The notes under the pieces were generated by a model. The model was not told where the DNA came from. It was given only the letters and a program-made list of their open reading frames with translations, and ran no database searches. Position numbers and translations under genes: made by a program. This document shows positions 1 through 64,000 of a stretch of 64,000 nucleotides of DNA, in pieces. Positions within the stretch are counted from its first letter, which is position 1. The number at the start of each line of letters is the position of its first letter. Source of the DNA: Amyelois transitella (taxonomy: Eukaryota; Arthropoda; Insecta; Lepidoptera; Pyralidae); assembly GCF_032362555.1 (NCBI RefSeq), contig NC_083505.1, positions 7,121,501 to 7,185,500 of the forward strand, read 5' to 3'.

Positions 1-330
1 TTTATGAAGAGTTGTGTTAGCTTTACTTTATACCTGTTGTGGTTATAAATTTGGGCTGTTTGTGCAGGTCATCATGCTTTCAACAAAAGGAGATATATAA
101 CAATTTCTAACCCTTTTTTCAGTTAAAATATTGTTACCTGTATCACATTCAAATAATTATCACGTAACCGTGATATAAAAATAGATTTAAATAATAGAGT
201 AGGCACAGAGTTCTCATTTGCTTTGTGTGTTAATACTGTGAATGAGGAAAAAAATGTGAATAAAAACGTTTGTCATTTATTAGATAATTGGAATAGAATA
301 ATACACAGCTGAACATTGCATTTCAGTCTT

Positions 331-391
331 GACAAGTCTGTTGGCTATATCTACCCCGCAAGGGATAGATACATGACTATATGTAAGTATA
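331..391 (+). mobile_element. SINE-A fragment (3' end)
   Basis: It carries the 3' signature of the window's commonest repeat: a CTGTTGGCT block, then CTACCCCGCAAGGGATA, then TATGTAAGTAT. It is a diverged 3'-only copy. The family name SINE-A is used only within this annotation. Confidence 0.6.
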
Positions 392-1019
392 TAGATTAGT
401 TATATATACGATATATACGAAATTACTAGCTAAATTTCATTCCCACAGAAATTTTGGGAAATCTTCTCTTAGTGTGCAACTGTGCACTCCTAGATTGCAC
501 ACTACGAACTAACATGTCAAATTTTAAAAATTTTACACCCTGCTGTTTAAGCTGTGCGTTATCAGTCAGTCACTCAAGAATTGAATAGTTTTATAAAGAG
601 GTAAGACATGTTGACTATTTTACGAGCTTTTAACTTGTAGTCTATCTTATCTTAATATATGTATATATAATTACATAAATGTGTTTGATTGGGTGAAGTC
701 TTGCTTATAAATTTAGACTCTCACATCCAACGTCAATTTGTCCAGCATGGGCGATGTGGCATTCCACGAAGACTATTTTAGGTATTCTTCCTGAAAAAAT
801 ACTTATTATTTTATTCTGAGATTTTAGCAGTAACAGCAATTTCCAAATTCTGACATTTTAATTTTACACAGAAAGCGATGTTGTCTTCTAACTGTAGGAG
901 GGTACGCCTTAAAGCTGGTTACGTGTAGGTAATACGATACCTTCAATACTCTCAGCGATCCAATCCTTATTGGAAGCTTATTCGCAATAAACATGAACTA
1001 GGTACTCGTTTAACTTAGC

Positions 1020-1070
1020 CGTACCTATTGGTAGGTACGGTACGTAAGAACCAATATAAATTGGTTCTTA
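1020..1070. repeat. Two adjacent short hairpins
   Basis: Arms 1020-1027 and 1032-1039 (CGTACCTA/TAGGTACG, 4-nt loop) are perfect. They are followed by arms 1045-1055 and 1060-1070 (TAAGAACCAAT/ATTGGTTCTTA, 4-nt loop), also perfect. I do not know a function; this may be replication-slippage debris or the edge of a decayed mobile element. Confidence 0.6.
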
Positions 1071-1332
1071 GGTAGGTATTATATTGCAACACAATACCTA
1101 AATTCCAAAACCCGAATCTAACATGTGTAGGTAATAGAGAATAACAATTTATTTTGCACTTTGGCCTTTTAAAAGCTTTTACTTTATAAAGTTGTTTTAA
1201 TTACTTCAAGTCTTCAACTGCATTATAATGTTTTAATTTATGTTTTTATTGTATGAACAAGATTTGCCTGAACTTTATTTTGCCGGACTTTATATTATAT
1301 TTTTACAAAATGTGTATTTGGTGGACTATTAA

Positions 1333-2110
1333 TCTATACATATAAAAACAGTAAAAATATTTTGTCTGTACATTTATTATTTTTGACTGAAATGGATAAT
1401 GGGACACTTAGAATTAGTAATAGAAAACAAAAAATTTTTTTTTTTTATTTCTTGTCTGTCTGTCTGTATGTATGATCACGATTATCTCCGAAAGTACTGA
1501 ACCGATTTACTTGAAACTTTCACGAATTGCTTTGTTTTAACTCAGAAGAACATTTAAAGTTTGTATATAATAAAAAAGTTATCGACATTTGAATGAACTC
1601 AAGGCATGAGTTTGCCTGCAAATAAGTAAAGAAATTTAAAATTCAAAGTCATTTATTATTGTACGACAGCATAATTCCTATAACATATAAATATAAGTGG
1701 AAATCAGTTTGATAATATTCTGGTTTTGCCGCACATAACATGCGTAATTCTCACGTAAAAAGATTTTTGGTTTGTTTGTCTACTTTAGTACCGTGTGGTT
1801 CCCGGCACTAATAATGGATGTCATAAAAGGTGACTAAGGGATAGGCTTACAAACTTGGGATTCTTTTTTAGGCGATGGACGAGCAACCTACCACTATTTG
1901 AATCTCAATTCTATCATTAAGCCAAATAGTTGAACGTGGCCATTTAGACTTTTCAAGCCTGTTGGCTCTGTCTACTCCGCAAGGGATATAGACGTGACCA
2001 TATGTATGTATGTAGTCTACTTTAATTTCGACACCACCGCAACGGCATCGATGGGCCAATGGTTGGCGCGTGAGACTGTGAAGTTGGCGGTCCATGTTTG
2101 AGCCAAAACA
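1333..2110 (+). mobile_element. Composite Helitron/SINE element, copy 1
   Basis: It begins with TCTATACATAT...CAGTAAAAATATTTTGTCTGTAC, the 5' end shared by the Helitron-like elements of this window, preceded by A. It runs through a unique central block containing GCACATAACATGCGTAATTC and then a SINE-A copy (about 1793-2012). It ends in a tRNA-like segment (about 2020-2103) with an A-box-like TGGCCAATGGTTGG and a B-box-like GGTCCATGTTTGAGCC. The same order is found inverted at 34,955-36,067, so this is one mobile unit and not a chance cluster. The expected CTAG 3' terminus is not visible, so the copy is 3'-rearranged. Confidence 0.7.
1793..2012 (+). mobile_element. SINE-A copy inside the composite element
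   Basis: It runs from CCGTGTGGTTCCCGGCAC through GGATGTCATAAAAGG, CTATTTGAATCTCAATT, GAACGTGGCC and CCGCAAGGGATATAGACGTG to a TATGTATGTATG tail. Compared with the fullest copies (for example 31,653-31,912) it lacks the GAATAGGACCACTCCATCTC block. Confidence 0.75.
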
Positions 2111-3965
2111 ATATATTTTATTTTATTAATTTTTTTTGTGTTGTTTGAGTATTTTATTTAAAAAAAACGAAAATCAAAATACTACATATAATTAAACGGT
2201 AAAAATATTTTGTCTTTACATTTAACTGAAACGGATAGTGTTTCAATATTGGATTTTATGACTTTTGATTTTGTCCCAAAAAATCCCGAGAAAGGACGGA
2301 GTAAAGCACCCACAGCTATTACTCGACCAATATAAAGTATAATTCTATGACTAGAACTCTCTAAACTCGACACTGGCAAACATTCATAAAGAAGAGTGAT
2401 TGCCAAAACGAAAAAAAGTAGAAACAAATAGATTCAGGCAACTACAACGTTTTAGACGCAAAGAGATCCGGCGCTTCGTTACAAAAAATTTTAAAAACAA
2501 ATATCTGCCTTCACATTATGAAATCGTTTTGAACGAAATTGTTCATTTCATGTTCACTGTACCGTAAAAGATGTTATGATGAGTTCACAGTTATATAGAA
2601 AAATTTCAAGTCACTTCTGTTATAATATTATTTTCGTGCAAATTTACAATATAAGTAGGTAATAGGTTCAAGAAAATAATTTTGAGTGTATATTGTGAAG
2701 ATATGTTGCAGAGAATGCGATACCAGTATTACGGAATTTTCGCAATTTCCCTGCAGCACAATATATTTTGTTATCGTTTCAATAATAAAAAGACCGAAAC
2801 GTAGCCGTGACTCGTGAGATAAGGAAAAACATTTGATATATATCCTCAAATGGCTGGATCTATATCACTTACAAACCGTTACAGAATTTATTATCACACG
2901 TTTTATTATCACAAGTTTCCGCAGCAGCTGGGTTTTTAGCAACCAATATAACATTAAATATGTCAAAAACTTAACTCGTAATTTTGCTTTTAGCCTTGGA
3001 GCATCTCCAACGGCATTGAAAAATATGTAGATTACAATTTTGTACAAAGTTAAGCAGAATATAATTTAGATACTTTTTAGTTTCTTAATAGATTTTCAGG
3101 CAGAGCACAGAAGCTAAAGTTACAGGAAGCTTGGAATATCATTATAAAGTTAACTTCCTGACGTGATTACAGATATTTAAGTTTTGACATCGAGTTCTTT
3201 AAAAGGGACGGGACGAGACTCAAGGAACGACACATATCTAAACTTTAATATAATTTACTTATTGAAATTAAAAAAAGGCCTGCGAAGACCTATTTTCTGA
3301 ACAAAATATTGATTTTGATTCTTGAGCTACTCTAGGGCTACATTTCTAGTCGCAGAAAATCGTATAATAACAGTCGGTAGAAAAGTTTTATAGAAATCTA
3401 GCTATCGAGGTACACTAAACATATGCACTCTTAGTTTATTTTTTAACTATATACGTTAGTTCAGGTACTTAGAAACAGATTTAGGAATTTCCCCATGAAA
3501 GCGCCAACTTGTTTAAAAATGAAATGAAAAAAGTTATCGAGGAGTGCATAGTGCAAGTGTTTGCATATACTTGACCGTGCTGTGAGCGTGTGCTCTCTGA
3601 CTTCAAGTTGAAAATTACATCTCTTCAGAATTTCAATACTAAGCCGCTGAACAAATGACGAGAACTATCTTTCATTGCCATAGTTAGTATCTCCTTCCTA
3701 GAAATTTCATTTAGTTATAACCTGAACGACCGAACCCTGCTTGATGTTTTTTGTGAACATTTTCAGATAAAAACAGATAAACTGCTCAAAAATTTGGTAG
3801 TTTAATTTTCTTTTTAACGCACACAAAAAGTATTTTTTCCAAACACAGACGAAAGCCTGTGTACTCATAGTTGCGAATCGAACTTAGAACGCCAACGCCC
3901 AACTATAACGAAATTATCGTAACCTGTTATATTATGTGGGAAAATCATTTTTGATAACGAATTTT
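2111..3965. other. Intergenic AT-rich DNA, no gene seen
   Basis: Nothing coding is supported. A short Helitron 5'-end-like piece (GGTAAAAATATTTTGTCTTTAC) sits at about 2198-2220. The remainder is AT-rich with many short chance frames. Confidence 0.55.
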
Positions 3966-3969
3966 CGAA

Positions 3970-4235
3970 ACGATTGGATGGGATTGAAATTCAAACAGTG
4001 ATGGTTGTTAGTCCATAGCCTAAAGGAAAAGAAGGTAATTAGTTTTTAGGTCATTTTAATGGCTATTACTATCTGCATGCGATAAAAAGAGGCGGTACAC
4101 CGAAACACCAGACTGGCGTGGAAGTTTGCATGGGGCTATTCCCTTAGTCGCATTTAATGACATCCATTGGAGAAAGAAGTCCAAAGAGATAATAGAAAGT
4201 CCTGTTCTGAAGTACTCGGAACCACTTATTACGAA
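3970..4235 (-). mobile_element. SINE-A, old diverged copy
   Basis: On the minus strand it retains GGATGTCATTAAATGCGACTAAGGG-like sequence, a TTTAGGC block and the TTTGAATTTCAATC block in the family order, with many substitutions and an internal insertion. The 61-residue-class open frame here is a by-product of the repeat and not a gene. Confidence 0.5.
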
Positions 4236-4277
4236 AGTTTGCGAAATCCTCACGTAGAGTGATATACTTATTGTTAA

Positions 4278-4870
4278 CTAGTTGACGCCCGCAACTCCGT
4301 TTGCGTGTTATTGGAAATACGTACGAAGGTTAAGATATGAAATTTAGTAAAGTATCGGTATATATTACAGAGTAGCTGTCGATGATGATCCAGATCATCC
4401 ATTTTTTTTTTCGCCAAAAGAAAATGCTCATCAGGTTGAATAACTTTTGTCAAGACGTATTTTTCATAATTCAGATTATTTAGTTGATCTATGATAGTTC
4501 TGCACCAGGTTTTCCAGGTCTTCGATTTTTATACGCCAACAAAAAATGGCCATCAGGTTGCACAACTTTACTTAAGACGTCATTTCGATATTTCCTATAG
4601 TTTAACTGAGTTTTTATGGTTCGATATTAGCAGTACCAGATTCCAAAATAATACCCTATATGCTGGCCAGGTATAAGAGCTATACAACAAAAAAGTTTCA
4701 TTTTAATCCGTTCAGTAGTTGCGGAGATTACCGTGTACAAACCAACAAACAGAAATACTTTTTTTTTCAAATTCATGCTTGGTTACTATTTATATATCGT
4801 TATAAATTATTTTTTTGAATATACTCAATGTACAAACAAAAATTTTTTACTGTTTTATTATATGTATTGA
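4278..4870 (-). mobile_element. Non-autonomous Helitron-like element
   Basis: Read on the minus strand it starts TCAATACATATAATAAAAC at 4870 and ends in GCGGGCGTCAACTAG at 4278, flanked by A and T as expected for Helitron insertion between A and T. No Rep/helicase frame is present. Internally it has a block (ATACCTGGCCAGCATATAG, CAGCTAAAC-like) shared with 62,083-62,800, so the two are relatives. Confidence 0.65.
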
Positions 4871-7800
4871 TAAGGAGTATGATTTTTACGATTTTCTAAC
4901 TTTGGCCTACGTTTCGCCCCTTTTACCTTCTTCCTTAGCAATAGCAACGAAAGATTTATTTTTGTTCCAATTTCAGGAAACCGATTCACGATTTCAGCTG
5001 AGCATAATTTTTTTTTTGAGCTACCTTTTCCTATCATAGATTCGTGTTTATTTTAATAAAGGAACTTCGTCGAATGTAAAAGATCCATTATTACGAAAAA
5101 AGTTCTTAATAAAAATAATTTATTACGAACTCCGGTAACAGTGTGAAGTTTCATAATTGAGGAGTTACGTTGAGCCCTAACTTAGAATTTCGTTTCAAAT
5201 TCCCATTCGATGTATAATTCGACTTATAATGAAAAAAATCAAATATCTGTAAGAAAGATAATATCATATTTACAGTATACACATCATTATTTCACGCCCG
5301 TTTCCCATTTCCTAGCACAGATTCAGTTTTAAAAAGAAAAAATATATTTTTCTTTTCATTTCCCTTGATTTTTTTCCGTTCATTACCAACATGAAAGGGT
5401 ATCTTTTCATGTTGGTAATAAGCAATAAATTCAACTAATCTGAAGTTGATGAAAAAACAGAACCCTCACTTGATCGGCTTAAGTTTCTATATCAATCGCC
5501 CATTTTGAAAGGCTGCGAAATACCCACGCCTGACAAGGTTAGCTTCCGGCAAGGAATTTCCGTAATGATTTTCTAAACAGACTTTTTACCAAAGTTTTCG
5601 TATAAAAAACAATCCCCTTATTTTTACTTGTAAATGTGAAAAAACAGGAATTTACTATTACTAAGTTGAGATACTTAATATTTACGCTATTTATTCGTTA
5701 ATAGCGACGCGATGGAATTTTCTCTTTTAAACAAATAATTATAGTTTTGTATGTGTCGGGAAATATTGTTTATGTTACAATGGAAAATGCATTGACATGT
5801 TAAATTTATTCAAATAAGAAACGAACAGTGGTGGCGAGCGACTTTGATTTATGCTGCTTTCACTCAAAAGCTTGTTAAACCCCCATTTGTGACATTACGA
5901 TATGAGAGAAAGCCTTTCTCGTTGTCTGTAGTGAAACAAGAATTGTGCAAGATTAACGAAATTGCAAAACTCCTTAACAATATCATTGTATATTTTACAC
6001 CTACAAAAAAATCCGCATCATTTTTGCTGCAAACGGCGCCCTTTCATTCCTTTCACTTGGCGCTTTCCCAGAGCGCTTTGCAAATACCTATGCTTTCAAA
6101 ATTTGAAATCTACGTTTGAACGCGCTGTTTCATACTGAAACTTTGATACAAATAGGTTATCAAAGCAACATCTTACATTCGTTGGTTCAAAATACAGTAA
6201 ATTTGTATAAATAGATAAATTCACTACGCCGCTCTAGGCGAGGAAGTACATAAAGAGCTTTCTAGAATTATATCCATACGTATGAGTAAATACTTTAAGT
6301 CTAAAGTACCTAGCTGCGTCTTGCGACTTTCTAATTTGGTAGATACAATGTCAACTAAATATATTTCTCAATAGGATTTCTTCGCACGTAACCCTAAAAA
6401 CAATACACATACACGAATCGAAATAATATAGGACTAATATTATTCTGATTTCTACAAAACTACCCTAAATATTTTGTTATTAATAAATAAATAAATACAA
6501 TATAATTGATTGGTTAGTATCTTTATTTTTTATTATATACTACTTATTATTTTATACCTGCATGGTTTCCTGTACCAATATACCAAGAGTTCATCCGTCC
6601 AGTTGATTTTGCGTTAAATAGTTACAAACAATACCAACAAATAAAGTACAAACATATATTCACACCCTTACGAACTTTCGCATTTATAAATATATAATCA
6701 TCTATAGTAATACTAGTCGTCCGCGAAATTATCCGAAAATATATCCTAAAGCCCTAAGCAGTAAAAAGCCTAAACGTAACTTACCTATACGGGTGCAATA
6801 TGGTTTTATTTTATTCGTTATTTAAAAACTTTATTCATCTACACACATTCGAAACCTAATAAGAGGAAAAAGCCTACAAGCCTCAAAGGTAACCCAATAT
6901 TTGAATCAATGTAATTAAGTAGGCATAGAGAGCCGAATTTCTCGTTATGTCAAACTGTTCAAATGTTCTTGATTAGGGTATTCACCTTTTTGTAAGACTA
7001 ATTCTTGGATGAACGAATATGTTATGTGAATTGAATCATTTAGAGACATTAAAGAAATGACCGGATTACTCTTATTAAGCTTATATTATCGTATTTTTTT
7101 ATTCTCCCATATCAGTACCAGATCTTATATAACCTACTCTACTATAGGCAGAACATAGGATAATATCAATATTATGGTGTCCCACATGCCTAATCGCAAG
7201 CAATAACACGTTGTTCTAATTGCTAGAGAAATATAATAGTAAGTGGCAAAGTGAAAAGTACCAGGATCTTATTGCATTCTAGGTGAATCTTTTCTCAGTT
7301 ACGTTTACATGTTAGTTTAAATGCTAACAATGTTCATTGGGTGACAAAACCCGCACATTCCAATCTAGTCTGGCAGCTTCCACGAAGTCAGACGGTAATC
7401 GCCCCACTGTAACCTTTAAACGAAACGACCTTTTAAAATTTCAAAGGAAGATTGACGCCAAAGAGCAGCCCATCGTAAATACTTTATCAAATTAAAACGG
7501 CTGTATGCTGTCATCATTACAACTCCCGAGTAGAAGAGGAATTCTGAGACCGTGATTATTATAAGCATAGGCAACTTTTTTTTTCTCAGACAAATTTAAT
7601 AGTCACGAATTGATAGGATGTTTGTACTATGTCAAGGGCAACATCCGAGCACGTTAATTACAATAAGAATTGCACCCCGTAGTGCGAACTTGGGGCTCGG
7701 TCGGCAGGGGACAAATAGGCGATTACTTCGCTATTACAACCATATACACATGTGACTGTAACTGGCCACTCATACTACTCTCTTTTATTAAATATTTATC

Positions 7801-9484
7801 TAGTTACTTGAAGTGGTAGTTTCGTTCAGCAATTTATATAATCGGTTGGGTAAACTGCCAAAAATTATTAACATTAACGTTGGCCTTTGTATAAATTTAT
7901 CTAAAACTGCAATTGTAGTTACATGAAGCTGGTATTATTTGTGAACCTTGTGTAGATCGACGAAATTTTCCTCCCAAGCGACCTAAAATTACATATATCG
8001 TACAGAGCGACATATGTACGTAAGGGTCCAGAAAGCTAAGAATCTTCTCTTATTTAGCACAGTATACACAATACCTAACTTGATTATATTTAGGCTGCGA
8101 TTGTTCTTAGATATTTGTACTTGCCTTCATAATTACAAACGCGACAGAAAGATCCCAGTGGATTGCAACACAAACAATGCTTCTAAATAAATTGCGGAGT
8201 TTGGAAACATCTATTGTGACTACGTGAAGTTCTTTAGCGTTACTTATATTATTTTAAAATGATATATCATTGAAAAATCGAAGAAAATTAAACGATTTTA
8301 TTCAAAGCAAATATTTGTAAATTCTACTTGAAAGGCCATAGATTATTCAATAGTATTTGAAAGAGATCGAGCTTCTTAAAACAAAAGGTTACCTGTCATA
8401 GATTATTTTATTAGTACAGAGAGACTAATAGTATCTCTGTTTGATCTATTGAGTTTATTGTTCTTATGATAATACTAGTACAAAACAAATCAATGTTTTT
8501 TATGCACGCCTATAAATTACACCTGTATTTATTACTCGATCTCATCTCGCCCGGAGATTTCTGACGGACGGACACTGATGCCGTCTCCATCAGTCGCACG
8601 ACGCACCCGGGCTCCTGTCCAGTGAGGTGTAGGTTCAACCAGAATACACACCAGAAGGAAGAAATGAATACCTATGGAATCTCTTTTTAAACTGTGCCTC
8701 TCAAACAGTTTTCAAATCTCTTCAAATAGAGTCATTAATATCAAAATATATTCAAAATTTATATAAAGACTATTTAATCAATGAGGAGGGGTGAGTATTT
8801 CGGGAAACAAGACTATAGAATAAATTATTCTAAATTCGGAACAAAGTGACAATGTAATGAAAGCAAAATCAAATCGTATTTTCGAAAATATTACATAGTT
8901 TTAAATGTAAAATTTAAACGCTGTTGTTGATTGTAAAATTTATTGTTAACTATTCTTAGTTTTCTCATTTCATGCAATTTTTTTTTTATATTTTACTAGC
9001 TGTAGCCCATGGCTTCGCTCACAGACATTGGTATAGTATCGTACTCCTACTGGTAATGGCTCTAGGTATACTTTGAATAACTTTGTCCACGAATTCGTAC
9101 GCATTTGTCCGTAAGTACCTACTTTGTAATTAAATATACTTTACCTGGTCAAGTTATAATTATAGTAAAACTAACACAGTAAGATAAGTTTTTTATAACT
9201 ACTCAAACTTTATTGTTTCTTTCCAAACACATTTTGTTTCGTTCTAGATAAGGGTTTTGCGTCAAAAATAACCAAGTTATCAATCATAATGAGTGCCATT
9301 ATGTTCGGCTAGAACGTAGATTTAGAAAATTATTAATACAACCCCAGGCAATTGCATTTTATTAAGTGCTCTAAGTAGATACTTGCGTTGTCTTTGATTA
9401 CGATAAAACTACATTTGGTTTCTTGTGAAAAATTTAACAATTTCTTATTAGGAAGTATAGTTTATCACATTTATATTTATAAAT
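4871..9484. other. Intergenic DNA, no gene supported
   Basis: This is a long AT-rich stretch. A perfect 15-bp hairpin lies at 5382-5419. A degraded repeat end (CGAACTTTCGCATTTATAAATATA, about 6670-6695) and a CTAGCTGTAGCCCATGGCTTCGC block (about 8997-9019) are remnants of the Helitron group. The 91-codon frame at 5844-6119 has no recognisable motif or splice context and I do not call it. Confidence 0.55.
5382..5419. repeat. Perfect 15-bp hairpin
   Basis: Arms 5382-5396 (ATTACCAACATGAAA) and 5405-5419 (TTTCATGTTGGTAAT) are exact reverse complements around an 8-nt loop. It is free-standing in AT-rich DNA with no adjacent gene, so a terminator role is not implied. Confidence 0.75.
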
Positions 9485-9595
9485 ATCATTAAGCCAAATA
9501 GCTGAACGTGGCCATTCAGTCTTTTCAAGACTGTTGGCTCTGTCTACCCCGCAAGGGATATAGACGTGATCATATGTATGTATGTATGTATCATA
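9485..9595 (+). mobile_element. SINE-A, 5'-truncated copy
   Basis: It starts in the family at TATCATTAAGCCAAATAGCTG and continues through GAACGTGGCC, TTTTCAAGACTG, CTACCCCGCAAGGGATATAG to a TATG microsatellite. It is well conserved over this 3' half, so probably a young truncated insertion. Confidence 0.8.
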
Positions 9596-9615
9596 AATGT
9601 GACCATATATAAGGA

Positions 9616-10073
9616 CTAGCTGTACCCGCGACTTCATCCGCGTGGAATAGTTATTTTGGGCATCATTTATTTTTGCGAACAGCCTCCTCAGCTTTATAAA
9701 TTTTGATTACCATAAAAATGGTTCTAGTGAGTTAATCTTAAAAGGTAGACATATACTGTCGTGGACATTTTTTAGATTATTTCAAGAGGAATAGTTCTTT
9801 CGTACATATATTTTTGGTATCTTGAACCGTTTTCGCAGCGAACGCAATGGGCTTCCATCTTATTCTCAAGGATGAATAATTTTCACCTTTTTTTTTACAT
9901 TTTCCATAATTTCTTCGCTCCTATTAGTTGCAACGTCATGTTTTATAGCGTAAAGCCTTTCTTGACAAATGGTCTATTCAACTAATAATTTTTCAATTCA
10001 AACCAGCAGTTCCTGAGATTAGCGCGTTCAAACAAACTCTTCAGCTTTTTAATATTAGTATAAATAGTATAGA
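9616..10073 (-). mobile_element. Non-autonomous Helitron-like element
   Basis: On the minus strand it starts TCTATACTATTTATACTAAT at 10,073 and ends CCGCGTGG-opposite in GAAGTCGCGGGTACAGCTAG at 9616, with A/T flanks. Interior blocks (GTTTGTTTGAACGCG, AGGAACTGCTGGTTTGAATTG) match the element at 60,925-61,194 inside B9d2. No coding capacity is seen. Confidence 0.7.
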
Positions 10074-13000
10074 TATTTAAGTATACTTACATCTATATTG
10101 TAAAAGGCCAAATACAAAGACCAAGTTTGCTATTTGAATTATTGTAGGATTGTTTTATTCTTAGTAGAAATTATGTTTGTATCACACAAGCTTTAAGGCC
10201 TTGCCAAATTATGCGTATCGTGTCGACTTAAAAGTTTCTTACTGACAGCCAACACATTATAAACGACATGAAAGTGCTACGAGTTACTGCTACAATTGAG
10301 AACTTTTTAAATTAATTACACTATCAATGAGAAGAATAAGATCTTCGTATTTTGTAGTCTAGATGAAATCACGATGAGAATTATAAGAGTTTTTAATTTG
10401 TTTATGCATTCAAAGGTCAAGTGTTGTGGATTTTCGCTCCACTTTGTTAACTAAGTAATCTAAATTTCACACCTATGTGCTGACATGTATCCTGAATTAA
10501 AAAAATATTTGTTTACTTGTCGTGAGAAGCTTATTAAGCCTGCTATATTCTGTTCATACTATAGTTATAATTCGCCTTATGTTACGGAACTGGCAACGTC
10601 ATTCGCTCGTGTGTTGGCTTATGTATGGCCACAAGTGTGTTGCCCTCCACTGCTACCTATGCTTTTTTCGCTTTGTAACATTTCTCTCTCTCTCCACTTT
10701 GTTGTCTTCGCATCATCAATTTTATGTTTATTGGCATGCATATATCAAACCAGCATTTTCTTCAGCTTGTTTCTATAATACAATAAAATGTTTCTAAGAA
10801 CAATACTTTTTATACAATGTTGCGATAAAAATTTGTGCTCTTTCCTAAAAGACGAAAAATTTGTCGCCTTAATTGGCCAATTAACAAATGTTGTTCAGAG
10901 CCCATATCGATCTTTGTCACGTCATTATTCAAATGCCCGCCACCTTGTTCTCGTAAGCTACAGTAAATTAAACTTGACATAAAACGGCACATTACTCTTC
11001 CGCTCAAAAGGTAATGTGACAAAAACTGGGACGGGATAGCAGCCCGTGTCTCCGTGGATTCGATAGCATCTGTTGAAATGTCAAGTTCGAATGTAGTGCC
11101 TTACAGTGGCGTAATTTATGTGCTGGAAGATTTGGCTACCATTATAATTTACTTTATTATTGTGTTAAATGAAATAAAACCTCTTGCAAATTTTGGATTT
11201 CATCAGTTTAATAACCTTTTTATTTTAGGGTTGAAATGTTAAAAATTACATTTCTAAAATAAAAATACCTATGGTTTTGATTTTTCTTCTCATGGCTATA
11301 AATTTATTTTAAATATATTTGTACGGGAAATGGACTATACAATAACAATAATTAGACAATCTCACATGATTCAGTGGTGCCTGCGCGATTGTCTTTTGAA
11401 TTTGTGATCAAGGCGCGTACCGTGTAGTACCTATAGCATACTTTTAACAACTGCCTTAATAATTATATTTGTATTGACGTATTATTGAAAAACTCCCTGA
11501 CTCGTGATATAAGTAGGTTTACTAAAGAATTTCTTTGGTAACTTCGAATTAGATTTCAAAATCGCAAATAAGTAAAGATTCATCAGTGACGTCTAAACAC
11601 TTCTGTCAATGCCTTAGGGACATTGAACAGATGAGAGTACCTGTGAGGTACCTAACTCCATGAATAAAATGCTTGACGAATCAACAATGCACTACTGAAG
11701 ATACCGTGAGCTCAGTACTGTACCAACCGGCGTTTTATTGTGTTTAGTTGATAAACGTGTGTCGCGCGCGCCGCCTGTGCTCCACTCCACGCGGCACGAC
11801 CAGCGCGCGCTCCGATCATCTCGCGCCCAGTGCACTCCAACTATTTCCCAAAAAAAACATTACAATTCAACATTAATTTCATTTCGAAATTTGGCATTCT
11901 TCAGGAGCTGTATAGCCATTGTCAAGCTAGAAACTTCACAAGTCGATATACGGAGTTACCGATTGCAATCGATTCAAGGTATATGGAATAGGTTAACCTA
12001 TTTTTCATTTAACATATTTATGTTTCATGGCTAAGGAGTGCATTATTGAGCAGAAATGTATTATTCTACTTTAAACTGTCCTCGTATGTATTTCTCTCTG
12101 CTTTGTTTACTAACGACCTATCTTGACTTGATCACGCAAGATGAAATTATAGGATAGTAAAGAAACATAGTGATTATGGCATGTGATTTCATTTTTGCAT
12201 TGTAATAGGTAGACCTAAATTGGTATCTACACGGGTTTGTGATCACCACATCAAATAAATACAAATTACATCGTCATTATAATACGTGCTGAAATAAGTA
12301 AGATACGTGTAAAACTTGTTTACTGCGCATCTTTACAAATTACCGTGAGGAAGATAACAATGAAAACTTTTGTTATTTTTTAATATGTACTTTTAATTAT
12401 AATTTCACAAGTTGCTGTACATAAATCTATTGTCAATCTAGGTTCTAGCCTGTGTGATTCCGACATTCAGTGTAAGTACATACATTATTTTTCAATCCCA
12501 TACTTCATAACAAACTTTCTCGTTTACGAACTTAATAGGAAGGATAACCTTCAAGATACGCAATGTAATAGGAAAAAATCCGTAATATTATCGCAAAACT
12601 TTTTAAAGAGTAATTTTAAAAAGTTTCGCATATAATACGAGACTTCTCTGAAGTAAATCTGATAAATTTGCATCGTTTAATCGCTTGAGTTTGGAGGACA
12701 AAACTTCATAAAAGCTACAAAAATGGTCATAAGAAACATTATAAGGCCAAACAAAGTAATATCGCGGCGAGTGAGATATGGATAGGTATCTAAAGTTGCC
12801 CGGCGCGGAGAGTGTCGGAGACGGCGGCTGCTCGATCTTCAGACGTCATATCTGATGCAGCACACGTACTTGCGGTACTCACAAAGACTAACTGTACATA
12901 TTGTATAGGTACATACTTTTAGAATAAAATACTATGTAGACAGGTTTACTTGTTAGTCTCTGTGTAAGTAATTTCCTAAGATATTTTACACACTATGAAT

Positions 13001-13257
13001 CTTGCCGTGAAGCTCTCTGAAATGATGAAAAACAAATTTCATATTTACCGAGATGAATTCTTAATATTAATATTTGTGGCAGTCCAAGCATAAAGGTACC
13101 ACTTGGGTGGTATTGAGTTAAGGCCATATTTGGATAGTTAAATAGTTGGTTGATCATATGGAATAAAAAAAAATTAATCATAATAACATTTCTTGGAATA
13201 AAAAATTTTCAAAGTTCACACTTACAAAAATCAAATTGTTGGGAAACAGGCATTGAA
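10074..13257. other. Intergenic DNA with two GC-rich islets
   Basis: No gene is supported. Two CpG-rich islets stand out from the AT-rich background: about 11,755-11,835 (TGTCGCGCGCGCCGCCTG) and about 12,790-12,850 (CCCGGCGCGGAGAGTG). They could be promoters, untranslated first exons or regulatory elements of a gene outside the window, but nothing in the sequence decides this. Confidence 0.45.
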
Positions 13258-13825
13258 AGTTTAAGCTGTATTATCTAAAGATCTAGTTGTCAGTTACATA
13301 GATTATTATTTATTATTATAGAGCAATATGTTTAGTATAAAATCAATTAGTTAATGTTATGGAAACATTATCGAATAAAAAAATAGAAGCTTAAAACTAA
13401 CTTTATAATAAGTTTAGTAAAAAGGCCCAGTTGAATACAATAAAATTTTAAACTGTAATAGCTAGAGATCTAGTTGTCAGTTACATAGATTCTTATTTAT
13501 TACAATAGAACAATATGTTAAGTATAAAATCGACTAGTTATTATTATGGCAACACCATCGAATAAAAAAATAGAAGCTTAAAACTAACTTTATAATAAGT
13601 TTAGTAAAAGGGCCCAGTTGAATACAATAAAATTTTAAATTGTAATAGCTAGAGATCAAGATGTCAGTTACATAGATTCTTATTTATAATAATAGAGATA
13701 TATATTAAGTATAAAATCGACTAGTTTTTATTATGGCAATACTATTGAATAAAAAAATAAAAACTTAAAACTAATTGGTAGTTATGTTAAGTTTAGGAAA
13801 TGGGTCGAGTTGACCAAAATTAGGT
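13258..13825 (+). repeat. Three-copy tandem repeat, 187-bp period
   Basis: The landmark GTCAGTTACATAGATT recurs with exactly 187-bp spacing (units anchored at 13,281, 13,468 and 13,655). Units 1 and 2 share long identical blocks such as AATAGAAGCTTAAAACTAAC; unit 3 is more diverged and fades out near 13,825. It lies directly 3' of the minus-strand ORF at 14,059-14,478, so it may be the subterminal repeat array of the same mobile element. Satellite seed is the alternative. Confidence 0.85.
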
Positions 13826-14058
13826 TATATTTCGCGTACATTGTAACACACATTTATTAAGAATATACTACTCGTAGGACATTATACAAAAACAGATTAA
13901 ATTTACGTCAAAAGAATAAAAATTAATGAATTAAAAGTCATTAATACGACACATTACAAAAAAAAAAGAATTAACCTATTACAGGTTTCAAAAGTCAGAA
14001 TTAAATCTCAAATATTTTCTGACCTGCGCTTTGGACAAAAATATGACCCGTTTCTTAC

Positions 14059-14478
14059 TTGATTGAGTTTTTGACAAACTGCGCAAATGTCAGTTTTCGG
14101 TTTCTGCACAACAACATTTGGGCAAAATGTTTCCCAGAGGTCGTACCAAGTACTCCTACCAACAGGAATATTATTCAGTGAAATTAGTGAATCACAATAT
14201 GTTTTATAAACGTATGATTTGGTCATACTGCAAGGAAGTATTACTAGATCAGAATTATATCGGTGACCTGGTAGACGGCCAGGTAAAACTAAACCATTAT
14301 CATTGGAGTACTGTTTTATATAATTAACTGCATCAGCTCTGGTTTGTAAATTATAACAATTGTAAGGAGCTTTTCGTGACTTATGGACATTTGGCGCGAC
14401 ACCGTTAGTCAAAAAATCTCTATTATAAAATATCGCTGTTGACAGTAGATGTCTTTGTGGTTGGTTAAACATCGACAT
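14059..14478 (-). CDS. Fragment of transposon-associated family, KPxTDIC-x2-CQ
   Basis: A 140-codon exon starts with ATG at 14,478 and stays open to a textbook splice donor (CAA|GTAAGA) at 14,059/14,058. The frame runs on to a stop at 14,008 if unspliced. The protein has an LPGRLPGHR block, then a Ser/Thr-Lys block, a WYDLWETFCP block, and ends in the metal-site-like motif KPKTDICAVCQ. From memory this order (LPGR-PG, LPS..K, F..LW..L.P, KP.TDLC..CQ) is typical of a large, poorly named family repeated in invertebrate and fish genomes and probably transposon-borne; I cannot name it securely. No following exon was recognised downstream because the 187-bp repeats occupy that region, so the gene is probably incomplete or dead. 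Neighbouring THAP remains at 15,418 support a mobile origin. Confidence 0.5.
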
Positions 14479-15417
14479 TAGTTGTTATTTAACTCATTAT
14501 CATTATAGAATTCAATTTCAATCATTCAATTTAAAGAGTGTTGATAACTGGTCCCTTTTCACTAAACATATAATTGCAATTTTCTCACGTTGTGTTCGTT
14601 ATTTACAGACGATTATTATACGAAAATGTAGCCCATTGCATGTTGCATTAAAATCCATTAAAATCGCATAATGCCAATTTTCCACCTTTTTTCACAAAAT
14701 CTCAAATATCTCGGAAACTAGAAAGTGCTCAGTGGGCCCTTTTCGCTTGGACGGCCACATTTTTACAAAGTTTGATATTATATAATAGGCGATCACTGTA
14801 CACTGGGAAACATAATCTTATTAAAACGGAACCCTTTTCGTATAGGTTTCGGAAACCGTATTTATTGTAAAAGTTAAAAGAAAAAGACATAAACATAATG
14901 AAGTACTTATAAAGAATCATATAAAATCCGAAAACTATAGCGCAATATTATTTTTTAAAAAATTGGTTTGTATATTTTAACAGATACCGATATAAACTGA
15001 TTCAAAGATACATTGACTATACGAAAATTGTGTTTCAAATTTTAAAATTAACCTCCATTTAGGCCCATGGATTTATGTTACGGAATCTATTAAACCTAAC
15101 CAGCTTCCTTCGCTCATATATAATAGGCTATTTGACAAAGTTCTAAAAACTATCTTAGGGTATTTATTTGTTTATAAGGAGCCCTACAAAAATACTTTTC
15201 TGCCTTTATTACAGCTATTTTATTAAAAAATCGAAAAAGAAAATGAAATATTCAAATATGCCGCCAAAACGCAACTTTTAGCAATATGGCGGCCATGGCA
15301 TGTAGTGACGTAAATTTCGTGTAAATATCATACAAAGCTTGTTGGTGTTTCGAAAAGTTTTGATTTTCTCTTGTTTTATTTAACTTGTGCCACGTCATAT
15401 GTGTGAAAATAATTAAA

Positions 15418-15545
15418 ATGAGTTCCTATAAATGTTGTGCAGTGCCTCAATGCACGAATACAACAATAAAATCTCCTACGAAACCGTTTTTTTTTTGCCG
15501 ATGGATTTGAATATTCGCAAGAAGTGGTTTCAGATCATGATCTAA
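15418..15545 (+). pseudogene. THAP zinc-finger ORF, frameshifted
   Basis: An ATG after a leader with AATTAAA encodes MSSYKCCAVPQCTNTT, the C-x2-4-C start of a THAP domain (a C2CH DNA-binding finger found in P-element-type and other transposases and in host factors). After a run of ten T the frame hits TGA. In the next frame the domain continues as LPMDLNIRKKWFQI, matching the proline and the R..W block of THAP domains. The break is therefore a single-base change in the T run. No remaining C-H pair or catalytic domain was found downstream. An adjoining CpG-rich leader (ATGGCGGCCATGG, 15,285) may be its old promoter. Confidence 0.65.
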
Positions 15546-16017
15546 GATCAGTGGTTACCAAGATATAATTACATTGATGTTTTCACATTCCTCAGTTCGG
15601 CAGCATAGAAATCTGGATTGTCTTTGAAGAAGACGCCAACCATTATTGCGTCCACTTTTGGTAGGTTTCGACTGTCAGCTTTCGCGGAATTGGTTTTCAT
15701 TATTAAATACCTATGTTATCTGAGTAATCCTGAGCGATCAAACACTTATAAAATTTTGAAAAATAATAGCGAACACTAAGGAACGGTACGATCCACAGTC
15801 TGTTTATGGATAATTGACGTCATAATAGAAATAGCCAATCACGTTCGTTTTTAGTCACGTGACAGCTGCATAAAAAACCCTAATTTTCTGAGACGGATTT
15901 TGTTAAAATAATGCAATATTTTTATCTCGCGTTATTACAAATCGCTCCAAAAAAATAATATTAAGACGGATGACATAAAAGAAATGTGTATTTTTAATAC
16001 AGTCAAATAGCCTATAC
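15546..16017. other. Intergenic DNA, no gene seen
   Basis: Sequence after the THAP remnant. No continuing transposase frame is visible on the plus strand. It may be the rest of the dead element. Confidence 0.4.
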
Positions 16018-16197
16018 ATACACAGTCTCGCAAAGACCGAGAGGGGCACGTCCAACTGTACGGCTTAATGATGGAATTGAGATTTAAATAGTGACAGGTT
16101 ACTTCCCATCCCCTTAATGAAGTCCCTTAGTCGCATTTTGGAAATGGGAAATAGATGGAGTGGTCCAGTTCTAAAGAGCCGAGAACCACACGGCATA
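16018..16197 (-). mobile_element. SINE-A, diverged copy
   Basis: On the minus strand the order CCGTGTGGTTCTCGGC, GGACCACTCCATCT, CGACTAAGGGACTTCATT, CTATTTAAATCTCAATTCC and the final GTCTTTGCG block is retained with substitutions and a missing tail. Confidence 0.7.
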
Positions 16198-19100
16198 TAA
16201 GTATTTATCTAAATACATGATCGAATCAGTCTTCCGTAAAAAATTCAAAAAATAATACCATATTAGACCTGTATTCCAAATTTAATAGAAATTCATAAAG
16301 TGGTAGATATCTACTCCATGTTAAAAAGTAAATACGAGTAATATCTTTCCTTATGTGTATTTTACGAATTAGCATGATCTTGTCTTATGATGTAATTTAC
16401 TACTACTTTCGATGTAAATAAGTACCTAGGTATAATTAGATAGGATGAAAATACGCTTCTACACATTGTAATAATCGCCTAAATCGAGAAGATAAAAAGG
16501 CGGCCACAAAGCTTTGACAAGGATAAGACCGGAGTTTCCTTGTTTATATTCCTTGAATTCCCTTGGCAACAATATGGCAATATATCTAAATGAAATTTCT
16601 GAAGTAACTCGCAGAATACTTTTTAAAAATAAATACTAAATAATAATACTTCATCCAAAAAATAAGTCTGCTAGTTTATAGGTTTTCTATTGAAAGGTAA
16701 TGTTTTACGGATTACTGTTAATTATTTGTAAAATAAAACGACAGCTTGCGGTCATCAATTGCAGATTAATTTTTGTATGAGAGAGTCATGTTTCTCCCGC
16801 CATTTATTCTACCAACTGCCAAAATAAGAATTTTTCTCTTTCTTTTTTTATTTTTATATATACAATTTAACCTTGATTCCTTCCTGGGACGAGGCAGTTG
16901 ATCGCATCAGTCTGATGACACAACATCAAGATAAGCGCGCTTGAGTTTTGTAAATTAGAAATTGAATAAGAGAATGGACATTTAGTAGGTATAGGTATAT
17001 TTCTTTGTACGGAGTTAAATAAAGCTTAGGTGAATAACATATTACGGTAGCACTTTGCCTCATTGGTATATATCTTGAACATTTAGTTGTCATGTTTATG
17101 GTGCGTGTGATGTGGGCATAACTTTTCCTAGCTAAGTATAGACAACTTTGTGAGAGATTTTGAAAAGTTGAAATAGGTATAAGTTTTCAATAAAATTTTT
17201 CCCTCCGGGAAAGAGCCACCGCTGCATAAAATTTTGTAGTTCATAAATCCGTAACAGTTAAATAATTTTCCATAAGCCCAACATCCTTAGTACTTAAATG
17301 GTCAAAGGTTCTTACCAAAATCCCCTGACATTACCTTAAATCGCAATAAATCAAATACTTAAAACAGCTTGAATAAGTAATCTCACTTTACGAAAGTAAA
17401 AATTCTAAAAAGTACTTATAAATTTTCCACGAAGTTTCCTTTGAACATCCCGAATTAGTACAATAAGGCACGGGCGGATAGATAATATTTTAATAAACAT
17501 TGTACAAAAATTTAGTTTAATAACGTACAAAATGATTTGTCTACACAATAAAACGTAAAAGTATCTCTGTAAATTGAACATAGGTATTATCTCAATATTA
17601 AATCATATTGATTCTATTACAACAATATAAAACTCATTTATTTTTAAAAAAATCTGTAAATCAGAAACTTCTATAGGTCTTATATACGTACTTTTTAACT
17701 CCAGTGGACAAGTCAATGTGCGTAAAACGGGTATAAAATACATAATGGGCATGGAGACACAGGTTCAAATCCATATCACATTCGGACTCGCGCTCGAAAG
17801 GTTCCGTACTTAAATTTTCTACATTTCTACGGGATAGACAGACTGCGGAGACTTTAATAGGTTTCCGTTTTTACCTTTTACCTTTGAGATCATTAGGTAT
17901 GTTGATTGAGAGCCCAAGGTCCACTAATTTCGAATGACTCTTCGAGTATTCTACTCTACTGAAATCTACGAGTATTTAGGGCTTGTGTCCGTATAGGCTG
18001 GCTACGTATTCAAAGACGAAGTATTCGATTTAAGTTTAAAATAGTATTGTAATGATTCACTTCTTACCCAGACTAATGTAGACATTTAATCCATTTTTTA
18101 TTCTTACGAGTACTTTGCTCTAGTTGTAGCATAATTAAGTTTGCCTTAAAGAAAAGATAAAAAGTACAATTCTTAGACTCCCATAAATTACAGATCTCAT
18201 GAATAAAACATGTCTTGTTTGTCATTCAATGATTTCCATAAGATATTTTTTTGCAATGTTGTAGAACAATATTGATTAACTTAGAATTATTCATTGTTAT
18301 AAAAATAATGGTAAGAAATAATAATGAAATTGTTCATGTTTTATTTAAGTTTACTCAAATAATAAAAGCAAGATATTTATAGCTACATATGCTCGTAAAT
18401 ACGAGTATATATTTGTATCAATTTAACACAGTTCCCATATTACAAACAAAAGCTAATTTGCCAACATTACTGAAAAATATCTTCAAATTGATAATAAGAA
18501 TTAATATGCTCACGGCGTGACGGCGGCATTAAAAATTATCCCAGTGAAATGCTAATTTGATACATTCGGGATCATATAAGTGTAGGTACCTAATAATAAA
18601 ACCCTGAACGAATCCGGATTTTGCATACGCAACCAACCGGGCATCATAGCCAGTATCACTAATTGGCTTACAAATTTGCAAGCCGGTTCAAACGCAGCAT
18701 GCGAAATAATTGAGGTTGGTGTAAGCATGGCATCGAAACATATTTTGTCATCAAAAAGTTATTAGTGTAGCTTTTACAAAGCAAATGTTAGAACAAAGGA
18801 CAAGTATCGCTAACAGACATTAAGTGGCAGTAACCGTTGAAAGAGATTAATGTTAATGGACTTTTGTATGCACGTAGGCCCAAAAGTGCAGTTCCAGGCT
18901 CGCCACAATGCACTATGGTGCAAGTGAAGCCGGTTTATGTAGCGCGAATCCGAATTTATTAAAATGTCTAGCTGAGTACTCATGATAATTCTTAAGCAAA
19001 CACCACGTTACATACACCAAAATTACAGCCTATTTAACAAATACTGTTTGTCATTTAAAAATTTAAAATATTCAAAACAATAATGTTTTGAACTTTAACT

Positions 19101-19351
19101 GAAACTTATAAAAGTTTATTAAAATGTCCAGCGTTTCTAATATTATAAAGAGGTAAAGTTAGTACAAGTAACGTTCTGTTGTAGAAGAAGCCCAGACAGA
19201 TCGTAATTTATAACAATATTTGTGAACGAATAATACGAAAATATTGATTTGAAATTGAAAAAACAAAGACTTTTTCCTTACTTATATAATAACGTATGAG
19301 TAATATACGTATTTTTGTGAAATATCTATATCAATATTTCATAAGTGTTTA
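16198..19351. other. Intergenic AT-rich DNA, no gene seen
   Basis: No frame with coding character, no recognised repeat of the window's families, and no RNA gene seen. Confidence 0.55.
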
Positions 19352-19683
19352 TCTATACATATAATAAAACAGTAAAAATATTTTGTCTGTACATGTAGTA
19401 TTTTTGACTGAAATGGATAGAGGGACACTTAGAATGAATAATAGAAAGCAAACATATTTTTTTTTTAATTTCTTGTCTGTCTGTCTGTATGTATGATCAC
19501 GATTATCTCCGAATGTACTGAATCGATTTACTTAAAACGGTAAAAATATTTTGTCTGTACATTTGATAATTTGGCTGAAACAGATAGAGAAATTTTTTTT
19601 ACATTTTTTGTCTGTCTGTATCTGACTGTATGATCAAAATTCAACTCGAAATTTACGCCGACGAAGTCGCGGGCAGCATCTAG
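19352..19683 (+). mobile_element. Non-autonomous Helitron-like element
   Basis: It starts TCTATACATATAATAAAACA after an A and ends GAAGTCGCGGGCAGCATCTAG before a T: the TC...CTAG termini and A/T target expected of Helitrons. The 5' motif GGTAAAAATATTTTGTCTGTAC occurs twice (about 19,371 and 19,539), so the copy is a chimera of two related elements or an internal duplication. Internal CTGTCTGTCTGTATG microsatellite-like sequence is shared with 1333 and 42,047. Confidence 0.8.
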
Positions 19684-20009
19684 TTTTAGAATATCCGTTA
19701 TCCAGCCAGATACCTAATGAGTACCACTCAGCAACATTTCTGGAAACCACCAAGGCCGAGGCCAGATCCTATTTGGGAGCCCTTTGTACCTACTGTAACC
19801 AATGGCGCCAGACTAAGGGCGGTAATATCATGTGTACGCAGTTCCCTTCCGTCTCGCGCCCTATTTTCAATGTTACGAAGGCCAATCATTTAATGAATTA
19901 GAATAAAATCTAGCTTTATTTGTTTTTCCTTAATTCGATCTTACAGGTACTAAGATTTGCTATAATGAGATTTGTTTTACTTTAGTTAGCACACATACAT
20001 ACAAATATT

Positions 20010-20199
20010 AAGTGGAATCAATCCCGTTAAACTCTGGGATAAAAAGTAGCCTATATGTTCTGGGTCTTCAGCTACCTACATACCAAATTTCATCGTAATC
20101 GGTTCAGTCGTTTTTGCGTGAAAGAGTAACAAACATCCATACTGACATCCTGACATCCTGACATACTCACAAACTTTCGCATTTATAATATTAGTAGGA
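20010..20199 (-). mobile_element. Helitron-like element, 5' portion only
   Basis: Minus-strand start TCCTACTAATATTATAAATG at 20,199, then the block GCGAAAGTTTGTGAGTATG, a tandem AGGATGTC repeat, CACGCAAAAACGACTGAACC and GGCTACTTTTTATCCCAGAG. This is the other common lepidopteran 5' type that normally ends in the same CTAG terminus; here the 3' half is missing. Confidence 0.65.
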
Positions 20200-20202
20200 T
20201 GG

Positions 20203-21400
20203 AATGAGAAGATTACCACATCTGGTTAATTTAGCTACCGAGTTACATTTTTTCATTGCATTCATTGAAATTTATTTTGAAATTTTCAGTACCTAAGTTT
20301 TAAAATCATTTTCCCACGATGTTGAATTTCCATCACGTTGATTCTGTGGAAAAATTATGTTTCCTAAACTCCGTTTGGATGGCCTTCACACAACTTTGGC
20401 TACAGGTAACCATATCACTTTATACATATTGCGTCATTATTTGACGCAACTAGAACGTTTTCTTTGTTACAGGCAATTACCGTACGATTCAAGTATTTTG
20501 AAAATTATTTCTAAAATTATCGACATGCAAAATTAGATGTGTTTCTTTGTTCTTCGTTTAATGTGATAATTGTTTACACTGGTACGCTGCGTTCGGCAGC
20601 GCGGCGGGCGGTCGTAAACGGAAGCCTGGCGCGGTATCTGCGCCGTCGGTTCCTCTGCAAACACGCGCAGGATAATTGGGCCATACGCACCGTACTATCT
20701 GCAGATGACACACTTTCGCACCCATTACTCATCACTTCTCAATTAAACTAATTTAACTCGAAATTGATTTGAGTACTTTAGTGACCTTAACGCCAGCGAT
20801 GCGTCCTTGCTGATGTAATTACTAAAATAATTTATATGTGGTTTCTCACCTGATAAAACTTCCTGCGAATAAATTTATATATTTATATTAGGTTAGTGTC
20901 AAGTTAGTACCTACTTTCCTCGTGTAAGTTGTTCCTATAGGTTTATTCGATTACAATCTATATCTCAAAACACAGTATTTATATAAGTAATTGAAGAAAA
21001 TTGAAAGACAGTCAAAAGTACCTAAGTCGTACAATGGAAAGTCAAAATTTCAAGTGTCGTACTATAACATGCATTTCATGATTTGTTAATTCCACAGAGA
21101 GAATGAGATTACATTGATAATGGTAGGAAAGAAGCCCCAAAGAAAATATTGGAGTATCTCTAAGTAATTGAATTAATTTTGCGGTTCTGACGTTAACACG
21201 ATAAGGGTTTTAACAGATTCAAAAGGTTTACGCGAATTACATCCTAATATTTTTGTAAACAAAATATAATCTATAGGCTTCGCTGGAGTGGATAATGGAC
21301 TATTGTTTGAACTATGTATGTACTTAATTTACTTTTTTATGCACATTATACGTCAAATTAGAACCCTAAATACATACATACTTATTTGTATCGTTTGATA
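20203..21400. other. Intergenic DNA with a CpG-rich islet
   Basis: About 20,583-20,690 is strongly CpG-rich (GCGCGGCGGGCGGTCG) within AT-rich surroundings. The plus frame over it has no family match. It may be a regulatory island or an untranslated exon; undecided. Confidence 0.4.
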
Positions 21401-21461
21401 TTTGAAAAAAACTTTTTACAAATGATTGTAACACAATCATTTGTAAAAAGTGTTTTTCAAA
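21401..21461. repeat. Near-perfect 29-bp palindrome
   Basis: Arm 21,401-21,429 pairs with arm 21,433-21,461 with one mismatch around a 3-nt spacer; the core is ACTTTTTACAAATGATTGT. It would form a long snap-back hairpin or cruciform. No coding sequence is near. It could be a tiny foldback MITE, a miRNA-like precursor or a replication artefact. Confidence 0.85.
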
Positions 21462-21936
21462 CTCACTCGACATATGAGTTTTTTAACTTATAAATACCTT
21501 GTTATTTACTGGATAAGTGAAAGATAAAATGTACTTGCAAATAAGTATATCCTCAGAGAGACTTCATGTTACATCCACTCCAGGAAACATAAGTGAAATA
21601 TTAGGCCTTCATTCTTCCCTAAGGAGCTATTCCGTCACTAGACTCTGCAATTTATATATTAAATGCCAAACCATAGTAGGTGCCTGATATTATTACCCGC
21701 TAATCATGTCTATTTGTGTACTGCAAACGCCTAATGATGGCATGTGTTCTAACCTCTAATCCGTATAAGATAATTATATGTTGTAAAAGGTGACTAATGT
21801 TGGTACATACGCGTTAGATATCTTTTACATCGGAAAATTATTCTTGTGGAAAGAATTTGCGAATATAAAAATACCGATTTGTTTATTAAAAAATAGGTTT
21901 AACTTGAACATTTCATAATTACATATAATTTCTTAT

Positions 21937-22032
21937 GGGTTAGACAGAGTCAATTGTCTTGCAAATCGACTGCATCGATCTCAACTGAAAGGACACGTTC
22001 AGCTGTATAGCTGATAAAATTGAGAGGTACTT
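21937..22032 (-). mobile_element. SINE-A, diverged fragment
   Basis: Plus-strand reading GGGTTAGACAGAGTCAATTG, CTTGCAAATCGACTG, ACACGTTCAGCTGTATAGCTG is the reversed 3' half of SINE-A with an insertion. Confidence 0.55.
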
Positions 22033-24204
22033 TAAAAACTAATGTTTTAAAGTATATAGGTATGTGCGGTAAAAACATATTGCTTCCAATTCATTTGATG
22101 GCTTAGTCACTATACTTTTTACATAAGTTCCGTCCATGATATTTATTTTTAAATTAAGTAAGCACTTAGTTTACTTTATCCAAATAAACAACGATCGTCT
22201 TAGTATGCCTAATACTCATAAGTGTAGACATATTTTATTTGCATTGACACAATTTCACAGCTCCGAGCAAAAGCAATAATGATTTCAATTCGATAGCTGA
22301 GAGTCTCAAACACAAAGTGATCCTTGGGAATTCTTTTTTCTTTTGAGTTACGGTACCCAATACAGCGTTTTTTTTCTTGTGTCACTTCAAACGGAGTGTA
22401 ATGAGAATGACCGAAATCTGCTGAACTTACATATTTTTGCTCAAAGGGACATATTCATTTCTTGTTTATTGAGTGTTAATCGATCTTTATAGGGTTACGT
22501 ATTTAACCAAGAACCCTCTCTATGTCGAACCATTGCTCTGCTTGCCTGCCCGTCTTTCGTCTTACCGTCCGAATTCTCTTTTGGAATTTTGCTACGTCAT
22601 AAAGCTGTCATTTGGCATGTTACCTACATATGTATATATTTATCGTCAACATGGAAATTTAAGAAATGTATCTATATTTGACCTTTCCCGAAATGGGAAT
22701 GCTATTTCTTATTCTCGCGATTTTCTTGCGATTTTTTCAGATTTACATACATATTTATTTCATCTAGTAGAAGGTAACTTAATTCTTGCAAACACTGGTC
22801 ATCATCAAGAAGATGTTGATATCTTCTGTTGAGAATAAGACTCGAAAACTAATTAGTCTGAAATAAATTTGTAAGTACAAATACTTGTCTTTAACAATTC
22901 TTATTTCAAATTACACAATGAGAATGCTACAAAGAAAACAGACCACAATATACAAAGCTAAATGCGGCTGGCTAAAACTTCACCAGAATATTTGGAACAA
23001 AGCAAAACGACTAAAACTCACTTGTGAAGCGCGACACTTTGTTCGCCTAAAATCCATTTATTTGGATGGGCTGCTCGGAATCTATTCGGTTTAATATTCC
23101 ACCCACCCAACCGGAAATATTAATTCCTTCCTTACTGTATAAAAGCCGAAAGATTTATATATTAGAAAACAGAAGCTCTTACTGATTGCAATTAATTCCA
23201 ATACTTTATAAGATCACTATACCTTGTCCGACGATTTGTATTCTTAATGTTACTGCTACGATTTCATGAGACAATCGATTTAACATTTTATAGATTTAAT
23301 AATTTATTTCATTCATCTTTTATAAACAACAAAAATATAATTTTAGCCTTAATATTGATTGATACATAAGAAGATATAAATAAATTTTTAAAGTTATCAT
23401 TGAGTATTTAAGCGATTTAAATCGATTTAATAGACAGTAAAATCGTAAAATCAATTTAATTGACAGTAAAATGGTGATAATAACTTTTTTCAAGCACTAT
23501 CAATGATTTCGGTCTTCATAACTAATTTTTAATCATAAGTTAAGATAAAAATATTTAAAAAAAAACTTAAACATTGGAGACATTTAAAATAATTCAATAA
23601 GTAACAATTTTGTTAGATAAATGTTATAATACAATCAGAATAATTTTTATACGACGTAACTATTTAAAAATTGGTTATCACGAAATGTTAAACATTTACG
23701 TAGAACGTTATTGCAGTGGCAGTTGTCAAATACAAAATAAACAGACAGACTAGGAAAACGTAGTGAGTAGTACTTTGAGACAAGGTGTTATAGCTTCAAC
23801 TCTACAATCAACCTACACAGTTAACCAAGTGGTTAACATTAAATAATTCTCTTGAGATTGTTGAGTAATTAAAGTTATCACTTGTTCTCGAAACCTAATT
23901 TACTCACAAAATTAATTACTCTGAAATTAAAAAATAATTTGAAATTCAATTAGAAACCTCATCTTACCAGATATTTTTTTAATTTCCGAATTCTTTTTTT
24001 ACCCAAAATATTTATAATCTACAAATCTATAGCAAAACAAGCCTCTTTCTTTTAAAATATAAATGATAACCCTCTTTTGCCGTCGGGGGTTAAAAACATT
24101 TTACATAGAAGTGTGACTCCTGATAAATTCGCTTTCCTACTTATACAAAATAAGTATTATATTTCCAATAATTTCAAATATACCTAATTAATGATTAAAA
24201 CATG
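22033..24204. other. Intergenic DNA, no gene supported
   Basis: The 119-codon frame at 22,473-22,832 begins in sequence resembling a lepidopteran repeat (AGGGTTACGTATTTAACC, GAACCCTCTCTATGTCG, repeated TGCCTGCCCGTC) and shows no protein motif, so it is not called. The remainder is AT-rich. Confidence 0.5.
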
Positions 24205-24560
24205 GTGAGGAAATCTGTGGTCGAACAATTAAAGACAGGAACAGAGGGAGACGCAGGTTCAAATCCTACATGGGCAATTACCAAAGACTCTTTTCTAAGT
24301 TATAAGTAGTTAGTTTGTATACACTTACGATGGAGAAAAATATAATTCAGGTAAAAAGATTTGTAAATATAATCCAATGTGCGCTATGTTCCCCTAAGAA
24401 GGTCGCTGAAGTCAGTTAGGGAGTCGCTTCGTGTATAACCTGACTTACCTAATCCAGGATCGTAGTCATAGGCGCAAAGGCGCACCCTAAAACTTCTCCA
24501 GAGAGGTGAGGACGAAACCGAGACTTACTCCAGGAGGAAATGAAAATCAGAAGCCCGATA
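24205..24560 (+). mobile_element. SINE-C (tRNA-like promoter)
   Basis: After the motif CATGGTGAGGAAATCTG comes a tRNA-like part with A-box-like GTGGTCGAACAATTAAAG and a clear B box GGTTCAAATCC. Further on there are blocks GTCAGTTAGGGAGTCGCTTC and ATCCAGGATCGTAG seen in lepidopteran SINEs. A second, shorter copy lies at about 63,085-63,175. Probably transcribed by RNA polymerase III when intact; this copy is diverged. Confidence 0.55.
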
Positions 24561-24928
24561 TTGGACAACAAACCTAGATAGATTTCGTAGATGCGTCTGA
24601 TTTCTATACGTTAATGATCATGAGTAATAAAGTTGCATAACTAAACAATAGGTAATCACAATGGGTACCTGTCATTATCAAAATGCGCTGTGCCTAATAT
24701 GGTTAACTACACTAAAATTAAGGGAATTTGTTAATTTTTATCAATCAGTAATGACATCGGACAGGTTCATAAGTACCACGCTACAAAACTACAAATCAAT
24801 TAATTTTCAATAATAGCTGTGTTCAGACGGAAAGAAAGAACTTTATTTTGTTTATTGTTAAATTGGTTTGGCCGCGACAAGGTTGCGACATCGTTTAGAA
24901 TTTGTGTAAGATCAGTGACCCTATTAAA

Positions 24929-25015
24929 ATGCAACGGCATAGGCGAGATTCCAGCGAAAGCAGTGACAGCGACGATGAATTACGCATTATTAAGCAGTAC
25001 CGAAATAGAAAGAAG
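24929..25015 (+). CDS. Putative first coding exon, unknown gene
   Basis: A 29-codon frame starts at ATG 24,929 (context TTAAAATG), is strongly acidic-serine then basic (RDSSESSDSDDELR then YRNRKK), and ends exactly at a good donor AAG|GTAGGT in phase 0. Base composition is more coding-like than its surroundings. I could not find the next exon in the following 10 kb. It may be the first exon of a gene whose body is outside or far downstream, the 5' end of a transposase gene (many begin with an acidic Ser-rich leader), or chance. Confidence 0.3.
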
Positions 25016-27401
25016 GTAGGTACCTGACTGGTCTTCTTTTATGTTATAAATTTTATCTCTATCGATATAAGAGGTATTGAAGATAAATAACTAAGTACCT
25101 ACTGACTCGCACTAAGTTTCTTTATCACTTCTCTATATGATATCATAGAAGACGAAAACTTTGCATATGTTAATCGAAAACCTAATCTGTCAAAATAGCT
25201 ACATTTGATGGAAATCAGTTGAGCGATTTCAAAGTTACTAGGTATAGAAATTAGAGGAGCAACCCAAATTAAGCGAATATGCATGAGTGTCTACATGAAA
25301 GGGTTTCATTCATTGATTCAAATGTCTTGTACTGAAATTTATTTAACCTTTCAGTACTTATTGTACATATACATATATCTTGCTATAATTTTTTCTAGAA
25401 CAAATGTATATTTATAAAAAAATACAACAATGAGGAAAATAAATAATAAGCATTTAATAATTGATTGTAAAACTTGTTTTGCATTTTGCATTTATATTTC
25501 ACTTTTCTTATCTCGTCTGCATCTATAAAAATATGTGGTTTATCTTAGTCTGAGCATTGAAGAAATTTCTATCTTTAAGTTCTTTAAGCAATATCAACAC
25601 ATGACTATATATATATACAGCGAAATATTTGATTTGCCATCGCCATTAACTGTCCCGGGCACATACTCGGCTGCATATAACACAGGAATGCTGATCTAAT
25701 ACACATGTAGAGCCCATGTCAGATGGAGATTACTCTGACAAGGCATAAGATATTCCAGTCAAGTTTGCAGTGTTAGGCCGAATGTGGATTGACGCTTGTC
25801 TCATAATCTCTTGACTTATTTATCGACACACAGTCGAAACCATAGAAATATTTTTAAACAAAATATAACATATTCACAAAATCCCAAAAGTTCAAAGACA
25901 ATCGCGTATTTTTTAGTAGAAGTAACATACTTCCTTTTTCCTTGTTATAATTATCGCCGTGTCTGTGATTCAAACCGAACATAAAATTTTACGGGTCTAG
26001 TGCATTACCACTTGGATTGCATTGCATCTTGGCGTGTTCCAAGTTGCACCCGCATCCAAGAAGCTAGGGGTCCGCTTAGGTCGCACTACGCTAGTTAAAC
26101 AAATTGGAGGCTTTATCTTGGAAATTTTATCTCGTAAATTACCTTTCTTACAAAAAACAGAAAAAAGAAGTAATTTAAGTAATTTATAGCTTAATGAATA
26201 TCAGATTTTCCAGGAATTTTGTAATAATATTTAATTCAATTAATTTTAGAGTAATTAAAGTCAATAAAGTTCTACAACATTCTCTTACTTAAATCCCAAT
26301 TAGGTATTATACTCGTACTTAACTTATTGAGTAAACAGACATTAACTACTTTAATTATTCGGCGCTGTACTAAATTGCGCTAGTTAAATACTTCGCCCAT
26401 GGCTGTAGCGAAATCTAATGCATTCTGAACATTCCTCGTTTAATTACTTAATTCTATATTTGGAATCTCGAAATTTGCAATTCTTTCCTCAGTAACGTGA
26501 AGCCTCTTTAAGTATAAGAGAAGGAATATAAATGACATAGGCTCAGATAACTTAATCCTATTAATTCAATCAATTACCTGTTTTCAGATTAATATCTTTT
26601 AAGAAGTCAAAGAATAACGTATAATACAAATAACTTGGACTTCATAAAGCATCAGTTTGATCTAAGAGCACGAAATTTATTTGGCCAGAAACTAAACATC
26701 AATAGCATTACAGAAGTTAATATCTGCGATTTGAAATTATTTGTCGTCAAGTACTTTTCTTAGTTCATTGGTATTTTACATTCTGATTATGTGCTGTGCT
26801 CTCACGTTTTGTTGGTACCTATCTTCGAGTTCCCATATATATCGCCTCTGGCCTTTCGACAGACGATGCGCGCGCGGTTTGCGACATACCCATTTATATT
26901 TTACTTACTTCCCTGGTAACTCATTGTCATGTAGATGTCCGTCGTTTTAAATTTGTATTGTTCCGTGGTAGCCATGTTATTTATGAGTGACGTCATATTT
27001 TCTGCCATTTGGTTTATCAGTACTAAAGATCAGGCCACACAAATAGAGATGTTATTTAATTCCTCCCGAACCCTGATAATAAAGTTTAAAATTGATATCG
27101 TAAGTGAAAATTGCTACCCTTATTTATATTCCTAAGCAATTCAAAGGGATATTATACGCCCTTAGTGAACGCAATTTTCGTGAGCTAATATTGTGTGGGA
27201 TTGTTACTACGAGTATATTCATTTCAGTAGATACTTTAATAAAAAGCAATAAATATTAATCTTCAAGGACTGAATTGGGCATAAGCAGCATACCTATACA
27301 CGGATATAACATAGAATGTTAACTTATTATAATATTTCATGATAAGACAATGCTCGTAAATGATCGCATTTAACAATATTCTCATTTTTAAACCAAAGTT
27401 G
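25016..27401. other. Intergenic DNA, no gene supported
   Basis: AT-rich with short overlapping frames at 26,741-27,135 that lack motifs or splice support. No recognised repeat. Confidence 0.5.
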
Positions 27402-27612
27402 CCGTGTGGTGCCGTGTGCCGTGTGGTTCCCGGCATCAATAAAAAAAAGAATAGGACCACTCCATCTCGTTCCCATGGATGTTGTTAAAGACGACTAAGG
27501 GATAGGCTTATAAACTTGGGATTCTTCTTTTAGGCGACGGGCTAGCATCCTGTCACTATTTGAATCACAATCTACCCCGCAAGGGATATAGACGTGATTA
27601 TATGTATGTATT
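27402..27612 (+). mobile_element. SINE-A copy with internal deletion
   Basis: The 5' motif GCCGTGTGG is stuttered three times. It then reads CCCGGCATCAAT, GAATAGGACCACTCCATCTC, and continues to CTATTTGAATCACAATC. There it jumps directly to TACCCCGCAAGGGATATAG and the TATGTATGTAT tail, losing about 60 bp of the middle. Confidence 0.85.
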
Positions 27613-29244
27613 AAACCAAAGTTATTATACATATTTAATATGGAAACACATATCCCGCAAATTAACTTTTCACGAACAACAATGACAGCAAAGAAAATAG
27701 TATGCAGATTTCATTTCGGCCTCACAACAGCTGCCCCGCAGTGCAGTCGTAATATCTACATAGATATACCTACATCATTGCAATATGTGTATTAAATTCG
27801 TACATCGTCGTGGTTAGACGAAGCTGTGGTAATATTTCAATGCAATTCTACGACAAGCAAATCCGTGTCGTAAATGCACATACCGTAAACAGCGTCGCAC
27901 GTTTGCTCACAACGTGATTTATAATGCCTCCGCTTTCTTATTCAAATGTTTTAATGGTTCATGTGTTGCCTTGGTACGCCTCAATGTAACAAAGAAAAGA
28001 GTACACCATGTCTTCCTCCTTTATCAGAGGATTATTACCTAGTAAAGATAACAGAGTACTGACCCGTACCCGTTTCGGCTTTGTTCCAGAAACTCTTTAA
28101 TGATAAAATTCCCTAACACCTACTAAAAAGTTATTTTGGCCTTAAACTGATAAATGTCCGCCATCACCATTAGCGCTCTCTTATCACCTCTCATGAATAC
28201 CGGCTAAAGTATACTCTAACGGGGCAAAGCCCTTGGCCCATTACGACTTCCATAGAACCACATTCCAAATGTTGTTTATTATGTACCCAAAATGTTCCTA
28301 TAATATGCAATCGAGGTAATTTTTGTAGATCCGTAAACGAAACGGAAATCAATAAAACTTAATTAACTTACCTTTAATGGCTCTATATGTTGAAATATTA
28401 TTTATCGATATGAATGGTTTGATACGGATTATCTAAATCGATCTGATATCTACTGGTTTGTATAGCATATCACTCTGAACTACGCCGCCCACATTTGCAT
28501 CAATTTCGCAGTCCGAGCCCTGCCAAAAGATTCGCGAGTAATTTATAATTATCTTTTGTTATCAGAACTGGTGGTCCATGAGTTGGTAACTGGTGATACT
28601 GAATTGCTTAATTAATAAATATGTTTGTTTTTGTTTTGTCTGTAAATCTGTAGAATATCTTTTTCATTTGACCTACTTATCTATCAACATACAGCCGAAA
28701 ACACTAAACGGATTACGCCGGTTGTATTTTTAAAATAAAAGCTTTTCGTTAAATATTGAGGTAATCCCCGAAGTTTTTATTTTAGTAAGGTGTATTTTTC
28801 TGTCATGGACTTTTGGAAAATCCCATTGAAAAAAAAGACCCAGTGAAAATAAAATTTAAAAATAATACCATAATAAACGCATTAGTTTTGGTCATCATCC
28901 AAGAATCATACATACATATGAACCACCGACAAGCAGTTTTCACTTGTTAAGCGTTAGTAATCCCTAAGCTTTGCATATTGAAACAGAAAGCACTCAATGA
29001 ATAAGGAAGTTGGTATACCTGGTAAGAACTGAGAGACAAAGGCTTGGCTTACAAGTGATAACAACTTATGTCGAACATTCTGAATTGCATTATATTGTTT
29101 ATTTTAGCACACATCTACATATGTTTTTGGATATTTCGATGCAATTGCGTATTTTTCAGAGATTTTCTTTAAAGAAAAAATGCTTTCCTTTAGAAAACTT
29201 TTTTTCTTTTATATACCTACATATATTCCATATTAAAAAAAAAG
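27613..29244. other. Intergenic DNA, no gene seen
   Basis: No supported coding, RNA or repeat feature beyond AT-rich unique sequence. Confidence 0.5.
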
Positions 29245-29355
29245 TGCCGTGTGGTTCCCGGCATCAATAGAAAAAAAGAAAAGGACCACTCCATCTCTTT
29301 CCCATGGATGTCGTAAAAGGCGACTAAGGGGTAGGCTTATAAACTTGGGATTCTT
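29245..29355 (+). mobile_element. SINE-A, 3'-truncated copy
   Basis: GTGCCGTGTGGTTCCCGGCA to AACTTGGGATTCTTCTT, then an abrupt switch to unrelated sequence (ACAACAGGTGGACACC). Loss of the 3' end is unusual for a retroposed SINE, so this is a later break or recombination point. Confidence 0.85.
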
Positions 29356-31652
29356 CTTACAACAGGTGGACACCATAAAGCATTCTCTGTCAGTCGAATT
29401 CCGCAGTCGGATGGCCTGCACTTGGAATGAGTTATTAGAAGAGCGATCGAGCGCGGGTAGCCCTTGGAACTGGGAATCCGGACCGACAAAGTCATTAAAT
29501 AAGAACTAAACTTTGAACTTTAAAAAAACGTTAAACATTGTGATGTATGAAATTTTATTACAACAGGATTCTCAGAATCAACTTTTCTAAGTATATAAAA
29601 CTTGAAAAGAATGTAGTGTCTAGGTAAACTCACTTATTATATCAACGAAACCGTTACGACCTTTGACATTATACACATTAAAGATATTGGCTAGATATAA
29701 TTTACTGACTTTTGAATAAACCTAATTTCAGTCACGCTCGTATTATTATCCTAAGATCAACTCAGCATTTATCCGCTTAATTCATTAAAATGAGGTAAAT
29801 TGCCAATTAAGTAGCTAACTTTTGCAAATAGGAGACTAAACTGAGAGAACTGAATGTTTTAATAAACGTCGGCTTGAAAGTTACCGTAGTCAAATAACTC
29901 TTTTACGATGCGTCTTAAGGAAAATAACTTCAAAAATCATCGACCTGCGGAAGAAAAAATTTTAAATTTAACAATTTTCTACCCACAACCACTGCGAAAA
30001 CAAAGTCTTAGTAACAATAAAATAATAACTTTCCATGTGAAAACACCTACATGCAATCTGCACGGAGATTGAAAGGACTTTAAAAGTTGGCCAACTAAGC
30101 CTGACTTGGAACCGGGTTAGAAAGTCGCCATGTCCCAATTTGAGTTCCCCTCGACTCACATTACCTGGAAACTTCGCCAACAGTCTTGTCTGCCACGCTA
30201 GTTCACAAAATAAATAAAGGTTAGAATCTGCTTATCAATTTGACTTGAATCTTGTTATTAGAATGGAAAAACTAACTATGAGTGATTCTTTATATTAATT
30301 CAATGATTTGCAACGTACCTCAATGTCATAGTTCGTAAATAATGTCAGGAATATATTTTTTTATATCAAGGCGAAAAAGCAAAGGTTTCAAGATCTGTGC
30401 TCCAAAATTTTTGTGCCTAGGGTAGGTACCCCTACAACGACCGCATTCAATTTCTTTCATGACTGCAAGCTGCCGGCGTAGTTGCCAACTCTCTTTACCA
30501 CTTAATTTGTAAAGTTTGAACCTCAATTGCAAGACACAGCCCAATGGTTTTAACAAATTCAATATTTCTTAGTTAAAATAAAAAAGTGTGTATATAACAG
30601 CGATTTATCTTGTATTGTATCTATATAAAAGAGAAAACTAATATATATTGACTGACTGACAAATCAACGCTCATCCCAGACCTACTACTGCTTTAATTGT
30701 ATATGTATGTACACTGTACATACCTGTACATTGTACAGGTTTCATCTGGTCCAAGACGAGTAAGTATCTGTACTAAGACAGCAGATAATCCGAAATTCCG
30801 AATTTGCGAATTAATAGGATTAACGTTTTACGCGGGTGTAGATTTAAGTATTTTCTAGAAATATTTTATTCATAGAACTGAACACGTAGGATTACACAAG
30901 TACTGTAAGCTAGCGCTACGTTGAGGGTTATGTCACTAACACCAGCACGCTCTCTTGTTCTCTTAACCTATTTCAAGTGATTAACTAAACAAGTAAGTAC
31001 AGTTATTTTTACACTTAGTTTACCTACTTAATCTTCTTTATGGAATAGTAGAATGAAAAACACGTTAAGTTGTATTATGCTGAAGATCAATAAGGTTCAA
31101 TCAAATATGATATTAACGTATATGTATTTATTTCAACCTCCGCGATATTATTAGAAATTTCACATCTTTATCCATTACGGGGCAGATAGGGCCAGCAGTC
31201 TCTAACAGACTTGACTATGTAATTTCGGTGACGTCGATCATCCTGTTAAATTACTCGTATTGATGAAATGTAGAATCAAATATAATAACATCACTTGATT
31301 GACTACACCATGACTACATTTTCTTAACTCCTAGACCAGCAAGGGATATCATTATTTTAAAACAATAAAACAAGGATAACACAATAAAGAAACATTGGTT
31401 ACAATTAGTTTACGACTAGACTACTAAGCTACGACATTAGCTCTTAGCTATTAAGAATAAATGGCCGTTATAAAACCTACTTTTCTCAGTCAAATTATAC
31501 TGCAAAAATATATGGCGACCTCGAATCGGCTTAATTTTTTTATAAGTATGCTGAGAACGCCTGGGAATCTTTCATAACAACATTCGGAATTTAGAATACC
31601 CAAGGGGGAAATATAAAAAATATGTAGGTATATCTCTATTATTTCTAATCTT
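29356..31652. other. Intergenic DNA; possible retroelement-derived tail
   Basis: The first 150 bp after the SINE break (to 29,509) are GC-richer and open in one frame (VDTIKHSLSVEF, ACTWNELLEER). This may be a scrap of a non-LTR retroelement C-terminus but is too short to name. The rest shows nothing. Confidence 0.4.
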
Positions 31653-31912
31653 TGCCGTGTGGTTCCTGGCACCAATAGAAAAAGAATAGGACTACTCCAT
31701 CTCTTCCCCACGGATGTCGTAAAAGGCGACTAAGGGATTGGTTTATAAACTTAAGATTCTTCCTTTAGGCAATGGGCTAGCAACCTGTCACTATTTGAAT
31801 CTTAATTCTATCAAAAAGCCAAACAGCTGAACGTGGCCTTTCAGTCTTTTCAAGACTGTTGGCTCTGTCAACCCCGTAAGGAATATAGACGTGATGATAT
31901 GTATGTATGTTT
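31653..31912 (+). mobile_element. SINE-A, full-length copy
   Basis: This is the most complete plus-strand copy: GCCGTGTGGTTCCTGGCACC, AGAATAGGACTACTCCATC, GGATGTCGTAAAAGGCGAC, TTTAGGCAATGGGCTAGC, CTATTTGAATCTTAATTC, GAACGTGGCC, TTTTCAAGACTGTTGGC, AATATAGACGTGATGATATG and a TATG tail. Length is about 260 bp. Confidence 0.88.
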
Positions 31913-34900
31913 CTAATCTTAGTTAAAGGTACTAGATTGTTTTCTTGCTACTTAAGTTCAGTTCAAGCAACTTTTAAAAGATGATGCCTCATTATATTTC
32001 CAAGTGATTATACAATAATTTTCATACATGAATTGTTATTTTAGCTTACCTTACTTAAAATTTTTACAACCTGTCAAAAATATTAATCTTTAGAATCAAA
32101 ACTTAATATTCATTTAAATTATGATACCAAGGAGAAAATATTTCATACTTGAATTCATTTTAATTTTTACTATATTTTCGAATAGTATGCCTATATGTAT
32201 TCCAATAAAAATGTACCTACTTATACGAAAGTAGCTATGTTGAATATGGATCGTTATATCGTTTGAAGCGATCATTATTTTCACGGCTCGATGTAGGTTA
32301 TCTTTAATATCTGATATGAGATAAATGGACATTAGTTATGCACATAGTCCTGAATATAAACGAAATTAATACTTATTAGATAAAAAATATACGTAAGTAC
32401 GAACATAAAAATACTTTTTATACTTCTGATTTTCCTTGGCAATTTTCTGGAGTAAGTAAAAATAGGTAAGTAGATATAACAGTTATTAAATGAAGATTTA
32501 ATATTAAATCCTTACCGTTAAAAGGGCTACGAGGAAGTGGCCTATTTGCGGACAAGGGATCCTTGACGAAAGTAGGTAGTTGTATCACTATAATTTTTAC
32601 TTTAATCGTTGAATGCAAAAAAAAATCTGATCAAGCATTAAAATACATATTTTACTATATTTCAAACAAAGTTTTGTAGGCCGCTACACCATTAAAGTAT
32701 CACTACAAATAACAAAATAACAAAACGATGATATTAATATAAAAATACAATACACCAGGAAGCAGACGGATATCTATAAAATGTTTTACGAGATCGTAGG
32801 GAAAGTATGAACTCATAGTAATAATAAAAATGCGAATGGAAGTAAGAAGATAAGCTCCGACGTTTTCGAAAATAGAAGTCATATTATTTTCTTATTTCAA
32901 ACTTTGTCATTTAAGTTATGTTGCTATGTCAAACGTTAGGATATATTTTAATATTAATAAATGTAGAATGTTATGCTTCAGAATCACATCAATTAGGTGT
33001 AATTAATGTTTTATTAATTATAACAATAGGCAATAGCTGCACAACGTTTGATGTGATTCTAAGATGTAATAAAAAGGTTAAGATCTTAGGTTAGGTTAAT
33101 ATTTATAGGTAATTCAATTAAATATGTTTGGGATCGTAGGCAATAAAAGTACAAATCTTTGTAATTCGAAGGTAATCCTATTAGAATTAATCGAATTGTC
33201 TCCGCACGCTCCTCAGATAACTGAAACTTGATTACGACAGAATTCGTTATTCATATGTAAAAAAGATATGTATATTTTCCATAAGCTAAAATAATGTGCA
33301 GAAGGTAATATAAGTTTTTCATGACTAACTGAATTATTGCCAGACAAAGCAAATCCGACACTTCTTAGATTTTCTTATTTAGGCATCATTGAAGATTTAT
33401 GGAATTTCGCGGAAATGGAAAGAAACGAAAATTTGTGCTAAATAAGTACACAGTTGCGTTGTGAGTATAAGCTTATAGTACAAAACTTCATAAATGACAG
33501 GTAGATTTAATACCTTGTATAAACCGAAATAAGTACCTATAAGTAAAAATAATATTTTGCCTAACCTAGAATAGAAATTTAACTTTAACCTAAAAAGCCA
33601 AACTAAATGGATCGCAATGTACCTAATTAGTACGATGCGGAAGGCCCTCGTGGAACATACATAAGTGTTTTAAGGATAACACTTCATTAAGTATTCCTGC
33701 ATCGATTCAGTTTATCAATAGCATTGGGGAGCAGCATTAACATGAGCAACGCGGCGGCTGTCACGGTCAAAAGCGATCGAACTCTTCACGCCACAGAACA
33801 TTCATTGGTATTTAATCCACGATTTCGTTTTGATGTCCAATTTCCCACTACACTTGTTTGTTTGAGTCACATAATTCAAGGACGGTTATGGTGTAATACT
33901 TCAGGAACGTTAACTTACTTTTTTTATAAACTAAACTAAATAATGTCTTTCTAGAAACATAAACGTCTTCTAATGAACTTCTATATCGATTAATGAAAAG
34001 AGTCGAGTGAGTTTCTTGTAATATTTTAATCTTATTATCACTAACTTGTTTCAGGTTCATAATTTTTTCTCTCGACAAATTTACTGACGCTTATTAAAGT
34101 AAATCTATACACAATATCACTGCGAAAATTGATTGAGTATGCTGTATGTTATAGCGCCCCATTTATTTGGATAGCCGTTGGGCTGTGAAATAACTACCTA
34201 CGTGCTATCTACGACTGGTTATTATGAGTTTTTGTCTTTTTTTTGTATAAAATTTCAGTACGAATATTTAATTTAAATGCGGCTGCCTACTTTATTGTCA
34301 TAAATGAAGATTTCACTAATTTCCTCAATTTTTTGTTCTGTATAAAAATTTAAGCGTGTTAATTAATTAGGTATACGAGTATTTTTTTTATTTTGAGAAG
34401 TTTGTTACAATTTTTTTTTGTTTGAATGCAAAGTTAATACCAGCTTAAGATTTCCTGCACGTCTGAATTTCAGTTTCAATCGTATCATACTTTTAACGGC
34501 ACGTTGAACATTTCTGAATTCATTGAAATTCGTTTTTCGTTCTGCTGCCATGGGAATATCTAGAAAATATCTGAGAAAAATTGCTCGGTAAACTTTCCGA
34601 CGGGAAGCAGACTTACAAAACGTTATAATTTTTTTTTGTTCAATGTTTTATACACATATTACATTTACATTTAAAAATAATATCTGTTTGTTTGTATTGA
34701 GTGAGTACCTAATATTGTCATCGCGTGATGGTTTATGTTGTGGTTTCTATCGAGTAAAACCTCCATGGAGTTGGCCCACTATCACGATCCAGGAGTGGTA
34801 GTAATAAGTGATGGTTGTGGATTTTATTATGTACTTAGAACGACATTTGTCCGGAAGAGGCTTAGAAGAAAGGAACTAGTATTGATTGTAGGTTTTCCGT

Positions 34901-34954
34901 AACCGTAATAAGTTCATTTCGGTTAACTTTCAAATAAAATTATGTAAATAAAAA
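31913..34954. other. Intergenic AT-rich DNA, no gene supported
   Basis: It contains a 13-bp inverted repeat (32,980-32,992 with 33,048-33,060: AGAATCACATCAA/TTGATGTGATTCT). There is also an ATG-started GC-richer frame at 33,742 (MSNAAAVTVKSDR) that might be a chance frame or a stray exon. Neither is strong enough to call a gene. Confidence 0.45.
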
Positions 34955-35062
34955 TTAAAACTTGTTTTTGTTGGGCCTCGAACTTGGACCGCCGACTTCA
35001 CAGTCTCACGCGCCAACCACTGGACCATCTAGGCCGTTGCGTTGGTGTCGAAATTAAAGTAA

Positions 35063-35328
35063 ACTACATACATACATATGGTCACGTCTATATCCCTTGC
35101 CGGGTAGACAGAGCCAACAGGCTTGACAAGACTGAATGGCCACGTTCAGCTATTTAGCTTAATGATAGAATTGAGATTCAAATAGTGATAAGTTGCTCGC
35201 CCATCGCCCAAAAATGAATCCCAAGTTTGTAAGCCTATCCCTTAGTCGCCATTTACGACATCCATGGGGAAGAGCCATCTCTTGGTCCTATTCTTTTTTG
35301 TATTGTTGCCGGGTACCACACGGTACTA
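35063..35328 (-). mobile_element. SINE-A carried by the composite element
   Basis: Full-length reversed SINE-A bounded by the composite's tRNA-like part and its central block, in the same place as the 1793-2012 copy. Confidence 0.85.
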
Positions 35329-35418
35329 AAGTAGACTAACAAACCAAAAATCTATTTACGTGAGAATTACGCATGTTATGTCCGGCTAAACCAGAATATT
35401 ATCAAAAATATTTTTACA

Positions 35419-35677
35419 TACATACATATTGTCACGTCTATATCCCTTGCGGGGTAGACAGAGCCAACAGTCTTGAAAAGACTGAATGGCCACGTTCAGC
35501 TATTTGGCTTTATGATAGAATTGAGATTCAAATAGTGATAGGTTGCTAGCCCATCGCCTAAAAAAAAAGAATCCCAATATTGTAAGCCTATCCCTTGGTC
35601 GCCTTTTACGACATCCATGGGAAAGAGATGGAGTGGTCCTATTCTTTTTTTCATTGGTGCCGGGAACCACACGGCAA
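35419..35677 (-). mobile_element. SINE-A nested insertion
   Basis: Full-length reversed SINE-A from TACATACATACATATTGTCA to GTGCCGGGAACCACACGGC. It interrupts composite copy 2 at a point that is uninterrupted in copy 1 (near 1690-1720), which dates it as younger. Confidence 0.88.
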
Positions 35678-36262
35678 ATAAATTTTTACTTATATTTATA
35701 TGTTATAGGTATTATGCTGCTGTATAATGATAAATGACTTTGAATTTTAAATTTCGTAACTTATTTGCAGGCAAACTTATGCCTTGAGTTCATTCAAATG
35801 TCGATAACTTTTTTTTAGTGAACCGATTTTGATGAAACAAACTTTAAATGTTTTTCTGAGTTTATACATAGCAATTAGCGAAAGTTTCAAGTAAATCAGT
35901 TCAGTACTTTCGGAAATAATCGTGATCATACATTCAGACAGACAGACAAGAAATTAAAAAAATATATATATTTGCTTTCTATTATTCATTCGAAGTGTCC
36001 CTCTATCCAATTCAGTCAAAAATACTAGATGTACAGACAAAATATTTTTACTGTTTGTATGTATAGATTTATTTATAATAATATATTAAGGAAAGAAAAT
36101 AGAACTAGAAGGTACAAGGGCACTAAAATCTTCCAAATTATTCAATATCTCATTAACTATTTGATCGATTTTGTTCAAACTGCCATATTATTCCAAAGGA
36201 TTTCTTCTGTTTGAACGTCAATTATGTTTTAGATAGGACCGCTAACGGATTTCCGATGGCAT

Positions 36263-39200
36263 ATGGGGGGCGCAAGAAAGCAGGAGACCACGCGAAACAT
36301 CGCCATCCACGTGACGCCTCCAGACGAGGAAGATGACGATGAGTTTGTGCCGCCCCTGCGCGTGCGACGGAAACTAAGCACACCGCTTACGACTCTACCC
36401 GGGACCACAGAGGACCTGGAGGGAATACCACGTAAGGCTGCTGTTACATATGTGATGAGATTTTGTGCAAACTCTTTTAGGGACTTACAGGAATGACAGT
36501 CACAACGACTTTAACTGCCCAAAACTAATTAGTAAGGATTGAACAAGGCCTGCACAGAACTGGTGACTTCTTCGTGGACGTTGAAGGGCAATATCGTCAC
36601 TTTTTACGTTCTTGAATGAAGGTGCTAGTCGAAGAAGGCTTGAGGCTATGATGAAGATGAAGAAATAATTTTATGTAGATAATAATAACCTAAAATTACA
36701 ATCCTCATAACTATTTCAGTTATATCTTCTACTTTATAAATCGCTTTACTCAACTTTGAGCTATAATTAAAACTTAGTCTAGCATCTGGTGGCTGACGCG
36801 AGATTATTCATTTTAGAGTTATCGTGTTTTAATGCGAGTTCCTGGTTAGATTGTCTATGACATTTTTAATTTTAATACTTCCCTCAAGAAAAGATGTCTT
36901 TTAGCACTTGGCAGTGTCTTCATATACTTACTAGAAAGAATACCTTCTTCAGCAAGGCAGCTATCAAAAAGAACTTTTGTAAAAATATTAAGAAACTATG
37001 TATTTGTATAGACTCGCGGACATCATCGCCAGCGCGGTCGCTATCGCCGCTGGACCGCACCAAGCGCCGCTTCAGCACCATGGTATCCAGCGCTACAGCT
37101 GCTGCTGTGTCCCGACGACTCTCGGCCACTATCGGCTGGTGCCTCGCCACACCTACGCAGGTCAAACCGCAAATAGTCCGCCAGGGACGGGCGCTGTGCC
37201 TGCAGTACATTAAGACTCAAATTCGAAGATCTACCCTTTGTCAGAAAAAGGTAATATATTATACCTTTACATTATTTGTCAAGAGGATTAAAATGTAACA
37301 TTTATCAACTTTATTTATATTTCTCTTAATGAACATTTAAAATGTAATGTTACCTTTATGTATTTTCAGCAAATAGTAATGAAGCGTTTGCAACGAATGT
37401 TAGAAACTGAATGCGGTGAAGAGGCTATAAACAACACCGAGAGCGGAGTGCTGGCTGCAATGAGGGCCCTTTGTGCAGCTTTAGAGAGGAAGAGGCCCGA
37501 AGCGTTTCGGCACGTGGCGCGGCAAGCCACTCGGGCCCCCTACGCCATGTTGCGGTCAGACACGGCCCTAGCTGAGCTGGCTCTGGCTTTGGCGCGTCGG
37601 ATCACGAGGGAAAATATTACTTGGTCCAAGGTAAAATTGATTCTGTTTCTTAATCCACAAGTCTGACATATGGTTGATGGTGCACACAAGCATGCCAATT
37701 CACTCATGCCCTGTAAATTCCTAAGCTGTAGTAATCTGGAAACAGAGTTTTCAAATATAGGTACCTAACAATTTTGTTGTTTCACAAAATTACAGATAGC
37801 AGCCGTATACTGCATTTGTGGAGCGTTAGCAAGAGAAGCAGCTGAGGCGGTCGATGATGAGCCAGCATTGGAGCTGGTGGCGGCACCAGCGGCAGCCATC
37901 GCAGACCTGCTGCATGAGGAGCCGGGCTCATGGATCGCCGCCCATGGTGGATGGGTTAGCATTTAAAACCTTTATTCTTCTTTAAAGCTTATTATTTATA
38001 TAGGACCAATATAGGTAGTGCCGTGTGGTGCCCGGCACAAATAGGAAAAAGAATAGGACTACTCCATCTCTTTCACATGGATGTCGTAAAAGGCGACTAG
38101 GGGATGGGCTTATAAACTTGGGCTTCTTCCTTTAGGCGACAGGCTAGCAACCTATCACTATTTGAATCTCCATTCTATCATTTAGCCAAGCAGCTGAACG
38201 TAGCCTATTAGTCTTTTTAAGATTATCGGCTCTGTCTACCCCGCAAGGAATATAGACGTGACCACATGTATATGTATGTACATAGGTAAGTACAGGTCTT
38301 GTACTATATTCCAAATTACCCAAATAAATTATCTCGACCTGTGGACGTACATATCTGTTCATGAACATTAACAAGGCTAATCATCGTCAACATTTGTTCT
38401 GCTCTTTTGTAGATCATTTGATAAATAAATAAATATATACCGGGGACAAATTACACGGATTGAGTTAGCCTCGAAGTAAGTTCGCGACTTGTGTTACGAG
38501 ATACTAACACAACGATACTATATTTTTATAATAAATACTTAAATAAATAAATAAATATATACGGGACAAATTACACTGATTGAGTTAGCCTCGAAGTAAG
38601 TTCTAGACTTGTGTTACTAGATACTAATTCAACGATACTATATTTTATAATAAATACTTATATAGATAAACATCCAAGACCCAGGCCAATCAGAAAAAGT
38701 TCTTTTCTCATCATGCCCTGGCCGGGATTCGAACCCAGGACCTCTGGTGTCACAGACAAGCGTACTACCGCTGCGCCACAGAGGCCGTCAAAACTGAACT
38801 TGAACTATAATACAGACATCTTCATTGACATTTAGTAACAACAACGTCGTCTATATATAATCTTTTTCCAATAAGTTGTTAAAAGATTAAAATGTATTTA
38901 GGTACTTATACTTACTGTAATCTAGACAGCGGTGTGCTTGTTAAGTACTGATAAAATCAAAGTTGTTGAGCCATCGAGAAGACAGTGCACGGAAATTAGC
39001 TTTCAGGTCGTGCTGGAAATGGGGTTATATGGGAGAGGACTAAAATCTCCATCTTAATAAAGCCCATTACACATTGGGACACGTTCAGAATAGACGTGTG
39101 AGGGAATAGGATACTTAAGTTTATGATATCAATATAAATCTTTCAAGGTTAAAGGCATATGGATTTTTTCTATTGGATAAGCATTGCTCTTAGTCGTCTG

Positions 39201-40665
39201 ATTTTTGTTTATGCTAAAATTCTCCCTCAGACGTCTCTGGAGACTCTTCAAATACTCGATGCTTCACAAGCGGGAAGCGCCAATTATCTTGTTATACATA
39301 CATACATAAAATGACGCCTCTTTCCCGGAGGGGTAGGCAGAGACTACCTCTTTCCACTTGCCACGATCTCTGCATATTTCCTTTGCTTCATCCACATTCA
39401 TAACTCTCTTCATGCAAGCTCGGCGGTTTCGGGTACTTTTGACCTGACCCTTTACCAGGACGTCCTTAATTTGATCAAGATATGTTCGTCTAGGTCTTCC
39501 CACTCCGACCTTTCCCTCCACACTCTCCATGTATATCTGCTTAGTCAACCTGTTATATCTATCCGTAATATGGCCAACTTTTCGTTGTACGTTTTCGATG
39601 AAAATAGAGTAGGTACAAATAAGGATTTCCTTAGAATCTTGGTTACCGCTATAATATAAATAATATTTATAAAAGTATTAAGTGAAAACAAACAGACAAA
39701 AAGATAAACAAAAGTACCTTTACATGTAGGCATTATACATATGACTAGTCAGCTGATATGGCCTGGTCCATGATATCAATAAAAGGCACTCAATCAGTTT
39801 ATTTTCATGGGCATTTCATAGGCTAGCTCAATTGATAAATAGCCAGTGTCAATATAATGGTCAGCTCAATTCGCCCGTTTTGTATCTTACTTAGCTTTTC
39901 TAGTTCATAATTCTAACATGAGATCTATATGTATAATGTAAGACATAGGCGTTCGTATGCAAACTTACTTTTTTTTAACATATCGGCCATGCGCTTATGT
40001 GTTACGAACTCGTTGAGTGGACCGCCGACTGCTGACTTTACTTGGTCTGTTTATCGCATAGGTGACTTTCCGCATATTTTCGTTTATCGCACTACTTATT
40101 CAATATGCATCTCATGGAGACGCTGCAGTTTTGCGATACAGCAAGACAAAACACTCCCCGACTTTACTTAGTCGGTTTATAGCATAGGTGACTTTCCGCA
40201 TATTTTCGTTTATCGCACTAATTCAATATGCATCTCATGGAGACGCTGGCAGTTTTGCGATACAACAAGACAAAGCACTCCTCTTTGTGTAATTATTTAA
40301 CCTTCAAAACATTAGCAGACCGTCGCGTACCGTTTGAAATCCAAGCTAAGAAAGCAAACGGGAAACTCTATGAGAAAGACTACTTTTACGATTTTCGGCC
40401 TCATATAAATTGATGTCTCACAGTGTTCAAAATATTTTGAACTTTCTTTTTTAAATATAACATAACGCTTTATTTATACGTAATGGTTTTAAACATGATT
40501 TTGTTTCAGACCGGTTTGATAGAAAGATTGCGAGAAAGCGAACGTGACCAGCGATCAGAGAAAAACCTTCAAGTAATGGTGTCATTCTTCGTCATGGTGT
40601 GCCTCGTGCTGTTGCTGCTAAGATGGGCCCTCCATTCACACCCCGCCTATTACGATAATCTCTGA
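36263..40665 (+). CDS. Buffy: BOK/Buffy/Debcl-type Bcl-2 family protein
   Basis: Five exons: 36,263-36,431; 37,012-37,250; 37,370-37,630; 37,796-37,954; 40,510-40,665 (TGA). All have GT/AG borders and consistent phases (1,0,0,0), giving 327 aa. Order: acidic, basic N-terminus; RRLSATIGW block (about 95); BH3-like helix VLAAMRALCAALERKRP (about 163-179); BH1 ENITWSK-IAAVYCICGAL (about 217-233); BH2 SWIAAHGGW-TGLIERL (about 268-283); C-terminal membrane anchor (about 298-316) and a short tail ending YYDNL. The NITW and GGWT blocks match vertebrate BOK and fly Buffy/Debcl. Known role: regulator of mitochondrial/ER cell death. The BH3 has Cys-Ala where Gly-Asp is usual. Start: the frame is also open upstream to a possible acceptor (TTTTAG, ending 36,232), so an upstream coding exon is possible. 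An out-of-frame ATG at 36,256 precedes the chosen one. Intron 4 (2.6 kb) is full of repeats. Confidence 0.88.
38019..38281 (+). mobile_element. SINE-A in intron 4 of the Bcl-2 gene
   Basis: Full-length copy from GTGCCGTGTGGTGCCCGGCA to a TATATGTATGTA tail, same orientation as the host gene. Confidence 0.88.
38422..38789 (-). mobile_element. SINE-B, tRNA-headed, with duplicated tail
   Basis: Minus-strand head (38,789 down) carries A box TGTGGCGCAGCGG and B box GGTTCGAATCCC, a clear tRNA-derived RNA polymerase III promoter. It is followed by AGGGCATGATGAGAAAAGAA, GGATGTTTATC and ATAAGTATTTATTATAAAA. The tail is present twice in tandem with a 120-bp period (CGGGACAAATTACAC at about 38,442 and 38,562), ending in TATTTATTTATT. 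The same family is common in Lepidoptera. Confidence 0.88.
39295..39548 (-). pseudogene. Non-LTR retrotransposon, RT C-terminal fragment
   Basis: The frame reads VEGKVGVGRPRRTYLDQIKD, VLVKGQVKSTRNRRACM, MNVDEAKEICRDRGKW, VVSAYPSGKE, the typical C-terminus after the reverse transcriptase of RTE-type elements abundant in Lepidoptera. It has no in-frame stop, but everything upstream of the GRPRR block is missing (5' truncation). It ends in a TATG microsatellite. It lies in intron 4 of the Bcl-2 gene, opposite strand. Confidence 0.8.
40034..40285 (+). repeat. Two-copy tandem duplication, 126-bp period
   Basis: GACTTTCCGCATATTTTCG recurs 126 bp apart, along with ATGCATCTCATGGAGACGCT and TTTTGCGATACA. 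Copy 2 has a 4-bp loss and a 1-bp gain. It sits in intron 4, about 225 bp before the last exon of the Bcl-2 gene. Confidence 0.85.
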
Positions 40666-42046
40666 CTTAATTATTACGCTTACACAAAATCAATCAAATT
40701 CATTGTTATGTGTCAAATGCAAAAAAAAACACCAATGCTTAATTTTAATATTTATATAAAAATTTATCTACTAAGTACACAGTACCTATCTATAACTTTA
40801 CTAGTAGAAAAACACTTTACCGATTATTCCATGTGAACAGAAAATCTTTTACCCTATCATAGTTTCCGAATAGGTTACTCAGCACTAATTTATACAAAAA
40901 TATATATAGAAGGTATTCATTAACGTAATAATTCTGAAACACAACAGCATGTTACTTGTATTGCCTGGAGTAGAACACCGCCGGGTGAACCTAAACAATA
41001 AACGGGAGTTCATACATACATATAATCACTTCTATATCCCTTGCAGACAGAGTCAACAGTCGTGAAAAGACGTTTAATGGTAGAATTAAGATTTAAATAT
41101 TAACAGTTTGCTAGCCCATCGCCTAGAAGAAGAATCCCAAGTTTATTAGTCACTTAGTGCCTTAGTCACCTATTATGACATCCATCAGTAAACTTAATCA
41201 AAGTGACAACATTTTATAGTTAAGTAAGTCTTAGTTATACAATTTCATCTTGTATGTATCTGATTGAACAGTTATTTTACTTACGCGGGTAAGAAGGGTA
41301 ACGTATTTCCTGGAGTATAGGTAAGTAAAATGTAATTGAATCGCCAACTACTCGGAAACTATAATTCGACTTCAACTCGAATTTCACTTCACTGGCCTAC
41401 CTTTCGTGTATAATTTTCCGCGAAGGGTAACCATGCATATAAATGTTTTGAAACAAAATATAGGTAATTTGTTTGTACCGATTATGGTAATTACTTAATG
41501 TATGTACATATTATAATTTATTATGTATTTTTGGTGAATAATTTTTAAACTAGTATCAAATCAAATCAACCAATCAGTATTTTTATTTTCAAAGTTATAT
41601 GATATCTATCAATTTTCCACCAATTGGATATTAATAAAAGATTATAATTTCCCACATTGTTTTACTACCTGTTGAATAAAAACCTGCTGGCAGGGACTTA
41701 TTTGTATAAAAACAATATTTATAAAAAAAATAGCTTACTGTAATAATATTATGACATAATTCTACTGAAAATTTTAATAATTTAGTGTAATAAATTTAGT
41801 GTTATTATCAAAATAGTTAGAGCTATTGTGACAGTTTATGATAGGTAACTTATTGTTGTTTATCAGAAAATATGTGTTATTTCGGAAAACGTAATTGAAA
41901 TTAAATAAAAGGAATTAAAAATGAAAGTTTTTTTAATTTCTTCCACGTTCTACCTTCTCAGCGCTACCTAGTTAAAATGCCTACTTAAATAAACTTAAAC
42001 TGTGCAGCTAAGTAAAGCCATAACATCATGAAAACTGCGTACATAA
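40666..42046. other. Intergenic, 3' flank of the Bcl-2 gene
   Basis: AT-rich, with an AATAAA at about 40,996 that could serve as polyadenylation signal for the Bcl-2 gene, and a degenerate SINE-A. No gene seen. Confidence 0.5.
41011..41186 (-). mobile_element. SINE-A, diverged copy lacking 5' end
   Basis: CATACATACATATAATCAC, CTATATCCCTTGC, GTTTGCTAGCCCATCGCCTA, GAATCCCAAGTTT and ATGACATCCAT blocks in reversed family order, truncated before the GGACCACTCC part. Confidence 0.8.
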
Positions 42047-42278
42047 TCTATAGGTACAATATAACAAAACAGTAAAAATATTTTGTCTGTACATTTAGTA
42101 TTTTGACTGATAGAGACAAGAAATATAAATTTGTTTTTTACATTTTTTGTCTGTCTGTATCTGACAGTAAGATCACGCTTATCTCCGAAAGTAGGTACTA
42201 AACCGATTTCATTATAACCTTCCGCAATTGTAGATTCGACTCGTAATTTACGCGAACGAAGTCGCGGGCAACAGCTAG
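42047..42278 (+). mobile_element. Non-autonomous Helitron-like element, short
   Basis: TCTATAGGTACAATATAACA start after A and GAAGTCGCGGGCAACAGCTAG end before T. Interior CAGTAAAAATATTTTGTCTG and CTGTCTGTATCTGACAG. It is the shortest of the group with both termini intact. Confidence 0.82.
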
Positions 42279-42784
42279 TAATCCTATAAAAGTACCTACA
42301 TTATTTTCACTCAAAGTTCACTATATATATAGACAATAGAGGAGTGCCTTTATTGATGACTAGCCTTTGCCCTCGGCTACACCCGCGTGAAAGTATCCTA
42401 TGTCCTTTTCTGTACTCCACTTATAATGTAAAATTTTACGGAGGTCGATTTAGTGGTCTAATTGTGAAGATATATACAATAAACCGACTTACTTGCGCAT
42501 TTATTGGGCAAGCGAAGCAAGCCCATACTATGCCACTGCCAGTAACTACTTTAGTTACCTATACATTTTTGTAGTAACTACGGAAAAACCTTTGGTTTTA
42601 GGTTAGTTATAATGACTATCATTTAAATATTTATGTCTAGATGTGATATCTTATCTTATATACTTAATATAAATAAAATGGAATGTGCAACTGTAAGGGT
42701 AAATGGTAAACTTAGTACAAATCCAGAACCCTGAAGTTTTATATAAAATAATCTGTTTAGACATAACAAAAATATGAAAAATAT

Positions 42785-43164
42785 TTATACATACATACAT
42801 AAAATCACGCCTCTTTTCCGGAAGGGTAGGCAGAGACAACCTCTTTCCACTTGCCACGATCTTTGCATACTTCCTTCGCTTCATCCACATTTATAACTCA
42901 CTTCATGCAAGCTCGGCGGTTTCGGGTACTTTTGACCTGACTCTTTACCAGGACGTCCTAAATTTGATCAAGATACGTTCGTCTAGGTCTTCCCACTCCG
43001 ACCTTTCCCTCCACACTCTCCACATGACCGAACCATCTCAACATACCCTTTTCTATTCCTGTAACTACATCTTCTTTCACATCACAACATTCCCTTATCA
43101 CGCTGTTCCTTATCCGGTCACTCAATTTCACACCCAACATACTCCTTAACGCTCTCATTTCCAC
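42785..43164 (-). pseudogene. Non-LTR retrotransposon, RT C-terminal fragment
   Basis: Reads MRALRSMLGVKLSDRIRN, GMLRWFGHVE, GKVGVGRPRRTYLDQI and then TAG at 42,958, where the sister copy at 39,295-39,548 has a lysine codon. The homologous frame continues beyond the stop to the PSGK end and a TATG microsatellite. It is 5'-truncated and dead. Confidence 0.85.
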
Positions 43165-43309
43165 TGCATTTATTATAAAAATATTTATAGATTACCTACC
43201 GGTTTAAAAAAAATGTTTCAGATAGAGGGACAGGTTGGTAATCTATCACATAAAATGAAAATCCTATAGTGTAACCCTTTCCCATGATTTTAAAATAAAA
43301 AATAAAAAA

Positions 43310-43365
43310 AACATCCATCAGGCGGACCCCGGGTCTCGAAACACTTCTGTGAAGGGTGCAACCGG
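43310..43365. repeat. Short dispersed repeat, GGACCCCGGGTCTCG type
   Basis: The block GCGGACCCCGGGTCTCG...GAAGGGTGCAACCGGGA resembles sequence at 50,525-50,590 (CGGACTCTGCGGTGAAG...GGTGCAACCCG) and 63,868-63,925 (GACCCCGGGTATTCTC...GCACAACCGGGTC). This suggests a third small repeat family, of unknown nature. Confidence 0.45.
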
Positions 43366-43401
43366 GATCACATAGAGATGAGAGAGACTTCATCACAACA
43401 T

Positions 43402-43445
43402 CAAAAGGTATGTCAAACAACACTTAATGATTGACATACCTTTTG
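43402..43445. repeat. Perfect 15-bp hairpin
   Basis: CAAAAGGTATGTCAA (43,402-43,416) and TTGACATACCTTTTG (43,431-43,445) around a 14-nt loop. No gene adjacent. Confidence 0.8.
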
Positions 43446-45047
43446 GTTTCACAACATTGGTTGACGTCAAATAAATTACTTAAAACTAAGTTTACTGCCG
43501 CTTTCTAAGCGCCGTTGCAGAATAAGCGGTAACAAACAGCACTACAGCATTTTCTTTAATAACGTTGACTTCACAATTATCCAAACTAAGAATAGAAATC
43601 TCGTCCAACGAGAGAATACATTGTAATTATTGATTGATTTAAAGGGAATTTAAATAATTAAAGATATAATTGAAAAGGAATGTCTTATTAAAATAATTGA
43701 TGTACAGTGTGTACTGAACTATTGGATAACTTTAGGATTGGCTAATGATCTACACTTACTTAACTATTCAGAATTCAAAATATGTTGATAAGGCATAATG
43801 TCCTATTTATGACTAGGAAACATAGCCAATAATTAGGGTTCGCTCTTAAAATGCCCAAAACGGTAGTGGTTATAATAAAGAGTAAATACCTAACAATTAC
43901 CGTTTTCGCTACCCTTTACATCTCTATCAATATGACGTATAAAAATGCGTTAATACGTCTAAGTTGTTTATTTAATATATAGTTAGAAAATTGTTGATAG
44001 TTTGGAGGTACTACCTACGTAATATTGAGCGAAGACTATTTTCTTGTTTTGTACTTTTTAGATCTTTAAATTATCTGGTTTAAGTTTATAAACTTGATTT
44101 TTAATTCACTTACAATTCGTGTTAGGTACAAACTTATTATGTAGAGCAAACCTAACTAAAATAAGATGCCCAGCTAGTTTAAAAGTGATTTTATAAATTC
44201 TTGCAATTACCTATCTAGTGATTGCAAAGCAAAGCCGTTAGCAACAACTATTATCGTTTACTTATTTAAAATGTGCTAAAAAACTCTTCCATTTGATATC
44301 CCACACGACACCGTTGACAATTTATTTCAGTTCTTTCCTAGAGCGCTGTACCTTATTAAATTAAAATTCCTTATTAAACGACGTTTACGTTTCTTGCTTG
44401 GTCCGGTGTGTACACAGCTGTAATGTCAGTCTTTAAAAAGTAAAGCTTTTGTCTATGTTTAAGGAGGAAGTAAATGTCTTAAGTACTAAAACACTTTTTT
44501 TTATTAAACTGGCAAATTTTAAAATAAATACATAATTACAAATAAAAAGAAGTTGTAATAAGCTTAGAGCTTGGTTTTTTGATTTTGCATCTACTTATTT
44601 CAATAAAAATATGGTAAACGATATGAAATAGCTGTCAAGTGACAACTGCTGCTGAATGAAAGAGAGATCAATCAAAGTACTGTCACTGTCACTCTGTCAT
44701 CTTGTATCATCTTTATTCTCATTTGTAATGAGTGGTGTCGTATAATTATTTTATTTGGTACATTACCTACACAAATATTAAAGTTAGTAATAACATATGC
44801 ATATAAACAAAATATCTATCCACTGAAATATAATACACGCTGGCTCTCTTATACGAGTAAGTGTCCAAAATAGTGTATGTTTATCAACCAAATGACGTTT
44901 ACCTTTTCACAATGTATAAACTACCTAAATCCTAATTTCAGATGTATATGAGAGCAACAATGAAGTATTCTTGTAACCGCAAATGAACACTGAAGCAAAA
45001 TATAATATACATTTAGTGTTTTGTTGGTGTGATAGATTAGAGCTACA
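43446..45047 (+). other. Upstream flank of Cul3, no gene
   Basis: AT-rich sequence. The promoter and any untranslated first exon of Cul3 should lie here, but no TATA box or initiator can be singled out. A short run of ACTGTCAC/TCTGTCA repeats occurs at about 44,680-44,700. Confidence 0.45.
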
Positions 45048-48000
45048 ATGATGAAGAGTGCAATGCCGAAGGACAAACCAGGCAAGATGAGGATCAGAGC
45101 TTTTCCCGTAAGTTTTATACAGTCTTTTTGTTTATTGAAACTATTTCCTATACTTATTTTTTTGTAGTAAGATACTACATTGAAACAATATTACTATATT
45201 TGTCAAAAAATTACCTGAACTCTAGTCAAACTTCAGTAAGTTGTAGATACAATTATAATATTTTGAATATTGCTGTTGGAAAACAAGCATTACAATTGTT
45301 CAATATCATAATAACTACTCCCTTTTATTACTTTCCTACATTATTATATTTTTTCAGTACATTTTGTACTAGGATTATTTTGATGCTATACACAACTGCA
45401 GAAATAATGATGTGGCTGCCCTACTCAAATGTGAAATGAACTGAAAATGAAGGGTTGATCTTGTTTCATTTTATTTCAATTTAATGCAAACTTACTTAAC
45501 CTTCCTTACCACAGAAATTAAGTTGGTAACACTTTTTCTTATCAATAAATCTCTTTTGTACATATCATATCCACTGTATCCTAGAACATATTTGACAAGA
45601 ATATGGCAATCTTCAATTAAATACATTTAAAAATGGAAATGACTCAATAATGTTGGAACAAAATTTTTGTAGTGAATATGTCATGAATTTAAGTATTTTG
45701 ACAGGAGTGTAAAATCAATCAAAAGAATAATATTGTTATTATATTATTTTTATATACCATAAATGTTTAATGTTTTGTTACTTCAGTTTTAATTTTCTAA
45801 AATGTGTATTTGAATTTGAAGTCCAATAAGACTTTCAAAATGACAAGAAAATTCCAAGTGTGGAACTACTCCGAGCCATATTACCAAATGTATCCAGATA
45901 CATGGGTTTGTAGCCAAACAGAATGTAAAATTGATCTTTTTCATGTAGAACCCATAGTTTGGCATGAAAGTGAAAGAAAACAACAAAAATGTTATTAATT
46001 TTTCATGCATAGTTCATGAAATGGGCACTTGATGACTTTTTGCCATATTAGTGCATCTTTATATAAGCATATTGGTGTGATAATACTTGCACACAATTCA
46101 AATATTTTTTAAAGAAAATACAATCAATTTATAACTTTATCACAAAATGTTGACATGGTAAAATGTTAAAATTGATTTAATATTAAATTGACATAGACAA
46201 TATATTGGCAAGAAATAAACTGTGTACTATCAGTAAAAAATATTTCAGAAACTATTATGTGTTAAAGTCCAATCGCAGCACCAGTTCACCCTGTTAGTCC
46301 AACAAGGGCACTTTTTCTTCCAATTCATAGTTTTGTGACTCTTGGTGTTGCCTACCCTGCAAGGGATACATGTTTGTATGTGCCATGTGCATACCATAAA
46401 AAATTTGAGCCTCATTATTTAAATTTACAAACATTATTGTTCACAGATGACTATGGATGAAAAGTATGTGGAAAGCATATGGAGCTTGCTGAAGAATGCC
46501 ATACAAGAAATACAGAAGAAAAATAACTCCGGGCTTTCTTTTGAAGAACTCTACCGTAATGCTTACACTATGGTCCTTCACAAACACGGAGAACGGTTGT
46601 ACTCAGGTTTGAAGGAAGTTGTCACTAATCATCTTGAAACAAAGGTACACTTATAATTTTTATATTTAATTTTATAAACTTGTATTTACTTTATATTGTT
46701 CTTAGATTAAAATGCAAAATAAAATCCTAGGTTGGTTCTAGACTAGTCCTTTGTCTGTGAAGGTCAGATGACAGGCACTCTGTATATTGTTAGCACTCTT
46801 AGTACACATAGCTTAGTAAAATTGATTTTGTTGAGAAATACATTGCCTGAGAATGGCCATGCAGATAGAATTGATTTTACATATGAACTCCATCCCTTAA
46901 GAAAATTCATACAAGATATAACTCGCTAACTAATTATGTGTTATCGTAAATCATGGCCAGAACCTACACTCAGTTGTAGTATGGCATTACACAAAAAGAA
47001 GTCTGAGATACCAATTTTATCTTTTAGGTGAGGAAAGATGTCATCCACTCTTTGAACAATGGATTCCTTCAAACTCTGAACAATGCTTGGACTGATCATC
47101 AAACAAGTATGGTTATGATTCGTGACATACTTATGTATATGGACAGGGTATATGTGCAACAGAATGACGTGGACAATGTATACAATCTGGGACTCATCAT
47201 TTTCAGAGATCAGGTTAGTTAGATTCTTAGTTGCAGTCATTTTATTTATTTTCCTTACAATCCCTTTTTGACATTTAACAGTAGATTTTTATTATCAATT
47301 AATTTGTGCACAAATTACATTTATCTATTAATTTTCATTATTGTGGCCGAAGCATTCTAGGACATTTTTTTCTGATATGCTCAAATCCAAGGGAGATTCC
47401 TTTATTATGCAGGAAACGCTCATTCCACGTAGACATTATTGAGCTTAAACAACGAAAAATAAAAGAATTTTAAACAGAGTAAATCATAGTCACACACATT
47501 ACACAGTGGCATCGTTTTTGACGACACAGTTATATGATGTATAATGATGATACATAATGATATACGAGTAAATAATTTGTACAAGTACTTTATCATAATA
47601 ACAAAAATCTTGACTTTGTATTGAAGTTATATCATAATGATAGAACAGAAGAATACAATTTAAACAAAATTATTAAAGGTTAAACCATATATGTATGTAT
47701 ATCTAGGTAGTCAAAAATTACCCTTAATCTCTAATTCGCTTAATTATTTCACACTAAATTCAAATTTGCAAAAAACTGCAACATATACATAATATTATTT
47801 AAAATACAGATATTATTTACAAAGTATGTAATTTTTCTATTTTAGGTTGTTCGCTACGGTTCCATACGTGACCATCTCCGACAAACTCTACTAGAAATGG
47901 TGGCTCGCGAGCGACGTGGGGAGGTTGTAGATCGGCTGGCCATCCGCAACGCTTGCCAGATGCTCATGGTACTGGGGATCAATTCCCGGGCCGTTTACGA

Positions 48001-51000
48001 AGAGGACTTCGAAACACCCTTCTTGCATCAGTCTGCTGAGTTTTATAGGGTAAGATGCAAGGGAGATGATGGCTAGTGATTGTTGTTAGTGTAAGTGGGT
48101 AATTAGATATTTAGGCTGCAACTTTACTAATCCTGTTATCTAAAAATTCTGTTCCAGAAAATGCTTTTATCGTTATGCAAAATTTCAGCTAAATTAGTGC
48201 AGTAGTGTTCAACAAAGTCTGTCACCTTTTCTTTCTATTGTTTTATTATTAACAGCTGTAATTTAGGATCCCATGATATAAGATAATGAAGATATAGGAA
48301 TCAAAGACGCAGTTCCTCAAAAATAAACACCTTTTTACTTTAACTTTTCTTTACTTCTTATACATCAGCAGTTATGGGATATTGACTACACAATAAATTA
48401 AAGACAGATTGGATTTTGAAACACTAGAAATTTTTAGGGTACAGCTAGTATTCTATATTTATATAATTTAATTTGTCTAGATGGAATCTCAGAAGTTCTT
48501 AGCCGAGAACAGCGCCGCGGTGTACATCCAGCGCGTCGAGGCGCGCATCAGCGAGGAGGCGGAGCGCGCGCGCCACTACCTCGACGAGACCACGGAGCCG
48601 CGCGTCGTGGCCGTCCTCGAGCACGAGCTCATCGAGCAGCACATGAAGACCATTGTCGAGGTTGGTATTACTCATTTATATTGTTGTTTCAAATTGGGTT
48701 CTATAAAAACCAACATACACATTCTTACAAATATACCTACTAATTTGCTTAGGTTTTAGACATACATACATACATACATACATATAATCACGTCTATATC
48801 CCTTGCGGGGTAGACAGAGCCAACAGTCCTGAGCGGACTGATAGGCCACGTTCAGCTATTTGGCTTTAAGATAGAATTGAGATTCGAATAGTGACAAGTT
48901 GCTAGCCTATCGCCTAAAAAAAGAATCTCAAGTTTGTAAGCCTATCCTTAGGTTTTAGATTTAAAGAAAATTACGTCCATAAAATCATTTAGGCCCTCGT
49001 CATGTTTGTTAAATCAATTTCCTAAAGGCAGTTTTCAATTTCGTCTACTCAATAATAGCTGTGAATAATTCTGCCTTTCTTAGGACTTTTTGGGTTTATA
49101 TCAATAACCACTGTATCGGGTACTATACACTCCAATGCTTATTCGGTCTATTTTGCTATGTGCATTACTTAAGTAAATTCAATATCTATTATAATATTTA
49201 AGATGGAAAACTCCGGCGTGGTCCACATGCTGATGCACACTCGCACCGGCGAGCTGGCTTGTGTGTACAAGCTGTTGTCCCGCGTGCCCGACGGGCTGCG
49301 GACCGTGGCGGACGCCGTGTCCTCGCACCTGCGCGAGCAAGGCCGCGCCCTGGTCACCGACCACCACAACAACACCAACGCTATCACCTACGTCCAGGTG
49401 AGACTGACTGCCCACCACTCTCACCGACTGCGGCATATGCAGCCGACCAATAGCATACACATCACATAAATCTCTCCAGGGGGTTCCATACAACTTATGC
49501 ATTTTCAATTTTGAAATATATTGTGTTCTTGGCCATTGTTTATTCAAATAGTGTGATACCGTATAAAAATCTTGATCATTTTATATTTTTCAGAACCTTC
49601 TGGACCTGAAAGCCCGGTTCGACCACTTCCTGCAGAACTCCTTCAATAATGACAAACTGTTCAAGCACATGATCGCCTCAGATTTCGAGTACTTCCTTAA
49701 CCTGAATAACAAATCTCCAGAGTTTTTGTCGCTCTTCATTGACGGCAAATTGAAGAAGGGAGAAAAAGGCGTAAGTACCTTCTCTAGTTCTTATCAAAGT
49801 AATAAAAAAAAAGTTTTATCTTTATTATTTAAACCCACATGCAATACACTGGATTGTTGTCAAAATCGAAACACGGGTTCTACAGCGACAGTAACTGTAT
49901 CATCAAGGTACATTTATAAAAAAATTAGTCACTATTTCACATGACATTGCTTGCTTGTAACAGATGAGTGAACAAGAGATCGAGGCGGTGTTGGACAAGA
50001 CGATGGTGCTGTTCCGTTTCCTGCAAGAGAAGGACGTGTTCGAGCGCTACTACAAGCAGCACCTGGCCAAGCGGCTGCTACTCAACAAGTCCGTCTCCGA
50101 CGACAGCGAGAAGAATATGATCTCCAAACTGAAGGTTTGCTTTATTTAAAAACATATTTTCAAATGAAGACAATGTGCATTCCTTGTTTAAAATCTGTGA
50201 CCAGTGAAAATATTGCAGTGTAATTTGTTCCGCCGCTTCTTCTACACATGCGCTTTGGAAGTGGTAGTACATATAATTATTATTATACTTTACGTTTGTA
50301 TCTCAATAAGTGAAACCTTTTATCCCATTTTGAAACTAAATCTGTAGAATTTGTTAGCACTGATGAATGTAACATCACATTTAATATCAGTCTTAAATCT
50401 CACATCTGAGATTGATTTGTCAGCTTTGAAACTACACATAAAATTACAATGGATGATGAAAAAATATAATTCCAATGGATTCAATAATAATACAAAAGCC
50501 TAGACAAAGTGGAAAAAGAAATTTCCGGCAAGCGGACTCTGCGGTGAAGTACCAATAGCGGGGGGTGCAACCCGCAAAGGTGAAAGGGAGACTGAATATT
50601 AGTTTACATGTTTAACATATTGCTATTCTATCCATCTATAGTCACTATAGTTATCAATTCCTTCCAAGAATTCTATTCCCTTTGTTTTCCCTTATATTTC
50701 TTATCTTATAATCGGTGGGGTTATATTTTTTAATTACATCAAATAAAAGGAGATGCCTTATCATCTGCGTTACATACATCTTTATTTTCATGCAAGTTTA
50801 ACGCATTAGAGTAGTCATCCGCGCATTCAAAGCTAACTATAAAATAGCTTTTCGACTTTCCCAGAGTGAAGGTTTGATAAAGGACGTGGAACCGCGGGAC
50901 TTCCACTGTATAATCGGAGATGTTTCGCTGATCGAGAACACAGTGGGCGAACAGTGACTCTCCTCGACAAACAACCTCCACTCATTCTGCAAAATTCTTT

Positions 51001-54000
51001 ACCGTTTACAAAAACCGGTTTGTGAATGCTCACATCCTTCGTAGTTCATTGAGACGATATCTTGCTTAAAGTCTCGTTTTTTTTTATTCTTTGCTTTGTT
51101 CCCTTTTTAATCGGGTTTTGAACTTTACGAATCAAATATATGCACGAACAAGTAAAGAATTTTGCAGACTTTAAGCAGGATTTTTATTATATTTTATATC
51201 TAGTGGGTTTTTACTGTTGTACTGCTTTAAATAAATATTATTAGATATTTAAATGTGTATAGTTAAGTATAATAGGAGATGATTATAATTAAACTTAGCA
51301 CATAAACAGTCCAAATTCCCAACTTTACCAACTTTTATTGTCTTGTCATAATTTCTTATTCAGATCTAGCTGTTGCCCACCGCCTTGAAAATTCACTGTC
51401 TCTAATTTCATCTCCTCTTTTAAACCCATTTCCCTTTTTTAACAATAAAAAGTAGCCTTCGAGTTTCAAAATATAATCAAAATCTGTTCAGTGCAAAGCT
51501 ACACAGACCGAGTTACTATTTTTTTATATATTAGTAGGCAAGTAGGGATAATAAGTATTGTTTAATTGGTATTTATTGTATCGTTCCGTAACGAATTAAC
51601 GTATAACATTGGTTTTACGTCTTAAAAATTGAACATTTTTTCAAACTTTGTTATATAATTGCAGACTGAATGCGGGAGTCAGTTTACATCAAAGCTGGAA
51701 GGCATGTTCAAGGATATGACCGTCTCAAACACCATCATGGAAGAGTTCAAAGAGCATGTCTTGTCCTCTGGCGTAAGTTTTTGGATATAAAATTAGATTA
51801 ATAAACAATTTAACGGCATTGTAGCCCATACTCGCACTTAAAATGTGACCGAAGAAAAACTTTCAAGAGTAAGTAAATAAGAAAGTAATGGACAGTTTAT
51901 GTTCAACCAAAAATGTAATTTTTTTGTGTTCATCTACTGTCGGAAAGTGCTTCTGCTGTAACATTATTCACTGTTGCATGGCATTGAAACGAGTTGAACC
52001 TTGTTATCTGGAAGGTAATTCAGCTACATGACATAATACACGGAGAGTATTTGGTAAACAGAAGCAACAATGCCATGTGTTCCGGCCCAGTCTTGTCTTT
52101 CTACTTCTAGGAAAATTAATGTATTTTTCAGACGAATCTGTACGGCGTCGAGTTGTCAGTGCGCGTGCTGACGACGGGTCTGTGGCCCACTCAGAGCGTC
52201 ACGCCCAAGTGCAACATACCCATAGCGCCCAGAAATGCCTTCGAAGTCTTCAGAAGGTGAGTAAATTACGGTTATTAGGTTACATATACACTCACACAAA
52301 TATCTTCTTCTTCTTCAGCATATATTCGCCCACTACTGGGCATATTTCTTTCCAATATTTTTCACCTAGCTCTATCAAAGGTTATTCAGGCCCAGGTTAT
52401 TCCAATCACGGCATTTTATGTCGTCGGACCAGCGGGTTAATAGTCTGCCAGTTTTCCTCTAGCTCTTGGTCGTTATTCCAGGACAGATTTGCTCTATTGA
52501 CCGTCTCCACGTCTGTTCACATAACCGGCCTACGCCCACTTAAGTTTAGCAAAACAATAATCTATACACACAAATATATCACGTCTATTTCTTACGGGAA
52601 ACATCATAATATTGCGTAGGATCTACACGGATGGAAAAGCAATAGGCACACATTGGTAATAACGTAAAAATAATTTTTTTTTCTCCATCGATCAGCATGG
52701 GAATAATCTATCTTTTTCAACACGTGATCAATTCATGTCGAGTTGGATTGAAAGGGTGGTGTGGTGTTTTAATAACCTACGCCACGTAGACTTGCTATTA
52801 ATTAGCATGGTGCTGATTACAGACACTTTTGACGAGTATAACTTAATTGAATGTTCCAGTTTCTACTTGGCCAAACACTCGGGCCGGCAGTTGTCTCTGC
52901 AGCCGCAGCTGGGCAACGTGGACCTGCACGCGACCTTCCGTGGCTCGTCCTCGCCGCCCGCCTCCCCCCACTCCCCGCCCGCGCCGCGGCGGCACATCAT
53001 ACAGGTGTCGCCCTTCCAGATGTGCGTGCTGCTGCTCTTCAACAAGCGGGACCGGCTCACTTACGAGGTAACCACACACTCCCCGCCCGCCTCCCCCCAC
53101 TCCCCGCCCGCGCCGCGGCGGCACATCATACAGGTGTCGCCCTTCCAGATGTGCGTGCTGCTGCTCTTCAACAAGCGGGACCGGCTCACTTACGAGGTAA
53201 CCACACACTCCCCGCCCGCCTCCCCCCACTCCCCGCCCGCGCCGCGGCGGCACATCATACAGGTGTCGCCCTTCCAGATGTGCGTGCTGCTGCTCTTCAA
53301 CAAGCGGGACCGGCTCACTTACGAGGTAACCACACACTCCCCGCCCGCCTCCCCCCACTCCCCGCCCGCGCCGCGGCGGCACATCATACAGGTGTCGCCC
53401 TTCCAGATGTGCGTGCTGCTGCTCTTCAACAAGCGGGACCGGCTCACTTACGAGGTAACCACACACTCCCCGCCCGCCTCCCCCCACTCCCCGCCCGCGC
53501 CGCGGCGGCACATCATACAGGTGTCGCCCTTCCAGATGTGCGTGCTGCTGCTCTTCAACAAGCGGGACCGGCTCACTTACGAGGTAACCACACACTCCCC
53601 GCCCGCCTCCCCCCACTCCCCGCCCGCGCCGCGGCGGCACATCATACAGGTGTCGCCCTTCCAGATGTGCGTGCTGCCGCTCTTCAACAAGCGGGACCGG
53701 CTCACTTACGAGGTAACCACACACTCCCCGCCCGCCTCCCCTCATTCCCCGCTGGCTTTGTCTTCATACCTACTTTATTGTATTCAAATCTTTGAATAAT
53801 TCCAGGAAATACTCAACGAGACTGATATCCCCGAGAAGGACCTGGTCCGCGCTTTACAGTCGTTAGCTATGGGCAAGCCCACGCAGAGAGTACTCATCAA
53901 ACATCCCAAGACGAAGGAGATTGAGCCTTCACACCAGTTCTACGTCAATGACGCCTTCACTTCTAAACTGTACAGGTGAGCAACAACTAGCCAGATTTCT

Positions 54001-55623
54001 GATACGAGATCTTTAAAGGGCAACAAAAGTTAGTACTTCCTTGACAACTGGCAATGACATCAAATTCAAACTAAATTCAAAATTCTTTATTGTTTAGAAA
54101 AATGTTACAAAAATCTGGCGAGACCCGCTCCTTCGCTACAATGACCTTATAAAATACATATAAAGAATAAAAAGGATTTTTTTTTATATAAAACAAACAT
54201 AAATGTAGCCGCTATTTCCATGCAAGGAAAATAGCATAATATCGGATCAATAAATGTCGGGTTTGCCCATACAAATATGTGTTTATATAATATTATATTT
54301 TATAATTAATTCCCATTCATACCACAATCTTGTAATTTAAATCAAGTCAGGCATTAAGCCGTCCTTCGAGACGGATTAACTAACAAAATATTAAATCGTG
54401 TCTTTATTTTTCATACTCGTGCCTGCTGACACGAGCTTTTCGCTTCAATTTTAAAATTTAAAAATAGTGCTTCAAAATACTTTTAAGAGCGGCTTCACTC
54501 TATCAATGTTCAGTGTACGCGTTCCATGAACGTTGTAGTACGAGTACCTATGCTTCACGTTTTTGCGGCCTCTACTAAGTTTGCTCTTATCTCGAATACC
54601 TACGCTAGTTTTAAAATTAGGCGGATTTGGCTAACGACAGCAAAGAATTCGAGAGATACACTTACCTTTGTGTTTTTTATCTCCGTACTACATCCCTACT
54701 TTACCGAACACATACGTACATACAATCATCACGTCTTTATCCCTTGCATGGTAGCCAAGCCAAATAGTCTTGAAAAGACTAATAGGCCACGTTTAGCTTT
54801 ATGACTAAATGATAGAATTGAGATTCATATAGTGACAGGTTGCTAGCCCATCGCCTAAAAGAAGTATCCCAAGTTTATAAGCCTATCCCTTATTCACTTT
54901 TTACGACATCTATGGGAAAGATTTGAAGTGGTCCTATTATTTTTCTATTGGCGCCGGGAAGCACACAGCACACATATTTACTTACCGAACACACATTTAC
55001 TTTTATAATTTTTTTACAGAGTGAAGATTCAAACAGTGGCGGCCAAGGGCGAGTCGGAGCCGGAGCGCCGCGAGACTCGCAACAAGGTGGACGAGGACCG
55101 CAAGCACGAGATCGAGGCGGCCATCGTCAGGATCATGAAGGCCAGGAAGAAGATGGCGGTAAGTACATTCTCATATAGTTAGATACTCTTATTTCAATTG
55201 AATTTGGAGCCAATGTTCTGGTCTATTATCTTCTTCATATTATTGTGGAAGGCACGTGAATAGCTCGGATGGTATACCATAACACAAGTCTCGAACATAT
55301 TTGGGGCTAGATTTATTTGTCTTTAAGAAATTTTGTTATCAATCTGGCTCGTTGGCTAATTAGTGGCCGTTCTGTCTGGACACTTAGTTGCATAAATCAG
55401 CAAACTAAAATTCTGAACTTGTATGTATTACAACGATATTATATAAGATGAATGTGTACAATAACTGCAGCACACGCTGCTGGTGGCGGAGGTGACGGAG
55501 CAGCTGCGCGCGCGCTTCCTGCCGTCGCCGGTGGTCATCAAGAAGCGCATCGAGGGGCTGATCGAGCGCGAGTACCTGGCGCGCACGCCCGACGACCGCA
55601 AGGTGTACACGTACGTGGCCTAG
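45048..55623 (+). CDS. Cul3: Cullin-3, E3 ubiquitin ligase scaffold
   Basis: Fourteen exons: 45,048-45,107; 46,447-46,644; 47,028-47,213; 47,846-48,049; 48,481-48,660; 49,203-49,397; 49,594-49,770; 49,964-50,134; 51,665-51,772; 52,132-52,256; 52,860-53,067; 53,806-53,975; 55,020-55,158; 55,471-55,623 (TAG). All are GT/AG with matching phases; the product is 757 aa against 768 in human. Cullin-3 bridges BTB-domain substrate adaptors (N-terminal repeats) to RBX1 (C-terminal cullin homology). Seen: [16 protein letters not shown] start, [39 protein letters not shown], the winged-helix end [16 protein letters not shown] and the neddylation site [11 protein letters not shown] (acceptor Lys about 701). 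Exon 11 is followed by five extra tandem copies of its 3' end with donor (52,954-53,750; separate entry); the canonical protein needs the first donor. Polyadenylation candidates: ATTAAA 55,802, AATAAA 55,979. A 3'-UTR intron from TAG|GTGCGT to an acceptor near 55,890 is possible. Confidence 0.96.
48761..48952 (-). mobile_element. SINE-A in Cul3 intron 5
   Basis: Reversed copy with a long CATA microsatellite, CGTCTATATCCCTTGCGGGG, CCACGTTCAGCTATTTGGC and CAAGTTTGTAAGCCTATCC; the 5' end is missing. Confidence 0.85.
50150..51664 (+). other. Cul3 intron 8, repeat-bearing
   Basis: The 1.5-kb intron contains the small GGTGCAACC repeat (50,525-50,590) and a Helitron-like fragment (51,366-51,537). 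The antisense frames here have no family match. Confidence 0.6.
51366..51537 (-). mobile_element. Helitron-like element, decayed
   Basis: CTAGCTGTTGCCCACCGCC at the left (reversed CTAG terminus), AAAAAGTAGCCTTCGAG, AAATCTGTTCAGTGC in the middle and ATATTAGTA at the right, the order of the TCCTACTAATATT type. Strongly diverged. Confidence 0.55.
52300..52570. mobile_element. Probable non-LTR/SINE-derived fragment in Cul3 intron 10
   Basis: TTCGCCCACTACTGGGCATA and TTATGTCGTCGGACCAGCGG resemble the widely repeated lepidopteran sequence that contains 'CCACTGCTGGACATAGGC' and 'GTCGTCGGTCCA'. It is recognised from memory only. The 180-codon open frame over it is not a gene. Confidence 0.5.
52954..53750 (+). 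repeat. Six 129-bp tandem copies across a Cul3 exon/intron border
   Basis: Units begin at 52,954, 53,083, 53,212, 53,341, 53,470 and 53,599, with a partial seventh from 53,728. Each holds 37 codons-worth of exon 11 (Pro/Ser-rich stretch, [27 protein letters not shown]) followed by the donor GAG|GTAACC and a little intron. Donors fall at 53,068, 53,197, 53,326, 53,455, 53,584 and 53,713. The period is a multiple of three and contains no stop, so reading through adds 43 residues per copy. Copies 1-5 look identical; copy 6 has CTGCCGCTC for CTGCTGCTC (Leu to Pro). The same property creates a spurious 300-codon antisense frame. Confidence 0.95.
54055..54713 (+). other. Cul3 intron 12, left part
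   Basis: Contains AAATTCAAAATTCTTTATTG, resembling the end of a common lepidopteran repeat, then AT-rich DNA without further features. Confidence 0.4.
54714..54972 (-). mobile_element. SINE-A in Cul3 intron 12
   Basis: Full-length reversed copy from ACGTACATACAATCATCACG to GCGCCGGGAAGCACACAGC. It ends less than 50 bp before the acceptor of exon 13 (55,020). Confidence 0.85.
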
Positions 55624-56006
55624 GTGCGTACCGCCTCCCGACCCGCTTCACGCGACCACTCCCAGCGCAATCGTTATCGAACTCCACTAGCAGCCGGACG
55701 TCGACGGTTTCAACTGTATCATAAATATTGTAAATAGCGGTAGCTTTAGTTCGAGCCTTGCGTGATGTGAGACAGTGTTCGTCGTTTCCTGAATCGAATG
55801 TATTAAAATCTTCTTTTTTTAATCCCATCTTTCACTTTACCTGTTGTCCGTGTGAACCCCGGTTAGCCTAAAATAGGTTTTATTTTCAGGCCCGAAAACT
55901 TCGACTTCGTTAAGTCCTTGAATGGTGGATGCCAAGTTAGCAGTGATAGAAGTAACAGAAGTATTTAAATTATTTCGAAATAAAAATTATTAGTTATTAT
56001 CACAAG
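55624..56006. other. Convergent 3' ends of Cul3 and Tectonic
   Basis: Only 383 bp separate the two stop codons. Cul3 has ATTAAA at 55,802 and AATAAA at 55,979 on the plus strand. Tectonic has an AATAAA on the minus strand at about 55,880-55,885 and another overlapping its stop codon. If the distal signals are used, the two mRNAs overlap in antisense by roughly 100 nt. Confidence 0.55.
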
Positions 56007-59000
56007 TTATTTTATTTGCTGAATTAAAAATACGAGACAATTAAATACTATGCTTATAATAATATTGTACTTAAGTTTATTAGATCTACTATTAGGAAAT
56101 GGAAAGAAGAAATCTCTGGGTAAATAAATGTTCAAATGTGGTGCTGCGGCATACTCGTACACGGTCGGTTTTGTTTCATCAATAAACATAGTATCAATAG
56201 TTAAAACTACAGTAATATCTTCGATGTTAAAAGTTACATTGCCAGCAGTTAAAATTATTTTTGCAGATAATATTCTCAGTATCTGATTCTTTTCGCCAGT
56301 ATTGGCGAAAGTAAATACATAAGACAGACGAGTGATCATGTTGTAACAATGTAATTTTGATCCTTGCTCATTATACTCTCCGTAAACAGGTTCTTTATCG
56401 TTAATGTCATTTAATAAAGGTATCCAATCCTTATCGTCCAGATTTAATGGATTCCCGTAAGGAGAAACAAAAAGCTTTCTTTTTACTCCTAGTAATTCGG
56501 AGATTTCTTTGTTAATTTTTGTACATGTGTTTGTATCATTAAAAATTCTTATTGGTTTTTCATATTGGAATCTACACTTCATCCTTTTAATGGTATTAAA
56601 TGTGAGGTAAGTATTCGTTTCATTTGTGATTCTGCATATTCCATTGGGATTATCCAGATGCATGATGTATTTATCTGAAGAAGTGCTTTTGAAGAAGTTG
56701 TGTGAGTGATTCTCTTTAGAATATGATACAATGACTGGCAAGCCATCCAAGTACCCCGGGTTCCCACTCATTCTTAGAACGTTGGTTGTTTCGTTTGATA
56801 TAACAAATCTGACATTTATATTTTGAATCATAAATGGCATTATGTTCAGAACCTTCCGAATGTACAATTTTATTGTGGCATTCAATATTTTGGAATCGTA
56901 GTAATAAAAGATATAATCAAAATTTAGAGCAAGATTTGTACAATTGACATCATTGCATGAAGGTTCATGCATACTTTTATTATAGTCAATACATTTTTCA
57001 CCTTCACAAACAATTATAGTCCAATTTGTACAGTGTAGAGTTGAGCAGTCCTGCAAAAATCATGTGTTTGTTAAAGAAAACAGGTTTTAGCGGTATTAGC
57101 GCACATACCACTAAGGTGCACACCACGGTATCATCATTCCTTGTAAAATAAAAGTAAAATATTTGGGAAAACGCTATGAGTTAATGTTGAATTTTTAATC
57201 TCACCAGTGTTGAACTGATGCTATTAGAATCCAAAACGCTAACAACTGTAGCTTCTTGAGAAGCTTTTATAATTTCCAACATTTCTAGATCTTTTAATGT
57301 CACGCTGCACTTAATTGTTTCTTCTTTTAAAAATGTTATCGGTTTTCTCCCAGTGCAATAACTATTAAAAACAGGCGTTGGCAGATCTGTAAGAAAATGT
57401 GATAAAATATAATACAATGCTACAATAAAATAATCCATAACAACAAATTGGACAAATTATTTATTACCCATGTATTTTATGGATCCATTTTTTAACACCC
57501 AAATATGGTCACCATACATGTACGGTTCCTTTGTGAATGTGCTTGGTGATTGGTATTTATCTTCAGAGTGCCACTTATAAATTTTGTCAAACACATTGCG
57601 GTCATGCTAGAAGGAAATTAAAAAACCTTTTACTTTTTATTATCATAAAGTTGTGTTTCATTTTTCTTTTATATATTTTGATAATCATGCAAATATCACA
57701 ATATACATATTTGCTTTGCAGAGAAAAACAAAAAATTCTAAAAGAAACAATTGTTACTATTTGTGCATAAAAGTTGGTCTTCGTATTCCTCGCCATTTTC
57801 GCATTTGGTCATTTTCGTAACTTATCATTGACATCACGTGTTTGTCACCTCTTGATGTTATTAACCGATAAACAAATTTGGATAAAATGACTAGTCGTTG
57901 GATACAATTGATGATAAATATGTGGTTTGGTGTCAAATGGGAAATCAGAAATATTTTATACATGTCTTTTTTCTCAATGCGAGCTATTTTTGCAGATTGC
58001 TCAGTATAAAAAACGTTTAACGATTTATAACGTATCCCATAACAAAAATTAAATATGAGAATTGTAACGGCTAAGTCTGCATGATGAATTGCGCATTCGT
58101 GACGAGTTTGCGTTTATTATGAGTTGTTATTATTCCTAATTTTAATGGATTCGTTTCGTTCGTCAGATTTTTTTCCTCAGCACCCTTAGCAGGGAACCAA
58201 ACTATGTATACCTCTAGTTGCCTAGATAGATTAGCGGGTTTCTTCACAATTTGCGATGCGTCACCGTGTGTTGGTTAGCAAATTAGGAACATACCTACCT
58301 AAAAAAAAGGCCGCGTTAGAATTTAAAAAGCAGCGCGTCACGAAATTTCATTAATTTATAAAAATAACGACAGTCTATGTTTGTATCACGGACGAAACCA
58401 TGGCGAGTCGCTAGTGAATAATAAAACTACTAATTAAATTTATGGAAAACATACCTTATGTCTTTTGATATTTCGTTTTTCAGGCAAATTGGTTTTAGCA
58501 ATACAAAACATGTCTATAATCTTATTGCCGTAATACCAATATATGTTGGGCATTTCAGAGTGGCACACATTATCATATCGATTCATAGTGGCAGTCTCTT
58601 CACCACATATGAATATTTTCAAATCTGACTCCGTGCAGTCACTATCACAGCAACAATTGATATCACATACTTTATACTGAAAATGAATGTTTCGAAATTA
58701 AGGCTGGTTGAAGTTCCTATTAAATTAATAATTTAGTACTCAGTATTATGCTGCCTCTAATGTTCGACGGCACTGTGATCGAAAGTGACGCGAGCGAGAC
58801 ACCGTTGAGCAGCGCGTTCAAACCACGCGCTTGACCGGCGGACCGCTGTAAATGACTATAATTATAGCGCGTTTCATTGCGCTTTTGCGTTTTCATTGGC
58901 GCTATAGCAGTGTTTACCGACGCCGCACTTCTCAAAAATGGCGTGGCGCGTTTGAACTGCGTGACGTGATTACGAAGTGGGGCTCTTGTAATTGAAAGCG

Positions 59001-60194
59001 CGCGAGTGTGATGTAGCCGGCGCTATTCAAAGGCATTCCTGAAACTAGCTTTAATTACGACCAATGACAACACCTATAACTTTAAAAATATTTTTATATG
59101 ACAATACAAACAAATATTTTTTCATCACTCAAACTGGATTACAACAGTTCAGGTAAAAACCTGGCGTGATATTTTGTCGAGTGCGAAACAAACACTGCCA
59201 TACTATTCTTTTCTGGGACTATTTCACTGCATTTGAGATCCTCTGGATAAGACCAGAACGCAGAAGTATTCGTCATGCAGTAAGCTTTAATCACACTACA
59301 TAAAATCCAAAATTTCAAGTCTGTAGTATGAAGATCTAGAGAACCTGGTGACCCTGATAAGAAAACACAAGAGCCCAATCAAACTATATTCAATTTGATG
59401 TCAAAAATCGAAGGTCTGGAGTATCTGATGAAGAACCCTTAGCTGTATTAGAGAAATGGTAATGCCTCTTTCTACTATTGGCCCATAAAAAAATCAATGG
59501 CAAATCCCACATTTCAACCAAAAGTGAAATCCCACCAAAACATTCTGTAAATAGCCAAGTCTTGATAGAGATGTATCAAGACTTAGTAGTTCGCAGGACC
59601 CTTAAGACTTGGCACGTATTGGTATGGATTTCATTACTTTTAAAAAATGCTAGATACAGAATGTTTTGGTGGGATAAAAATATATATGAATACACAGACA
59701 AATAACTATGTACCTATACATACCAGTAAATTGCAATTGCAATGTTCTTGTGTTAAAATTTTCTTGCGTATTATATTTGGTTTAATAGTTGCATTATTCT
59801 TCTTATCAAATAGAGTAATTTCAGTAACATTCTCAAATTCTGTGGTGGTGTAACTAACGTCAGTAGTGCTGACTAAAGATGTGTTATCATCATATAATTC
59901 ATCTATAATTGTGGTAGTTGCAAGGTCTGTTGTTATATCTATCATTGTTTTCAACAAAGATACATTTAGATACTCAGTTGTTGGATCATTGTTTTCTTGT
60001 AAATTACTTGACAGTGATCGATAGTACAGGGCATGGGGTTTTTGATTATTTCTTCCATCACTGTTTTGATGAAAAATTGTGTGATCATCAGAATCAGGTT
60101 TGTCTGGTTTTATTTTTCCTTCAATAAAAGAGATCACAGTGAATTGCATCACTATAGATAACAAAGTAAGACCTAGGAAAGTTATGACTTTCAT
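56007..60194 (-). CDS. tctn: Tectonic, ciliary transition-zone protein
   Basis: Five exons on the minus strand: 60,194-59,724; 58,676-58,455; 57,606-57,468; 57,386-57,205; 57,050-56,007 (TAA). All have GT/AG borders with phases 0,0,1,0; 685 aa. Signal peptide MKVITFLGLTLLS (1-25), a Thr/Asp-rich low-complexity stretch, then the family's Cys-rich core (CNCNLL, VCDINCCCDSDC, about 150-170), PTPVFNSYCTGRKPI (about 280), GNPGYLDGLPVIV (in the last exon), LPRDFFFPF near the end and a C-terminal hydrophobic helix. Many N-x-S/T sites fit a secreted or membrane-tethered ectodomain. Tectonics work in the MKS/B9 complex that gates the ciliary transition zone. The start ATG is 2 nt after the B9d2 stop; no promoter of its own is evident. 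Intron 1 holds a 21-bp inverted repeat and a GC-rich block. Lepidopteran use would be in sensory neurons and sperm, by analogy with Drosophila. Confidence 0.92.
58720..59040. other. GC-rich block in Tectonic intron 1
   Basis: CpG-rich sequence (GCAGCGCGTTCAAACCACGC; GCGTGGCGCGTTTGAACTGC) stands out in an AT-rich intron. The two quoted stretches are imperfect inverted relatives about 130 bp apart, suggesting a small foldback element. An internal promoter is the alternative. Confidence 0.4.
59141..59395 (-). other. Open frame in Tectonic intron 1, origin unclear
   Basis: A minus-strand frame begins near a CTTATCAG acceptor-like site and runs to a stop at 59,139 (CSVIKAYCMTNTSAFW, KYHARFLPELL). 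It does not fit between tectonic exons 1 and 2, whose splice phases join perfectly without it. Probably a repeat-derived remnant. An alternative exon is possible but would end the protein early. Confidence 0.3.
59529..59675. repeat. Perfect 21-bp inverted repeat, 105-bp spacer
   Basis: Arm 59,529-59,549 (core CCCACCAAAACATTCTG) is the exact reverse complement of arm 59,655-59,675 (core CAGAATGTTTTGGTGGG). The spacer contains a second, imperfect pairing (CAAGTCTTGAT and ATCAAGACTTAG), so the whole folds into a long stem. Likely a foldback mobile element; it lies just inside intron 1 of Tectonic. Confidence 0.85.
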
Positions 60195-60196
60195 GT
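60195..60196 (-). promoter_or_regulatory. 2-nt intercistronic junction B9d2/tctn
   Basis: On the minus strand the sequence reads AAG TAA AC ATG AAA: B9d2 stop, two nucleotides, Tectonic start. Such spacing suits termination-reinitiation or leaky scanning on one mRNA. Confidence 0.85.
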
Positions 60197-61805
60197 TTAC
60201 TTATATTCTACACCAAATTGAGAGAAATTTCTCAAAACAATATCGAAATCTAAGACTATGTTTCCTTTGGTTTGAGTTTTCAATTTATACCTGCAAATGA
60301 AGGCACTTAATTCCTATTCAAAATATTTAAATAAATACTTAGTCAGTCATTCAATAAAATATATGAATTACCTATCTGTACCAAGATTAATTATGTCACT
60401 TTGAAGTAACTGATGAGATCCTCCAAGGAATAACTGTCGTATTCGGTCAGACAAAGTAGTAGCTGTTGGAGCCCAACATGGCACATGCACTTTGTGATGA
60501 CCCGGCGTGACAGGCAAACAACAGCAACTATAGCCTACTATCCATGAACGACCAAAAGTGTCCAGGCAGCTTACCTGCAGCACTAACTTAGGCCAACCTG
60601 AAATAATTGGTTAAAAACTATGAAAAATTTTGGTTACCTATTAAAGTTTAAGTATCACAATAAAATAACATGTTGTAATTAAAAGGAATCAAGGATGTAG
60701 GGAATCTTCTTGGTATATGCCATAGCAGACTACTAGCAACCCAACGGACTACTCCTGATTCACTAGGACTTCAAGCAACTTCGGACTCACTGGAAGACAA
60801 CTGGCACTTGCAAGCTACTGAAGCACAGATTGCACAGCAAAATCAAGACTTCAGTCCTCCGGTCTTGGGGTACTGTGGCTATATCTACACGATACAAATC
60901 ACAAAAATAAAATGATATCTATTCTATTCTAATATATAAAGCTAAAGAGTTTGTTTGTTTGTTTGTTTGAACGCGTTAACTCAGGAACTACTGGTTCGAA
61001 TTGAAAAATTCCTATTGTGTTGAATAGACCATTTATCGAGGAAGGCTTTAGGCTATATAACATCACGCTGGAACTATTTGGAGCAAAGAAATAAAAGAAA
61101 ATGTAAAAAAAACGGAGAAAATTATTCATCCTTGAGGGCTTCAGTCATGCCCAAAATAACTATTTGATGCGGACGAAGTCGCGGGCACAGCTAGTATCTG
61201 ATATTTTTCTAACAAACAAAACCATGGCAACCGTTGCTATAGCGTATACCAAGAAGGTTGCCAAGGAATAAAAAATTAAGTAGATATCAATCTAGACTAA
61301 ACAAGGGCAACTATATATAACTGTCGCTCTCGTGGTGGTGAAGAGCACATTTTTAAATTAAAGTTAGCATAATGCAATGACTACATGAAATTTGGATACT
61401 CAAAGGGAAGACAAACCAATACTGAACAATGGATTGAAATAAAGTATGGATTGTACACCCTCTAGTACAGTATTGTATAAATGGTACAATAAATAAAAAC
61501 TAGAACCTTGAATTCCTTTTGTGATATAGTGCAGATCAATAGGATGTGTCCAAACTACTATGTTGTTATGGTCTGGCCTCCCAGATATTGTCTGACCTTC
61601 AGAATATCCCGAGATGACTGTCCAGTTGGGTCCTTGAAAACAACCAATAAATAATTTTTCAACAGTGCTGTAATATATTTTGAACATCGTTATAATAAAA
61701 TTTTTTGTACAAACCACTTTGAAACGAATATCGACAAAACAATGCAGTCTTCTCTTGAAAGTTAGAAGCACTCTGTAAATGCCCTATTACGTGCAATTCT
61801 GCCAT
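60197..61805 (-). CDS. B9d2: B9 domain-containing protein 2 (MKS/B9 complex)
   Basis: Four exons on the minus strand: 61,805-61,715; 61,632-61,507; 60,597-60,372; 60,290-60,197 (TAA). Phases 1,1,2... resolve exactly; 178 aa against about 175 in vertebrates. It starts MAELHVIGHLQSASNF and contains the B9 (C2-like) landmarks FQSGPNWTVISGYSEGQT, WTHPIDLHYITKGIQGWP, LDTFGRSWIVGY, LPVTPGHHKVHVPCW, FLGGSHQLLQSD and the end RNFSQFGVEYK. B9D2 binds B9D1 and MKS1 at the ciliary transition zone, the same complex that includes tectonics. The short introns have modest donors (GTTTGT in intron 1, GTTCTA in intron 2) and intron 1 uses an AAG acceptor (TTTTCAAG). Intron 2 (909 bp) carries a Helitron. The last exon runs without interruption into the Tectonic start, so one transcript is likely. 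Confidence 0.94.
60925..61194 (+). mobile_element. Helitron-like element in B9d2 intron 2
   Basis: TCTAATATATAAAGC-type start, GTTTGTTTGTTTGAACGCG, AGGAACTACTGGTTCGAATT, and terminal GAAGTCGCGGGCACAGCTAG followed by T. The closest relative in the window is 9616-10,073. It is antisense to the host gene. Confidence 0.75.
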
Positions 61806-62082
61806 GGAACCTTCTTTTTTTCATTACAACAGAACAGTATCATTTTTCTAAATCCCTACACTCTGCACTGGTAGCCCAAACAACTGCAATGTTTATTCGT
61901 TTGGTAACCATGGAAACAAAAGTGACATAAAATAAATTACACATGACATGACTTAATGACGCACAGATAAAAGACAGCTTTTTTCTTTGTTATGGCTAAG
62001 CGATGTAGGCTAGCTCAGCTAAGACGATTGATTTTGCTTTTAGAAATAATTCCTAAAACATAAAATAATCAAACCTTATAAT
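61806..62082 (-). other. Upstream flank of B9d2
   Basis: The promoter of the B9d2-tctn unit should lie here. The sequence GTAACCATGGAAAC at about 61,902 resembles one half (GTTnCC..GGnAAC) of an X-box, the RFX site of ciliary genes: GTTTCCATGGTTAC on the minus strand fits a full palindromic X-box, about 100 bp before the start codon. No other feature is seen. Confidence 0.6.
61902..61915 (-). promoter_or_regulatory. Candidate X-box (RFX site)
   Basis: Minus strand GTTTCCATGGTTAC matches the X-box consensus RYYNYY-N1-3-RRNRAC used by RFX/DAF-19 at ciliary gene promoters. It lies about 100 bp upstream of the B9d2 ATG. The position and the ciliary identity of both downstream genes make this a credible shared regulatory site, but it is a short motif and untested. 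Confidence 0.65.
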
Positions 62083-62800
62083 AAAACAGTAAAACAAATT
62101 TGTCTGTACATTGAGTGTATTTCCAAAAAAATACCTCATTTATAACGATGAAGATTTAGTAACCGAGCATGAATTTGAAAAAGTCTGTTTGTACATACGT
62201 ACATTTTCGGTACTACTGAACGGATTTAAACTTTTTTCGTTGTATAGCTTTTATACCTGGCCATGTTCGCCAGGTATAAAAGCTATACTAAAAAGCTAAA
62301 AAGGAATAATTTATAAAGGGTATAATTTATTTTGATTCCAGATTGATTATACCCTTTAGGTATAATTTATTTTGGAATCTGGAACAGCTGGTATCGAACC
62401 AAAATAACTCAGCTAAACTATAGGAAATATCGAAATGACGACTTAACAAAGTTGTTCAACCTGATGAACATTTACTGTTAGCGTATAAAAATCGAAGATC
62501 TTAGAAGAATATGATCGAAATGGAACTCCTGATGTAGAACCATTATAGACCAGCTTAATCATCCGAATTATATAGAACTTCTTCTGTCTTAACAAAAGTT
62601 GTTCAACCTGATAAGCATTTTCTGTTAGTGCGTATTAAAATCAAAGATCTGGAACACCTGATGCATAACCATTATAGACCAGCTAAATCTACGAGTTTTT
62701 TTTTACGTCTTAACAAAAGTTAATCAACCTGATGAAAAAATGGAAGATCTGGATCACGTGCTCCAGCTATTCTGTAATATGTACGGAAATTACAGCTTGA
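62083..62800 (+). mobile_element. Helitron-like element, rearranged
   Basis: The 5' block ATAATAAAACAGTAAAAC and TTGTCTGTACATTGAGTG match the minus-strand start of 4278-4870, and ATACCTGGCCATGTTCGCC, ATTTTGGAATCTGGAAC, CAGCTAAACTATAGGAAATA follow in the same order. A unit around GTTGTTCAACCTGATGA...GAAGATCT repeats about three times (62,450-62,755). The 3' terminus is not intact. Confidence 0.65.
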
Positions 62801-63084
62801 CATACCTATATAACAACAAAGGGGCCCCATGGCCTCGCCCGTGGTACTAACCGGCATTTAATGTACCTACAACCTTTTTAACGATAAATAATTTACATGA
62901 CTGGTTCCTTATTTCGTTACGAGAAGATTACCCCTTACGAACATTACTTAGGTAAGTAGATACCTCTTTATTTTATTATTAATCTAGCGACCCGCCCCGG
63001 CTTCGCACAGGACAAATAACAAGTGTAATATGGCTATGTAGTGATATAGATGTATTATGGCTTACCTATTAGAAATCTGAGAGA

Positions 63085-63175
63085 AAGCTTCGGTGGATGA
63101 ACGGTTAAGGTATCTGGACAAAAAAGAGCGTAGCGTGATGCGCAGGTTTAAATCCCACCAATGGCGGTTTACTGA
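63085..63175 (+). mobile_element. SINE-C fragment (tRNA-like part)
   Basis: A-box-like GGTGGATGAACGG and B-box-like GGTTTAAATCCC with the spacing of a tRNA-derived promoter, matching the 24,205 copy. A separate AAAACATCTCATGAGGGAAC block at 63,412 resembles the CATGGTGAGGAAATC block of the same family. Confidence 0.55.
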
Positions 63176-63867
63176 GTACATATTTACTTATGTACCTACT
63201 TACAGTAGTTGATTGCTAATCATTCTCTTGAGGTGAGATAAAAAGCGGCTAGTTTCTACACGGGTGGCGAGTGTATTGAATTGATATCGATATACTTTGA
63301 ATTAATAGCGATATTTTCCCGCATAATGCAGTGGGTCCACGGGTAAACAGAAATTTTCCGTGGGCCCACCGGTGGATGAAGTTGGTGGGTGAAAGGGTGA
63401 CGGCAGGAGGAAAAACATCTCATGAGGGAACCTGCACCTCCAAGCAACTTAATCTTTGTGATACAATACTAAAATCATTTTTTTTTATTCTACCATTGGG
63501 TTGGTTCGTATTAAATTGGGAAGAAGACAGTTAATAAGGCAATTTTCTTTTTATGTTTTTTATTGACATTCATTCTTATCTCTAACAGAACGGAACATAA
63601 TATAGATGATGTAGCCATAAGTTGCGCTGATAGATACAATAAAATGAAAGTGAAGAAAAATCACTATACTCTATTATAACTAAATACCAAAATTTATTTA
63701 CAAAAAGAACAAGCAATTTAATTTTTCGTTTCATTTTTTCACACAAATCATTCATTTTTAATATAAGCATGTTAGGTCTAATAATAATTAATGTGACAAA
63801 TTTTGTTACCCACTTTATAAGTTACAACATTCGGAATATGCTCTGTGCCCCAATATCGTCATAAAAA

Positions 63868-63925
63868 CCGACCCCGGGTATTCTCAGGAAGAGCACAACC
63901 GGGTCCAGGCCCTCGATTTGCTGCC
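63868..63925. repeat. Short dispersed repeat, GACCCCGGGT type
   Basis: GACCCCGGGTATTCTC and GCACAACCGGGTCC resemble the copy at 43,310-43,365. Nature unknown. Confidence 0.4.
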
Positions 63926-64000
63926 AATTTCTCCCGCTAGAAGCGCCAACGATTTAACAAAAAAAAATTTTTTGTCAATATTGACGTGATAATAAAATAA

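What the first reader, a model, noticed from the sequence alone, without database searches (positions are those of the whole stretch)
56007..61805. B9d2 and Tectonic look like one dicistronic ciliary gene
Seen: the B9d2 stop (60,199-60,197) and the Tectonic ATG (60,194) are 2 nt apart on the same strand, with no splice site between them, so both frames share one exon (60,290 to 59,724). Both models are complete and phase-consistent. Known: B9D2 and tectonics belong to the same MKS/B9 transition-zone complex. I recall the two Drosophila genes also being neighbours with consecutive CG numbers, so the arrangement may be old in insects. Inference: one mRNA makes both subunits, by reinitiation or leaky scanning, giving fixed stoichiometry.
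Basis: partly seen in the sequence, partly recalled or inferred. Interest (0 to 1): 0.88.

Follow-up and report, generated by a model that had tools for sequence, protein, structure and literature searches.

The report
Two cilia genes sharing one messenger
In this moth, the genes for two parts of the cilium gate, B9D2 and tectonic, lie two letters apart in one shared exon, and B9D2 proteins of moths and butterflies almost wholly lack internal methionines, which suggests that ribosomes must slide across the first gene to start the second.

Summary
On the minus strand, B9d2 (61,805-60,197, 178 aa) ends two bases before the ATG of tectonic (60,194-56,007, 685 aa), inside one exon (60,290-59,724). 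The tectonic frame is closed upstream, so readthrough cannot fuse them.

New support is evolutionary. The window B9d2 and 24 of 24 start-complete named Lepidoptera have no internal Met; among named non-lepidopteran rows 6 of 85 have none. On a tree, changes to Met in lepidopteran B9D2 number 1 against about 36 expected; in lepidopteran tectonic 199 against 209. In-frame AUGs would hurt tectonic only if ribosomes reach it by scanning across B9d2, so leaky scanning fits best, as reported for Drosophila stoned and Snapin. B9d2 starts in a weak context, tectonic in a strong one. Diptera show a weaker deficit, and a 2007 fly paper treats one gene model as both tectonic and a B9-domain gene.

Against or open: no RNA data; out-of-frame AUGs not depleted; part of the Met deficit belongs to the fold; transcription start unknown. 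Fixed stoichiometry is unsupported. Dicistronic fly genes are a known kind; this is an unusually well-marked member.

The parts
61715..61805 (-). B9d2 coding exon 1 (start ATG at 61,805, context GGTTCC-ATG-G, T at -3)
61507..61632 (-). B9d2 coding exon 2
60372..60597 (-). B9d2 coding exon 3; holds the only three internal ATGs of the coding region, all out of frame, with ORFs of 5, 31 and 10 codons that end before the tectonic ATG
   Evidence: B9-C2 hit of an ORF piece of this exon alone (60,368-60,610), E 1.6e-23
59724..60290 (-). Shared exon: B9d2 exon 4 (60,290-60,197 with TAA) + AC + tectonic exon 1 (60,194-59,724)
60195..60196 (-). 2-nt gap between the B9d2 stop and the tectonic ATG (context GTAAAC-ATG-A, A at -3)
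58455..58676 (-). tectonic exon 2 (DUF1619_N region)
57468..57606 (-). tectonic exon 3
57205..57386 (-). tectonic exon 4
56007..57050 (-). tectonic exon 5 with stop; AATAAA at 56,016-56,011 next to the stop
61904..61917 (.). X-box-like (RFX) near-palindrome GTAACCATGGAAAC, one mismatch to GTTNCC-N2-GGNAAC, 98 bases before the B9d2 ATG; suggestive only, does not match the usual RYYNYYN1-3RRNRAC
61787..61843 (-). possible upstream ORF (18 codons) overlapping the B9d2 start; a second one at 61,824-61,762 (20 codons). In the mRNA only if transcription starts upstream of them
60109..60114 (-). AATAAA 82 bases after the B9d2 stop: possible poly(A) signal for a B9d2-only mRNA, or chance (2.1 per kb per strand in the window)

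Best explanation
B9d2 and tectonic are made from one capped, spliced dicistronic mRNA started upstream of B9d2. Some scanning ribosomes initiate at the B9d2 AUG, which lies in a weak context. The rest pass it, cross the B9d2 coding region, which carries no further in-frame AUG, and initiate at the tectonic AUG in a strong context 2 nt after the B9d2 stop (leaky scanning). The three out-of-frame AUGs open short frames that close 115-252 nt before the tectonic AUG, leaving room to resume scanning and reinitiate. Selection for tectonic output has kept Met codons out of B9D2 in Lepidoptera. Shown: gene models, spacing, contexts, Met avoidance. Inferred: the joint mRNA, the scanning route, the selective cause.
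For: Anatomy. Internal Met: 0 in the window and in 24 of 24 start-complete named Lepidoptera (2 of 26 set aside for lacking the MAE start, each with one Met; of 3 unnamed close relatives 2 have none, 1 has one). All 87 non-lepidopteran rows that show an organism: 2 lack the start, 6 of 85 have no internal Met. By group, in 61 of those rows: zero-Met in Diptera 2 of 14, Hymenoptera 0 of 3, other insects 0 of 11, Crustacea 2 of 6, other animals 0 of 27. Changes to Met, observed/expected (LG exchange rates on parsimony changes): lepidopteran B9D2 1/35.9; Diptera 4/18.3; other arthropods 17.9/29.4; other animals 28.1/35.4; lepidopteran tectonic 199.3/209.0. Met is by far the strongest deficit of the 20 residues (P 8.6e-15; next Ala 1.1e-4), and stays so without the three unnamed rows (0/32.1); LG+G simulation from a Met-free root left on average 21.5% of leaves Met-free, at most 59.3% in 200 runs, against 26 of 27 observed. 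Columns varying among I/L/V that also show Met: lepidopteran B9D2 1 of 51, Diptera 2 of 43, other arthropods 11 of 48, other animals 13 of 45, lepidopteran tectonic 126 of 304. Exons 3+4 of lepidopteran B9D2: 1 against 24.8; other arthropods 18.1 against 20.0; other animals 22.5 against 23.2. Precedent: lack of in-frame AUGs in the first frame of stoned and Snapin, seen through citing passages in PMC11892635 and PMC3372440 and the title cited in PMC4528330.
Against: No RNA evidence at all. Out-of-frame ATGs in the window B9d2 (3) are not below what synonymous codon shuffling gives (2.7), so avoidance is shown only in frame. The first 72 residues are Met-poor in other arthropods too (0 against about 9.5) and in other animals (5.9 against 12.0), so part of the deficit is a trait of the fold. 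Two possible upstream ORFs overlap the B9d2 start. Start contexts are read from one species, and the context rule is recalled. Parsimony changes are not fully independent, LG is an average model, and the simulation used a rate shape I set rather than fitted. The comparison rows are the best 120 of 608 hits, so other orders, beetles among them, are thinly or not sampled.
Confidence: 0.72

Rival explanations
1. Dicistronic mRNA, but tectonic is translated by termination-reinitiation: ribosomes finishing B9D2 stay on the RNA and restart 2 nt downstream.
For: The 2-nt gap is close. Influenza B segment 7 couples frames at UAAUG with about 10% efficiency (PMC3035654, start of abstract in the listing). 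A review says that DENR-MCT-1 might remove the need for distance (PMC5972666, passages).
Against: It gives no reason to purge in-frame AUGs, since they end at the same stop. The same review states that short-uORF reinitiation needs a minimum distance. Stop and start do not overlap.
Confidence: 0.12
2. Two overlapping genes: tectonic has its own promoter within B9d2 introns or exons, and B9d2 ends at its own poly(A) site in tectonic exon 1 or intron 1.
For: AATAAA 82 bases after the B9d2 stop; a match to the usual fly X-box consensus in B9d2 intron 2 at 61,269-61,257, which the upstream site does not reach. In flies, of 159 dicistronic loci 45 also have monocistronic forms of both genes and 69 of one (PMC4528330 section 6).
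Against: Does not explain Met avoidance along B9D2. The degenerate consensus matches often (83 rows in the window), and PMC2375033 says that an X-box alone does not predict regulation. By the stricter palindrome the better site is upstream of B9d2. May coexist with the main model as extra isoforms.
Confidence: 0.1
3. Met loss in B9D2 only prevents N-terminally shortened B9D2 made when the weak B9d2 AUG is skipped; it does not serve to protect tectonic.
For: Explains in-frame avoidance without avoidance out of frame.
Against: It already assumes leaky scanning past the B9d2 start; those ribosomes would then meet the tectonic AUG, so it supplements rather than replaces the main model.
Confidence: 0.06

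Closest known systems
Drosophila stoned (stnA/stnB) and Snapin dicistronic transcripts
   Same: First frame lacks in-frame AUGs and has a poor start context; second frame reached by leaky scanning (as reported in PMC11892635 and PMC3372440 passages; the original, Wall 2005, is not held).
   Different: Here the products are two parts of the same ciliary module, and the AUG avoidance is documented across an insect order; translation not tested.
Drosophila B9d2/tctn locus (formerly one model, CG9227)
   Same: PMC2375033 treats CG9227 as tectonic and as a B9-domain gene, with human NP_085055 (B9D2 in PMC4092220) and an RFX-dependent reporter (passages). The later split into CG42730/CG42731 is recalled, not from a call.
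   Different: Fly transcripts were not seen here; CG42730 and CG42731 are in no paper of the library.
Green-algal bicistronic loci
   Same: Weak first context, strong second, AUG depletion before ORF 2, short gaps, leaky scanning tested in vivo (PMC11892635, passages).
   Different: Unrelated loci; in the moth out-of-frame AUGs are not shown to be depleted.
Mocs2 and CG42503 in Drosophila
   Same: Two subunits of one enzyme from a polycistronic locus (PMC4528330 section 6).
   Different: Different genes; that section does not say how the second frame is translated.

Membership tests
B9D2 (B9-C2 family) | B9-C2 domain over most of a ~175-aa protein, MAE start | tested here: met
   (E 1.9e-53, residues 4-166)
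Tectonic | DUF1619 domains above Pfam cut-off | tested here: met
   (39.2 and 38.5 bits, cut-off 22 each)
Tectonic | signal peptide, secreted or membrane-anchored | not tested
   only hydrophobic stretches at both ends seen by eye
Dicistronic gene (FlyBase sense) | one processed mRNA spanning both reading frames | not testable with these tools
   no RNA data held
Dicistronic gene (FlyBase sense) | stop-to-start distance within -34 to 319 nt, the range of exclusively polycistronic fly loci | tested here: met
   2 nt; range
Leaky-scanning dicistron (stoned/Snapin type) | no further in-frame AUG in the first frame | tested here: met
Leaky-scanning dicistron (stoned/Snapin type) | weak first and strong second start context | tested here: met
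   T at -3 against A at -3; one species; rule recalled
Leaky-scanning dicistron (algal type) | AUGs of all frames depleted before ORF 2 | tested here: not met
   out of frame 3 against 2.7 expected by codon shuffling, one sequence; so not filed as algal type. All frames together: 4 with the start against 10.9 from dinucleotides
Leaky-scanning dicistron (stoned/Snapin type) | second-frame output falls when the first start is strengthened or an in-frame AUG is added | not testable with these tools
   needs reporters
Viral-type termination-reinitiation | overlapping stop and start such as UAAUG | tested here: not met
   2-nt gap

The most novel reading that the evidence does not exclude
A two-gene ciliary 'operon' older than the split of moths and flies, in which the need to translate tectonic by scanning has reshaped the upstream protein: B9D2 lost its methionines, including the one that 47 of 87 named non-lepidopteran rows show in an xMGx[VIL] motif near the C-terminus, and has been kept from regaining them.
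Probability: 0.5. Interest if true: 0.75.

Novelty: new member of a known kind. Interest (0 to 1): 0.58.

Why it matters
If true, two parts of the transition-zone module are co-made from one animal mRNA across an insect order, and the translation route of a downstream gene leaves a readable mark in the amino-acid sequence of the upstream one. That mark, missing Met at sites that freely exchange Leu, Ile and Val, could be used to find other scanning-dependent gene pairs from protein data alone. It also warns that mutations in insect B9d2 may act through tectonic.

Tried and rejected
Readthrough fusion: rejected, the tectonic frame is offset and closed by TAA at 60,203-60,201. Out-of-frame AUG depletion: not found. 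X-box as proof of a single promoter: only suggestive; 9 one-mismatch rows at 8 sites in the window against 3.55 expected; by my own reading the site fits only the looser RYNNYY form named in PMC2375033 (passage), and 9 matches to the usual form lie elsewhere in 55,500-62,700. Viral contigs for moth DNA: 2 stretches matched a pattern, none a relative. Phage collection for the shared exon: none, as expected. Solved structures for B9D2: none at E 0.001.

Literature for a stated B9d2-tctn dicistron: of 69 papers, ranked with more terms first, none of the 20 listed holds dicistronic, so none holds all three terms; CG42730/CG42731 in no paper; CG9227 in one; the 7 papers were seen as a listing and one of them, PMC5087661, by passages (no 'cistron' in it); one search listed 25 of 1,026, none with B9d2, so it excludes little. 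Wall 2005 is not held.

Rows dropped: P0026, P0028 and P0029 from the lepidopteran tree (start or exon missing), and fragments such as P0030, P0034, P0038, P0053; P0105 from the tectonic tree. The 61 grouped rows were picked by hand; redid the count on all 87 named rows. Unnamed P0048, P0051, P0056, P0057 were counted apart (1 of 4 Met-free); P0048 and P0051 are in the Diptera tree, P0056 and P0057 are not. Unnamed P0005, P0015, P0020 are in the lepidopteran tree and P0088 in the tectonic tree. Of 105 further proteins, 9 lack the start and 7 of 96 have no internal Met.

Full report
What is there. B9d2 (178 aa) and tectonic (685 aa) lie on the minus strand; the B9d2 stop TAA (60,199-60,197) and the tectonic ATG (60,194) are separated by AC, inside one exon (60,290-59,724). 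Both are full proteins of their families. Tectonic is in another frame than B9d2, and its frame is closed by a stop six bases before its ATG, so no fusion can arise by readthrough. The closest tectonic found is that of Plodia interpunctella at 66% identity, followed by Aphomia, Galleria and Achroia, so the window is from a moth, probably a pyraloid (inference).

Surroundings. A gene ending in a cullin-3-like C-terminus on the plus strand (name recalled) converges on tectonic. Upstream of B9d2 an X-box-like near-palindrome lies 98 bases before its ATG; the fly model CG9227 has listed X-boxes 119 and 146 bases before its ATG in two fly species (PMC2375033, passages). This is suggestive only: the site misses the usual consensus, which does match in B9d2 intron 2.

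Is it conserved? In 9 of the 9 species whose displayed names appear in both homologue lists, B9D2 and tectonic report the same longest-contig length; one (Mythimna separata) has consecutive locus tags, one (Scirpophaga incertulas) has tags 16 apart. The DNA of these junctions could not be seen. For flies, PMC2375033 names CG9227 'tectonic', counts it among genes for proteins with B9 domains, and lists human NP_085055 (passages), which PMC4092220 gives as B9D2 (passage). I read this as one old fly model covering both frames; the later split into consecutive numbers is recalled. Both proteins belong to the MKS module in flies (PMC5087661, passages).

The key test. If ribosomes reach tectonic by scanning over B9d2, in-frame AUGs in B9d2 should be costly. 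The window B9d2 has none after the start, and 3 out of frame. Among named Lepidoptera, 24 of 24 with the start intact have none; 2 of 26 were set aside for lacking the start; of 3 unnamed close relatives one has one. Of all 87 named non-lepidopteran rows, 85 have the start and 6 of these have no internal Met. On a tree of 27 lepidopteran-type B9D2s (window, 23 named, 3 unnamed), 898 parsimony changes include 1 to Met where exchange rates predict 36; tectonic of 29 rows gives 199 against 209. Scaled by the rate in other animals the expectation is still 28 (P 1.7e-11), by other arthropods 22 (P 4.7e-9). Met is by far the strongest deficit of the 20 residues, and simulation from a Met-free start gives at most 59.3% Met-free leaves in 200 runs, against 26 of 27. 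The simulation used a rate shape that I set and Plutella as root, so it is a rough null.

Limits of that test. The first 72 residues are Met-poor in other arthropods as well (0 against about 9.5) and in other animals (5.9 against 12.0), so part reflects the fold; the signal stands on exons 3 and 4, where Lepidoptera show 1 against 24.8 and other arthropods 18.1 against 20.0. Diptera show 4 against 18.4 overall, 2 against 15.1 in the first 150 residues, and 4 against 12.6 in exons 3 and 4, a weaker deficit (P 1.1e-2 to 5.1e-4 after scaling). Most of the mosquito proteins read carry a Met in ELMLIF or similar near the C-terminus. Out-of-frame ATGs in the window are as many as synonymous shuffling predicts. 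The hits behind the comparison are the best 120 of 608.

Mechanism. Under termination-reinitiation, an internal in-frame AUG would end at the same stop as B9D2 and would cost tectonic nothing; under a separate promoter or an internal entry site likewise. Only scanning across B9d2 makes such AUGs costly, because a ribosome that starts there ends 2 nt before the tectonic AUG, too near to reload by the usual rule (PMC5972666, passages). The out-of-frame AUGs open frames that end 115-252 nt before it, leaving room. Start contexts agree: T at -3 for B9d2, A at -3 for tectonic (rule recalled). The same logic is reported for stoned and Snapin, as cited in PMC11892635 and PMC3372440 (passages). Steps shown: models, spacing, contexts, Met deficit. 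Steps inferred: joint mRNA, leaky scanning, selection for tectonic output. Upstream ATGs at 61,843 and 61,824 would overlap the B9d2 start if they are in the mRNA; they would lower B9D2 and still send ribosomes across B9d2 (inference).

Novelty. Dicistronic genes are common in flies: 159 pairs in one release (PMC4528330 section 6). The fly pair is probably already annotated so (recalled). What I did not see in the searches named (with their limits given under Tried and rejected) is this pair described as a dicistron; no search was made for the Met deficit itself. It is a new member of a known kind, with an unusually clear evolutionary mark.

Noticed in passing
window 52950-53752 (+): About 6.2 copies, 99% alike, of a 129-base unit that holds a cullin-3-like exon piece ([22 protein letters not shown]) with its splice donor; the frame stays open through all copies (ORF 52663-53799). 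A fresh exon array or an assembly artefact (the cullin name is recalled).
   Followed up: partly
window 55465-55623 (+): Cullin-3-like C-terminus ending in VYTYVA, convergent with tectonic (name recalled).
   Followed up: no
window 13256-13774, 38421-38670, 40034-40281: Other long-period tandem repeats of 187, 120 and 126 bases.
   Followed up: no
window 37292-37666 (+): ORF piece resembling a Bcl-2 family protein by eye; not searched.
   Followed up: no
B9D2 homologues: An xMGx[VIL] motif near the C-terminus is present in 47 of 87 named non-lepidopteran rows; in the lepidopteran rows read the Met is replaced mostly by Lys, in the mosquito rows by Ser or Ala (by eye).
   Followed up: partly
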